Source: Diphasiastrum complanatum
Taxonomy: Eukaryota > Streptophyta > Lycopodiopsida > Lycopodiales > Lycopodiaceae
Assembly: GCA_029204225.1 (NCBI GenBank)
Contig: CM055106.1
Location: 48,497,337 to 48,561,336 of the forward strand
DNA length: 64,000 nt
Direction of reading: 5' to 3'
Position 1 is the first letter of the stretch, and every line of letters begins with the position of its first letter. The notes beneath the pieces are model-generated. The model was not told where the DNA came from. It saw only the letters and a program-made list of their open reading frames with translations, and searched no databases. Made by a program: the position numbers and the translations under genes. Below are positions 1 through 64,000 of the stretch, one piece after another.

Positions 1-204
1 CTTCCTGCACTACCTAAACTTCCAACTGTCTTAACTAGCGACTTACACCAAGCAGTAGGCTTTATGTAGATACTCTGCGAGATTGTTGCTTTGTTATACT
101 TGTACAGTATCTTAATTCGCCTTATGGCCTTTACGCTTTTTACATGCATTCCTTTGTACTCTGATGAGTTTTCCTATCTTTTATTAATAAAAACAGGAAG
201 TTCT

Positions 205-380
205 CAGTGTTATTCTGTCGAGATGGAATGAGAAGCTATTGAGTCGATATGTGTGTGAGCTATTCGGTCGAGATGGGCGTGAGCTATTCGGTTGAGATTT
301 TTTGAAGGAGGGAGAAGGCTCGGAGTTCGGTCGAGAATGAAGAGGAGAAGGGTTGCATGGGAGGGCTCTCGGTTGAGATC
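205..380. repeat. degenerate tandem repeat with TCGGTCGAGAT core
   Basis: About five imperfect copies of a motif close to TATTCGGTCGAGATGG occur here (near 214, 238, 259, 283, 324 and 365), spaced irregularly at about 20-40 bases. The open frames across it are low-complexity Ser/Pro/Arg-rich peptides with no family resemblance. I see no gene in bases 1-600 apart from this repeat. Confidence 0.45.
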
Positions 381-829
381 TTAGTAGGACGGGAATGGAG
401 TCCATATTTGAAAGAGAAGGCTCGAATGAGACTCAGGTGTAGAGATGGAAAGGATGGCCTGGTTCAGGAGGGGATGTGCAGGTCGTGCAGTAGTCAGGTG
501 GTGTGAGTTGTGCGGCTTTGTCACTCCTCAATCTAAGGTGAGAAGTGCTCTTGGGTAGCTCTGGCCGAGTATGTTGGGGATTCGCCAGAATTAGTCACCA
601 TCATCCCACCCCTAATGTGTTGCAGGACCCACTACAAGCCATATTGGATGATATTGCTCCGCTTTTGCATTGGCATCTTTGATCATCACTTGGAAAAGCA
701 TAGATACTCGTTCGCTTGTACTGTAAAACTAAGTGCTTATTGTTGCCGATGTTTACCACAAAAACTGTTGATCGCAATTTAATCAAAAATGTCCTATAAC
801 CAGTGGACAAGTTTTCAGACACACAAAAG

Positions 830-2665
830 TAGACAACTATTTATGTAGTATCATACCTGTAGACAAGCCTTCGGGCACACAAAACTAGCTCTGGTTGCTT
901 ATCCTCACTGGCTGCATTCTTCATTTCTTTCTGCAAATTAGGAAAGGCAAGTTGGAAATGTAATTGGCGCTGTCTCTTGAAGAAGATCTCTGTCTGGAAG
1001 TGAAGAGCCATCATCGACCATGGCCAGTTGCGTGACAATGCCCTTGGCCATTTCAATCATTTGCCACCAAAAAGTTTCCTTCGCCATATAGCGTCTGAAG
1101 ATTTTGTTATCGGAGCTCATACCCATAGCTTCTCTTTGTTGCTTGTCTCCTCCAAGCAATGCGATGACTTCCTTTTTCTTGTGACAATATATCAAATTGT
1201 GTCAGTTGAAATATGCTATTATTGCATGTTTAGAGCATGAATGGTTAGGAGTTGCAAACCTACTTTGTTGCGCTAACATAAGATGCTGCAATAGTCTGTA
1301 GTTTGTGTTCAGTCACCACTAAACCCTTCACACTCCAATCCAGGTTATACAAAATATGAAAGAACCCAGTTCCGTTTGCAGGGTTGGCAATGATAGCCAA
1401 CTTATACGCCTTGTTATTAATAGATTTTTCGATAGCCTACAAGTTAAAATCGTTAGTGTGTGTACAAATTATAGATTTTTCCACTAGAATATTGAAGGAC
1501 ATTGTCACAAACATGTACAACAATGTCATGGCATTCCTTACGTTCTTCTTCTGTCAAATGTTTCCCATCAATCACCGAGTCATGCTCATGTATCAATCTG
1601 TCAAATTCATTCTGTGCAAAGACAACCATGTTAAGTTCCGATGAATCTTTATCCCAACTCAAATACGTTACTCTTAGACCAATAGAAACATACCTTGAAT
1701 ACGAGCTGTGCAAGGACAACCATTGACACATTGTACCAGGGTTTGTGAGACCTTTTTCTTTCTTTTTTTTATCTCAACTTCCATCCAATTCTTGTCTTCG
1801 GCAGGCATGTGTCTTAGCAGGGTCTGTTTGTCAGCTTGTCCAAACTTTTGCATCATATATATCTCATGTGACAATGTGTGTGGCACAAATACCCTGGTCA
1901 ATCTGCAAACACCACAAGTTTGCTTTACAAACCTTGTTAAAATAAACTACTCATTCACACTATTAAACACCATGATTTACCTATTGATATTGTGGAGGGC
2001 CAATAAAAGCTCTCCTTAATGTCCCTTGGAAACATCTAGAAATGAACAATCCACTCGAACATGCTTATCCTTGACATTCGAAAAAAGTTCTTCAAAATCA
2101 TCATTGATTGACCGCCATATAGGGATCCACTCCTACAAATCCAAGTCCCTGACCTCCATTTCAAGTTCATTTGCCTTTTTGATTGACACCAAAAAAGTGC
2201 CTAATTCTTTGAGGTAGCCATTCATCCTAAATCCATATCCCAAATCTGAAACATTCTTTTGTACTAGTCGTATGGATTTGTTGACCACCAATCGACAAAG
2301 TGGCACTGGAGGGGGTGCAGTACTTTTGAAAACACGCAATGAGGCAATGACATCTTGGAGAACGTCTGTCTGAATGACTTTTCCATAGTGTCTTATCCCA
2401 TGATGTGATCGAGTGGGCTCAATGTTGCTTGTCTCATTGTCTTCTGCGATGTTTCAGAGACGTGCAATGGGTCTACCTCGTCGCCCATAACAACAACATC
2501 ATCAATTTCAAGAATATGTTGTGTCATTTGAGAGGCATCCACATTGACGTGGGAAGAAAAGCCATCCACTGTCTCCTCACTCACCTGAGAGGATGGGCAT
2601 GGATCTTGGCAAGTTGAGTGAAGGTTGTATCTAGACGTAGACATATCTGCAATAAGACATGCCAA
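830..2665 (-). pseudogene. unrecognised multi-exon-like coding remnant
   Basis: On the minus strand a chain of open segments reads in order from 2665 down to about 830, in several frames. They contain non-repetitive protein-like text, for example the acidic stretch EIDDVVVMGDEVD near 2500, a segment with APPPVPLCRLVVNKS near 2310, HLTEEERKECHDIVVHVCD near 1540, LAIIANPANGTGFFHILYN near 1370 and FWWQMIEMAKGIVTQLAMV near 1050. Several segment ends coincide with plausible donors, such as CAAG/GTATGT near 1695 and ACAAA/GTAGGT near 1262. One frame change near 985 lies inside an otherwise continuous stretch. I do not recognise the family. It could be a decayed host gene or a transposon-encoded protein. 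Exon limits are not certain. Confidence 0.3.
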
Positions 2666-3379
2666 TCATAAAAGTGGTTGGCGATCAATTCATCACAGAC
2701 CATGACCAATGCAAACAAGATTTCACTTTACAATCTATCAATTGGTTCAAATCTAGGATACTACAAACAAGATTACTCGTTCGTATCTACCCTTTGCATT
2801 TTTTTTTTTATATTAGATCCGATCTATGAGAGGTTAAGATGAAATAAAAGCCTATGGGTTCAGATGATTAGTAGACCAGATTTTTTCAGCTGATTATAAG
2901 AAATCCATTACATTGTTTTTTGTTGTTTTTGATCGATTTTTTTTATGAAAAAACACACCCGCCATGAAACATCATGGATATCTAGCATCGCGTCAACTTC
3001 TTTTCCAGTTTACTCATTGAAAAATAGATCATTTCTATTTGGTCCAATATGTATCATGATGATTATGAATTAGAGTTATAGAGCAATCAAATACAAATTA
3101 TTCGGGTTTGTGATAAGGTATCATATGTCTCATTGGATTCCATGTATATTGATGTGACTGAGTTTGAATACACAATAACAATCATGGGTTATGTCTGATC
3201 GTATGATAACCTTGCCAGTCTGCATGTGGTCAGAATGGACAAAAATCATCATCATTTTTTATGATCCTATGAGAAAGAGTTATGTTTTGGGATTTTGAGT
3301 CGCCAACAATAGAATGTCATCAACAACTGAACCAGAGAAGATAATTAACTAGAAATACAAAACAGCCCAACTCTTGCAC
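2666..3379. other. no gene seen
   Basis: AT-rich sequence with homopolymer T runs. I find no extended coding frame, RNA gene or ordered repeat here. Confidence 0.5.
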
Positions 3380-3745
3380 CGGCCCAATTTCAGAGTGTTT
3401 TCAAGGGTTTTTTTTTGTGTTCACTCCAAAAAACGAACAAAAAAACACTGAAATGGGCCGAGGTAGTTTGCTGGCCCCGACCCATTTCAGAGTGTAAAAG
3501 TGCATTTTGATTTCTCTTTGTGTTGTTCAATCACCAAAAAATGGCCAAAAAACTCTGAAATTGAGCCGGCGCAGGGCTTGCGCCAGTGCAAGCCCTGCCT
3601 CGGCCCAATTTCAGAGTGCAAAAGTGCATTTTGATTTCTGTTTTTGTTGTTCAATCACCAAAAAAATGACCAAAAAACTCAGAAATTGAGCCGGGGCAGG
3701 GCTTGCGCCAGTGCAAGGCCTGCCCCGGCCCAATTTTAGAGTTTT
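3380..3745. repeat. tandem hairpin repeat, about 124-bp unit
   Basis: Each unit holds a GC-rich inverted repeat embedded in AT-rich DNA. The arm CAGGGCTTGCGCC is followed almost directly by AGTGCAAGCCCTG, and the pairing extends outward through GAGCCGG/CCGGCCC to ACTCTGAAATT/AATTTCAGAGT, giving palindromes of about 68 bases at about 3551-3618 and 3675-3744. The flanking text GTGCATTTTGATTTCTNT and TTGTTCAATCACCAAAAAAT recurs with a period of 124 bases (3491 and 3615). A more degenerate unit lies at 3380-3490. The arrangement suggests amplified fold-back (MITE-like) DNA. Confidence 0.75.
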
Positions 3746-4039
3746 TTAATCATCTTTTGGTGTTCAATCATCTAAACATTTATTGTAGGAATATCCATAG
3801 CCTTGGTTGTGGTGATGAGCTCACGCTATCAGCACACTGCCAAATTCATACCCGCATTCCTTGTCACTTCTTGATATTAGAATTCAGATTTCCAATAAGA
3901 TTTCCAGTTTAGCTATTTATCTTCTGACTTTAAACTGTAGCGGATTCTAATGCTTCAGGCTCTTAAAATTGTTTTTGGAAATTCAGGCTTCAGACTCTAC
4001 GCCGGCCAATCACACAAAAGTCTGATCCACCAAGAAAAA

Positions 4040-4102
4040 AGAGGGAAATGGGCTGGGGCAGGGCTTGCGCCAGTGCAAGCCCTGCCCCGACCCATTTTCC
4101 TT
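4040..4102. repeat. isolated copy of the GC-rich hairpin
   Basis: AAATGGGCTGGGGCAGGGC pairs with GCCCTGCCCCGACCCATTT around a short GCGCCAGTGC loop. It is the same core as the tandem hairpins 300 bases upstream, here as a single copy between unrelated flanks. That shows the hairpin has dispersed rather than only expanded in tandem. Confidence 0.7.
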
Positions 4103-4251
4103 TTGTTTTGAGCTACAAAGAATGTTGATGGGCTTTTCTGTATATTACAAAGCATGTTGAAGGTAGATTGAATCACACTGAAGAATCAAAAATAGGAGAA
4201 ATGCAAAGAGTACACACAATGTACTCAGACACTATATTCAAAAGAAAAAAA

Positions 4252-4430
4252 AAGGGAAATGGGCCAGGGCAGGCCTGCGCTGGCGCAGCAGGCCCTGCCC
4301 TGGCCCATTTTTTTTTTTTGAGAGATTGTATGTTTAACTAGATTCATTAGCGCAGGCCTGCCCTGGCCCATTTTTTTTTTTGAGAGATTGTATGTTTAAC
4401 TAGATTCATTTTTGTTTAACTAGATTCATT
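4252..4430. repeat. hairpin copy followed by a 62-bp tandem duplication
   Basis: A variant hairpin, GGGCCAGGGCAGGCCTGCGC paired with GCAGCAGGCCCTGCCCTGGC, starts at about 4261. Its right arm with the adjoining T-run and TGAGAGATTGTATGTTTAAC is duplicated directly (about 4287-4348 and 4350-4410). A third partial copy, TTTAACTAGATTCATT, ends at 4430. Confidence 0.7.
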
Positions 4431-4448
4431 TTTTGGTTTTGGTGGCAA

Positions 4449-4655
4449 GGGAGTTGGCTCAATTGGTTAGGTTGACATCCAAGTTTCTTTGGTCTCAAGT
4501 TCGAGCCTTTCCTTGGAAACCAAGAAGCATTTTTTGGTTTTGAGGTCGCCGTTTGAATTTTTGAGAGCCGTTGAGAAAAGGGGCCTAGGATTTGCTGCCA
4601 GGTTTGTGATCGTTTGGGCCCCTATGGTCCATTTTTTAAACATTTTTTTTAAGTA
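4449..4655 (+). mobile_element. tRNA-derived SINE-like element
   Basis: The first 65 bases resemble a tRNA-derived RNA polymerase III promoter. Box A is TTGGCTCAATTGG at 4454-4466 and box B is AGTTCGAGCC at about 4498-4507, a spacing normal for tRNA heads. No acceptor stem or cloverleaf can be drawn, so this is not a tRNA gene. A non-tRNA body follows and ends in T-rich sequence near 4630-4655, as in plant SINEs. The right boundary is approximate, and I did not identify a target duplication. Confidence 0.55.
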
Positions 4656-5805
4656 TTGTCATTGTTCAGAAATTGTTCGTTGTACTATTGGGCTCCACAG
4701 CAGACATTTCCAAAACAGTGTCGTGCGCTCACGACTTTCAACATGACAAGAGCAATACAAGTTTTTCAAAGGACATGGTTCAAGGAATACAACTTGTAAG
4801 ATTTTTGTCAGTTTTTTATTGTTTTTCGCTCATTTTCTAGAGATGAGTTCCATAGGGACTTCTTTTGTTTTGTTTTATTCCAGATTCCGGAATAAAGATT
4901 TTAGATTTCTTTTGAATTTCTATTCCTGGAGTTGGCTTTCTCCTTTAAAAAACAAGGCTTCTAATAATATGGCCTACCATTTTAAGTCATTTTGTGGGAA
5001 CATTAACTTGTACTTTAATGTGAAATATTTTTAAAAGATGCAATAATGTGTGCAACCATGCAGTATGCTTGTTCATCATAGTTCCAAGTATCAAATTCGA
5101 ATTTATTTGCATGTTTAGCCATTGCCTACGCCTTGTTAAGGTAGTTTATATGTCAGTCCTGGGTTGTACCATGGTGCTTGTTAAATTTTTTCGACATATA
5201 AGGTGATAATTGTTGATAGCCCATCTACATTTTCATTTTCTGCATAAATTTTGGTTTTGACATATAGTATGCTATATCATTTTGTATTATAAGTATCTTT
5301 GGATATCAAAAGTGATCAACCTAATATATTTCTCATGATAAATTTGTTGCAAAAAGTTTAGGAAGGCAATATAGTGAGGACCAAGAAATTTATTCAGAGG
5401 TTTATCATGAATCAAATATTTGATATTCATGGATCAAGCATTCCATCAAAGCATGCCAACTTCACATTATCATCAGATTAAATTTTCTGGAAAATTCATT
5501 ATTTAATATTCTATTTTTGAATAAAACATATCAAATGTTGGAAGTACAAGATACGTACACTGATGAATGTGCATGACAACTTTTTGAAATCATTCTAAAG
5601 ACAACTCATAATTTGACAATGAAAAATTAGTATGCATTAGTAGAGCACAGGGATCTGTATAGCACAATGTTTGAGGAAAATGATCGTGAGTGTTTGAGAA
5701 TGTGCTTTTTCAGGTTGTTTTCCATGGTATAATCAGTGGTTTTTTAGGTTGTTTTCCATGGAATAATCAGGGGTTTATCATTCTAAGCTAGAAAGTCCGA
5801 GTGGC
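4656..5805. other. no gene seen
   Basis: AT-rich intergenic sequence. Short frames exist but carry no recognisable domain. A 28-base stretch (TTTTTCAGGTTGTTTTCCAT and variants with TGGAATAATCAG) occurs twice near 5706-5770. Confidence 0.5.
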
Positions 5806-6084
5806 GAATTTTGGGTATCGAATTTTTTAAATTGGAATTTTTTGGAATAAAAAATTGTGGGTATAAAAATTTTTTGAATCGAAAATTTTAGGTATCAAAA
5901 AATTTGGAATTAAAAATTTTGGGTATCAAAAATTTTGGGAATCGAAATTTTTTGAATTGAAAATTTTGAATATTGAAAATTTTGTGTATCAAAATTTTTG
6001 GAATCGAAAATTTTGGGTATCGAAAATTTTGGAATTGAAAATTTTGGGAATCGAATTTTTGGAATCGAAATTTTTTGGAATCGG
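5806..6084. repeat. degenerate 16-17-bp minisatellite
   Basis: About 16 imperfect copies of a unit close to TTTTGGGTATCGAAAA lie head to tail, drifting to TTTTTGGAATCGAAAA. Each unit junction makes an AAAATTTT palindrome. Copies differ by single substitutions and one- or two-base indels, as expected of an old minisatellite. On the minus strand it reads as a meaningless Phe/Asn/Lys/Ile peptide. Confidence 0.75.
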
Positions 6085-6647
6085 CGACCTTGTTAGATCA
6101 ACTATCAAAATGAGATCATAAATTGAGTGGGAAGTGTGACTTTGAATCAAAAGGATAGACATTTTTTGAAGACTTATTGATTTGATTCGTGGATAAAGTG
6201 AACTCATATCAAAAAATGCTTAATAAGAGAATTTATCAAAACATCACACACAAGGGAAGCAAAAAGAACTATGATGATCTAGACCTTTGGAATCTTCGAA
6301 CTGGCATTCTCGTCCACTCTACTTTTGAGGAATCAAGCCAAGACAGATTCTACTACTCAGAACAATCCAAGTACATCTTGATGCTCTGTGTCGTTTTGCT
6401 TTAAATTTTAAATCATAGGGCCCACTTTCTACAATGTCTGAATCTTTATTTGAATTGTAGTACTGTAATTTATTTGCCTTCCAAGTTCTGGGGCAAGATC
6501 CTAATTCATAGAGCTTGAATTCAAATCTTTTTTGTTGCAATAGAACCTGAATTCAAATCATTTAGAAATCATTTTGAATTCTAATTTGTTTGGGCTTTGT
6601 CATTATCGTGATTGTCTCTCTCTTTTTGGCCAAGTTTAGTTTTTTCT

Positions 6648-8233
6648 ATGGTGTTCGGCTTGTTCTTATTGAACCCTTTGCAAGCAAAGTTCCACAATTG
6701 CATGACGGGCAAGAAAGATGGAAGCAACAATAGAGTTTCCCATGAGTACAATTGCACCTATTACGTTCCCCTTGTTAGATGGCAATATGTTATCTATAAG
6801 GGATACATAGAAAGGAGGTTGGGTGCTTTATATAAATTGGGTAGCTTCAATGGCATTGTATCAGTAGATGGTGATGTACCCTTGTTGATTCCAATGAAGG
6901 AGGACCTGGACATAGAGGGCAATGTTCAGTTCATAGTGGATGCATCAATATCATGCCACTACAATGTGATTTGCCAAGAAAAATTCAATGACAATATAAA
7001 CGGTACAACTATCCCCATAGGTAGGTTTAGCATAGGAGGACACTCCCACCAGCCAACCTATGGTCTGCAAAATGAAAATGGAGCGTCACAACCTATATTG
7101 TTGGACAAGGAAACTACTGATGTCAAGTTTGATATAAACACACCACTTTTTAGAGAGCATATGCAATCAACAACATTGTCAGTAGAATCAGATAGTCCAT
7201 CAAAATGCTATGAACAAGACATCATTGAATTGGATGATGATATTGCATCCACTGAGAACAATAAATGTATTGGGTTAGAAGGAAGCAGTGTCATTCCCAT
7301 GATTATTTCTCAAACTCGATCCACACTACTTTCTAGACTAATTAAACAAACACCGACATGCATGACAGTGGAAGAAATCCCTAGATTTTATGATGGTGAC
7401 ATCGTGTTTGAATTTCCTCCCACATTCAACAAAGTTAATCAGATGAATGGCATGGAGCAGAAATTTGACGGGCACACTTGGACAAAATCAATAACAAGCA
7501 ACGTGGCTTTTGAAGGAGTGGTCTGAGTGAGTTATTGTGCTGGGGTGTTTAAGTGTGTCTTGTTCCCACAAGCTAAATAATGGCCACCACAATAGAACCT
7601 TCTTCAAAGGTTTACTAAAGAAGAAATGCCCACTAGGCTACGTGGCATATTTTGAAGGAAACATTACTTGTCATTTTTGCAAAAGACATGCAACATGTGT
7701 TGACACTTGCTCTTGCATTTTGTATTATGTCATGCCAAACAATGAGACACTCACTAGGTTGATGATACACTCTGGAAACCATTTACATGATGTGCAACCT
7801 GGGACATCGAAGAGGAGTATTGAAAACACTAGACTACTGGTTGAAAGGGCAGTAAAGGCTGACAAAAATGTTGGACCACAAAAAGTGCAGATGATGATTG
7901 CAAGAGATTTGATTATGATCAACTCTAACATAGCCTGATCGCCTGCCAAATGAGGGTGTCGGAGATCTGGAACTTGGAAACTTTTTGGATGAGTTGGTTC
8001 CTCTTATTCAAAATAAAAGGTACATCATCCTTAAATCTTTGTTTTGGCAAAACAAAAATTTGACCCCGAAAATAAGTTCCAATCTATGGCGTATATGTGT
8101 CAGATTACGTCGGATGGTCTCCAAGGCGAAGAACACAGTGATGCCTTTAGGAGATGGTCTGGACAGCCTTCTACACCTAAAGAAGAATCCAATGTATGAC
8201 TTCTTTCATGGTAGCAGTACAGAGAAAAAGTAG
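6648..8233 (+). pseudogene. broken transposon-like protein with Cys/His-rich segment
   Basis: A frame open from before 6612 (first ATG 6648) to a TGA at 7524 reads past that stop for about 20 more codons (VSYCAGVFKC), then shifts frame. From about 7560 it continues with FKGLLKKKCPLGYVAYFEG, then CHFCKRHATCVDTCSC and MIHSGNHLHDVQPG, and ends in weaker similarity to 8233. The Cys/His spacing suggests a small zinc-binding module. From memory of protein style, text of this type occurs in repeated, probably transposon-encoded proteins of early land plants and gymnosperms; I cannot name the family. The hydrophobic start (FWPSLVFSMVFGLFLL) resembles a signal peptide but precedes the first ATG in part and is probably chance. 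Stop and frameshift make it non-functional. Confidence 0.45.
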
Positions 8234-8239
8234 AATACG

Positions 8240-9864
8240 GTACAATCAACAACTCTTAAATTCAAGGAAGCACAAGGATATGAAAAATACTATTTTAAGG
8301 ACTGAGCAAGATAGACAATGAAAATAAAAGAGTAGAACACTATTATGCATAATAATATAGTTATTTTCCTAGAATTTTGGCCCATGTCGCCAGTAACAAC
8401 TCTTTTGTCCATCATTGATTACCATGCCATATGCTGCTTTTCACAAAAGTTGCCATGGGATTTTTCACATTAGAAATGGGAAACGTATGATTATGCCAAA
8501 CACCACAACAACATAAAAGCGAACCATTGTCTTGTTCATGGATACATTCTCCCATGAGTAAGTGCTTGGAAGACCTCTACTGCACTCAAACTGGCCTGAT
8601 GAATAAACATGTTGCTTAGCTGATCGAAGCCCAAAATCCTTAAAAATATGAAATATATATGCTTGCAAGCCATATATGGCTTTCTCTTAGCCAACCTTTT
8701 TTGGAAGTCTAGACAAGTACATGAGGGATTGACATTTATATGGACATCATAACGAAGTCCTGCTTGTAGAGAAGATTCAGTCTCAATTTCAAAAATCTCA
8801 TGCTATGACTCTTTAACTACCTTCTCTGTCAGCACAGAAGCACTCATGGTTAGGGCTTTCTCTATACGTATACGTGTTTGTGCTATTTTTAATACTTTTG
8901 TCCTATGCCTTGGTTGTTTGTAGTCATGGGTTTTTTTGGAGTTTTCTACTCTACTAGGACCTGCCCCTTGTTTGGGGCCAGAAACACCGGCAACATTATT
9001 CACACTAACGGACTTCACTTCCAACTGAAATCCTGCAGCAGTCAACATGTCCACCTCTGATTCCACCAACTTTGTTCCTTCAACAACAGGCCATATGCTT
9101 GTAGTTTTGCTGGTGTTGGAGTAATGCCCTTGTCTGGATTCCAAGAATGGGTGCAATCACTAATACAAAACCACATCATTTGTTGGGATTTCCCATTTGG
9201 ATGGCTTTGTGTTGAAAAAAAACATGGCGCGAGAGTACCTTTTTCGATGAATTGGTTATTGCACGATGGCATTTTCCACTTTTGGATATCCAGCCGAGAC
9301 ACTTCACACGACTACCAATGTTAGTCCTCCTTATTGCCCAAAAGGTGTCATGTAGTTTACGTTCCACCACCTCTTGCTTATCTTGGAATACAGAGTCACC
9401 TGCTTGTGGGGGAACTTTTGAGATCGGTGGTACCTCTATACCTTGTCTGTGAAGTTTTTAGCACGTGTGAACTTCACCACACACCCTACATGATCTTACT
9501 GAGGTGTTGTGATTGCACAAGATTGATCAAAGAATAGTATGCTTGAAAAATCTAAGGCAAGAGCACAATGGCATACATCTGATGAAAAAATCTAACTCTT
9601 CACTATGAGAAATGAATGTCAGAAATAATTCTAAGTGTTCAGTATGGGAAAAAGAGGCTGCTCTCGGGTAGAGAGAGAAAATCATACATAGAAAACTCGG
9701 GTAGAGAGAGAATGAGGCCAAAACACCAAAATCTCAATATTCACAATGTGGCAAAACATGCCCAACATTCTCTAGATGAGAGAGACTCGAATTCCTACAG
9801 TGGAGTTTCATGGAAAGTCCACTTAACTGAACTAATTCACCTACCAGAGATCCACATGTGTAAC
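8240..9864. other. no certain gene; weak minus-strand open text
   Basis: Minus-strand frames at 8803-9370 read protein-like text (such as WPVVEGTKLVESEVDMLTAAG and SQQMMWFCISDCTHSW) in two overlapping frames, suggesting a frameshifted relic. I cannot assign it. The 17-mer CTCGGGTAGAGAGAGAA occurs twice near 9662 and 9695. Confidence 0.3.
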
Positions 9865-10018
9865 TGCATGCATGTATGGTGCATGTACTGCATGTCAACT
9901 CATAAAATTGCCTAGACGTGTGTAGATCACAGAAACTACTTTGCATGTTGCATGCACTGATTGCATGTGGCTTGCATGCATACAGTAAGACTTTGCATGC
10001 TATCTAAACATCTGCATG
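9865..10018. promoter_or_regulatory. dense cluster of TGCATG (RY-type) motifs
   Basis: Ten copies of TGCATG lie within 154 bases, at 9865, 9869, 9880, 9889, 9942, 9949, 9962, 9973, 9994 and 10013. The reverse complement CATGCA is the core of the RY element bound by plant B3-domain regulators (ABI3/FUS3/LEC2 type). No intact gene starts nearby, so a regulatory role is unproven; the cluster may instead be a simple-sequence expansion or transposon subterminal repeat. Confidence 0.4.
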
Positions 10019-10201
10019 TCATCATAATTGAACCTATGTAACTCAAATCCGAGCTACACTAGAAGGATATGGGCTCAACTCACACTCCTTATATGTACAA
10101 CATGAAATCTAGTGGAAATCATCATGGACATGACCCCAAACTCGAGATAGGAAGATAATATTTTAATAATCTTCACATTGCCCATGTACACTTCCCTCTG
10201 C

Positions 10202-10558
10202 TTAAAATATAATTTTTTTAGGGTGGCCCCTTTGCTTGCGTTCCTTAGTAACATGAACAAATTCAGGTCTATGACTACTATCATCCTCTACATCCACAAC
10301 CAAGGAAGGCCTCCTCTTATGCCGCATGGTCTCTCTCTCACCCTCTAAATTGACCCTATTGTAATACATTGGAGTGCTAGTGACAACCTGTTGAACTGTT
10401 TGTGCTACTGTTGCTGGCTTGAATGGATTCTTTGATGAGCTTCTATCAATTAAATTCTTCAAACTTGGTCCAGCTCCCAAATGTTTTCCCATAATATATC
10501 CATTTTGTTTTGCACTTTGCAAAAGAGCATTTGTCATATTAGAGACAACTGCATCGTA
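10202..10558 (-). pseudogene. unrecognised 119-codon open segment
   Basis: A minus-strand frame of about 119 codons has normal composition and ends in a basic tail (KERKQRGHPKKI). It contains GKHLGAGPSLKNLIDRSSS and VNLEGERETMRHKRRPSLVV. It has no ATG at its upstream edge, and a copia fragment in the opposite orientation begins about 100 bases beyond. It is probably a truncated piece of a larger gene or transposon. I do not recognise it. Confidence 0.25.
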
Positions 10559-10674
10559 CAAGAAGATTTTATCTTTTTTCCCCTCTCCAGCAAGCTAGCT
10601 ACCATGTTTGGATTCCAATAAATTGATTCATGGAGTATTTGTAGTGGCATTACTATACAACACCTAAATGCCTT

Positions 10675-11074
10675 TAATTTTGGTAGCAGTTGTTTTTCAT
10701 GGTCTAGCAAGAAGCAAGATACTATTTCTCTTTCTTCTACAGAAGCCGAATATAAAGCGTTGAGTTTTGCTACCCAGGAAGTTGTTTGGCTACGTAAGTT
10801 GTTATGTGAGATTGGCATGAAGCAGGTAAATCCTACTGTTATTTTCTGTGACAGTCAAAGTGGAATAAAATTGGCTAAGAATCCTATCTTTCACGCAAGG
10901 GCAAAACATATTGAGGTAAAATATCACTTTGTGCGTGAGAAGATACAATCTGAAGATATAAGTATTGTACATTGTTCTACGTTATTACAAGTTGTTGATA
11001 TAATTACGAAAGCTTTAAGTAGAGAAAAGTTTGAGACTTTTAGAGCCAAACTTGGCTTAGATCTGGTTATGTAG
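10675..11074 (+). pseudogene. Ty1/copia RNase H C-terminal fragment
   Basis: The frame begins abruptly at about FGSSCFSWSSKKQDTISLSS and continues with TEAEYKAL, EVVWLRKLL, CDSQSGIKLAKNP, ARAKHIEVKYHFVRE and a degraded ADILTKAL-type motif (VDIITKALS), ending at a TAG at 11072. These are the standard C-terminal RNase H blocks of copia polyproteins. Everything upstream (gag, protease, integrase, polymerase) is missing. The following 300 bases are probably LTR sequence, but I cannot set the ends. Confidence 0.85.
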
Positions 11075-11299
11075 AAAGCCTCTACTTGTAATACTATCAT
11101 GGAGGTATGTTCCATGAATAATGTAAACTCTAAAATAAAGAGAGACGTTGATCATTGAGGGAGAGAGTTAAAATAACAATGATCGACTTATACAATGCTT
11201 TCTTATTTCGGCGGCACCACGTGTGCTTAGTTCTAGAGTTATCGGGTCGTCTTTCTTTTATGAGCCCTTTGAGTGCTTTTAAGCAACTTATCTTTGTAC

Positions 11300-11726
11300 T
11301 TACTTATCAGTTGAATATACAATTTGTGGAGAGCAATTCTGTTGTCTTGTCTTGTTGCACTTGACATTGTGCTGCGGTGATTGATCCGGTCGGGTGTTTA
11401 AACTGTGTTTTCTTAACTGGCATGACCTCTCATGACCACTCATGACATTATTTGTGCCCCCATTATACACTGTATAGACTGCCCTCTCATGACCTCTCAC
11501 GACCACTCATGACATTATCTATGCCCCCATTATACACTGTACGGATTGCCCTCCAGTTTGCTTGGGCCTCATCTGCCATGAACCCACAAAAGTCAGCGTT
11601 GTCATGACCAGATTGCTCCATGACTGTGTTGAGCATCTCCCAGAATAGAATTTGTGCCTCGGTATCCTCTTTCTTCATCTCACATGTAGCTATGCTCAAT
11701 AGCTCTTGTACACTGAACCAAAACAA
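11300..11726 (-). pseudogene. DNA-transposase-like fragment
   Basis: The minus-strand frame from 11726 reads FWFSVQELLSIATCEMKKED, then EAQILFWEMLNTVMEQSGH, DFCGFMADEAQANWRAIR and TVYNGGIDNVMSGRERS. The F-M-A-D-E-A-Q-A-N-W block resembles the segment around a catalytic Asp in plant DDE transposases of the Mutator-like type, but this is an inference. The TVYNGG..NVMSG.ERS end is repeated in a second frame by a tandem DNA duplication, which breaks the gene. It may belong with the Cys-rich fragment at 6.6-8.2 kb. Confidence 0.4.
11421..11551. repeat. 65-bp direct tandem duplication
   Basis: CATGACCTCTCATGACCACT followed by CATGACATTATTTGTGCCCC and ATTATACACTGTATAGACTG occurs at 11421-11485 and again, with a few substitutions, at 11486-11551. 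It lies in and disrupts the transposase-like fragment. Confidence 0.75.
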
Positions 11727-12859
11727 TCAAGAGCACGTTCGTAAGTTTTTCTTCAAATTGGAAAAAGTTTTATCCAACATTGTTGGAAAAGACAAACTAT
11801 ACCTTGGGTCGTAGACAGGAACTGATAATACTACCGTTGCAGCTTTGGACCCTTGCAATGTCGAGCTTTGACTGGGTGAGGAGCTTGATTTGTTGGCTGA
11901 CCAACCAATGTAGGTGGTAGTTGGTCTCCGCAAGACATTTGTAATGATCTCTTAGCCGCTTTGGTAAGACTATCAGGATTTGAAAAAACTGGGGATTTTT
12001 TAGCTGAACAGTGGAATGATGGAAAACAGAGAGATGGAAGGAAGGGTGGTGGTGGTGACATCGGTAGATGGCGTGGATGATAGATAGAATAGGCATGGGA
12101 GTGGGAGAAGAAGACTAATTTTCAATACTTGTACTTCCTATCTGCTAAAGGATCTTTGTCGTGACTGGGGTACTTCTCTTGATTGAGTCCCTTTGGATTG
12201 CCCATTTGTCTTCTCAGCCTTGTCTTTTTTGTCTTTGGTTTTGTGACCTTGGCTGGTGATGTTTTTGCTGGCAATGTGGCCGCTTCAGTGGATGCTTGGA
12301 AATCCACTCTTCCACCCCCCCCCCCCCCCCCCCCCCAAAATCTGTTGGTGGGGATGTTGTTGCTAGTATTCGTCCTGCACAACGTTAGATGGTCATTTCG
12401 AACATGCAGTTGAAACACGTTGAATATGAGACTGGATTGAAGATTGAACAAATTTGAACTAAATTTGTCTCAATCTTGCTGTGTTGACTCAAAAACTAAT
12501 ATGGCAATGATATGCAAGAATCAACCCTGAAGTGACATGGATTTCTCAAATTTGCAATATGCACAAAAAATCCTAAACTCGCTACAAGGTGATCTAGAGA
12601 TAGATAGATGAATAGAAAATCTGTTCTTGAGATACTCTACAATGATGACTCATGTGCAATAGCTATTTCACATGCAAAAATCAATCGCACAAAAAGGATA
12701 ATGAAAAACATGAAAAATATCTACGTTATAGAGAGTTGATAATTGTATGGCACATGGCACTTGTCGACAAAAACTTCATTGATCCACATTTATATTGCAC
12801 AATGATGCTGGCAATTCGCCATTGGTCTTTATAGTAATGGAAAACACTTTGGTTCCGAT
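11727..12859. other. no certain gene; 22-base poly-C run
   Basis: No supported coding sequence. An uninterrupted run of 22 C lies at 12315-12336, a site where sequence length is likely uncertain. Short frames on both strands around it are compositional. Confidence 0.45.
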
Positions 12860-12980
12860 GTGTTCTGAAGACGTTGGAATCCGACATTCTCATTACGACA
12901 TGTTTTTCTGACGTCCGTGATGAATTAACATTTTTTTTTGCTCACGATTCACGTCGCAAATCGTGACGAGTGTTGTAGTG
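12860..12980. mobile_element. candidate CACTA-type transposon end
   Basis: The segment ends at 12980 in GTTGTAGTG, the reverse complement of the CACTACAAC-type terminus of plant CACTA elements. It is preceded by a subterminal inverted repeat (CACGATTCACGTCGC against GCAAATCGTGACGAG). Homology to an LTR-like repeat found again at 19470 resumes directly after it (about 12983). That fits an insertion boundary. I found no matching CACTACAA left end. Confidence 0.4.
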
Positions 12981-12982
12981 AG

Positions 12983-13635
12983 AATCTTATGATACGTCAA
13001 TCATAATTCACAGGATTCCAAAACCATACTTAATCATTAAATATTACTGGAGTACATGTGCAAAATACCACTAAGGAAATATAAAAATTATTCTAAAATC
13101 TTTTCCCCAAGGAAAATTACTAGATTTCAAGAATATTCTTCCAATCTGATCCTTAACAAGATTATGAGTTATTCAAATTTTGTGGTCAACCAAGTAATTG
13201 AAGACATAAGGCATACCAAAACCATTTTAACACCCGTCTTTACAACATAAACTTTATACAATTACCTAGAACAACTTCTAGAGATTACAAAGCTCTGCTG
13301 AATTCCAACTGAATTCAGTGGTAATCCTTGATATTAGTTAAACTCTTTCATCCAACATGATCTCATTGGGATACATTCAATAACTTAGAGTCTATTTCCC
13401 ATTCGAGAAATATTCTATACCAAACATTTCCTATATTCTATGCACACAGCTTTTATAGATGAATCCTAATGATTCACAAATCATGTGTCTTATAAGCAAT
13501 ATAGATCAAAATAAACAGTTCTTGGTGAATTCTCTTCACATTGCTTATTCAATCAATTAACTTTTAATCAGGAGTAATCCAATTACTCAAGTCAATTGTA
13601 AATGATTTAGAAATCTCAAATGTCTAGGTGCCAAA
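12983..13635. repeat. gypsy LTR-like repeat, copy A
   Basis: This stretch matches 19470-20110 along almost its whole length with moderate divergence, and its last 170 bases also match 16949-17120. Shared landmarks are CTTAATCATT near 13028, ATTCTAAAATCTTTTCCCCA near 13090, TGAATTCCAACTGAATTCA near 13300, AATCATGTGTCTTATAA near 13480 and AAATCTCAAATGTCTAGGTG at 13611-13630. All copies lie in the same orientation. The link to gypsy rests on the neighbouring copy B, which adjoins a gypsy 3' end. Confidence 0.65.
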
Positions 13636-14140
13636 TTCGTATATCCCAGAACAACACTATATTTGGATCCTTCAAAAAACCGGTGCTATGCAATTTTCTT
13701 ATAGGGATTATTTACCAATCCAAAATACTTAACACAATCACATTTACAACTCGGGTGTCTCATTTTCTTCCACCCTTGGGCTTTTCGGTTACCCGAGAAA
13801 TTTCATCAGCTAAGGCATCGAAAACTCCTTAAACACAAGTAAATGCTAGGCTACTTCCCTTTTCAGTTACCCCAGTTTAAGCATTACTTCGTATATTCTG
13901 GAACAACACCACATCTAGATCCTTCAAGAAATCGGTGCTATGCAATTTTCTTACAGGGATTATTTACCAATTCAATTATATAACACAATCATATTTACAA
14001 CTCAGGTGTCTCATTTTCTTCCACCCTTAGGCTTTTCGGTTACCTGAGAAATTTCATTAGTTAAGGCACCAAAAACTCCTTTGACACAAGTAAATGCTAG
14101 GCTACTTCCCTTTTCAGTTACCCCAGTTTAAGCATTACTT
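13636..14140. repeat. 252-bp tandem duplication
   Basis: Two direct copies at 13636-13887 and 13888-14140. Both begin TTCGTATAT and end CCCCAGTTTAAGCATTACTT. Between them only scattered substitutions are seen. The first copy is continuous with LTR-like copy A, so the duplication arose inside repeat sequence. Confidence 0.85.
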
Positions 14141-16940
14141 TGTTAAAGTTGCCTGTAATTAATGGAAAATTCGTAAAATTTGGATTCGGGTACATCTTTT
14201 ATGGTATTCGACACAAAAGTTTTTTCAAATAAAGAGCTACCTCCAAATATTATCAATTTTACTCCATTAATTCATCAGAAAATCACTTTAACAAGTCTCT
14301 CAAAAGCTTTTGCTTGTCCCAATCCCAACGATCAAAATCATCGAGAACACAAACAAACCCATTGATGATCGACCATGTTGAAAAGGAAAAACAAAACACA
14401 AACACCATTTAATTCAATTTACTTGGAGTACCGATACTCTAGAGTTAAGTGGCCAAAGCATAATACCTAGGAATCGAATCCCTTTACTGTGTACTTGCCT
14501 GAGAACCGTATACCATTGTTTCATCAAGATCGGTTTAGAGAGGTTTCCCTCCGAAAACCGATTAGTACAACTTGACCACGGATCCAACGATACCAAGTTC
14601 CACGAGACTTGCCTTATGGGTAACTGTCGATGTAACATACAAAAGCCATGTAACTACCAAAAGTTACATTATCCCAAGGTTAACTGTGACAATCGAGCAC
14701 CAAGAAATCAAAATCCCTATAACTGGGTGCTAGTAACTTGAATTTTAGTTGGTTCAAAAAATGATTTTTTCTTAAATCAATTAAAAGCTACAATAAGTCA
14801 AAAGTTTATGACCCTGGGTCGACCGGCATCAAAACATTAAGCCATGCAATTCACAAAATTGCCATTCCCGAAAACCTCATGCAAAAATCGGTAAAGGCCT
14901 ACACTTAGAAAAAAAAGTTGTTCAAGGGTTGTTTAAACCCTCAAACAAATCCTAAGGGTTTCACAAACCATCACTTGGGCACTTGGGCACTGCAGCAGCT
15001 TTCATGGCAGCTACAATCGCGATGGCTGCTCGGCTCTCTACGCACCTCCTGCAGCCGCCGCTCCTCTTGATCAACAGGCCCCAGACGTGACCTTCAGAAG
15101 GAGAGGTTTCTAATCCAGTCTCAAATCTGTCACGAGGAATACGATGCATTACCCTACTGCATCGTGGCGTCGAAAACAAGCTTCTCATTGATCCAACCAA
15201 CGGCTTCCATGCTCACAGAATCTGCTAACAGTCCATGCTGCATTAGCTGCCAATCAGGCCTTCAAAAACGCGCTACAGTTACATCTTTTGGCATCACTAC
15301 CCATGACCTTCACTGGGAAACAAGTCTGTTTCCAGGCTGCAAACAAAATCTGATGTCTTTGGTAGATCAACTCGTATTTTCCCTTCTCAACAAACTGCTC
15401 AATACTCAAGCACAAAAGTAATGAGCTCAGACTTTTTCATGCAACCATCCAAATGTTCAACACACCATTTGTAACAACTATTTACATGTTTCTGTCTGCT
15501 CCAGGTTGATCCACATAATGGATATGACTTCCAAAGAAGTCCCAGATGACTAACATCTTTTAACAACTGTCCAGGGACCACAGAAGGTTAAGAACGATTT
15601 TGGAAAGAGTATTTATGGCTGGTTTCATAGGGTTCACAACACAGGGTTACCTCTCCTCTGCAGAAGATTCGATTGCAGAATATAACAACCTTTGGTGTCC
15701 GTTCAGAAGTTTCAACTTATCATAACAGATCTGCTTTTCACTCAAACATCTCATTGTAACCAGAAAGACAAACAGAAAAAGATGATAAATTGCTTTTATT
15801 GTCCCAAAACAGGGTCACTTCCCACAATCGAACTTCAAGCAATGCACGGAAGAAGGTTTTTTTTCCAAGATTCAGATTGCATGCATCCATTATTCCAAAT
15901 CTTTATCTACTACTTTAAAGAATGGCAAACTTACAATATCCATTGAATGTTTTTAGTGTGCATCAAAAGGGGATTAGATTGGTAAGAAACTCAAATCCAT
16001 GACATGCACCCATTAAATTCAAGAATTTCAGCTAAAGTCGTTTGTTCATTCTAGATAAATTGATTCCTCATCGATATAGCAACAAAACATCCTGCAATAA
16101 AAATCTGAATCTAATCTGTCCAAAACATTATGGATTCATGCAAATTATTCATCCCAAAAATCAGATTTAGACAAGAAAGTAAATCTACTCATGGAGATCA
16201 TTCTACTTCAAATGGAAACTTCCTCAATGCATTAGAGAAAATGCGTATGAATTCAATCACTAATTCTTAGCATATCTAACAAAATCAAACAAGGAGAAAA
16301 GCACTCTACCACCAAGTTTGAAATACATGCTTTACGATAGTGAATCCAAACCCAATTCCATTGAGAAATTAACACTCCAACCCGGGATGTGAGTCCAAGT
16401 GCCCTCATTCCAATTTGGTGTAGAACTGGTTTCCATCCTACCCAAGACCGCACCTTAGCGGGCTCTAAAACCAATGTAAAGACCACCAGGGCCCCTAAGA
16501 TGAGGATAAGAAACACAATAGGAGACACTATGGAGCAAAACCACCCAACCAAACCTAGATCAATCTTGGATCTAGCCCCCAATCCATGCCATGTGATAGC
16601 AAGAGGAGAAGAGAGCAACCGATAACCTAAACCCAAGTTGTCGACAAGAGAATCCCTACCTCAATATATAGAGAGTAGTTTTTTGTGCATGAACCCATGC
16701 AATCCCCATGCAGTCCAACTATAAATAGGTCACATCTCTTCAAGCAGTCTTCTCGCCTATATCTGTCACACGTGCATGCACTACTCCATATGTCTCAATT
16801 AGAGTGTTTGGGTCCTCTCAAGGCTATTAGTCACAAACTGGCCTTGACATGGAATTAAACCTCGGCGTGACTAATAATCTCGAACACTGGAGGGCCGGTC
16901 TACCATATTAGGACTATTCCATGTCCTTAGCTGAATATGG
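14141..16940. other. no gene recognised; probable retroelement non-coding sequence
   Basis: No frame here carries a recognisable domain. The longest, 127 codons on the minus strand at 16253-16636, has a hydrophobic stretch (FCSIVSPIVFLILILGALVV) but no homologue that I know. Near 16610-16940 the text (CATGCAATCCCCATGCAGTC, ACTATAAATAGG, GGAGGGCCGG) resembles the LTR sequence at 17950-18330, so part of this stretch is probably a second, diverged gypsy LTR. Confidence 0.4.
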
Positions 16941-18328
16941 TTGTACCAAGAATCCTAATGACAATCATGTGTCTTATAAGCAATATAGATCAAAATAAAT
17001 AGTTCCTGGTGAATTCTCTTCACACTGCTTATTCAACCAATTAACTTCTAATCAAGAGTAATCCAATTACTCAAGTCAATTTTAAATGATTCAGAAATCT
17101 CAAATGTCTAGGTGCCGAATTCGTATATCCCGGAACAACACCACATTTAGACCATGTTCTAAATCATAACTAAGTTAATGAATTACCCTTTCCACAGAAA
17201 GAGTCATTAACTTGCAAGTAATTGTTCCAAGCATTACTTGTTCATATGTTTATGCACACTAACTAGTTTAAGTATACAATATAAATTCAGTTTATAGGAA
17301 ACACATAGTAGATCCAAAATATTAGGATGTACATTACCAACATATCCAACTATGTTCCTATATATAAACATAGGCTATAATCTGGCAAGTTCATCTGTAA
17401 TCCGCATATGTTACTCACATAATCACCGAGAATCTTGCTACTCAGCTACAAAATAACTCTATTCCTCATGAGTAAATAACATATATGGGAAATCTCTTAA
17501 TTGAATAATTCCACAATCATAAGTTTTCCAACCATCATAATTTTACTAACAAAATTCCTTCAACCAATCAACTTACTTCAAATCTTAGTATTCAAACCAA
17601 GATTAGCTGACTTATACAGACATCTTTGGACAAAATATTAACATTAAAGCTTTATTCCCACCTGATCCAATCCAATAACAAAATGGTACTTGGCAAAACT
17701 GATCAGTGAAACCTTAAATTGAATCTTTACCATCGCTATCCATATTCATGCATATCTCGTAGCTCATTACCCCCAAATTTCCTCTAGTTCTTGATTATTC
17801 AAAACAATCCCTAGAGAGTTCCTCTATTCCACCTGAATAGTTCTGTAAGGATTGCCAATTGAAGATCCAAATAGGTCCTGTTGCATGTAACCAAAAGGAC
17901 ACTTGTGGAGAAAAACCACCCAACCAACTAAAAATGGCTAGTCAATACCCTTACCACGTCACCCCCATGCCATGGTGAATGAATGCAAGACAGGAGGGGC
18001 TCCTAGCTTCAAGGATCATAAAATTCAATAGGTAGATGGGCGAGTTTCCACTGAAATATATTCTCTCCCGTGAGGATAGAATATTTTTCTTAGTATCCCC
18101 ATGCAACCTGAATAAGCAATTGACCTCCTATTCTTGCATTATAGCAGTCAAACACCATGCAAGTGCTCCTATGTCCAATTATAGGTCTGGGCCCTCATAT
18201 GATTATTAATTATTTTACCGTCCAAGCCCGGAATGACGCGACATAACCAATAACCATACACACTTGAGAAACTAGCTATCCATGTCAGGAATTATTCCGA
18301 ATCCCTCATACTGGACATGGATGTAACA
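16941..18328 (-). mobile_element. gypsy LTR-like sequence, copy B
   Basis: Read on the minus strand, a polypurine tract AAGGGGAAAAG (18341-18331) is followed two bases later by TGTTACATCC (from 18328), the normal junction of internal region and 3' LTR. Sequence from 18328 downward is therefore LTR. The part at 17140-17730 matches 20120-20713. The same TGTTACAT start after a purine tract recurs on the plus strand at 48245, so both belong to one gypsy family. The distal LTR end is not resolved. Confidence 0.6.
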
Positions 18329-18408
18329 TTCTTTTCCCCTTAAACAAATTACGTCCTCAGAACGAGCAAACTAGGGAAGATCCACATGTGTATGCTTTTA
18401 ACTTTTTC

Positions 18409-18885
18409 TCACAAATTTTTATCCTCAATCTGACCAACCAACCTAATCAAGTACTCAGAGATAGAACGATTTCTCAATTGTTTATCTATGGTTCTGAGAA
18501 CTCTTTTAGGTTCCAAAGGTGCATTGAGCGATAAGTCTTCAAAATGGGTAAAAGCTTCAATATATCCAACTATCATCATCATATGAACTAAGTTTACATG
18601 ATACACTAGATGATCTTGAAGATCAAGTTCAAAAGCTAACAAATCAGTCTTTTCACTTTCACATTTACCTTGAAAATCATTATCCTTAGTCTGACTTCAA
18701 TAATCAAATAAGTACTTAGAGTTGGAATAATTCTCCAATTATCTATCTCTGAACTGAAGTACTGTATCTTCCTTTAGAAGTACATTAGGCAATACATTTT
18801 TCTATTGGGCTTGTTCTCTCCAATCTAGTAACTTCACCTTCATCTAACCTCAATCTACATGAACCACTGGGTGAAATATCACCTT
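18409..18885 (-). pseudogene. Ty3/gypsy pol C-terminal relic, duplicated
   Basis: On the minus strand from 18642 the frame reads YHVNLVHMM, then EDLSLNAPLEPKRVLRTIDK and QLRNRSISEYLIRLVGQ. This is the post-integrase tail of gypsy pol, where the H-V-S-L-L-K and R-Q-L-R-N-R-x-I-x-E blocks are typical. A second, more decayed version (FHPVVHVD, VLPNVLLKEDTVLQFRD) lies upstream in the element at 18650-18885, so the tail is present twice. The polypurine tract and LTR start follow within 70 bases. Confidence 0.65.
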
Positions 18886-19469
18886 ACATCATAAATCAAT
18901 ATTCAAAAATTAAAGAAACAAACAATTATAGTCTAAGACTTTCCACAATTTCTTGCAGACTTGTCATAAATGTTTCTTGGTACAAATACACTTAGATTTA
19001 TAAAAAATTAAAGTATAACAACTCATCCTACCAAAATCTCTTAGGATATCCATCAAGATAAAAATGACTTTTAACTCAATCCTAAGATACTCTCTTGAGG
19101 TAAGTGCTCTATTCCTAGCATCTCATGCAAGAAAATAGCAACTATACAATCTTGATAGATTTGTTTGTCTCCTAACTAACCGGAGATTTAGGTTGAAAAC
19201 AATACACAAGCATTCCTTGACTACAATCTATAGTAGAATTTCATCCACTAAGGTAAGCAAATTCTTCATGAGTAACAAATTACTTATCATGAAAATGCTT
19301 GTGAGATAAACACAACCTCAAATATGTGATGGTGCAAAGAAATTTAGATTTCAAATATCCCTAAATCCTTGACTTTCCCAATTGATCAAAAATTACTTAT
19401 TATCTTAAGAATCATCACATTTTCTTATAATCTTCTAATGTCCATTAATTATCAATTTATGTAAACATT
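18886..19469. other. no gene seen
   Basis: AT-rich sequence without a usable frame, lying between the gypsy tail and LTR-like copy C. It is probably decayed element interior. Confidence 0.4.
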
Positions 19470-20713
19470 TTGAATCTTATGACTTTTCAATCATAATTTA
19501 GAGAAATCCAAACACATACTTAATCATTGAAAGATACTGGAGTATATGTACCAGATATCACTCAGGAAATATATATTTATTCTAAAATCTTTTCCCCAAG
19601 GGAAATTACTGGATTTCAAGAATGAGTCTTCCAATCCGATTCTTAACCAAATTATGAGTTCTAAATTCTACAGTCAACCAATTAATTAAAGACCACTTTG
19701 ACACCCGTCTTTAATAACATAAGTTTTATACGATCACCTAGAACAACTTCTAAAGTTTAAAAAGTTCTGTTGAATTCCAACTGAATTCAATGTATTATCC
19801 TTGATATTAGTTAAGCTCTGTCATCTAATATGAGCTCATTATGATACAGTCAATAACTTGGGATATATTTCTCATTTAAAAAATATTCTATATCAAGAAT
19901 CTCCTATATTCTATGCACACAACTTTCATAGATGAATCCTGATGACTCAAAAATCATGTGTCTTATAAACAATATAAATCAAAATGAACAGTTCATGGTG
20001 AATTCTCTTCACACTGCTTATCTAGCCAATTAACTTTTAATCAGAAGCAATTCAATTACTCAAGTCAATTGCAAATGATTCAGAAATCTCAAATGTCTAG
20101 GTGTAGATCTTAATTATACTAGTATAACACCACATTTAGATCCTCTTCTAAACCACCACTAAGTTAATGAATTATCCTTCCTACACAAAGAGACATTAAC
20201 CTACAAGTAACTGTTCTGAACATTACTTGTTCATATGTCTATGCACACTCACTAGTTTAAGTATACGATATAAACTTACTACATAGGAAACACATAGTAG
20301 ATCCACAAGATTAGGACATACGTAACCAACATATCCAACTATGTTCCTATACCTAACATAGGTTATAATCTGGCAGATATATCCATAATCTGCATATGTT
20401 ACTCACATAACTCACTGAGAATCTTGCAACTCCAGCTACAAAATAACTCCATTTCTCATGAGTAAATAGCATATATGGAAAATTTCTAAAGTAAAATAAT
20501 TCCACATCACAAGTTTTCCAACCATCATACTTTTACTAACAAAATTTCTTCAACCAATCAACCTACCACATATCTTAGTTTTCAAACCAAGATTAGGCTG
20601 ACTTATGTAAACATCTTTGGAAATAAGATTAAGATTATTCCATCTAATCCAATCCATAACAAAATGGTACTTGGGAAAACCTATCAGTGCGAACCTAAAT
20701 TTTAATCATTAAC
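19470..20713. repeat. gypsy LTR-like repeat, copy C
   Basis: The first 640 bases match copy A (12983-13630), and 20120-20713 match copy B (17140-17730), so C joins both halves and is the most complete copy. Similarity stops near 20713, just before a TATA box and an unrelated frame. No clear TG...CA ends were found. Confidence 0.65.
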
Positions 20714-20760
20714 TAAGCAGCCAAACTAGTGCATTGTCTAATGGACCCTCCAAATCAGCC

Positions 20761-20768
20761 TATAAAAG
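20761..20768 (+). promoter_or_regulatory. TATA box upstream of an ORF
   Basis: TATAAAAG lies about 150 bases before the ATG at 20910. The intervening leader is C/T-rich (TTTCATTTCTCACTTGTGCT). This arrangement matches a plant polymerase II core promoter, either of a host gene or of a retroelement LTR. Confidence 0.45.
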
Positions 20769-20909
20769 GGGAGAATTCGATTTCATTTCTCACTTGTGCT
20801 AGCGAAGCTCTTGCCAATTTTTTCAGCAACCAAAGCATTCTAAACTTTCCATACTGCTTTCTGTTATACACTCACGCTCATTACTTTCGGTTTCTGACTT
20901 TGTTCCACC

Positions 20910-21583
20910 ATGTCTTCTACAGACACTTCTCAGTCGCCTCATTATACTATCCATCATGATGTTCTAGATATAATGGACATCGTGATACTTCCTAGCACAA
21001 GCATGGTCACTCAGTGGATGACCCTTGCGGAGCCTCTGCTCACTGCAATGGGTATTCATGAGAGAGCCTTCTCAAGGAAAATTAACATGGACTTTATTAA
21101 CCTTGCTTTTAGTACCTGGAGGAAAAATCTAAATTTTACATTCTTTTTCAGGGAGCCACACACAAGGTGCATGTGCCGCCCTTGCCGCCTTAACCGAACC
21201 ATAAACAAGACAAACAGGCTATTAAGCCTTATTTTGATAATACCAATGATTTGTATTGGACAAATGACGACTGTCTCTTAGAGGCCATTACTGACCCTGC
21301 CATCCAAGCTGCTGCTCAACTCTTCAATAATTTTTTGATGGTTGGAAACCTCAGGAAAGGCCGCATCTCTTCCTAGATACTGCATAGGATATTTGAGTCC
21401 CAAGCCAAGATAACTAAAGCCCCACTGGAACCATATAACTGGTTCAAGACTGTCTTCGAAAAGCTCAAACGCGCTATCAAGAGCAATACCAAGCAGCAGT
21501 TTGTTGCTGGCCAATTATTGTCTCTCCTTGCTGCCTCCCATCTTGACAATAAAATCCATGGCTTCTGTTACATACCTATGTAA
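20910..21583 (+). pseudogene. unrecognised protein, frameshifted, one stop
   Basis: ATG at 20910 sits in good context (CCACCATGTCT). The frame reads MSSTDTSQSPHYTIHHDVLD, then VTQWMTLAEPLLTAMGIHE and INMDFINLAFSTWRKN. After about 21140 it becomes low quality. A second frame from about 21219 reads KPYFDNTNDLYWTNDDCLLE, ITDPAIQAAAQLFNNFL, an amber at 21374, then FESQAKITKAPLEPYNWFK and KQQFVAGQLLSLLAASHLD, ending at TAA 21581. The two halves look like one protein broken by a shift near 21150-21220. I do not recognise the family; a gag-like or lineage-specific protein is possible. Confidence 0.4.
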
Positions 21584-21618
21584 CTAGCAATACTTCAGAC
21601 CCCTATTAGTCCATTTAG

Positions 21619-22630
21619 TGTTGGGGGCTAAATGGCAAGGTACCCTTAGGATTAAGGGTATGTGCCCTTGGATAAGGACAGGCAAGTGACTATACCTTAG
21701 TTGGAGGTATGGAGTCACGTGACCCTTGGATAAGGGGTACCCTTAGTATTAAGGATAGGTGTCTTAGACTAAGGTACTAGTGTCCTTGGTTAAGGGCAGG
21801 TAGGTGTCTATGCCTTGGATGGAGGTATGGAACCTAGAGAGGTGTTAGAAAGTCATTGGATGACTATTTTTCTAAACCTTGGGCCTCAACCTTGAACCAT
21901 ATCACTTTATTGGTCTAGGACCAAAGTATACTTGCACAACTTGGGCAATGGGACCTAGTAGGAGGGCGCCCTTCTAAAGTGTCCATTGAGTTCCCAACTC
22001 CCACAAAAAAGGCATTCAAAGAGTCATAGGTTATGGAAGGAGTCTCTTGACATTCCATAAGCCTATGGAAGCTCTTGGAGGTTCTTTAACTCCCCTAGGC
22101 TTCTCTCTCTCTCATTGGATGTGCATGGAACTCCATAGTGCATTGGAGGGGTCCATGGGCCATCTATATGAGGGTAGTAGGGTGCCCATTGGGGGGAGGG
22201 AGATCTCTCTTGTTTGCTTTGCTTATGCTCTAGTGTTGCTACTAGTGTGTATAGTGCTTTCTTGTGGTAGGATGCTTGAGGTTTGGATCTTGCTTATGGT
22301 ATGGGACATAGGTAGGGTTTGGATCTTGAGTATGCTATGAAGTGTTGTGGTATGCTTGTGATTTGTTTATGGTTAGCAAGGGGGTGCTAGATAGGTCTTG
22401 CTTGGAGCTTGGATCTAGCTATGGTTGGGTGGTGAATACTTGAGGCCAGCTTGTTATCTATCTTTGTGTTTAAAGAGTAGGGACACAGGTGGAGGATAGA
22501 TCCTTGGAGGCTTGCAGATCCTTACTTGCAGGTGGAGGCATCCTAGCTTGGAGTTGGGGAGCATCGGTTGCTTGGAGGACATTTGGAGGCTCTACCTTGG
22601 ATTTGGAGGTCTTCCTCACCTCTACTTGTA
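21619..22630 (+). mobile_element. 5' LTR of a Ty3/gypsy element
   Basis: It starts TGTTGGGGGCTAAATGG and ends just before a primer binding site at 22635. The first 220 bases hold internally repeated text: CCTTGGATAAGG-type boxes and two copies of GGCAGGTAGGTGTCTATGCC-like sequence each ending in GGAGGTATGGA (about 21683-21714 and 21800-21832). The right end is approximate because no clean CA precedes the primer site. Confidence 0.6.
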
Positions 22631-22634
22631 AAAG

Positions 22635-22646
22635 TGGTATCAGAGC
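22635..22646 (+). other. primer binding site (tRNA-iMet type)
   Basis: TGGTATCAGAGC is the exact complement of the 3' end of plant initiator tRNA-Met, the usual minus-strand primer for plant LTR retrotransposons. It fixes the boundary between the 5' LTR and the internal region of the element running to 26285. Confidence 0.85.
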
Positions 22647-23478
22647 TAGCAAAGAATGGTAACCTTTCTAACCTTCTTCAAGTTCTATTAAGATCACCAA
22701 CTAAATTTTTTTGGGGAAGATTATAGGCTTTTCTAGTTGTAGGAAGCTTGTAGTTGAAGTACCCAATGAATCTAGTTCTCTTTGGAAGAGAGGAGTGATG
22801 CTTATAGAATTGTTTAAGGGCTGATTCTTTATCATGTTAGAGAAGTTTTAAAGTGGGCTTTGGATTTTTAAAAGTTCTGAAAAAGAATTGTGGGATGGTT
22901 AGAGAAAGTCTTCCTCTACATACACAAACTTTTTTTAGCAAAAAGATTGATTCTAGCTATGTGTTTTGATCAAAACTAGTGTTTTTTTTTGCATAAATGA
23001 AGTGTTTGAAGTTCTGTTTTTCAAACCTATAAATCTAAAAATCAGAACTGAAAATTGAAGTTTTCATAAAGCTTCATTAGTTATCCATTTCTAGACACTA
23101 GTTTCTTAATTTTGGAAATCTAGAATAGTGAGAAATGTGAAAACTTTGGTTGCTTTTGAAATGACAAATGGAATTGGAATGGGAATGGGAACTTTATGTA
23201 AACATTAGCTTGGATTAGTTAATTGAAGTTTACATAAAGATTTGGTTTTTATTTTTGCTTTTGATTAAGGCAAATGTAGCTTGTTGTTGTTTTCCTCTTA
23301 AGCTTGGATTAAGCTTGCAAATAGTAGGCTTGGATTGAGCTTACAAACAATAAGATTGAATGGATAGAAGTAAATAGTTTTTATTTGCATTGGATGTAAC
23401 AATTGAAGCATTTCTATCATTCTAATTTGAGCACTTGTTGTTGTATTTGCATAATAAGAAAACACACAAGCAACCCCA

Positions 23479-24366
23479 ATGGATCAAACCAATGAAAACC
23501 CAACATTTGATCTATCAAACCCATCCAATGTGGCACAAGCTCTTGAACTTCTATACCAACAAATTCAAACCACTAATAAGCAGCTTCTTGAAACTAATCA
23601 AAGAAACCAAGACTTAGAGTCTAGGTTAGCCAATCAGAAGAAGCATGTAGTTCCACCTCCTGTAAAAGTGTTTAAGGGAGAGAAGAAAGATAGGAACTTC
23701 AGTGGTAAGTTCTTGGGTAAATGTTTGGAACAAATACTTTGCCATGAACCAATTCCCTGAATCTGAGAAGTTATCCACTGTCACCATATTCCTTGAAGGA
23801 AGAGCCTTAGTTTGGTGGGATGACTTAGTTGCAAAGGGCAATCAACCTTGTACATGGGATGATTTTTGCAAGCTTTTTAGGGATTATATTCTACCACTTT
23901 TAGATGACTAAGAACACTTCCAAAAGTTGAGTCATCTAACCATGAATAAAAGTTTGGAACAGTTTATTCAAAATTTTCATGAGCACTTGAATCCACTTTA
24001 TGGTGATATTCCACCTAAGGTACAAATGTTAATGTTTATTGATGGGTTACCAAAAGATTATCAAGTGGATGTTCGTAGGAGCCATCCAAAGCCCTAGAAG
24101 ATGCTATTAGGGCTGCAAAATACTTTGATGACACACCTAAGCCACCTAGGGTTCAACAGCCTAATGAGCAGAAAAAAGGTTTTCAATTTAAGAGGAAGGA
24201 TAGGGAAGTTGTTAATGAAACACATCCCAATTCCAACAATCCTAAAAAAACCAAGAAAAACTTTAAAAATCATCATGGTGGCAATGATAAAGCTGAAGCT
24301 CGTAAGAAGAACCTGTGCTTCAAGTGCAATGGCGAGGGTCACCTTGCACGAGATTGCGTCAAATAA
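23479..24366 (+). pseudogene. Ty3/gypsy gag, frameshifted
   Basis: ATG at 23479 opens a gag-like frame (MDQTNENPTFDLSNPSNVAQ) with a predicted coiled coil around QQIQTTNKQLLETNQRNQDL. A +1 shift near 23700 moves to the capsid part (FLEGRALVWWDDLV and TWDDFCKLFRDYILP, the W-W and F-x-x-x-F blocks of gypsy gag). A TAA at 23909 and another shift near 24090 follow. A basic region leads to a zinc knuckle CFKCNGEGHLARDC (CX2CX4HX4C) near 24315-24357. The role would be particle assembly and RNA packaging, but the copy cannot make a whole protein. Confidence 0.85.
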
Positions 24367-24437
24367 CCAGCTTCTACCTCAGGTAATCTATCTCGAAGTA
24401 ATGAGATGGATGTATTTTGTCCTTAGTTCTTTAGTCT

Positions 24438-26285
24438 TTGGTCCTAATGACCTTAAGTGCATTAAAAGTAAAGAAATTGAACAAGGTAACTGTTAAGAAT
24501 AGATATCCACTGCCGTGGATGGATGACCTAATAGATTATCTTGGTGGTGCTGGGTACTTTACCAAGATAGATATAAGGTCGAGATTCCATCAGATACGCA
24601 TTAAGGCAGAAGATATACCAAAAATCGAGTTTTGAGCTCGCTTTGGTCACTACAAATTTTTGGTGTTGCCTTTTGGTTTGACCAATGCATCGGCAACTTT
24701 TCAATAAATGATGAACGATTTGTTCAGGCCATATTTGGAAAGATTCGTAGTGGTATTATTAGATGAAATCCTAGTGTTCAGTAAGACTTTGGCGGAACAT
24801 AAGGAGCATCTTAGGATTGTCTGGGACATCCTAAGAAGGGAAAAGCTCTTTGCCAAAGAGTCTATGTATGACCTTTTTTGCGAAGGAATTGTCCTACTTG
24901 GGACATAAGATTTTCGAACGGGGAGTGGAGATTGAGGTCGATCGTATCCAGAGGGTTATTGATTGGCCTATTCTCACCACAGTTCGCGAAATCAAGTTTT
25001 TCTTGGGGTTTGTGAAATTTTTCCGTCGGCATATTCCCCAATTAGCTCAATTGGCATTTCCCCTTACCCAGGCCTTGACAGACTATAAGAAGCTAAGCCG
25101 GAGGGCTAAGAGTCCACTAGTGGTGTGGACGGAGGATATGAATAATTGTTTTGAGTTGCTTAAGAAAAGTGTCACTTCGGCACCAATACTAATCATTGGC
25201 GATCCTAATAAGACTTTTGTGGTTAGGACCGATGCCAATGATTATGCTATTGGAGCTGTTTTGATGCAGAATGGACATCTTGTGGCTTATGAAAGCAAGA
25301 AACTCAATCCTGTTCAGTCTAGGTATTGTACCTATGAGAAGGAACTATTTGCAATTGTTCATTCCTTGAAAATTTGATGACATTATTTGTATGGAGCCAG
25401 ATTTGAAGTTTTGATGGATCATCAGACTCTTCGATATTTCTGTGATGCTACAGATTTAAAGGGGAGGCAAGCTAGATGGGTTGAGCTGATGCAAATCTTT
25501 GACTTTTCTATACATTATTGTAAAGAAAGTCAAAATACTCTAGCGGATGCTTTGAGTCGGTTACCGATTATTAATCAGTTGTGCTTTACTGTTATAGAAC
25601 CGGAGTTGTTTCAGTCTCTTCAAGGACAATATGAGTCCGATCCTTTTTTTGGAAAGTATTGGCAACAAGTACTTTCGGGGGTCAATTCAGGTTTGCAAGA
25701 TTCCTCGAATCAGGGAAATATTGAAACGGATTTCCTAATTCCAAACATGATTTTGTTTCGTAAAGGAAAGGTGTGTGTACCAGAGAATGACACTGTAAGG
25801 GCCCAAATCTTGCATGAGTGTCATGATAGTCCATGCGCATGACATCCGGGTATACAAAGAACACTTGACTTAGTTCGAAGGCAATTTTGGTGGCCTATGA
25901 TGAAAAGTCAAGTAGAGGCCTATGTACTTAAATGTACTAAGTGCCAGTTAAATAAAGCAGAGAGGCTAAAAGCTAGTGGCCTATTACATCCTTTCGATAT
26001 TCCTACCGGAAAGTGGTAGAGTATATCTATGGATTTTGTGGTCGGGCTTCCATGTATAGGGAAGGGCCACGATTCGGCAGTGGGTCATTGTTGACAGACT
26101 TAGGAAGTTTGCTCAATTTATCCCAACCAAAACTACTATTAAAGCTTCAGAACTAGCTCAATTGTTTGTTGAGAAGCTTTTTTGACTATAGGGGCTGCCT
26201 TGCGATATTGTCAGTGACCGTGACCCAAAATTCACTGGGAATTTTTGGCAAGCAGTATTTGAAAAGTTGGAAACAGCTTTAAGTG
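24438..26285 (+). pseudogene. Ty3/gypsy pol: RT, RNase H, integrase N-part
   Basis: Protease and the first reverse-transcriptase blocks are deleted. The remaining frame starts at KNRYPLPWMDDLIDYLGGAG and FTKIDIRS, then VLPFGLTNASATFQ. The catalytic F-x-D-D box is degraded to VVVLLDEILVFSK, losing one Asp. Thumb and RNase H follow (FLGFVKFFRRHIP, DPNKTFVVRTDANDYAIGAV, YCTYEKELFAIVHSLK, DHQTLRYF, QNTLADALSRLP). The integrase zinc motif is H...C..C (HPGIQRTLDLVRRQFWWPMM then CTKC). Stops occur at 24633, 24906, 25375, 25840 and near 26020. Similarity ends at 26285 in SDRDPKFTGNFWQAVFEKLE. Confidence 0.9.
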
Positions 26286-26299
26286 TCCATATTCCTCTG

Positions 26300-27300
26300 T
26301 CCAGTTAGTAACCACGAGGAGATAACGTATACTACTGTTTCTCCTAACCAAAAGAATTCCACATGAAAACCACAATCTAGTCAACAATATACTATTTTGT
26401 GTAGAAGAGGAGGGGCGCGAGACTCCACTACACCACCCAGAATAAGGGGCTTGTGTTATAATTGCGTAGCACCCGATCATTATTTGCTTGATTGTCTCGA
26501 ACCAAGGAGGTCAATGGGATATGTATCACTTTGTGCTAACTGCAAGTGCGAAGGAAATGTCACTACAGAATGTCCTCAACCACAACAACCACGGTCTAAA
26601 CCATAGTTTGTAAATTCACCTAAGGAAGATGAGCCTTGGCCATCTAATTCTAATCCTGATATGCTAGTCTAGAGAATAGAAGTAGAATCAGAGATACTAG
26701 AAGATCAAGACCAGGATTGGCCTGATTTAGAGTTAGAATTAAATAAAGTTACAACTAGAAGTAGAAAAAATATACTGAGTCTTCGAGATAAGAAGAAAAG
26801 TAAAAAATGCGAATTCTACGAAAAATGTGACAAATAGGACGCAAACTGTAGAATAGACCGTAGAAACTCCTCTTAATAAAAATCCAAACTTTGATTGGTC
26901 GGATGAAAAATATTATGAAGCGGATATCAGTTCAGAGGCTAAGATTCTTCTAGATGAAGAGACTAAGAAAGTTAAGATAGTGATGTTTGCAGATTTGATC
27001 ATAAGTATTGAATCACCTAGAGATCCATCGTCACTTATAAAACATCGCTCTTATGATATAGTAGAAGATTTCACTTTTAGAATGTAGAATATAACATTAT
27101 ATGACAAATACTAGGATCACGTGGAATTATAGGCCTCCACACTGCACAACAAAGAGTAACTACAAATAAGAGTGAGAAGAAATGACAACATTCTTGCTGA
27201 GATCGAGGTCGAGAAAGATTGGAGTCTAAATCACATTCGAACATAACTTGACATGTTGCAGTTTGATCTTATCAATTTTGATTGGACGATATAAAGGTAT
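26300..27300 (+). pseudogene. zinc-knuckle protein relic
   Basis: A short frame around 26454-26600 contains CYNCVAPDHYLLDC, a CX2CX4HX4C nucleic-acid-binding knuckle, followed by CANCKCEGNVTTEC, a second knuckle that has lost its His. Downstream acidic text (EILEDQDQDWPDLELELNK, FDWSDEKYYEADISS) continues with stops and shifts to about 27290. Two knuckles followed by an acidic linker fit a gag of a different retroelement from its gypsy neighbour. Confidence 0.55.
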
Positions 27301-27769
27301 ATTATAAAATATGCATATTTTGGTTTTTGATTAGTCATGATGTCTCAAATTACAAAATCATACACTGATCATGATTTTTTTGGTGCAAATAAGAGCAAGG
27401 TAGGAAGAGCACCTGAAATGCAAAGATATAAGAACATCAATCGAAATTGAAGATGCTTGAATATATAAAATCTCAATATATTTTATAAAATTTTCTATAC
27501 ATTTAAGATACAAAAGGCTCATCCACATGAAGGGAGACCATTCATTTTTCTGTATCATATTTATTTTGATCTATGATCTCTATATCTAGTTCTCTAGCTG
27601 GAAGAACCTTTGGTGGACTACTATCTGCATTATCAATAGCATAGGAATTATCCACCACGATCTCTAATGCTTCATGCTGAAAATGCATGATCCCTTGCAG
27701 GCATGTAGGAAGCTGAAAAAGCAAAGCTAATAAGGACTTGTATTAGAAATATATGTAGGAACCAAGCAC

Positions 27770-28480
27770 TGTTTATGAGGCAATGTCAACACCTGATGCT
27801 GACCAGTGGAAAGCAGCCATGGATGCAGAATTCGATTTTCTGATTGAGAATCAAACGTGGACTATAACTGAGTTGTCAAATGATCGAAATCCGATCCCAT
27901 GCAAGTGGTTGTTCAAAGTGAAATATGATGCTGAAGGAAAAATAAATCGATACAAGGCCAGATTGGTAGCCAAAGGCTTCTCCTAGATTCCAGATCTGGA
28001 TTATTCAGAAACCTTCAATCCTGTAGTAAAGCATGCTTCAATTCATTTACTTCTTTCCTATGCAGCTGCAGTTGACCTTGAAGTTCATCAAATGTACGTC
28101 CAAACTACATTCCTCAATGGCACCATTGAAGAGGAGATCTACATGTCCCAGCCAAAAGGATATGAGCTAAAGGGTAAGGAGCACCTAGTGTGTAAAATTC
28201 ACAAAGCTCTGTATGGTCTGAAATAGTATCCAAGAGCCTGGTTCAAAAAATAAATACATTTCTAATCGATAATGGTTTCATTCCAAACTCGATAGACTCA
28301 AATGTTTATTTTAAGTCCGTATCGGATTCCTTCATAATCATCACTCTTTATGTTGATGACACATTATTGTTTAGTAACAATTTAAATTTGTTGAAGGATA
28401 CCAAATGCTTGTTAGCACATGAACACAAGATGACAGATATGGGTCCTGCTCACTACTATCTCGAAATTCAGATTTTTTGA
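27770..28480 (+). pseudogene. Ty1/copia reverse transcriptase fragment
   Basis: The frame reads DADQWKAAMDAEFDFLIENQ, TWTITELS, KWLFKVKYDAEGKINRYKA, RLVAKGFS, a stop at 27985, then LDYSETFNPVVKHASI, NGTIEEEIYMSQPKGYELK, KIHKALYGLK and LYVDDTLLFSNN with the YVDD catalytic box intact. It ends near MTDMGPAHYYLEIQIF. The same blocks recur in the same order at 54600-55320 with close similarity, so both derive from one copia family. Confidence 0.9.
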
Positions 28481-28765
28481 ATTCGACCCAACAGACAGAT
28501 TTTCATCAGCAGCAAATGCTTTTCGGTCTTTGACCATAAAGGCTCCTTCGTCCATGTCGATGTTGGGAGATGTTGCGACTGCATTCGCCTATTGATTTGG
28601 TTGCTTACTACATTCTTAGCTTTGAGAACCCTGTAATCCTGGATCTCATGGTTAGTGTGCTTGCAATACTTACAGAACATCTTCTTATTTGACTATGGAT
28701 TTGATTATTGTTCTTGACTTTGAGTTGGTTTCTGATGAGCAGATGGCGATAGATTGGTAGTGTGT
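28468..28765 (-). pseudogene. copia gag zinc-knuckle fragment, inverted
   Basis: On the minus strand MFCKYCKHTNHEIQDYRVL is a copia gag knuckle whose last Cys is replaced by Tyr. It abuts the plus-strand polymerase fragment with an overlap of about a dozen bases at the junction, so an inversion or independent insertion brought them end to end. A separate knuckle of the same type lies at about 29250 in the same orientation. Confidence 0.6.
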
Positions 28766-28769
28766 CAAT

Positions 28770-28915
28770 TACCAGCTATGAGTTCAAGATGAAGCAAATA
28801 CTACAATGTGAATGGAACCAAAAATGTAGACACAAAAATGCACTCAGTTAAATTAGAAATGTGAGTACAGAAACTCAACTTTCAGCTAAAAATCGTTGAT
28901 AGCTAGATAATCAGA
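28770..28915. repeat. LTR-derived segment, second copy
   Basis: AGCTATGAGTTCAAGATGAA, GGAACCAAAAATGTAGACAC and GTTGATAGCTAGATAATCA occur here and, in the same order, at 30188-30367 inside the LTR that follows the primer site at 30123. The copy here lies between the two minus-strand gag fragments, probably a truncated LTR left by a nested insertion. Confidence 0.65.
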
Positions 28916-30000
28916 ACTCATCAACTTAACAACACCTCTCTGAAATTCAACCTTGACAATCCTTTCACCTTCAACGGAATGTGTTGAGTTGTCTCCAAGC
29001 TACACAACTCTAGAATGGATGAAAGGCTTGTAGCTTTGGAACCAGTCTCGATGATGGGTCATGTGCTGAGTTGCTTCAGAGTCCAGGTACCAGGAATCGA
29101 TATTTTGAAATTATCTGACCTTGGTCATAAAGGCAGCTTCATCCTCCTCTTCATGCTGGATAGAGTGACTGGTTGATGCAACATTTGCTTGTTGTTGGAA
29201 CGACTTCTTCTTTTCATTGTTGTATTTGAGCATTCTACAGTCCTTAATGAGATGACCAGTCCTCTTACAATATTTGTAGAAGAGTTTTTGCATAGTTTGG
29301 GATGATAAAGAATTCGACCCTGCGTCTGAATTTGACCCTGAGCCAAAATTTGACCAGGGCCAAAATTCAATCCAGAGCCAAAATTTGATCCTAACTGCAT
29401 GTTGCTCTTTTCCCCTAAATAATCAGATTTTGTGGATTTCTTTGACTTGATTGAAATAACTCTTGATAGAGTAAGTTGTTGTTGGGTTGAAATAGCCATG
29501 ACCTAAGTTTTGTAGGCTTCAAGGAGACTCAATAAAAGAGTCATTACTGCATCTGAATCTTCAATGTTTGATCCAGTTGCAGTCATCTGCTCTATGAGAT
29601 TTTTGAAGGTATTAAGATGGCTGGAAATAGTGTCTGCATCAGACATCCTCAATGTGAAGAACTTCTTCCTCAGATGGAGTTGAGATGTGACATCTTTGAT
29701 GTCATAAAGTGTTGCTAGGATGTCCGAAGCATCCTTGGTTGTCTGAGCAGATCGAATGTGACTAATCTGGGAGTCTTTGATATTTAGTGTGATTAAGGCA
29801 AATGCCTTGCCATCTCGTTGCCTCCATTTGGTGATGCTAGTTGCATCAGCCTCTGGCTTGATTTCGGTACCATCAACTATGTCCCATAGTTCCTTGGCTA
29901 GTAAAACGACTCTCATCTTGAACTTCTAGAGATGGTAGTTCTCTCCATCGAGCTTGTCAATCAGAGAAGAACTACAACTCGAATCCATTATGGTATTGTG
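28916..30000 (-). pseudogene. Ty1/copia gag and protease start
   Basis: Reading down from about 29990: a gag start (DSSCSSSLIDKLDGENYHL), MRVVLLAKELWDIVDG from 29916, LHLRKKFFTLRMSDADTISS, a stop, then a Gly/Gln-rich linker with internal repeats (GSNFGSGLNFGPGQILAQGQ), a zinc knuckle FYKYCKRTGHLIKDC, and the protease block WYLDSEATQHMTHH. The protease active site is normally D-S/T-G-A; here Gly is Glu. The gag closely resembles that at 53.3 kb. The element is cut at about 28916 by LTR-like sequence. Confidence 0.85.
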
Positions 30001-30122
30001 TGGGATATTATTGGTAGAAATAACAGTAACGTGAAATTGTTGGATGCGCACTAACTGGTATGAGGTCTTGGTAAAAATGAGACTGAATCCTCAATGAATA
30101 TGCAGATTACTGAGCCACTTGC

Positions 30123-30367
30123 TCTGATACCATGTAGGATCTTGATGAAAACGTGGTGAGCAGTGGAAGTAATGAGCAGATTGAGATAGATTACTAGCTA
30201 TGAGTTCAAGATGAAACGAATACTTCAATGCGCAATGGAACCAAAAATGTAGACACAAAAATGCACTCGGATAAATAAAAAATGTGAGTATAGAAGCTTG
30301 AAGTTGGCCGCGGAGGAACAGTAGGGCGCCCAACCTTCAGATGAAAATTGTTGATAGCTAGATAATC
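30123..30367 (-). mobile_element. primer site and 5' LTR of the minus-strand copia
   Basis: GCTCTGATACCA at 30123-30134 is TGGTATCAGAGC on the minus strand, the tRNA-iMet primer site. The LTR overlaps it and runs upward in window coordinates from TGTAGGATCTTGATG at 30133. It contains the blocks repeated at 28770-28915. The far LTR end is not resolved beyond about 30367. Confidence 0.7.
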
Positions 30368-30589
30368 AAAACTACAACTAACTAATTCTACATAAGCCTA
30401 CATAGTCACTGAACATCATTGCAGAATATTACTTGTACATTGTTACACTAGATGCCTGTAAGATGAATAGTGCATTAAAGCCCTTAGAAAATCTACTTGC
30501 AGTTCCACAGAAGGCCGCCGTTATTTAGCAGTAAGTGGATCAGATTTTTCTAGTTAACAGTATCGAAAAAATTAAGTAAGGGTCCGATT

Positions 30590-30720
30590 TATTAGACCTA
30601 ATCCGATCCAATCTAGGGTCAAAGATGTCCGAATTGATCAGACCCAATCCGATCTGATCCAGGGTTGAAGACGTCCGCATATTTTCCACTTCGATCTGAT
30701 TCAATCCAGGGTCATAAAAT
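30590..30720. repeat. degenerate tandem repeat, about 60 bp
   Basis: Three imperfect copies of GACCCAATCCGATCTGATCC plus AGGGTTGAAGACGTCCG follow one another. Similar phrases (TTGGGTCGAAAAAATTAGAT) trail off to 30800. Confidence 0.5.
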
Positions 30721-31060
30721 CACATTTTAATGGGATTGACATTGGGTCAGAAAATAGGCTTGGGTCGAAAAAATTAGATCCTGAATTTTTTCGATCCTTT
30801 GCTAAAAATTTGAGCCTTCATATTTTTGTGTAGTTTTTTTAGAATAAGTATGAACAGGTTTCAATATGCTCATTACCTTATGGAATTGGGCTTGAGCATG
30901 AATTCTACAAGTCAAAGCTTGTGAACGACCTATTGAGCGCAGCGGAATGAGCCTGCTTTCCTAATGCATGACTACGCCTATCAATATTGAACAAAACATA
31001 ATGACACGTTCAATATCTTAGCAACAAACTTTGAAATCATCAAATCTTAAGTGATTACAT

Positions 31061-31133
31061 AGCCAAACAATGAAGAATGAATCATCAGACAAAAGCTAGC
31101 CAAACAATGAAGAATGAATCATCAGACAAAAGC
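31061..31133. repeat. 36-37-bp tandem duplication, near perfect
   Basis: AGCCAAACAATGAAGAATGA with ATCATCAGACAAAAGC occurs at 31061 and again at 31098 without a mismatch in the shared 36 bases, so this duplication is recent relative to the surrounding relics. Confidence 0.85.
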
Positions 31134-31317
31134 AATATGAGATCACAGAGATTCTGACATAATACTGAAACACAATAAATGATAGACTGATTCAAAGAGC
31201 ACGAGACAATTGCAAATAGAAATTGCAAATAGAAAAGCTATCTCTGAAAACTCTATCTGATTTGCACTTCCGTTGATAAGCAATAAGCACTAATAGCAAA
31301 ACTCTAAAAACACTCTA

Positions 31318-31510
31318 AAGAACTGAGCTAGAATGCTCAAGAGTGTTCAAGCATGAAAGCTTGAGAGAGTTGCTACGTGATCATCAAATAATAGAAGTAT
31401 GATCAGCTTTTTATATTGAGCAAAAATGGGCATCCACCATTAGGACAGCTGATTAGGTCGTAGATCGTAATGGCCAGTTGGCCATAGTGAGCTGGCATCC
31501 ATCCAATTAG
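31318..31510. repeat. direct repeat, partner at 32872-33060
   Basis: GCTAGAATGCTCAAGAGTGT, TTGAGAGAG.TGCTAC, ATTAGGTC.TAGATCG and GGCCAT..TGAGCTG.CATCC recur in the same order at 32872-33060. The 1.36 kb between them includes a probable copia 3' end and LTR, as if an element had inserted into an older repeat or between its two copies. Confidence 0.6.
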
Positions 31511-31639
31511 TGCTTCTTGAAAATTCACTTGTGGGCGATTTTTGTTCACCTCTACAGATTGTGTAGAAACATGCATAAAACTGCATAGCTAGGTAATGTA
31601 GTGGATGACAATTAAAAATGATTAGTCGATCATCGGGAG

Positions 31640-32278
31640 AATAATCCAACAAGAGCAAGAATGATTTTGATACTCATAGTTTGAAAAAACATGTTTTTTC
31701 ATGTTTTGAGACGTCTTGTAAACTTCTCTTGAGATTAAGTGAAGCATCCAAAGAGGACACTTACATCCTTGAGAAAGTATTCAGCCTCAAAAAGGTCAAG
31801 ATAGCATTTTATTTTAAGATTAGATCCATCATGGATAAAGTTCATAGTATGTGGACTAGTCAAGCTAGTATGCTTAATCTTTGTGATCAACATTTTTTCT
31901 CATCTCATGATCTTGATCCCTATGATCTTTATGATCATTGTGAGGTATGGAAACCTCGGATTTCTACATTTATGATGGAACTACCTTCATGCAAATGGAA
32001 CTTTCAAATCAAAGATCATCATCAAGCATGGAGGAAGCATATCGAAATAGTGGCAAATTGGTGGAATACTCTTCAAAGGTGTTGGCAAGAGATTTCCACC
32101 AAAGATTTCTTATCATGGATATGGTGAGCATGCTACTATGATGGATTCTTTGGCTGATCTTCACTTCATATGCATACCAAAGGATCCACTCAAAAAGTTC
32201 TTCATCAAGCATAAGTCCAACCTTGGATAGATTCCAAGATCAATGTTCATGTCAAATAGATAACTTTTTAGGAGGAGT
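31640..32278 (+). other. unassigned open text before an LTR
   Basis: A frame of about 148 codons (31681-32127, no ATG at its edge) reads FKIRSIMDKVHSMWTSQASM and CEVWKPRISTFMMELPSCKW. I do not recognise it. Its position just upstream of a polypurine-like tract (TTAGGAGGAG) suggests retroelement interior, but none of the RNase H blocks is visible. Confidence 0.25.
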
Positions 32279-32868
32279 GTTGAAAATGAAAAGCCATCTA
32301 TCTTGACTTTTGGGGTTTGATGGAATTTACACCATGCATGTAGTTGTTATACTTTAAAAAGCCAAATTTGGCCTAGGAGAAACTTGAGCCACTTCACATG
32401 CATAAAGTCTAGTTTGTCAAATGTGACATGCAAAGCAAACTAAGAGTTGTATTGGCACATGCATGAACATTTGTACATTTGTATTGTAAAAATGACACAT
32501 GTAAAAATTAAGTAGATAGGGTTGCATATCTCTACATGCAAAGTGTTAGGTGTCAAGTTTTAGGTAGATACTACACTTAGAAGTGTAAAATTGTGAATGG
32601 GGCTAGTGCAACCTCGAGCTAGTACCATCACTATATATGTATGTGGGATCTATCACAAATTTTGATGATGAATCAAGCATTGAGACTTTGTACTTTTCCC
32701 ACATGTGTGAAAGCAATCATAGTTTGGTTATTAGCATTCTAGATTGTGATCTAGCCATAGAATCTAGAGATAGATTGTGATTTTCACTCTTCAATTGATC
32801 TATGTGTTAGTAAGATCATTCACACATTTATTGTACATCCTTCACGTGTGAGCTTGCTGGATTTTTGT
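32279..32868 (+). mobile_element. probable copia-type LTR
   Basis: TGTTGAAAATGAAAAGCC starts directly after a purine tract (AGGAGGAG), the normal 3' LTR junction. The LTR-like stretch runs to about 32868, where the repeat shared with 31318 begins. TATATATGTATGTGGG near 32630 may be its promoter region. The end is inferred from the repeat boundary. Confidence 0.5.
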
Positions 32869-33060
32869 TAAGCTAGAATGCTCAAGAGTGTGCTTGAGAG
32901 AGCTGCTACAATGTTCAAAATATCTTTATGATAAAAATATGATCAATTACTTATACTAAGCAAAATACGGCATGTCTAGTAGGACAATTATTAGGTCATA
33001 GATCGCGATAGCCATTTGGCCATAATGAGCTGCCATCCATCTAGTTAGGTCTTCCTAGAA

Positions 33061-33680
33061 ATTGCTAGATAGGATGTAACTGTATTTGAATCAGAAGCAA
33101 CTATGTATTCGTGGATGACAAAAGGATCAGTAAGACTAGACGAGCCTAGACACATCTAAGACTACTAATTTTAGTAAGGTGCAAATGGTATCTAACTTGA
33201 TGAGCAGGCACATTGGTATCTTCTATACAATACATCGCTGGGTCTATGTAGTCGGAATCAACTTGTGTGATAGACGATGTAGCAATATGTTGACTCTCTA
33301 CAAAAGACTGTTGTATTGGATGGGGAGCGATCGGCCTTGGATAAGAATACTCTGGTTCAGAATGTGAAAGTGGTGTAGGATGGTTCATAGAACCAAAGGA
33401 GTGAGGTTGATGAAAAACTGGGCCTATTGGCCTTGGTTGGTTTTTATTCTTGGCCTCTACGCGGATGCATTGGCAGTGTAGTTCGGTGCGTAATGCGTAG
33501 GTCCAGGTGGTCTGTACAAATGGTACAGCGGTCATGGTGCCTGTTGATAGTACGTTTTGTGAAAGATTCAACTAGTTTCATCACATTTTGCAATATTTCC
33601 ATATTTGGCATATTGAGGCCAAAACTTGTTTTAGACTTAGAGGTTGACTTTTCAAAGTTCATTAGTCTAAATCTCATTTG
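33061..33680. other. unassigned sequence with Pro-rich minus-strand frame
   Basis: A minus-strand frame at 33146-33571 is rich in Pro, His and Ser (PRPIGPVFHQPHSFGSMNHP, SYPRPIAPHPIQQSF) and is open for 141 codons. It has no recognisable domain; it may be the low-complexity part of a retroelement gag. Confidence 0.25.
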
Positions 33681-33689
33681 AATAAACAC

Positions 33690-34206
33690 TTTTTGAAAGT
33701 GTGGGAAAGATAGAATGCGAGTTTGAGTAGATTCAATTTGAATAAGTTGGGTACATTGAATCTAGACCCAAAATTGGTAGGGTTAGCATTTTGGTGGGAA
33801 AGCCAAGTGGCCAAATAGGGTTAGGACCTGCTATAAAAGGATGTAACTCGTGGAGAGAGTCATCTTCTCTCTTCTCTATCTCATTTCATGCTTATACATG
33901 GTTCTCTTGGGTTCTACTATCCATAGGTGCACTATCTTGGTGATTGCTTGCAATTCTATGTGTAGAATGATCTATATTGCTATTTTTGGATCCACACGTG
34001 TGAAATATAGTAGCTTGCTGGTTTTGTACGGACAACAACAATACATAATCATTTCATTCAAGTTTGATCAAGTTCTATTAGTGTTTGCATCTCAAATTGT
34101 GTGTAGATGCTGATTTTTCTACATTGGTGAAATTGGTAATGTATTTCTCTTTCTAACCAAAGATCATTCAAGTAGATTGGATCTTAAGGATCTGAAATCT
34201 TTCACA
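33690..34206 (+). mobile_element. 5' LTR of a copia element with TATA box
   Basis: The LTR ends in CTTTCACA at 34206, directly followed by a primer site. TATAAAAG at 33832-33839 is followed by a C/T-rich stretch (CATCTTCTCTCTTCTCTATC) at about +30, typical of an LTR transcription start. The left LTR end is not seen; 33690 is a guess. Confidence 0.6.
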
Positions 34207-34218
34207 TGGTATCAAAGC
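34207..34218 (+). other. primer binding site
   Basis: TGGTATCAAAGC differs by one base from the perfect complement of tRNA-iMet (TGGTATCAGAGC), a common variant in plant copia elements. It immediately abuts the LTR end and orients the following gag. Confidence 0.85.
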
Positions 34219-34806
34219 TTGTGTTTCAGGTTATGAAGGAGGAAATCAGATCTATCAATGATTTGGTGAAGATATCAAGTCTAGAGCATGCTAGAGAAGA
34301 TTCTACACCAAAATCGGATTTTTTGCTTTTGTAGATTGGATCTTTTGTAGATCAAAACACTAAATAGGTCAATATACTTGTTTAATTCTGTTTTTTGAAT
34401 TCACATGCTGGATTTGGCCAATTTTTGGATCATTGGTTCAGCCTAAGTGGTGGCTTATAGATTGCATATCAAATTTTCAGCATTTGCATGTAGATTTGGA
34501 ATAGTCAATTTTTTGTGATTTTGTCAGAACCCTAATTTTGATTGGATCTCTAGATAGTGAGGTTGCTGGACTTCATTTGAGTGTGTTTCAATCTTAGGAA
34601 GTGACAAAAGTCATTTGATTGAGGATAGATCATAGGTTGATCAAGATTCCATGATTTTATGTGTTGATTTGCTTGGATAAGTGCTAGAAGAGAATTTGTG
34701 AGATAGTTTCAAATCTTGGTGATTTCTTTTGAAAGCATTTGTTGTTGTTCAAAGGAGTGCTTTGTGAATTGAAGCAGGTTGAAAGAGAAGATCAGGTCAT
34801 TGCTAC

Positions 34807-36594
34807 ATGGCAACCTCAATTGGAGTCATGTTGGAAGCCAATGATAGGATTACCTCAAGTAACTATTCATTATGGAAAGTGAGGATGGAGTCACTTCTTG
34901 AGATGAATGATGTTTTGGATATTGTTGTAGGTTTGGAGGAGAGATCAACAATACAACAAGATCAATTGAGGTATGACAAGAGGGCCAAGAAGGCTCTACA
35001 TATGATAAAGATGAATGTTACCAATGAACTTCTCAAGGAAGTTGGTAAGTGCACATCATCTTTGGAAGCTTGGAATTCATTGAAGAAGCTTTATGAATCC
35101 AATTCTACTTCTAGAGTGTTGACTCTAAGAAGGCAAATCTTTTCTTGTTTGCAAAAGAATGAAGAAAGTCCAAGTACTTTTGTTTTGAGAATGAAAGCAT
35201 TGAATGATGAGTTAGCTTGCATAGATGAAAGCATTAAGGAAGGAGAGCTTATTCAAGTGATTCTTAATGGCTTGTTGGATGCTCATGCTAACATTGTTCA
35301 AAGTATTGCTATTCAAAAGACTTTGCCAAGTTTGATGGATCTTCAAGAGATCTTGATCAATGAGGAGTATAGGCTTCAAGCAAGAGGTGGATCTACATCG
35401 ACACTTCAAGAGGATGCTGTTCACAAAGGGCAAATTCAAGGGCAAAACCAAAAGCAAGTGGTATAAAGGGCAAGATAAAGTGGATGCTTCTTCAAGTGGC
35501 AAAAAGAAGGATAGATCAAAGCTCAAGTGCTTCTATTGTGGCATCAAAGGACACTTTGCAAGTGAGTGCTACAAGAAGAAGAGAGATCAAGGAGACAAGC
35601 AAGGTAATCTTACTCTTAATGAGGATGGTTTGGATGTGCAAGATGCAAATGATGATGCTTTTGCGATGTCTTCATGTATGCTTGCTAATGATGGAGATCT
35701 AGATCCTTGGTGGATTAATAGTGGAGCAAGTTCACACATGACCTTTCACAAAGAGTACTTCACTTCTTTGTTGGCATATGGAGATGACAAGAGGGTGATG
35801 GTGAGTGTGCAATCAAAGGGATTGGCACAATTCCTATTTCTCTCTCTACAAATAGGAATGTTCATTTGGAGGATGTCTTGTTTATTCCATCTATTACCAA
35901 GAATTTGCTTAGTGTGAGTCAAATGCTAAGTAAGGGCCTCAAGGTGGAGTTTGATGGAGATGCTTGTTTGATCAAAAGGAAGGATGTCTTGATTGGAAAA
36001 GGTAAAAGGCAAGGGAAGTTGTTCAAACTTGATGCTTGTGTTATTTCTAACCAAGTTGGACGTGTTGCAAGGGAGCAAATTTCTATTCAAGAGGTTTGGC
36101 ACAAAAGGATGGGACACCTCAACTTCAAGTCATTGGAGGTAATGGCAAGGAAGAAGGTTGTGATTGGTCTTCCAAGTTCCTTAAGTAATGACAAGCATGT
36201 TTGTGAGTCTTGTGCTTTGTCTAAGTCACATAGACTACCTTATACTAGATCTATTTCTAGATCTACAAAGCCTTTTCAACTGGTACATTCAGATATTCAT
36301 GGATTTACTACAATTAGCAATAGTGGAGCTAAGATGTATGTAACATTCATTGATGATTTTAGTAGATTTTGTTGGATCTATCTACTAAAGAGCAAGGATG
36401 AAGTGTATGATGTCTTTGTCAAGTTCAAGAATGCAAGGGAGAACCAATTTTCCACAAAGATCAAGTGCTTGAGAGGTGACAATGGTGGTGAGTACATATC
36501 TAGCAAGTTCAAGGCCTTTTGTGATGAGCATGGGATCAAGAGGGAGTATACAACATCAAGGACCCCACAACAAAATGGAGTGGCTGAAAGAAAT
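34807..36594 (+). pseudogene. Ty1/copia gag-protease-integrase, truncated
   Basis: Gag starts at ATG 34807 and is open for 219 codons (ITSSNYSLWKVRMESLLEMN, ALNDELACIDESIKEGELIQ). A frame change precedes the zinc knuckle CFYCGIKGHFASEC (near 35528) and the protease block WWINSGASSHMTFH, where the catalytic Asp of DSGA is Asn. Another shift near 35850 leads to the pre-integrase region (HKRMGHLNFKSLEVMA, CESCALSK) and the integrase core with D in HSDIHG, D in RGDNGGEY and E in NGVAERN. Homology stops at 36594 inside the integrase; polymerase and RNase H are absent and a SET relic follows. Confidence 0.92.
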
Positions 36595-36699
36595 GATGTG
36601 TCAAAAGACATTCTAGGTTCTTTGCCTGACCTTCCTCTTCCACCTAGCTTGCAACCATTAGTAAAAACTTTTATTAGAAGTAGATACGGCATGTTGGCC

Positions 36700-37261
36700 A
36701 CTCCAATCACCATTACCATTAAATGGAACACCATTTACGTATTGGGGTCGAATGTACATGATCATGCCTAGTGAACACTTTCCTGAGGCTGGTTTGGGCC
36801 TTTTTGCATTGAGTAGTATTGAGGTCCCTTTAAATAGTGTTGTGACATTGATGCCATATGCAGGACCTCAATACAATTGGGGTGATTGTCATGCTTTGTC
36901 TCGTCACCAATGGAGGATGCAAGTATATGGCTTGAATTCAAATGCTTGTTCTTTAGAGGAGCAACGCATGCAAGGAGGCAACATCTGAAGGAAAAATCGT
37001 ACATACATTGATGGATGTCCAGATGTGCATGAAAATATTGCTGCATATATAAATAGTTTCATTGGCCACCCTCTATTGATGAATTGTGATTTTGAAGAAC
37101 GCACCAATGGAAAAGAAGAATATTTTACTAGGAATGTAAAGGACAATTATGTAATGGTCTGTGCCACTAGATCTATCAGGTTTGGTGAGGAATTGTTCAT
37201 CAAGTATAGTTTCAACCGTCCTCTACCCAAATGTTTGCAAAAGACAATAAGTCAAATGTGA
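36700..37261 (+). pseudogene. SET-domain protein relic
   Basis: The frame reads TYWGRMYMIMPSEHFPEAGL, GLFALSSIEVPLNSVVTLMP, an in-frame TGA at 36986, then YIDG..NIAAYINSFIGHPLL, NCDFEERTN, and VMVCATRSIRFGEELFIKYS. These match, in order, the N-SET G-x-G-x-F-A box, the N-I-x-x-x-I-N-S...N-C substrate region and the C-SET A-x-x-x-I-x-x-G-E-E-L-x-x-x-Y box of lysine methyltransferases. It is intronless and short (about 185 codons) without pre- or post-SET parts. It lies between the cut copia integrase and a CACTA transposase in the same orientation, as in gene-fragment capture by CACTA elements; capture is an inference. Confidence 0.65.
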
Positions 37262-37496
37262 GGATTTAAATTTTGTTGATATGTAGAGATGTATAATCTA
37301 TGCATCTGGATTGTATTTGGTTTGTGTCATTAAATATATCAAATGTTAGGAGCATTATTTGTCATTTGCCTAGATTAAATGTTAGGAGCATTATTCGTCT
37401 TTGAGTTCATTAAATGTTAACAAGTTGAAAAGACAAATGTGTCTAATAGATACATTGGTATGTTCATACTTTTTAAACTAAGAGGTAATTTATATT

Positions 37497-37570
37497 CATA
37501 TGCAACATTTAGATCTATCAAGTATTGGAAGGAAATGTTTATCAAGCATTGTTTCAACCTACTTCTTGTT
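37497..37570 (+). repeat. second copy of the SET C-terminal box
   Basis: ATGCAACATTTAGATCTATC, AAGTATTGGAAGGAAATGTT and TATCAAGCATTGTTTCAACC repeat, with changes, the sequence at about 37159-37230 that encodes CATRSIRFGEELFIKYSFN. The copy reads YATFRSIKYWKEMFIKHCFN. A partial direct duplication about 340 bases downstream of its source is the simplest reading. Confidence 0.6.
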
Positions 37571-37647
37571 ATTTTGATATATAGGATTCTTCATCCTCAT
37601 TTAGTGTTGGAGACAATAATCCTCGTAATGGTCGACATAGACGATGA

Positions 37648-40600
37648 ATGCAATACAACGGTCCACATATAAAGCAATTACCTCGTCGTCTACGTCAAGG
37701 CTTAAAAGAGATGATGGAAATTGATGAGCGCATTAATCAAGAGACTAATGCATCTGAATCTAGCTCATCTAGATCTACTTCTTCGCAAACAAGTTCCAAT
37801 GATGAAAATGAGCTTCCAATGAATGATGAATTTGAAGTCATGGGAGACATGTTGGATGATATGTACGAGAACAATATTGTAGCTAGACACAATGAACAAG
37901 ATGAGGAGGCACTTTTGTCTAAAAAGAAAATTGCGAGAAGAATTAAAGACCTCATTGTATCCTGGAGCAAAGACATCTCGTTTGGCGACTTCTCTATTTC
38001 TATTAAATCTTCAAGCCAAATATAGATGGAGTGACCAAAGCCTCACATCATTATTTGAGTAAATTTTTTTTTCATCTACTTGTCATTTTTGCTTTGAAAC
38101 AAAATTTACAATTTGGACATCTAGTGAATTTTTTTTTTACAATGACTTCTTTTGTCATGTACAAACTATTGAAAAACAAAATTCTCCCAGAAGGGAATGT
38201 CATGTCTGAAACAAGAGATGAGGCACGAAAGATGTTGACTAACATCGGGATGGACTACAAGCAATATCATGCATGTCCAAAAGATTGTATTTTATATTGA
38301 GGAAGGTACGAATCACTCGAGAAATGTCCCATTTGTGATACTCCTCGATATAGAGATGATTTGCAAGGGGCAACCATTCCGTGCAAAGTTTTACGACATT
38401 TTCCAGTAATTTCACGATTGCAACGTTTATTTCATTGTAAATCTCTTGCACAACTTATGGACTGACATGCACACCATACCTCTACGGATGGGATAATGAG
38501 GGTACCTTCAGATTTACCTGCATGGAAACACATCAACAAAGAGTATCCAAGCTTTGCCAATGAGTCAAGAAATGTGAGATTTAGTCTTGCAACAGATGGT
38601 GTGAACCCCTTTGGTGTACGAGCAACTACGTGGTCCATTTGGCATGTTTGCTTGGTAAATTATAAAATTCCTCCTTGGTTGAGTACAAAAAAGGGACACA
38701 TTATGTTGGCACTTTTAATTCTTGGCCAACGCAAGGTTAAAAACATGGATGTGTATCTTGAGCCACTTATTGACGAGTTGGAAGATTTGTGGAAGGGGAT
38801 AAAAGCATATGACATTTCGCGCCACTTACATGAGAGGGAGTTTACACTACATGCCATTGTAATGTGGACAATGCATGACTATCCAGGATTAGGTGAATGC
38901 TCAAGTAATTATTCAAACAATGTCTATCTTGTGTACATAGGAGTTTGTTTACAGTTACATACAACTAGTAATTCTTGACATTTACATGATATACTACAAT
39001 GGCTATAATTATTCTTTGACATATACTTTTTTTAATAGTGATTGATAATATTGGGCAGGCTTTCAAACGACTGGAAAAAATGCTTGTTTTTTGTGCGGGC
39101 CAAATCTTGTGGGAAGATACTCTTTTAGTCTCAAAAAAGTGGTTTATGAAACTCATCGTAAATACTTGCATGAAGGTCATCCATTCAGAGACACTCATAG
39201 AAGAGGTTTTGGAGGAAGAGTTGAGAGAGAGATGCTTCCAAAGAGGATGTCCGTGAAAGATTGGCAAATACTATGGGAGGAATCTCAAGCAAAGCCAATC
39301 GATGGTATGAAAAGATTATCTATATTTCATTGTTTGGAATATTGGAATAACCTTTTGATTAATCACTTACTTGATCTCATGCACATATTTAAAAATGTGG
39401 GTGAATCTATTTGGAAACACTTGATTGGTGAAAAAGATACCATTGCTGCAAGGCACGATCTAAAAGAATCAAACACCAAAAAAGAATATTGGAGAAAGGA
39501 TGGTGAAAATCATGCTCCAAAAGTACCTTGGACATTCACAAAGGAGGAGCTTAACCATGTGCGCTCCATTATTCATGACATTAGAACACCAACTAGTTTT
39601 GCCCATTCTCTACGGTCATCATTCACAGTGGATGTGAAGTTGCAAGGTCTCAAATCTCATGATTGGCTAAAGATGATTCAATTCATCTATCCATTGTCAA
39701 TTTGTGGGTGCTTGTCAAAAGATATTTGTGAGACCATATACAAACTATCAATCATTGTCAGGTATTTACATGTACTTGGTGAATATTTCTATTTAGTATT
39801 TATTGATTGGAAATTCAAATAGACATAAAATGGATTAAATATGTTGTAGATGGATGTGTTCAAAAGAAATCCTTGAGCTGGATCTTTGCAAGAGACATGA
39901 GGATATGGTGGAGATTGTGTGCATGTTTGAGAGATATTTTCCGACTTCCATCATGAACTCACAAGTGCATTTATTGGTGCACTTGGTTGAAGAAGTTTCT
40001 ATTGCTGGTCCAGTGCACACTAGGTATAAGTGCATAAATTATCTTTTGCATGTGTATTTAAACTAAATCAATTGATACATGAACTCATTAAATAAAACAC
40101 TTATTTTTAACCATTTGTGACTTTTTAGGTGGATGTTCTTTATGGAAAGGTACATGAAAGTCTTAAAAGATTTTGTGCATCAAAAGGCAAGGCCTGAAGG
40201 TAGCATGTCAGAGGGATGGTTACTACATGAATCTCTCTTTTATGTTACTGAAATTTTGCACTAACTACATCCATCTGCTCCACTATTGTGGCGTGATGAG
40301 GAAGCCGAAGAGGTAACTAGGGAAAAACCTCAAGGGATGGGAAAGGTCCATAGGTTGGCACCCTTCCAACGAGAGAAAAATTCTACATTCATGCTTTATA
40401 ATTGTGGAGTTATGGATAAATGGTTAGACGTATATGAAGAAGAAAAAAAAAAAGAGAGCCTTGTCTAGAAAGCGCCAACGACAGAATAGAGGTAGACACA
40501 TGGCCTCTAGCTCACATGATCTTGAGCCATTGCCCAAGCAATGCACTATAGAGTGGATGCATGACACACTACAAAAAGCAACAAAAGAGGGACAAAAAAT

Positions 40601-41555
40601 ATCAAACGCAGAATGGGACTTTGCAAGAGGATGCGAATGGAAGGTATTATGCTTAAGATACTTTATTGTTAGAACATTCTTGTTTATAACAATATTTGTT
40701 TAATCATTTTGAAACACCATGTTCATTGACAATGATTATTTATGAGATTCATGTTTGTCATGTGGCAGTGCAAAATGTATAATGCTATATGGGCTTTTGG
40801 TTTTCACTTTCGTGTTGAAAGGATTGATAACAAGAGACGCACACACGATTGTGGTGTAATAGCATCTTTCCAACAAGAAAGTCAAAGCAGTGCACGAGAT
40901 CGGAATCCCATCTCAGGAGATATAGAATACGTAAGAACTATACAAAATATTTATGATGTGTCATTTGGTGAAAGTGGACACTATTTTTTATTTGATGTGA
41001 AATGGTTCAAGGTAGTTTGTAGAGGGCCAAATGCAACCGTAAAATCGGATCCAAGTGGATTTTTTGCGATTGATTCATCAGAAACATTGAGCATGGAGTC
41101 CTTTGACACATTGGTGTTGCCTCGTCACTGTGAGCAGGTGCACATGCTATGCTATAATGTTTTTCATTTGATTGCAAGTGACTTCAGTATTTGAGTTTTC
41201 GATATGTTCTAAATAGTGATTTTTGCAGGTGTTTTTTCAACCAGATCGACTAAACAAGATATGGTGGTTTGTAGCTCAAGTTGAACCACGTTCACGACGA
41301 GTATTTGAGGGTGCAAATGTTGAGAATGAAATGGAAAACCTTCATTTTAACTATGAGATTGAGCTACCTAGAGATGTAATAAATCGTCAAACCATACTTG
41401 AAGCACCCACTTCCATAGATGTTGAGAATAGAAATTCTAATAACCAGGGTGATGAAATAATTTTTGAAAGTGAGAGTGATGATGAAAATCATCTAAGAGG
41501 AGATGAATTGCAAGATGTTGTCGCTGATGAAACTGATTCTTGTGATTCTGAATAA
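37648..41555 (+). CDS. CACTA (EnSpm) TNP2-type transposase, decayed
   Basis: Plant TNP2 blocks occur in order: acidic N-part from ATG 37648; a Cys motif CPKDCILY then EKCPICDTPRYRDD near 38320 (stop at 38298); KVLRHFPVISRLQRLF; DGIMRVPSDLPAWKH; FSLATDGVNPFG; IPPWLSTKKGHIMLALLI; IDVYL-like MDVYLEPLIDELEDLWKG; then after an apparent intron NACFLCGPNL, LEYWNNLLINHLLDLMHIFKN and LKSHDWLKMIQ; a DUF4218-like part (HLLVHLVEEVSIAGPVHTR, RWMFFMERYMKVLKDFVHQK); and a DUF4216-like part (NIYDVSFGESGHYFLFDVKW). Introns fit at 40022-40129 (R/GTATAAG...TTTTTAG/GTGGATG) and 41138-41228 (EQ/GTGCAC...TTGCAG/GTGTTTT). It would cut and reinsert CACTA DNA. Stops (38298, 38463) make this copy probably inactive; no CACTA terminal repeats were found. 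Confidence 0.85.
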
Positions 41556-41639
41556 AAATTGATTATTGCAATTTTGAATGAAATTGATTCTTGCAATGCT
41601 TTCAAATTATTGTTCTTTGGCCAAAATAGAGTCTCATTT

Positions 41640-42205
41640 ATGGTCAAGTAAGTGAAAAGAATAGACATAGTTTGACTTCAATCCCATTTTTTTGGAGATA
41701 ATGTCGGTGAAGATAGATGTACGGCTTCATGTTCCAAGAAAATTCTCATTTTTTAACAAATGCTGCAAAGGCAGTAAATCACTAAAAGCATGTGAGTTAA
41801 TGAAATCACCACCACAAACTATGACAAAATCAAGTGTTTCATCATAGTCAATCCCCTTGAATTGAGCATATCCCTTGGCAACTAGTCTTGTTTTATAATT
41901 GTTCACACTATCATCTTGATTAAGCTTGATCTTAAAGACCCATTTGCAAACAGTAACATTTTGTATCTTTGATGGAGGATCAATAATTTTACAAGTATCT
42001 CAAACAATGCATCATGTACTCACCTCACTTTTCATTACATCAAATCACTCTTTTGTTGCTACAGTTTCATTCACACTTGAAGGAACATCATCAAACTTAA
42101 GGTAGTAATAAGGGCAATAAAAATTAAACAATCATCAACTTGTAATTGCTTCTCTCTTCCTTGTATTTGAGCCTTGATGGTTGCATTTGGGCTCCGATAC
42201 CATGT
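41640..42205 (-). pseudogene. minus-strand copia RT fragment with primer site
   Basis: On the minus strand VCKWVFKIKLNQDDSVNNYK, TRLVAKGYAQFKGIDYDETF (about 41960-41810) is the start of copia reverse transcriptase, followed by weaker text. GCTCCGATACCA at 42191-42202 is TGGTATCGGAGC on the minus strand, a primer site with one change, and TGTTAAAGTC from 42203 upward is the matching LTR edge. Gag, protease and integrase between them are missing, so the element is deleted internally. Confidence 0.75.
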
Positions 42206-42715
42206 TAAAGTCAAAGGTTATGAACCTCATTTGGATACTAAAACCTTGAAAAAGCATCAAAGGTTTCACTTATATCTAATAGATAGAAAACTAGCACACA
42301 ATTCAACCTGTTTTGCATCTAATTGGCAAAGGCTTTTGAACACCACAATAAAACTAGAAATATTTGATCTTCGCATCCTGTCACACACGTGGAAAGTATA
42401 ATACTTTGTTCAGATTCGGATCTATTCATTAGACACAAAAAATATCACATTCATCATTCATCAATTCCTCATTAAAGAGAGAACTTGCCAAAATCACCAT
42501 CTCTTGATAATCTCTCGAAGTATGTACAAAATGAGCTCTCAATCCATATCAAATGATCTTGGATATGAGATTAGGTAGAGTGCCATTAGGGTAGACCCTA
42601 AACCCCTGGCTCTCAAAGCCTTAGATCATGCATACTCTCTTGGTAGCTCGAGTCAGCCGTCTTATAAAAGTAGGTGGCCGCCCTCATAAAAAATCCCAAT
42701 CATCTAGGAACACCA
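42206..42715. other. probable LTR of the minus-strand copia fragment
   Basis: Non-coding sequence adjoining the primer site at 42191-42202. No other end or promoter motif is resolved. Confidence 0.4.
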
Positions 42716-42910
42716 TGATATAATTCACTTTAGAAAAATATTTATTTAACTAATTCCATTTCATTATGAACATGCAAAAAAAAAAAAAAAAACCTCATCA
42801 TAATATAATTCACTTTAGAAAAAATATATATATAGCCTTATCATAATATAATTCACTTTAGAAATATATTTATTTAACTAATTTCATGTCATTATTAGTA
42901 TGCAAAAAAC
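42716..42910. repeat. three copies of an AT-rich unit
   Basis: ATATAATTCACTTTAGAAA occurs at about 42718, 42803 and 42848. The first and third copies continue TATTTATTTAACTAATT and end in A-rich tracts (ATGCAAAAAA), the second is short with an ATATATATA insert. Confidence 0.75.
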
Positions 42911-42928
42911 AAAAAAAAACAAAAAAAT

Positions 42929-43295
42929 GCGTGGATAATCCACGCAGAAGATATCCACGCGTGGATATCTTTAACTTTCGATCTCGTCCGGTGAACAAAC
43001 TGAAATTTGCGTGGATAATCCACGCCACGCCAAAACTGCTTTCTGGCGCCGCCAACCTTCCCTCCCAAATAGTTGCCGAAATTTTCAAAATTCAATTTTG
43101 CGTGGATTATCCACCTGTGGATAATCCATGCGCATAAATTTTTCGGCGCCGTGTCTAAAAAACACTGGTAGACTGGCCGGAGGCGTGTTCAAAAAAAATT
43201 TGGTGTGGATAATCCACACGTGGATGTTTCACGCAAACAAAATTTCGGAAAATCGACTAAGTGTCGGGTCTCGCGTGGATACTCTGCGTGGATAA
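42929..43295. repeat. cluster of GTGGATAATCCAC palindromes
   Basis: Six sites in 367 bases are near-perfect dyads on the same core: GCGTGGATAATCCACGC (42929), ATATCCACGCGTGGATAT (42951, the inverted arrangement), GCGTGGATAATCCACGCC (43009), GCGTGGATTATCCACC joined to TGTGGATAATCCATGCGC (43100-43133), GTGTGGATAATCCACACGTG (43203) and GCGTGGATACTC..GCGTGGATAA (43272). Spacers contain GGCGCCG and AAATTTT stretches. Repeated short dyads of this kind are seen as transposase-binding subterminal repeats in plant DNA transposons; that role is inferred. Confidence 0.75.
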
Positions 43296-43313
43296 ACACA
43301 AAGTTTTCTAGTT

Positions 43314-44621
43314 GTGAAATCCATGGCACTTTATTCAAACAAGCAACAATCCAAGAAGAAGAAAGGCTTCAAGGATAAGAAGACAAAGGTAGAACAACCA
43401 GCAGCATCACAACCACAACAACAGCAATATAGTCACTCATCGTCCAAGACCAAGCTATTTTGCAGATATTGCAAAGAACCAACCATGACATTAAGGACTG
43501 TCGCATCCTCAAGCACAATGAAGCAAAGAAGAAGATGCAGCAAGAAGAGAACTCTGGCCAAGAGCTTGGTATGATAGAATAAATTGTTTCTTGTTGCAAC
43601 ACGACTTTACCTCCTGCACCACAGATTCAAATGTGTATCTAAAACCAAAGGGGCCAAGCTATGTTATAATAGCATTATGCATTGATGATTCTCTAATCAT
43701 CAGCAATTCAAATCAATTGCTGCAAGAAACTAAATCCTTACTCTCATCAAAGTTTGAGATGACTGATTTAGGTCCAGTTCATTACCTACTTGGAATGGAG
43801 ATTCACAGAGATCGCAATCCTACTTAATTAATGTACTTCGAAGATACGGCATGGAGGATTGCAAGCCCATAGACACTCCTATGGATCCAGGATGCAAGCT
43901 ATCCAAAGACACGTTCCCCAAAACAAAGGCAGATCAGCAAGAAATGCACAATTACCCTTATCAGTCTGTCATAGGTTCTCTCATGTACTCTATGATTTGC
44001 ACACGACCTGATCTAGCATATGCTATAAGCACGTTGTCGCAATTCATGTCCAACCCAGGCCTACAACATTGGAAAGCTCTACAAAGAGTTCTGAAGTACA
44101 TTCAATCCTCAAAGCACTATGCCTTGAGTTACAACGGAAATACAGAAGCTGCACTCTCATTGATTACCTATTCTGATTCAGATTGGGCAGGAGATGTAGA
44201 TACCAGAAAATCCACCTCTGGCTACATTTGCTTTCTTGCAAGAGGACCCATTCATTGGAATAGTAGGAAGCAGAAATGCATTTCATTATCCTCTACGAAA
44301 TCAGAATATGTCGCAGCTACGTCAGTAGTGAAGGAGATTTTATGGCTTAGAAGACTATTACAGGATCTGAGATTTCCACAAATTGGTCCAACTATACTCC
44401 AGTGTAACAATCAGAGTTGTATAGCTCTGTCATTGAATCGACAAACTCACACAAGGACCAAACATATAGAGGTTCAACTTCATTTTCTCAGAGAGAAGGT
44501 TCAGAACAAAGACGTTGCACTAAGTTACTGTCACACAAACAGTATGTTGGCTGACATTCTGACAAAACCATTGTCAAGGGACAAACATTCTACTCTAGTA
44601 GAATTATTAAATCTCTTTTGA
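43314..44621 (+). pseudogene. Ty1/copia deletion derivative: gag tail joined to RT
   Basis: A Lys/Gln-rich gag tail (ATG at 43323) leads to a zinc knuckle, LFCRYCKE then, one frame away, NHDIKDCRILKHNEAKK. The frame then passes at about 43567 straight into mid reverse transcriptase (LLQHDFTSCTTDSNVYLKPK, ALCIDDSLIISNS with YVDD changed to CIDD, MTDLGPVHYLLGMEIHRD), so protease, integrase and the RT fingers are deleted. From 43851 to 44621 the C-part is uninterrupted: IDTPMDPGCKLSKD, YQSVIGSLMYSMICTRPDLA, SDSDWAGDVDTRKSTSGY, SSTKSEYVAATSVVKEILWL and ADILTKPLSRD. It ends 33 bases before its LTR. Confidence 0.92.
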
Positions 44622-44640
44622 GTCCAGATTCGTAGCAGCA

Positions 44641-45435
44641 AGCTTAAGGGGGAGTGTTGGAATTCTAATCTTCTCCTACTCATCCCTTTGCCTCCTTCTA
44701 TTCTCAAGAATTCTAACTCTCAGAATCAGTCTGCAGAATTACACGCAAAGTTGAATAAGGCAGAACTGCAAAGTCATCGCCAGATTACGGTCTGACCGAA
44801 AGGAACCTTTAAAACATTGTTTACGAAAAAGCACAAATCAAACCCAAACCACAAGAAACCGCAAACCGCAAACCACAAGAGAGCCGTAAAAAACCGTAGG
44901 TTACTATCTACGAGCACTTGCGGAATCATCAATGACAAGGAAAGTAAAATCTCGTCGACCACCGCAAGTGACCTTCTTACGACCTCCTATGAATGACCAG
45001 AGTCAACTCTCCTCAACCGTTTCTAAACGTAAGCTACTTACTTACGGTTATCAACGAAGTCGACCAGCGACGTCGACTTACGAGTTCCTACGAAGTCAAC
45101 TAACTATGGTTGACCCATCTCATCGTTTAGTTCCGTAAGTGATCGCTTACGATTATCAACGAAGGAAGCAAACGGTCACCTACAAAGCAAATAATCAATA
45201 GCTGATCGAACGACCAGCGGTTGTTCAAATGATTGCAGATAGACTATGGTCATCTTTGCACTATGACTCATACGGAGGATACGTTACTCTGTACTTTTTC
45301 TCCTTCACGACGCTCCAAGTTGGTAGAGGCATCGTTTTACATCGTAATCGTCTCTCGTGTTCTGCTTCTGTCACATCCGCTGCAATCGTAATCAATCGTA
45401 GACCAAGCATTTCACAGCATACACCAACAGAGCCT
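44641..45435 (+). mobile_element. polypurine tract and 3' LTR of the copia derivative
   Basis: AGCTTAAGGGGGAG (44641-44654) is a typical copia polypurine tract, followed at once by TGTTGGAATTCTAATC, the LTR start at 44655. The LTR extends to no later than 45435, where an unrelated minus-strand copia fragment begins. It includes several ACGA/TCGT-rich stretches (TACGGTTATCAACGAAGTCG, CGACCAGCGACGTCGACTTA). No 5' LTR of this element is present in the window. Confidence 0.75.
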
Positions 45436-45439
45436 TCTT

Positions 45440-45905
45440 CTTCGGTCTCTTTTGATTTGCAGCCCTAGACATTTTGTCGCTTCTCCTAAATCTGTGATTT
45501 CATAACTTGCAGATATTTGACTCTTTGTATCATTGATTAACATCAAGCAATTTCCTATCATTAAAGAGTCATCTACAAAACTTGTCAGAATCACGAATTT
45601 ATTTCCTATACTTTTAATGTATACATTACAATCAGGTGTTGTAGGAATAAATCCTAGGGACTTTAGAAGATTGTCGAGCATTTTATACCAAGCTCGTGAT
45701 GCCTATTTGAGACCATAGATACATCGTTGTAGCCAACAGACGTACTCCCGATTGTTCGGGTCTTCAAATCCTTCAAGCTGTTTCATAAAAATCTCTTCCT
45801 CTAGGTCTCCGTGGAGAAAGGTTATTTTGACGTCGATCTGATGTACTTCCAGATTGTATTTTGTTGCATAGGCGAGGAGTACTCGAATGCTCGCCCTTGA
45901 TCTTC
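45440..45905 (-). pseudogene. Ty1/copia RT fragment
   Basis: Reading down from 45905: SIRVLLAYATKYNLEVHQID, VKITFLHGDLEEEIFMKQLE, GFEDPNNREYVCWLQRCIYG, a stop after LK, then ASRAWYKMLDNLLKSLGF, TSFVDDSLMIGN (catalytic FVDD) and EITDLGEATKCLGLQIKRD. These are consecutive copia reverse-transcriptase blocks. The fragment is cut at both ends, at 45440 by the LTR of the previous element. Confidence 0.9.
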
Positions 45906-45959
45906 TGCATTCTTTTCATTGCAAATGTTGATAGCGTCAATGGTTCCTCTTGGTCTCCA

Positions 45960-47720
45960 ATTATGTGTGGTTATTATGCTAGAAAATAAGAAGCTGAGCA
46001 CAAATAAAAATGAAGAGAACAAAGAGAACGAAGAGAATGAGAAGTATACCTAAGAATGACAAGCCATTCCTAAACTATAGCGATTAGTTAACTGCAGTTT
46101 ATGAGTATTGATTTAAAATCAACCTCGAGTGTACAAAGATGAGCAACAAGAGAGTATTCGGGCAGTAATTGTGGTCCAATCACAATTGTTTGTTATGCCC
46201 GGCGGGATTTTTAAAATTTACCAAAATTTGGTCGGCAAAAACAATTTTCATCCGTCAACCACGGTTACAGTTTGTCACAGATGGACACAATTGATTGCCA
46301 GTTAAGTGTTGAAAGCATGCGAAGTAACAAAAAAATCTTTACAAAGGGCCCATTTTGAGTTCTAACATCCCCTAATGAATCACTATATTGTTTTATGTTC
46401 TAGCTTTGTAATCTCAAATTGAATCTTAATTAGGTTCTTTCTCCATCATTTCTAAAGTAAATTCGAGTTTATTTGTTGTTATTTTAACACTGTCAAACGA
46501 ATCATGCACGAAAAGTGCCTATTCCATCGATCCAACCAAAAGAGCACCACGTTGAAATGTCGGTGCTTCTTTTCTCCCAAAAAAAATTCTAGGTTAAACA
46601 TGGAATACATGACTGTGGACCGCAAGTGAGTTGAAGAACGCAGTTATGGACTCGGCTCATTACATTCGCCGCGTCCATTTAGATTTACTTTACTTTATGC
46701 ATAAGCAGGCCTTGGGCCCTTTTTTATTCATTAGTGACACTTAGACTATATGGTTGGCCTTTGGCATTATTATTCATTATTAGGCCATTTGGACATATTA
46801 CTGGAGAGTGGGGGCCTTCTTGGAGGGCGCACTATTTTCCCTCCCAGTTGGGCCCTAGCCACCGGAAGCTTCCTTTTAGGGCTTCCTCTTGGCTATAAGT
46901 AGGGAAACTGTGTCATTTTTCTATATGCACTGCTAAAATCCAAGGTAACATATTGCATGCAAGCTTTCTTATAATAGTATGTTGTGGCAAAAGGGAACAC
47001 CTTTATATACACAATGATAAAACCTCTTCAACACAAATATAGTGAATTGCATATAAGCTTTTTAAATCATATGGTCTGAGTCTTGTTTTTTATGCAAGAA
47101 TAGCATTGTTGCAGAATTTGATAACTCTACAAACTATAGGTTCTACAAGTAGGTTTGTCATTGGCTGGATGATCCAACTTGGTCCGAATTGATTCATTCA
47201 TTTGCATAAACCATAGATACAGCGTTACCAATCCCGCCAGAGACAACTCATCTAATGCTAGATTTCAAAGCTTCTTGGGTGCAACTGACTTTTGGAGCGA
47301 AGGACAAGAAATTTGACCACTATACAAAAGAAAGCATAGCAGATTGGCACCAAAGGCTAGAGCTAAAAAAATGACATTCAACTCTTTGCTCTCCATAGTT
47401 GTAGGCACGAAGAAATAAGTTGCAATAATTCAGAACAAAGTAACTTTTTTGGCACTTTGTCTATTCTTTTCCCTCCTTGTATATGATTGTTAAGAAGGTT
47501 GTTTCAGATCATGACTAATAATCAATAGGCTTTGTAAACTCGTCTATAATGAGGTATTAGTAAAATGAAGTACCTTGGGTAAAGAATTAGGCACTTTTTA
47601 ATTAAGAACAAAAGATAGGAAGACTTTTTGGCTCTCAATTTGCATGGCATGATTTATGTTGTCTGGTAAGTTTCAAGAGCTTACTATGTCATCAACATAA
47701 TAAAGTGATTTTTCATTTGA
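45960..47720. other. no gene recognised
   Basis: No frame with a known domain. GGCTATAAGTAGGG at about 46881-46894, after a GC-rich stretch, looks like an LTR promoter region. Text near 47140-47420 on either strand is protein-like but stop-ridden; I cannot assign it. Confidence 0.4.
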
Positions 47721-47722
47721 AA

Positions 47723-47830
47723 TTATTTATTGATTGCTATCTCTATTCTAGCAATTTCTACATCACTATTTCTCATGAGAACAATGTCCTCAACATAAAG
47801 TAGCAATAAAGTGACATGAACTCCAAACCT
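47723..47830 (-). pseudogene. small copia RT scrap
   Basis: On the minus strand FGVHVTLLLLYVEDIVLMRN followed by SDVEIARIEIAINK is the catalytic block of copia reverse transcriptase with YVDD changed to YVED. It is only about 35 codons long and is joined to a plus-strand gypsy fragment near 47840. Confidence 0.7.
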
Positions 47831-47845
47831 GGAGTATAAAGAGTG

Positions 47846-48160
47846 AATAGGCGATCTCATTGGGAAGATTACATTTCTATGGTTGAGTTTGCATACAATA
47901 GTAGAAAGGATTTTGCTACAGGTTACAGTCCTTTTATGCTTACGTATGGTTTTCAACCTAGATCTCCTATTAATATGGAAATGAAATCTGTTAAATTAAG
48001 TTTACATGAAGGTGATACAATTGGGTCTGATGAGGATCTATTCCATTTGAAAGGTTTATCGCTTAGCGTACCTTTGAAACTTGAGAGAGTACTCAGAACT
48101 AGAGATAAACAATTGAGAAATCATTCTATCTTTGAGTGCTTGATCAGGTGGAAAGGATGA
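47846..48160 (+). pseudogene. Ty3/gypsy integrase end and pol tail
   Basis: SHWEDYISMVEFAYNSRKDF and ATGYSPFMLTYGFQPRSP are the integrase C-terminal blocks of gypsy pol. An internal deletion joins them to DLFHLKGLSLSVPLKLERVL and RTRDKQLRNHSIFECLIRW, the same tail seen on the minus strand at 18409-18642. The frame stops at 48158 shortly before the polypurine tract. Confidence 0.85.
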
Positions 48161-48230
48161 TGATTAGTGAGAGAGTTGATAGCATAAAGACAAATTTCTC
48201 TAAGTTCTGCTTCTGAGGACAGGAGAAGTT

Positions 48231-48430
48231 CAAGGGGGGAAGAATGTTACATTGACCGCATCTTGAATATAGGATTCGACATAATCCTAGACTTGTATAC
48301 ACAATACTCTAGTACTTGAGATTAGTTACACCACATTATTTAGAACGAGGCCATCCTCATACAAATGAATCAGCAATATCTGAGACACACGGAATTTTTG
48401 AACCTCACCATTCTAGATCTGATAAGTGAA
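48231..48430 (+). mobile_element. polypurine tract and start of gypsy 3' LTR
   Basis: CAAGGGGGGAAGA (48231-48243) precedes TGTTACATTGACCGC at 48245. The start TGTTACAT and the following GGATTCGACATAATCCTAGAC resemble the LTR read on the minus strand from 18328 (TGTTACATCC...GGATTCGGAATAATTCCTGAC), so both are one family. The LTR is truncated or ends before the gene at 48472. Confidence 0.65.
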
Positions 48431-48471
48431 GTGGCGTTTAGAAGAGCCATACAATAAATTCCAAAATGAAA

Positions 48472-50826
48472 TTATTCTACTCTTATAACCTTTTCCTTAA
48501 TTTGATACGTCGAAGTGAATAGAAAGGAGCATACAAGGTAAGTAGAAAGGATGCTGCTGAACGTAGCAGCTCCAAGGTTCATATTCATGACCATAATTTG
48601 CAGCCGAATTGCCTCAAACGGAGATGCCCCTCCCATGATCAGGCCAGTCATTGCACCTGGAAGGCTAATGAGACCCACGACTTTAGCATTGTCTAATGCT
48701 GGAGAAAGCGCAACAGTCAGAGCCCTCTTCAATTGTGTCAGAGTTGCCTGTCTGGGTGTGGCTCCAAGAGCTAAAGCTGTCTCAACCTACAACATTGAAA
48801 CAATGTGAAAAGATTGTCAGAAAAGATATGGTTTTACATCAGATACATGAACTTCTTGAAAAAATTGTGTGAGAGAGGATACTTACCATATCCTTTTGAA
48901 GTCTTAAGTCATCCCTTAGGCGCTTCAATGTCACCCCAGTTATGGTCATTGAACTTCCAACCATCATGCCCATGATTGGGATGATGTAGTGTGGAGTAAA
49001 GGGAAATGCTCGAACACAGATCAGTATGACCATAGTTATAGATGTACCCACAAAAATGGACACGCCTGCCACAAAGGCACCATATGGAACATGTTTGGCT
49101 CTGGTTCCCGCAGTATGTCCTGCCAATATCACCTGAAATTGCAATTTAACACTGTAAGAAACATGTAGAAATTCTTGATCAACGGCATGACAATAAGAAG
49201 TTCTTGGTCCTGCTTGCTTTTGCAGAGTCTCTTACGTCCAAATGTTCAACTTCAATACACTAAAAGCAATTAATCACAAATTACTTTTTTGTGTGTCAGT
49301 GAAGAAAGAATACATCTGAACTTTGAAACTCCTTGATGTGTATATACGATACTTTCTATCACGAAAGATTACAATTGGTGATACCAAGAGCACATAGTTC
49401 TTGGCATTTAGTCATTTCGAATTGCTATTAAAACTGTCATCGATCGAATCAGGTGAATAAAAGGTTTACATTGACCTTTTGCAAAAGTTTCGCAGCGAAG
49501 TTCTAATTAAACACCAAACAAACAAAAAAAAGTGACTCTATAAGCTATGCTACAAAAGAATAGCTAATTTTTTTGTATGTAGATCTGATTGAGCAAATTT
49601 TGAGCTGCAAAAGGGGATTCTTTAGCGTTGCTCTCCAAAGATGGCGGAGATGTAGCATTATCTTTGAATGACGTAACAAACTAAAGTAAGAATACAAGAT
49701 TTTCTTCACTAAAGGTTGCGAAAGCTGAAGTCAACAATTTTTCCTACAGAACATAGCTGTCCGTCTTACCACAAGTCAAAACCTGTGACATGTATGAATT
49801 CATTAAAATAGGAGATAAGTACTTCCAGGGGGCTAAAGGAAAGCCCGAGGTGCCAATCGTGTCACAAAGAATCCAAAGGCTTCTTACAGCTTCATTTGCT
49901 TAGCAATTCAGAATAACAATAGCAGAAGCGTGTTGGCTGATGGGGAAAATACGTCTAAAAACTAGCATCATTAATGTGACTAATCTGATAAGCATGAAGT
50001 TCCACTACAATGATTTTCTCTTTGATCAGCCTCTGCTACGTCGGAGCGTACAATGTAAATTTGATCTAGACATAAATTTGCTCCTCCTTATGGTAATCTA
50101 TGAACCCATACTAAAGCACGAGTGAAGCTTAACCATAATATTGATGACAACCAAAGTTCCAGGTGCCGTACCACGGCACCTGGTACGGCACGGGTGCCGT
50201 GGGTGGCGTTCAGTTCCACGGCACGGCAAGTGTTTTTTAAGTCATTTTTGATTAAATAAAAAAAAACCAAGTGCAGTACTACGTCGCCTGTGCCATGGTA
50301 CGGTACGGTACCTGTTACGGCACCCAGCCCCCAGGGCACCTGTAAAGTGGGGAACTTTGATGACAACTAATACCAAGATCAGAAGACAGCGTTTCTTGTT
50401 AGATTACTAGACGATGTTTTAAGAAGTAACAGTGCTTTACCATCTACACAGACCCGCTTTTGCTTAGATATATATTTTTCTAGGGCATGCTGGGAGTAGT
50501 ATTCAATAAAGATCAACAGTTTAGTGCGCTTTTGGGGCTTGAGTTGAAACTTTGAAGGTACTTGCCATGAATATGAAGGCCAGGAGAATCCAAGCGACGC
50601 TCTTTTGTCTGAGAATAAAATCTAGAAGAAACGCGACAACTGATAGCTGAATGAAAGCGCGAGTGACAGAATAAATCATGTCCTTTTGAAGACCTAGCTT
50701 TTGAACATACGAAATAACCGCAGCTGCTGCTAGAATAATCAGAGCTGGTAAAGGTTTCAACATCCCAACGGTAAGCTCCTTCATTGAAATAATTGTGAAG
50801 TCAGCCAATAGACGTTCCATTACCAT
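48472..50826 (-). CDS. ALS3: ALS3/STAR2-like ABC transporter membrane subunit
   Basis: Three exons on the minus strand give a 273-residue protein, the usual length of plant ALS3. Exon 1 is 50826-50566, exon 2 49132-48887, exon 3 48786-48472. Key blocks: GMLKPLPALIILAAAAVISY, QKLGLQKDMIYSVTRAFIQL, WILLAFIFM/VILAGHTAG, RAKHVPYGAFVAGVSIFVGT, FPFTPHYIIPIMGMMVGSSM, TITGVTLKRLRDDLRLQKDM, VETALALGATPRQATLTQLK, VGLISLPGAMTGLIMGGASP and LQIMVMNMNLGAATFSS. These match the UPF0014/FetB-type family. About seven hydrophobic segments are visible. In Arabidopsis ALS3 and rice STAR2 it is the membrane half of an ABC transporter that pairs with the STAR1 ATPase and gives aluminium tolerance. Intron 2 is GT-AG (100 bases). 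Intron 1 (1433 bases) fits only a GC donor, ATG/GCAAGT, with TTTCAG at the acceptor; that junction aligns without gap. Start 50826 has A at -3 and G at +4; 50820 is an alternative. No stop or shift is seen. Confidence 0.93.
50143..50367. mobile_element. small inverted-repeat element (MITE) in ALS3 intron 1
   Basis: A GC-rich segment bounded by CAAAGTTCC on the left and GGAACTTT on the right is flanked by the direct repeat GATGACAAC (50143-50151 and 50359-50367). Inside, GGTGCCGTACCACGGCACC and TGGTACGGCACGGGTGCCGT face GGCGTAC-type complements near 50285-50340. A target duplication of 9 bases fits a Mutator-type non-autonomous element, or 8 bases a hAT type. Composition contrasts sharply with the AT-rich intron. 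Confidence 0.75.
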
Positions 50827-51002
50827 CCTAGTAGCAAGCACACAAACACGCTAGTCGCTTCACAATTCTCACAACAGATCTACACACAAGGCCTCACACA
50901 AAAATTGCTATACAGCAAACGCAGATACAAAATTCTCACAGAAGTCTCCTCACAAAAGTCTGGAAGAGAGTAGCTAATATTATAAATAGCAAGAAGCAAT
51001 GG

Positions 51003-51311
51003 AGGTTTGCGCAAGGCTCAGTAAACCATGCCTGCTGATCAGAAACTGAATGAAGTATACATGAGCTCACAAGAGCGAAAACGACAGAGCAGTAATTGGA
51101 TTATTGTATCCGCGATGGAAGGCGCCCGAGGCTGCCGCCCGAGGGCGCCTGCGTGAAGGTTTGCGCAAGGCTCAGTAAACCTTGCCTGCTGATCAAAAAT
51201 TGAATGAAGTATACATGAGCTCACAAGAGCGAAAAACGACGGAGCAGTAATTGGATTATTGTATCCGCGATGGAACGCGGCCGAGGCTGCCGCCCGAGGG
51301 CGCCTGCGTGC
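51003..51311. repeat. 154-bp tandem duplication upstream of the ALS3-like gene
   Basis: Two direct copies (51003-51156, 51157-51311) begin AGGTTTGCGCAAGGCTCAGT and end in GCCGCCCGAGGGCGCCTGCG. They differ by a few substitutions. Each contains a GC-rich inverted repeat (GGCGCCCGAGGC against GCCCGAGGGCGCC). They lie 180-490 bases before the start codon, within the likely promoter region; a TATTTATA motif near 50985 on the minus strand is between them and the gene. Confidence 0.85.
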
Positions 51312-51582
51312 TTGCATGATTTCCTTTTTTAAAATAGTGATGAGACTTTTTGGCCTTGCATTGCAAAGGCAAATACTATGTGGTGAGTTAAGTCAATGGA
51401 ATTTGATAAAAAGTTCAACATTAAAGGATAATCTTTGGAGGTTGTTTTAAACTTTAAAGGCTATAACTTTAATTAAGGGCCGAACTAACATGCATTAAAT
51501 TTGTAAGAAGGGCTAATGCAAACAATGAATGATAAAGCTCAAAAAGCAAAAGTGCTTTACTTTGCATACATGAAAAAAAAAA

Positions 51583-51909
51583 GTGACCTGGGGGCTTCAC
51601 GAATCAGCCAAGGCGATTGAAAAGCATGTAGCGCAGCTCTGCGTGCTTGCAGAAGATTGTAATAAGTCAGATTATTCCAAACTAGTGCAAGCTTTGTGTG
51701 TTGAGCACAATGTCAACTTGATATCTATTCCCAGTGCAAAAAAGCTAGGTGAATGGGCTACATGTACTCAATGGCCTATCAAACTCAACATTGTGCAGGT
51801 CTGTGGTAGCCCAAACCTGAACCTATTTGAAGTGGAAGATAGGGCCAGCATGTGCGGCATGCGACGAGTTTACAGCACAAGAGATATTCAGGTGAGCCTG
51901 GTTGATTAG
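51583..51909 (+). pseudogene. RPS12: ribosomal protein eS12 (RPS12) fragment
   Basis: From about 51592 the frame reads GLHESAKAIEKHVAQLCVLA, EDCNKSDYSKLVQALCVEHN and VNLISIPSAKKLGEWA, closely matching the central part of eukaryotic eS12 (small ribosomal subunit). Similarity ends at about 51759; the expected G-L-C-K-I-D and C-S-C-V-V-V-K-D blocks are absent, replaced by about 50 unrelated codons ending in a stop at 51907. The N-terminal part is replaced by A-rich sequence (ATGAAAAAAAAAA). There is no visible intron inside the match. It is a truncated copy, either one retained exon or a damaged retrocopy. Confidence 0.8.
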
Positions 51910-52179
51910 ACTTTGAAGCTCAGTCCATATGTAGCATCAATCTATTCACTTTTCACTTTTAGTTGCTATTCTGGATTCTGCTACAATTCTTTTATATGTG
52001 TCTTAGACGTTGCAGCTCAACGAGCACAAACGCTCAGAGATCACAAACTCAAGGATTTGAGATTACTTGTCTCTTAATGTAGACCATATGGTCTGCGTCG
52101 TCGTCTTTGTCTGATCTTTAATAATTGTTTGTTTCTGTCCATTACTGTGCTTATTCAATACATTCTTGTTTAGTTACAT

Positions 52180-52181
<2 letters not shown>

Positions 52182-52254
<73 letters not shown>
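52182..52254. repeat. (CT)n microsatellite
   Basis: About 36 uninterrupted CT dinucleotides. The length is likely to vary between individuals. Confidence 0.97.
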
Positions 52255-52258
<4 letters not shown>

Positions 52259-53256
52259 GTTTGTGTGTAGATCATATGGGACACTTGTCTTAAACTTCTT
52301 CCTTTCAAATATTTTGAAGAAGTTGACTTATTTTAAGGGCATTTTCAGCTTTTTAAAGGATGGTGTCACCTTTTTAAGGGCACTGTCAGCTTTTTCGCAA
52401 AATCTTGAAGAGAGAGAAAAAGCGACAGTCATCTATTTTCAACGAGGAACATTCCCAACCACTTTCCAAAATGCGAAGTGAGAGAAAGGCACTTCATGTA
52501 AAATGCGAAGGGAGAAAATTTGCAGCACCCTCGTCCGCGTCAACATTCCCTACGGATTGACTATGTATAGTTGTCATCTCAAACCAATACTTCCAAGTAC
52601 AACAGCTTGCCTAATTAGATGGCAAACATTTATTGTGATTATTACATGGATGCAATGTATAAATGGATCATCCAAGCACACTCTACGTGATGCTATGTCC
52701 ATGAGATGTATGATTTGAGCCTCCCAATTACGCCGTCATTTTGGTTGTATTGTTATTTCATTGTGCTTCAGTGTAGTATAGCAGAAGCACGCATTTCTAT
52801 CCATGTATAACATAGATGAATGCTTGTTGTGATTGAATGCACTTTTTTTTTTGTTTGATCGCGCTTGTTTATTCACTCTGATCATAACACGGACGTCTAT
52901 GGCTCCTTCGCTTCTGATTAGACAGTGGCTATCTTTGACGCCTGAGGACTCGCGATATTATACTACTCTTCCATCCATTTCAGAACTAAACTTTATATTA
53001 AATCTGATTTCCAGTAATACCACACACACAAACCATTTCTAATCTCTTCGGTGGACTGTACTCTCGTTTTTGTGAGTATGAACTAATTTTTAAGATCTTG
53101 TTGGGCAATTAGAACACTTAAAGCTGTGATTATATTTAGCATAAGCTTTCTATTAGACTGTTTTTGCATCTAGCAGCTGATTGTAACGGGAGAGCTCTTC
53201 CGCAATATTCTTGCTCTCTTCTCCGTTCGTGTTCTTCGCACTCCCTTGCCCCATCA
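52255..53256. other. no gene seen; probable copia 5' LTR at right end
   Basis: TTTTTAAGGGCACTGTCAGC occurs twice in variant form (52331-52390). The last few hundred bases before 53256 probably belong to the LTR of the copia element that follows, since a primer site starts at 53260 and CCATCA ends at 53256. The LTR start is not resolved. Confidence 0.4.
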
Positions 53257-53259
53257 GAT

Positions 53260-53271
53260 TGGTATCAAAGC
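53260..53271 (+). other. primer binding site
   Basis: TGGTATCAAAGC, complementary to tRNA-iMet with one mismatch, three bases after a CA that would end the LTR. It precedes the gag start at 53325. Confidence 0.8.
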
Positions 53272-53324
53272 GTAGCTCACATAAACCAAGAGATTAAGTG
53301 TGTTCTATTTGTGTTACTGTTAAC

Positions 53325-55990
53325 ATGTCTCACATTGGTAACTCTTCATCATTATCCAACGAGGCTAGAAAAATTGGCAAGTTCAATGGTTCTAACTTCT
53401 ACTCTGGAAGTTAAAACTCTGGATGATGTTGATAGATAGAGATCTTTGGGATGTAGCAGAAGGTGCTGACCTGAAACCAGAAGATGGTGATCAAGCAAAG
53501 GCATGGAAGATCAAAGATTAGAAGGCCTTAACATGTATCACACTCAATCTGGAAGACTCCCAAAGATCCCATGTTACCACATGCAAAACCTCTATGGATG
53601 CATTAGATTTGTTATCAAATCTCTATGAGACTCATGATGTAGCCACTAGATTATATCTTAGAAGGAAGTTCTTTACTCTTAGCATGTCTGATTCTACTGC
53701 TATCACTTCTCACATCAACAATACTAAAGCTAAGGGCAAGAATATTGAATTCTTCAAGCAATTCAGAGCATCTACAGAAAATCAGACCCAGAGAAAAATC
53801 AAAGCTCTATGTACTGATGGAGGGGGAGAATACATCTCCATGGAGTTCAAAGAATTCTGCAAGGCCTGTGGAATACATCAACAATACACCACGAGCTACT
53901 CACCTCAGTCCAATGGAGTAGCAGAATGGAAGAATCGGACACTTATTGAAGTTTCAAAAGCGTGATGGCCCATGCTTCTCTTCCAAAAAGATTTTGGACC
54001 AAAGTTGTCACTACAACTGCCTACTTGCAAAATCGATCCATCACTAAGGCCCTGAATGGCAAGACGCCCTATGAGGTGTGGACTGGATCAAAGCCATCAC
54101 TCAAATATATTTGAGTGTTTGGTTGCATTTCCTATGCACAGATCCCTGAAAATCTAAGAAAGAAGCTGGATGACAAGAGCAGAAAATCGATTTTCATAGG
54201 CTACTTCCCAAATCACAAGGCATACAAGCTCTACAGTCTGATCACTCAGGAGACATTCACAAGCAAAGGTGTCATATTCATGGAAGACCAATTTTTTTAT
54301 CACAAGGGAAAAGCTTAAGAACATCCGACCCAAGGATCGAATGGTCAAAATTCGATCCAAGAGTCAAAAATTCAAAATCCAATCCAAGGGTCAAGAATTC
54401 AAAATCCAATCCAAGGGTTGAAAATTCAAAATCCGACCCAAGGGTTGAACAACAAAAAATCAATACTGACTCGGACAGTGAGTCATAACCTCAATGAATT
54501 GAACAACATCAAAAGGTCAAAATTCAACCCAAAAGATGAAATCAATCCAGATAGCCTCCATCCTGATTCATGGATGATTTGACCTGCTACTTTGTGCAGG
54601 AACCAAACATAGTACTTGATGAGGCAATGACAACACCTGATGCCTAACCAGTGGAAAGCTACAATGGATGTACAATTCGATTCTCTGATCGAGAATCAAA
54701 CTTGGACTATAACTGAGCTGCCAAAGGATTAAAATTTGATTCTATGCAAGTGGTTATTCAAGGTGAAGTATGATGTCGAAGGTAAAATAAATCGATACAA
54801 GGCCAGATTGGTAGCCAAAGACTTCTCCTAGATTCCAGATCTGGATTATTCTGAAACCTTCAGTTCTGCGGTAAAGCATGCTACAATTCATTTTCTTTCC
54901 TATGTAGCTACAACCGACCTTGAAGTTCGTCAAATGGATGCCCAAACCGCCTTCAATGGCACCATTGAAGAGGAAATCTACATGTCCCAGCCAGAAGGAT
55001 ATGAGCTGAAGGGTAAGGAGCACCTAGTATGTAAAATTCACAAAGCTATGTACGGTTTGAAACAATATCCAAGAGCCTAGTTTCAAAAGATTAATATTTT
55101 TCTAATCGAGAATGGTTTCATTCCAAACTAGGTAGACTCAAATGTTTATTTTAAGTTTATATCGGATTCCTTCGTAATCATCACTCTTTGCGTTGATGAC
55201 ATGTTACTATTTGGTGACAATTTAAATTTATTGAAGGATACCAAATGCTTGTTAGCACATGAGTACAAGATGACTATATGGGTCTAGCACACTACTGTCT
55301 CGAAATTCAGATTTTTGAATTTGACCCAGTAGATAGATTTTCATCAGTCAGCAAATATACCTCACCAATGTGCTGGGAAAATATGGAATGGCCGAGTGCA
55401 AACCGAGCCACTTTTCACTCAACCCTGTTTTGAAGCTGTCAAACGAGCAATGTCCAAAATCCGAGTTAGAGAAAGTGGAAATGGAGCAGTATATATTTCA
55501 CTCCATAATCGGTTCATTGATGTATGATATGCTCTACACTCGACCCGACCTTGCTTACTCAATCAGCTCTCTCAGCCAATTCTTTCAAATCCAGGTCCAA
55601 CCCAGTGGAAGGCTCTTGTGAAGGTCACTTATGCAGATTGGGCAAGAGATATTGATACAAGAAAATCGACCTCTTGATTTGTGTTCTTGTTCAATCAAGG
55701 CTTGATTTTATGGAATAGCCGAAAACAGACCTTAGTAGAACTATCCTCCATAGAATCAGAATACATAGCAACCACAAATGCTACCAAGGAGGCAATTTGG
55801 CTGAGGAACCTACTTGTAGATATCGAAATTATCTAGTCACACCCAACGACCCTCTACTGTGACAATCAAAGTGCCATTGCACTATCTTTGAATCTGAGAT
55901 TCCACTCTCAAAGTAAGAATATTGAAATCAAGTATCACTACCTTAGAGAGACTGTACATAATTTTTGTACTTATCACTTCTCTACGAGAG
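53325..55990 (+). pseudogene. Ty1/copia element, internally deleted and stop-ridden
   Basis: Gag starts at ATG 53325 (SLSNEARKIGKFNGSNFYSG) and reads to RLYLRRKFFTLSMSDSTA near 53690. At about 53722 it jumps directly into integrase (NTKAKGKNIEFFKQFRA, LCTDGGGEYISMEFKEF, YSPQSNGVAEWKNRTLIE), so the knuckle, protease and half the integrase are deleted. A repeat-rich linker and RT follow in several frames (KWLFKVKYD-like text, CVDDMLLFGDN near 55190), then YHSIIGSLMY-like FHSIIGSLMYDMLYTRPDLA, DWARDIDTRKS and NLRFHSQSKNIEIKYHYLRE. RNase H breaks off after TYHFSTRA near 55990, and the H3-like frame begins 67 bases later. No 3' LTR is seen. Confidence 0.92.
54324..54450 (+). repeat. 27-bp coding repeat in the copia linker
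   Basis: Four head-to-tail copies of CCAATCCAAGGGTCAAGAAT-type units encode NPRVKNSKS, NPRVKNSKS, NPRVENSKS and DPRVEQQ. They lie between integrase and reverse transcriptase, where copia polyproteins are variable. The related gag linker at 29300-29400 also contains short internal repeats. Confidence 0.8.
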
Positions 55991-56056
55991 CAGTCCATTC
56001 TTCCCCTTTCTATCTCGCTCATCGCGCAGAAGTGCGATACCTCTCAGACTACCTCT

Positions 56057-57073
56057 ATGGAGAGGAGAAAGCAAACAAAGAGATATTTTTTCTCTGCTGA
56101 TGCTTCCTCAACCCCTACCATTTCCATAAATCCTCTGACTCAAACTAGAAGGTACACCCGCAGTAGGTAGCTCTCTAATATTCAAAAATATCAGAGGTCA
56201 ACCAATGACACAATTCAGAAAGCTCTATTCTACTGTGCTGTTCGCCACATCACTAGGGAAGATCTCAGTAGTTTCACACCAATGACACTTTAGTGCCTTC
56301 AAGAGGCTGTTGAGGATTATCAAAGCCTTTGCTTTGAAGATTCATTTTTGCTCGCTGTACATGCCAACAAGCGAGTTACAATTATGCCTAAAGATTTCCA
56401 ACTACTGTATAGGATGCAGGATAGATACTCCAAATTACACATGGCTCAACCATCTACTCCTAGACCTGATCCAATTGATAGGACTAACCTCCTGACCAAG
56501 AGTCCTAGGAAGCAACCAACCCCCAAGAGAGCCCCGAAGAAAGCTAGGACTATTATTACAAATTCTTCTCAATCTAACCCTGTTCATAATGTAGATATTG
56601 TTGCACTAGATATGGTTGTAAACAAAGCTACAACCATTTTGGATAATCATGTTACTCATGTAGATACTGCTCATCCACCTCCTCCTCCTCATTCAAATTT
56701 CTATACATATATAGATTCGGATGAGTATCTTCAATTTGAGAGTGACATATTCGATACTGTAGATAGAATCGGAGTTCCATTTTGTTCTAGATTAGAGGAA
56801 CTTAATTTCAGTATAAATTATAGAATTATTGATGGTTTGGATCTCAAAAACACACGGGCTTCTATCGATGATCCTGTGATAGAGTCTGGGGTCACACTCT
56901 TGCAATTTGACATTGCAAGAGATTCGAACAATGAAGTTTTGGTACTTAGTAATTTCTTGCTTCAGGCAATCAAGGAGAAGAACGACACTTTGTCACACAG
57001 TGTCTTACTAGTGGATTCACACCAGCTACAAAATACTTACTCATGCCTTATCATACCAAGTAAGATAATTTAA
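56057..57073 (+). pseudogene. histone H3-like protein with long C-terminal extension
   Basis: ATG at 56057 opens a 338-codon frame broken only by TAG at 56168 and 56291. It starts MERRKQTKR, aligning with MARTKQTAR of H3 and keeping the K4 context. After a Ser/Thr/Pro-rich tail come the H3 alpha-N and alpha-1 part (LSNIQKYQRSTNDTIQKALF against [20 protein letters not shown]), alpha-2 (CLQEAVEDYQSLCFEDSFLL, AVHANK) and the H3 hallmark RVTIMPKDFQLLYRMQDRY. Loop 1 is one or two residues short and HANKRV has one extra residue relative to HAKRV. A roughly 220-residue extension follows: a basic stretch (KSPRKQPTPKRAPKKARTI, a possible nuclear signal), HPPPPPHS, an acidic part (YIDSDEYLQFESDIFDTVD) and an unrecognised segment to TAA 57071. 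H3 proteins pair with H4 in nucleosomes; normal H3 has no such extension. Copia RNase H breaks off just upstream. I call it a pseudogene because of the two stops, with recoding or sequence error not excluded. Confidence 0.85.
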
Positions 57074-57338
57074 ATGCTTCTTGTTGTTTATAGCTTTATC
57101 ATTGGCATTATCAATGGAAATAGTTCTCAGAATTGCAGCTAATGGACTCTCTATCTTATTTTGCAGTGAGCACTGGAGTTTAAACCTGATATCTATTAAT
57201 AGATCCGTAGATAATGTTATTAGAGTGTTTTGTGTAAAGATGAACTCGGCTTGTAATACGCATAAGGATGTCGATTTGATCTTTTCATATATATGTAAAT
57301 ATATTCTAGCAGATGTTGGCCAGACAACTGAATGGTAG
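57074..57338 (+). other. exon-like open segment after the H3-like frame
   Basis: CCAA/GTAAGATA at 57059-57068 resembles a splice donor and TTATTTTGCAG ends near 57166, so an alternative end of the H3-like gene is possible. The following text (INRSVDNVIRVFCVKMNSAC, LIFSYICKYILADVGQTTEW) is open to TAG 57336. The splice phases do not join the frames cleanly, so the link is doubtful. No family recognised. Confidence 0.25.
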
Positions 57339-57537
57339 ATCGTTAGTCTGGAGGTAAATTCTATCCTTCTTCACAGCATTTTGAAATCAACATTCTAATG
57401 TATTTATTTTATTCTCATTCATTTTGTCTCTTAATTGATGTTTTGTGTGCTGAAGTTTTTGCAGTCACCCCAGCAAAATGATTCATTCAATTATTAATGG
57501 CACACTTTGTATAATGCAAAGTTATTTTTTGAGTGGT

Positions 57538-57789
57538 TCATCCTTCAATAGGATGTTGATATTTTAGCATGAGCTCTGTTATGATAAAATCAAGCATCAA
57601 ATGTTCTTCCAACTCAACCATAGTCAAATATTCTTCATTATAAATAATGCTTATCTCCATTCGGTTTGTGTGACCATTTAGTTCAAAGTCTTGATCTAGT
57701 GATAGCCATGTACTGTCAATTTTCTTGTATCTCTGATAGCTAAATGTGAGACTGAGCATTTGTTTTTCAATATGATAATGGAAGATCAT
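57538..57789 (-). other. unrecognised 83-codon ORF
   Basis: Minus-strand ATG at 57789 opens 83 codons (MIFHYHIEKQMLSLTFSYQR, IDSTWLSLDQDFELNGHTNR, MVELEEHLMLDFIITELML). The composition is protein-like with an acidic amphipathic end. No domain recognised; it may be an exon of a relic. Confidence 0.25.
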
Positions 57790-58351
57790 TGAAGACTTTT
57801 TAATCCTGCATTCTATATCGATACAAAGGTAGTCAGATCCTCTAATTCAACTAGTTTACCTTTCAAAATTAGGAAATCCTTCCGACTAATTCGTTGTTTC
57901 AAATGACTTATGTGGAAAACAACTCCAATAAAAAGATCTAGCTGATAAGCGATCTAGTCATTACAGGAGTTCCAAAATTAAAAAAAGACTTTTTGTAAAG
58001 ATACTTTCATTTTTTTCTCTAGTTTTGACCATCACCTGGCCCAATCAAAATGCACAAATTTGAAATCTACGTAACGTAGCTCAAATAAACTGAGAAATAA
58101 AAATACATTATAGCAAACTTTGAAATTTGTGTCCGGGTAGCATGGACGTATCCCATTGGTTTGCTCTTCCTGCCCGAACACGTGCTAATCTGCCCAACGT
58201 CAATAACTCAAGTTAAATCTACTTAACTATGTTGGTTAGTATAATTTGCTAACCATACTAGTTACAATTATAGAAATATAGTATGCACAATTACTAAAAA
58301 TATAGAATGCACAGTAACTGTGACTACTGTGGCATTCACAATTGATTAAAT

Positions 58352-59078
58352 GTGATACAAAAAATTGAAATTAAGTATCATATCAGAGAGATTTTTGGCG
58401 CCAAAGGTTTGAAAATAGCAATTGCAAAGAGACCAAGATCTACAGTTGAGTCTGTGATTTTTTACAATAAGAAAGATGACGATGATAACGGAAGCCAACA
58501 AAATATACGAAGAATTCATGGGTGTTGTTGCATCCATCATCAAAGGGCAATTTTTGACAAAAGAAAAGAGCGAAAATTACACACAAATCTTTAAGTTATT
58601 GGAAAGCAAAAATTCTGGAGTTTAAGACTACTCCAGGAGGTCACTCGATATCAAAAGTTTTAGTACAACATGTATATATGCATTCTGAAAATAAAAGTAC
58701 AAGATATCAATCCTCATGATCATCGAAAATGTAACTATAAGTATATCAAAACGTATGCACTCTACTGCAATCATAGGTGTTTTTCGATTGATGCTCTTCA
58801 AATTACAATTTAAATTATTCAACGTTTTTTGTCTTTTAGATTTATATCCATCATGCATAAGTGAATGGGAGCCAGCACAATCACTTGCAAGAATATTGGA
58901 TGTGATTCACTCTGATGTTGGAAAGCTGCAATACAGAGGAAGAAGCCCAAAGGAACTTGTAGATAGTGGTATATATTTTTGTGAATCTTTATATATGCCA
59001 CAAACGGATGGAGGTTTTGACAAGCTAGAAGCAATTCCATTGCCTAGTTTTCAAAGTGATGAGTTGGCCTACTCCTGA
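58352..59078 (+). other. exon-like segments of unknown function
   Basis: Three segments look coding. 58352-58500 reads IEIKYHIREIFGAKGLKIAI and STVESVIFYNKKDDDDNG. A 49-codon frame from ATG 58476 to TAA 58623 reads ITEANKIYEEFMGVVASIIK, GQFLTKEKSENYTQIFKLLE. After TTTTTTGTCTTTTAG, a good acceptor, 58840-59078 reads YPSCISEWEPAQSLARILDV, IHSDVGKLQYRGRSPKELVD and GIYFCESLYMPQTDGG to TGA. The codon and residue use is better than in the flanks. I cannot name a family or show that they belong to one transcript or to the H3-like frame 1.3 kb upstream. Confidence 0.3.
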
Positions 59079-60689
59079 CAGTATTGTTTCTAAATTCTTC
59101 AGATGCAAGCTACTCATTGATGTTAAAAATGCCATGAAGATTAGTACGAGTTAAGTTGGTTTATCTCATTGCATATATTTGTTGATTTTTTTTCAAGTGT
59201 TGGTGTTCGAAGGACACCAACTTTATTTGTTTGCAAAGATTTATCAGATGAGACTTTGTCAGATCCCATGGATGAAGGTTGGGATAATAAAACAATAACA
59301 CAAAGGAAACAAGTTCTTACAATACTATACAGAAACTTATTTGCTTGACCTTAATCTTATCTAGAATGCAATGAGACAATTTAGTGATTTGATAAAACCA
59401 TTCAGCACAAGGCATCATGTCTTCTCGTTGTCCTTAGGAGATGACTAATGATATTCATGAAAATATTCTTTCACTTATAAATGGCATCTCTAGTGGGTTT
59501 AACAACCATGCTAGCATGCCTCTGTGACACCTTGTAGCTCAATAATAGTTAAGATGTTTATATAGGTCCATGTCTATATAGTATATCTTTTAGGTCTACA
59601 TTCCACATTTAAGAAGAATAATAATCCATTTTATATAAGGTATTTGGATTAGTGTCATACTACAATTAGTTATACCTAACCTTGGAGTAAACTCTCATGA
59701 GTGGTAAAGGAGGCCTAGCTGTGGATCTGTGTATTACATGTGAAGTTCACACCCTCGTAGTATGTGTTCATAATCAATGGTTTGGAAGTCTTAAAACCCT
59801 TGCTTGGGGATTTATATGGAACTAGCAATGACTCACTGAGTAGTGAGAAATGTTACTTAGCTAGGCTGCATATGTGTCACAGTGAGGTATTCCAATTCAC
59901 ACCTAGTTGGAGAAGGACTTTAAAGAGTATAAATATACGCATAGGGCTCTCCAATGTGACACTTGATTTTGTGTAGCTACATGTTGCTCGAGTGATATGT
60001 CATCTCTACAATTAGATTGATGGTGGTGGTTCATAGCTTTGGAGTCTAGATTCATCTTATCTAGGTTGGTTGGGTTAATTTATTCTAGAATCTAATATCT
60101 TAATTTGTTATGCTTTGGTAAAACTAGTTGTCTACTAACAAAGGTTTTCGATTGAGTGGAGTTAAATTCTTCACCATTGCATTGGATATAATCAAATATG
60201 GACCCTAAGCGATGTCGTCCCTTGGGTGCATCGTGGCTTGGGAGCCAAAGGCCAGGACAACACTTCTTTTTGGTGCATGCAATAGCATCAACATAAATGT
60301 TGAGGTAGAAAAAGAAGATGAGGAGAAAGGGTGATGTCATGGTTTGTGGTAGTGGCAACGTCTTCAAAGAACCAAAAGTAGACTAACGGAAAAGACAATA
60401 AGTTACTTTTTTTTCATTCACCAAACGTTGGTTGCTAGTTTCCATGCATGCATGATCACTTACATGTGGGATAGTTGGGCCTTTAACACTAAAGTTGTTT
60501 TCAACACACTTTTGTGCGGGTGCACACAAATGTGTGCATAAAACTCTTGGTCACTTGACGAGACATAACATGCCATCAAATATTTGAAATTTCAATCTTT
60601 AAATTGTATGTGGAACTAGACTTGACTCTTCATTGTGTTATCAGAAGACTTAAATTTTTTTCTCTCAATTGATAGCAATTTTCCCCCAA
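59079..60689. other. no gene recognised
   Basis: No frame with a known domain. A minus-strand frame at 60092-60367 (SPFLLIFFFYLNIYVDAIAC, CPGLWLPSHDAPKGRHRLGS) is short and unassigned. Confidence 0.4.
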
Positions 60690-61180
60690 AAATTTTCAAT
60701 TTTCAATACTTCACATGGGTAACTTTAGGTGCACTTATATATCTCTATAGGACACATGTGTCTATGTCATAAAAGATTTTTGAAAATAGATAGCCAAAGA
60801 AAGGATTGTGAAAAGCACCTCCAAAAGAGTTGCAACTTCTTAGCTCCTTTCAATAATTTTCAACACTTGACATGGATAACTTTAGATACACATATCTATC
60901 TGTACATAACTCCAAATTGAAAAAAAATTGAGAGACATGTTTCTATGGCCATATAATACTTTCTAAAGTAGACAACCCAAAAAAATATTGTTAAAATCAT
61001 GGTGTTATACACTCAAATATAATACTTCTAGTTTTGATGATTTTTATCAACACTTAAATGGGTAACTTTGGATGCATGTATCTATCTCTATAGGCCTCAA
61101 AATTCAATTTTTTTTATAGGCATGTTTCTATAATTATATAAAATTCTTAAGAGTAAACAGATAAAAAAATTGAATGTAAA
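60690..61180. repeat. three degenerate copies of a 170-180-bp unit
   Basis: TTTCAANACTTNACATGGNT, AACTTTRGATGCAC, TATCTATCTCTATAGG and GAGACATGTTTCTAT-type blocks recur in order near 60700, 60860 and 61045. The copies are well diverged, suggesting an old satellite-like tandem. Confidence 0.6.
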
Positions 61181-61849
61181 ATTCACAATAATGTAATCCC
61201 ATACATGAAAATATTAAAGTTTCATCAGTACCCCCACATGTTTCAATATCTTACATATAAGTTGTTCAAAATGAAGTTCTCAAAAATTTTAATCAGTAAA
61301 TGTATATATGAAAAATACACGTGGAAGGATTTGATGTGATTCATCATAGTTTATGAGATAATTTTGTGTGCATTTTTGTGACGACTCTAGTTTTAACCAA
61401 AGTCCAAACTTAAACAAGAACATTGTGATATTATACCACAAAGGCCTTGCCATAATGGTAAAATTGTTGGAGTGAAAAAAACAAAATTATCTAGTAAAAT
61501 TTTCTTTCTTCTCTTTAAGACTCAAATAAATGCATTTATTAGCTTTCTTGCTAGAGAGATAAGTATATGGAAGTTAACTTGTCACAATGATTTATTTGTT
61601 TTTTTTTTTATATTTTAATTTGTTAGATCTAGCTTACACTATCACAAAAGTAGTTAAAATTTTAGAATCGTAAAACCAAGATGGCATATTGAGATTAAAA
61701 AAGACTAAGAATTGTGTATAAAATGATTTTGCCAATAAATAGGTGATCTTCGTTTGATGACAGTTTCTTACAATGGATTTAATAATTTGATCATGAAATA
61801 TGTCCATCATTTTAGACTTTTGAAGTTGACAAGAATTCAAGAATATTCA

Positions 61850-62065
61850 CGATCAATATTCACAAGAATCAAGATAAGCATTTATGAGTGTTCACAATAA
61901 TCACAAGTATTCATAATAATCACAATTAATATTCACAAGTATTCATAATAATCACAATTAATATTCACAAGTATTCACAATAATGACGATCAATATTCAT
62001 GAGTATTCACAATATTCACGATCAATATTCACAATAATCATGATCAGTATTCAATATTCGTCATG
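61850..62065. repeat. 32-bp minisatellite
   Basis: Units of AATATTCACAAGTATTCATA plus ATAATCACAATT follow head to tail: two are nearly identical (about 61927-61990), flanked by shorter, diverged units ending CACGATC. The array is AT-rich and strand-biased in TTCACA. Confidence 0.85.
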
Positions 62066-62536
62066 ATTTTAGATAATGGTTGCCAACCATCAATCATGTA
62101 GTCTTTGGAGATGCATCTATGCAAAGGTGATCATCTATCATTTAATATATGAAAGACATTTTATATATAGCCTGCAAAATAATACACTAACAAAAACAAT
62201 AAATATAGTGTAAGTAAGAGCGCTTGCACCTTTGTCTTTTCATGTGACATATACTTTATGCAAACACATCCTTGGTTGTCTAGTGAACGCGTTATTCCAT
62301 GCACATAGATGACACAAATATATCGACCTAGTATGCCAATGTAGAAATGGTTGTTTTCATAAATAATGACTAAAAAAGCATTGCTAAACTGCACAGTAAG
62401 CGAGCTTTGTAGAGTGTTTGAAAGTTTTCATGGCGATTCGCAAATGGAAAATGCAAAGATTATTAAAAAATAAATTCTATTTTTAATTTTGAATACGAAC
62501 CTAGTGCAAGAAATTGGTGATATTTTGCGAACCAGA
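62066..62536. other. no gene seen
   Basis: AT-rich spacer between the minisatellite and the plastid-derived DNA. The plastid match begins at about 62537; no ndhG sequence, the usual next plastid gene, is visible below that point. Confidence 0.5.
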
Positions 62537-63055
62537 CTATCCATCTAAAATTTCTTTAGGTAATTGAGTTAATCCTAAAATAGCTCTAATTGTAGGATCT
62601 TCAATCAATGATGTGGACAGATGTCCCAAAGCAATCTGGTCATGATTCAATGCATTACGATCATGAGTTGGAAATTTGTATTCCTCGGTCATTGACAAGC
62701 AGTTGATAGGGCACAACTCGACGTAGTTTCCACAGAATATGCAAAATCCAAAATCAATTATGCTGTAACTTTTTAATTGCTTCTTTCTTATGTTTTTCTT
62801 GAATTCCCAATCAACAACAAATAAATTAATTGGACATACATGAACACATACTTCACAAGCAATACATTTGTCGAATTCGAAGTGAATACGTCCGTGGAAT
62901 CGTTCTGGTGGAGTTGATTTTTCGTAAAGATATTGAATGGTAATGGGTAAATGATCCATGTGATTCAGGATCACCATGAAACTCTGACCAATGTATTTTG
63001 CGGCTTGTATTGCTTGTTGACCATAGATTTGGAGTCCCTTGACCATTAAAAACAT
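62537..63055 (-). pseudogene. ndhI: plastid-derived ndhI copy
   Basis: The frame aligns over its whole length with NdhI, the 4Fe-4S subunit of the plastid NDH complex. The aligned start is ATG at 63055 ([16 protein letters not shown]); the frame is open further upstream to 63097. The first ferredoxin motif is intact ([14 protein letters not shown]-x2-C-x2-C-x3-C). In the second, [15 protein letters not shown], the third Cys is Tyr, which would lose a cluster ligand. One extra Ile codon is present in SYSIIDFGF. The C-terminus ends [12 protein letters not shown]. Still open, but sequence and location say it is a non-functional nuclear copy. Confidence 0.88.
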
Positions 63056-63150
63056 ATTAAATATCCTGGAATAAATTATTTGGTTTGTGTCTTTCACCTT
63101 ACATATTGAATCAATTTGAACATTTGTAAGAGTTTATTTTAATAAATATT

Positions 63151-63735
63151 TCATGGTAGAAAAAGTTCAAAAGAAGCTGTTAGTAATAGATTATCCAAAG
63201 CAACGAGCAAGAAGAATTTCCAACCAAGATCTACCAGTTGATCCATTCTTACTCTGGGTAAAGTCCCTGTCGTTGCGATAGAAATAAACAAAACCAAATA
63301 AGCTTTTGCTAATGTAATTATGATTTGTATTGTGATACTGAAAAACCCACTACTTTCATTGATTACATTCCATCCCAACTAGTCAAAATTTGGTACGAAT
63401 GAGATGGAAAGATTTCATTCGTCCAAATAAAAAATCGTTACAGCTAATGAGGAACTTAGTAAGCTTTGTTAAGAAACAACATAGACTGAGTCAAATTTAA
63501 TACGTGAATACTCAGTCTGATAACCCGCAACCAATTCCAATACTCGGTTTGGTAACCCGCAACCAATTCCTCTTCTGTTTCTAGTAAGTCGAAAGGCAAT
63601 CTTTCACATTCTGATAGGGAGGAAATTAAGAAAGCTACGAAACCTATGGACTAACGAGATAAATTCCATCTCCAAAAACCATATCTAGATTGTGCTTCAA
63701 CTATAGCAACTGTACTCAAGCTGTTAGATAATTAT
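63151..63735 (-). pseudogene. ndhA: plastid-derived ndhA exon 2 copy
   Basis: Reading down from about 63735: SLSTVAIVEAQSRYGFWRWN, a stop after [41 protein letters not shown] direct duplication of about 30 bases (GGAATTGGTTGCGGGTTA..) at 63510-63575 repeats GYQTEY and shifts the frame. The last part, from 63378, reads [40 protein letters not shown] to a stop at 63151. These are the membrane-helix blocks of NdhA, a proton-pumping NDH subunit. Stop and shift exclude function. Confidence 0.9.
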
Positions 63736-63770
63736 AGTCCATGTTCACATTGTTGTTAATATCTCTATTC

Positions 63771-63806
63771 CAAAACCACACATGAGACTTTAGGGTCATG
63801 TGGCTC
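63771..63806 (-). ncRNA. group II intron domain V of ndhA
   Basis: The minus strand reads GAGCCACATGACCCTAAAGT then CTCATGTGTGGTTTTG, the 34-36-base hairpin of group II domain V with the GAGCC...GGTT closing stem. It sits about 35 bases before ndhA exon 2, as in plastid genomes. Just upstream an insertion (ACTCTCTCCAAATGCCATTG) separates it from GAATCATTGAGG, so the ribozyme is disrupted. Confidence 0.75.
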
Positions 63807-64000
63807 TCCAATGGCATTTGGAGAGAGTCCTCAATGATTCACCTCCTGCGATGAATAAGACCAATTTTGAATCTATCTGAACCTTTACAATTCATTGCGC
63901 TTTTCTCGTGTGCATTCAATTTCCTTACCTTTATATCCATTTAGGATTCCATTTCTGAAATTGATTCCGAATTGAAATTTGAACTATTATTATTCGTTAG

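Follow-up and report, generated by a model that had tools for sequence, protein, structure and literature searches.

Background

Two fungal transposons that carry H3-like sequence are the closest described systems. In Pyrenophora tritici-repentis a hAT transposon of about 5.6 kb includes an H3-like gene distinct from both H3 and CenH3 and, in the available part of its description, is reported in 26 very similar copies and read as a transduplication with possible drift (PMC3538342). A hAT of about 9.5 kb in Pseudocercospora fijiensis and relatives has captured a canonical histone H3, is RIP-inactivated, ends in a 20-bp terminal inverted repeat (TIR) with an 8-bp target-site duplication and accounts for 784 H3-like copies; a functional H3-like product is not proposed in the accessible portion of that article (PMC6710886). 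The Spy transposons of the PHIS group are described, in the sections available, as TIR elements with one transposase that insert within AAATTT and leave no target-site duplication (PMC4482050).

The plant locus described here contains an H3-like gene, designated H3L, which is probably (a probability of roughly 0.85, judged from comparison of genomic copies) a gene borne by a lineage of TIR DNA transposons and kept by selection. Its element resembles that of P. tritici-repentis in being a TIR DNA transposon with extra open reading frames, one of them H3-like, but as far as the latter is described in the available text (PMC3538342) it differs in its plant host, in the lack of a hAT match and of an 8-bp duplication, and in having two diverged families, long extensions and selection on H3L. 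High copy number and an H3-like sequence within a TIR element are shared with the P. fijiensis hAT, again as described in the accessible portion (PMC6710886). Insertion without target-site duplication is a likeness to Spy, as documented in the sections available, whereas AAATTT was absent from the ten junction pairs read here and the element carries four genes (PMC4482050).

A search of the full-text literature found no plant transposon with an H3-like gene among the papers listed, and the element may already have been described by a different name. The word histone is absent from the main text, so far as available, of a 2026 review of plant gene capture (PMC13317346). Few host proteins are as conserved or as tightly controlled as histones. 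If the reading is true, a mobile lineage with its own diverged H3 under selection would be a clear case of transposon-made chromatin.

A decayed H3-like gene beside a copia relic

The window, the whole stretch of 64,000 nucleotides that was analysed, corresponds to C15:48497337-48561336 within a 1.74-Gb assembly, in which copia elements, a plastid-like ndhI frame and an exon of plant-type CENH3 mark the source as a plant. The H3L frame at 56057-57073 on the plus strand and the features around it are given below, where family A denotes the transposon family to which this copy belongs.

53522..55953, plus strand: copia relic, truncated, spanning gag to RNase H and lying outside the element (from Pfam matches and the RNase H frame)
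55954..57564, plus strand: family A transposon fragment, 5'-truncated, containing H3L (aligned to L065 and L044 from 55954 and to the L016 copy over 56051-57564)
56057..56167, plus strand: H3L N-terminal tail, residues 1-37, MERRKQT... (from the frame reading and copy alignment)
56168..56437, plus strand: H3L histone fold, residues 38-127 (from the Pfam Histone match and an alignment of 21 copies)
56168..56170, plus strand: TAG stop in frame, codon 38
56291..56293, plus strand: TAG stop in frame, codon 79
56438..57073, plus strand: H3L C-terminal extension, residues 128-338, leaving the frame of other copies near 56998
57565..57819, plus strand: second family A segment, past an internal deletion, containing part of element gene 3 (minus strand)
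57959..59295, minus strand: 3' part of the family A element, inverted, with its terminus at 57959

The part of gene 3 was recognised from a frame at 57541-57846 on the minus strand that resembles a minus-strand frame of the L019 copy.

With its stops entered as X, the frame matched the Pfam Histone family over residues 21-120 (E = 4.6e-15; 56.4 bits against a curated cut-off of 26.4), which places it in the histone H3 fold, and its best PDB match was an H3 (E = 4.4e-13). The initial annotation, made from the letters of the window, had described an H3-type N-terminus with KQT, a histone fold and a long C-terminal extension, and each of these was borne out, the frame starting MERRKQT and the extension being real and conserved in other copies. 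Its statement that the frame is unbroken over 338 codons did not hold. There are TAG stops at codons 38 and 79, and near 56,998 a frameshift takes this copy out of the reading frame of the other H3L copies, a departure that is visible because the ending of those copies (..LTSGFTPATKY..PYHTK) is present in the window in a different frame. Two in-frame stops were observed where 2,000 base shuffles averaged 20.9, with 7 as the lowest count, so the frame derives from coding sequence. The window frame is a dead, decayed H3L, a gene that belongs to an abundant lineage of TIR DNA transposons.

The extension alone matched no Pfam family at E <= 10 and nothing significant in PDB (best E 0.069, a designed protein), and as a 14-row alignment its best PDB match was likewise not significant (E 1.3). 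Structure prediction from the sequence of the window protein alone, with Q in place of each TAG, was uninformative (mean pLDDT 33.6). Past the H3L stop, a possible intron was noted by eye at window 57059-57166 (GTAAG...TTTTGCAG). A processed pseudogene was set aside, since no poly(A) was seen by eye after 57073 and the copies have TIRs.

The neighbouring copia relic, also reported initially, is real, with Pfam gag, integrase, SH3-like and reverse transcriptase (RT) matches between 53522 and 55077; H3L does not belong to it. Homology to the H3L element begins only at 55954, adjoining a break in the copia RNase H, and therefore the relic and the element merely abut. This boundary was fixed by the nearer copy L044, the closest relative of the window among the 20 other aligned copies (dS 0.26 in the fold and 0.18 in the extension), and the window sequence upstream scored 18 and 17 against L019 and L016, which is chance level (shuffle 95% = 22). 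The position of H3L just 3' of a copia RNase H would suit an extra open reading frame of the adjoining copia element. That reading can hardly be entertained and was ruled out by the DNA transposon homology from 55954, the TIR-bounded copies, the absence of copia from the compared relatives and the absence of long flanking direct repeats in the 29.5 kb surrounding the L016 copy; nor does the H3L element hold LTRs and pol in one unit, as a copia LTR retrotransposon does.

H3L copies in the genome

A Histone profile search of the genome gave 6,325 first-look candidates, of which about 150 were scored. The 13 best scored matches were canonical H3 (E <= 2.6e-45), and most of the other rows among the matches listed were diverged, at E 1.6e-28 to 3.7e-24. 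The final three of the list were partial and look like ordinary H3 exons. Twenty diverged stop-free loci were picked from these matches and comprised six of family A (L015, L016, L018, L019, L027 and L028) and fourteen of a second family, B.

Copies were also searched using the stop-free stretch of the window frame, which comprises the last 48 fold residues and the extension (259 aa). Among 7,767 first-look candidates, 147 were scored, the window included, all at E <= 3.5e-91; those other than the window were 63-80% identical and each extended to residue 227 or further. The alignment ran from fold to extension in all 147 scored family A matches, and therefore fold and extension form one gene. 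The possibility raised in the initial annotation that the extension is an unrelated downstream frame in all homologues is thus answered for family A, where the two are joined; in family B the extension is absent. Many H3L copies are broken, with stops in the copies listed. Annotations of plant genomes could wrongly count H3L copies as histone genes.

Terminal inverted repeats and insertion sites

Family A copies are alike over more than 8 kb around H3L and have a common 3' terminus. In the L019 copy, a unit of 8,681 bp, the 35-bp TIRs are perfect (CATTAGAGGAGTTCTCAATATCAAAAAGACCCTTT), and the L028 copy spans 9,305 bp with TIRs matching at 27 of 30 positions. The first 32 bases of the family A TIR, at <=2 mismatches, had 990 + 1,034 matches in the genome and family B loci start with CATTAGGGCCCTTTTTGGACTCAAAAAGGGCC (clear in six of the seven checked), a terminus with 858 + 836 matches, the totals of 2,024 and 1,694 being counts of TIR matches and not of H3L-bearing copies; the reversed control for family A and the control for family B each gave 0. 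Right ends of family B were read at TIR pairs only, and one such pair (C3:64723712-64735091, 11,380 bp) encloses an H3 match from the Histone search. With TIRs at both ends of dispersed copies, the element has the outline of a cut-and-paste DNA transposon. The initial suggestion that a mobile element carries the gene was upheld, H3L lying inside TIR-bounded repeats of a DNA transposon and not in the neighbouring copia element.

Ten TIR pairs (six of family A and four of family B) were read at both ends, and none had a target-site duplication of at least 4 bp; a 3-bp repeat was present at one. At L028 the two flanks, joined without the element, read as a single copia gag frame and were 95-98% identical to all 40 places that were scored out of 1,624 first-look candidates, with 35 of the matches covering 220/220 bases, three covering 216/216 and two 219 for 220. 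L028 is therefore a genuine insertion without visible duplication, but both its left flank and its right TIR end in ATG, which could mask a duplication of 3 bp at this site.

Neither an 8-bp duplication in the ten pairs nor a hAT domain in the scanned frames was found. The termini are CATTAG and a 3-bp repeat occurred in one of ten pairs only, which does not agree with CACTA. Nine of the ten pairs were free of duplication as in Spy, but the junctions were without AAATTT. An element with TIRs starting CATTAG, little or no target-site duplication, an unrecognised transposase and four genes may represent a superfamily of its own.

Two side observations were made on element structure. A family A TIR pair 2.6 kb apart at C1:47860002-47862593 is a possible deletion derivative, and diverged tandem repeats spanning about 1.4 kb (L029) lie upstream of the L016 copy at the expected 5' end of the element.

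Gene content of families A and B

At least two families, A and B, carry four homologous genes, identified by tblastn of family B frames against family A elements: one transposase-like gene (best E 9e-81), two genes with no function assigned, namely a minus-strand gene (about 1e-11) and gene 3 (5e-29), and H3L (5.5e-24 to 6.6e-20). In a Pfam scan of 20 element frames only the H3L frames rose above the cut-off, with Histone bit scores of 98.3 for L019 and 98.9 for family B. Matches to DUF676, DUF4292 and MOZ_SAS (E 0.0085-0.029) were all below the cut-off and were set aside as chance. The transposase-like protein has conserved blocks, including YGSL.VW..QGMEKSH, and because it has no significant Pfam match its assignment as a DDE nuclease and the mobilising enzyme is a guess.

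The order of parts in H3L differs between the families. Family A consists of tail, fold and extension, and in family B the fold is preceded by a long N-terminal region that includes poly-Pro and is followed by a stop. The family A extension had no counterpart in the family B loci (best E 0.87) and the family B N-terminus had none in the family A elements.

A captured viral gene had been among the initial suggestions and was rejected. No viral match appeared in the Pfam scans of the element frames, a scan for viral contigs returned nine pattern matches with none confirmed, and nothing observed pointed to a virus.

Relation to H3 and CENH3

Plant CENH3 is encoded by the host, and little sequence follows its fold. 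Compared with reference sequences of plant CENH3, H3L is alike in its H3 fold, diverged tail and Pro at position 63 (five of nine family A rows and all six family B rows), and differs in the extension of about 200 residues in family A, in its altered alphaN and in being multicopy on transposons. The LIP of CENH3 was found in many rows among families A and B and a further locus, L064. In alphaN, Trp replaces GTVA in eight of nine family A rows, in all six family B rows and in L064; the window row has a stop there. H3L has neither the ARTKQTARKS tail nor the RYRPGTVALREI alphaN of canonical H3, and does not end at ERA.

A tree of 25 rows and few columns, in which the CENH3 rows were provisional reference sequences, recovered family A (98/95), family B (100/99) and H3 (95/88) each as a single group, and a branch of 84/92 separated H3 and CENH3 from families A and B and L064. 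H3L did not group with plant CENH3 in this tree, and the joining of A, B and L064 was weak (75/56). One old acquisition from an H3/CENH3-type gene would fit these alignments best.

L064 (C10:9334600-9339600) is a very diverged third H3-like copy with Trp in alphaN and LIP that adjoins a copia RT, and is perhaps a further H3L family.

The initial annotation had also considered a divergent host histone variant. A significant H3 fold, the CENH3-like LIP motif and the KQT N-terminus would suit H3L as such a variant, or as a CENH3 pseudogene family, scattered secondarily by repeats. The genome, however, has 13 strong canonical H3 matches and, separate from H3L, a CENH3-type exon (one was found, apparently followed by an intron, with no further exon in the 5 kb read), and H3L occurs in hundreds to thousands of copies within TIR-bounded units that share gene content. 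Together with the 147 scored copies and the empty site of the L028 element, these results set the host-gene reading aside as very improbable.

Selection on H3L

Family A was represented by 27 sequences (20 loci, six earlier ones and the window), a sample that leans to open frames as the 20 loci were picked mostly for lacking stops. Twenty-one were used, six (L015, L046, L048, L050, L061 and L062) being dropped for frame breaks or missing parts. Pairwise dN/dS was calculated by the Nei-Gojobori method for the 210 pairs, nine of which were saturated in the fold. In bins of rising dS the ratio in the fold was 0.60, 0.30, 0.23, 0.12 and 0.12 (25, 22, 23, 64 and 67 pairs), in the extension 0.56, 0.39, 0.33, 0.33 and 0.31, and in the tail 1.14, 0.57, 0.37, 0.45 and 0.33. 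Seven chosen pairs gave 0.07-0.15 in the fold (bootstrap upper bounds 0.19-0.35) and 0.25-0.59 in the extension (upper bounds 0.44-0.99). Differences fell mostly at third codon positions, with 127/104/350 at positions 1/2/3 in the fold and 327/255/486 in the extension.

Close pairs had a dN/dS of about 0.6, and in distant pairs the ratio fell to 0.12 for the fold and 0.31 for the extension, a pattern expected if selection acts while elements are active and copies decay once inserted. The comparison between copies that had been suggested at the outset thus demonstrated, at the level of gene sequence, that H3L of family A, extension included, has been under purifying selection. Two points weigh against this reading, the lean of the sample to open frames and a dS that within the same pairs was higher in the fold than in the extension (0.51 against 0.21 for L019/L016), recombination between subfamilies being one possible cause of the latter.

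These ratios bear on the alternative that an ancestral element took up a host H3 or CENH3 copy that was then amplified without a role, as in fungal hAT elements. Many H3L copies being broken and the parts of H3L that flank the fold differing between families A and B would agree with such a passenger, and the fungal cases, so far as their descriptions are available, offer a precedent (PMC6710886, PMC3538342). The dN/dS of distant pairs and the retention of H3L in both families, despite divergence of the remaining genes to roughly 30-60% identity, speak against it and render it improbable.

Possible roles of H3L

Five residues of the fold (H113, R116, T118, D123 and L126), which we take to have roles in H4 pairing and in the H3-H3 bundle, were kept in all nine family A and all six family B rows. 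Outside the fold, 20 of 21 copies have K4 in the family A tail; an acidic residue (Asp or Glu) occupies position 9 in 17 copies and Lys in one, and 13 of the 21 have no other lysine before the fold. Methylation marks at K9 and K27 silence plant transposons. As a plant transposon's own protein against silencing, VANC of the Arabidopsis VANDAL elements is known; it is not a histone, and the likeness to H3L lies in the proposed role only.

It is plausible that active elements make H3L, and as the pairing positions are kept, the protein would be expected to pair with host H4 and might be built into nucleosomes, or particles resembling them, at target sites or on the DNA of the element itself. With K4 retained in the family A tail, position 9 usually acidic and other lysines few, chromatin containing H3L could resist the host K9 and K27 silencing marks, the use that we favour, if only tentatively; alongside this, the extension may tether H3L to element DNA or proteins. 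A family A histone of this kind could presumably not take K9 methylation, nor K27 methylation if the tail is aligned as here. Taken as a whole, the proposal that a plant DNA transposon lineage encodes an anti-silencing H3 variant which packs element DNA with host H4 and so blocks K9 and K27 marks is speculative and rather unlikely. A tail usually without Lys at position 9 would, if the proposal is true, be a natural experiment on plant transposon silencing. The K9 argument does not extend to family B, which lacks a KQT tail and has several lysines in its N-terminal region.

The main alternative is that H3L serves transposition and not escape from silencing, through target choice, DNA bending or complex assembly, for example in centromeric or open chromatin. 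It is the fold that families A and B have in common, their tails and extensions being different, and both families show the altered alphaN and the CENH3-like Pro at position 63, all of which would suit a part in transposition; with insertion sites read at ten copies only, we regard this use as possible but doubtful.

Other features of the window

The copia RT region occurs twice in the window, at 27754-28517 and 54595-55356, the two being 86.5% identical. Several dispersed repeats of 200-800 bp, mutually 82-91% identical, lie within 12982-20711. Frames at 38496-39822 on the plus strand resemble what we take to be a CACTA-type TNP2 transposase, and a minus-strand frame at 62537-63097 reads like plastid NdhI and is perhaps, we assume, an insertion of plastid DNA.
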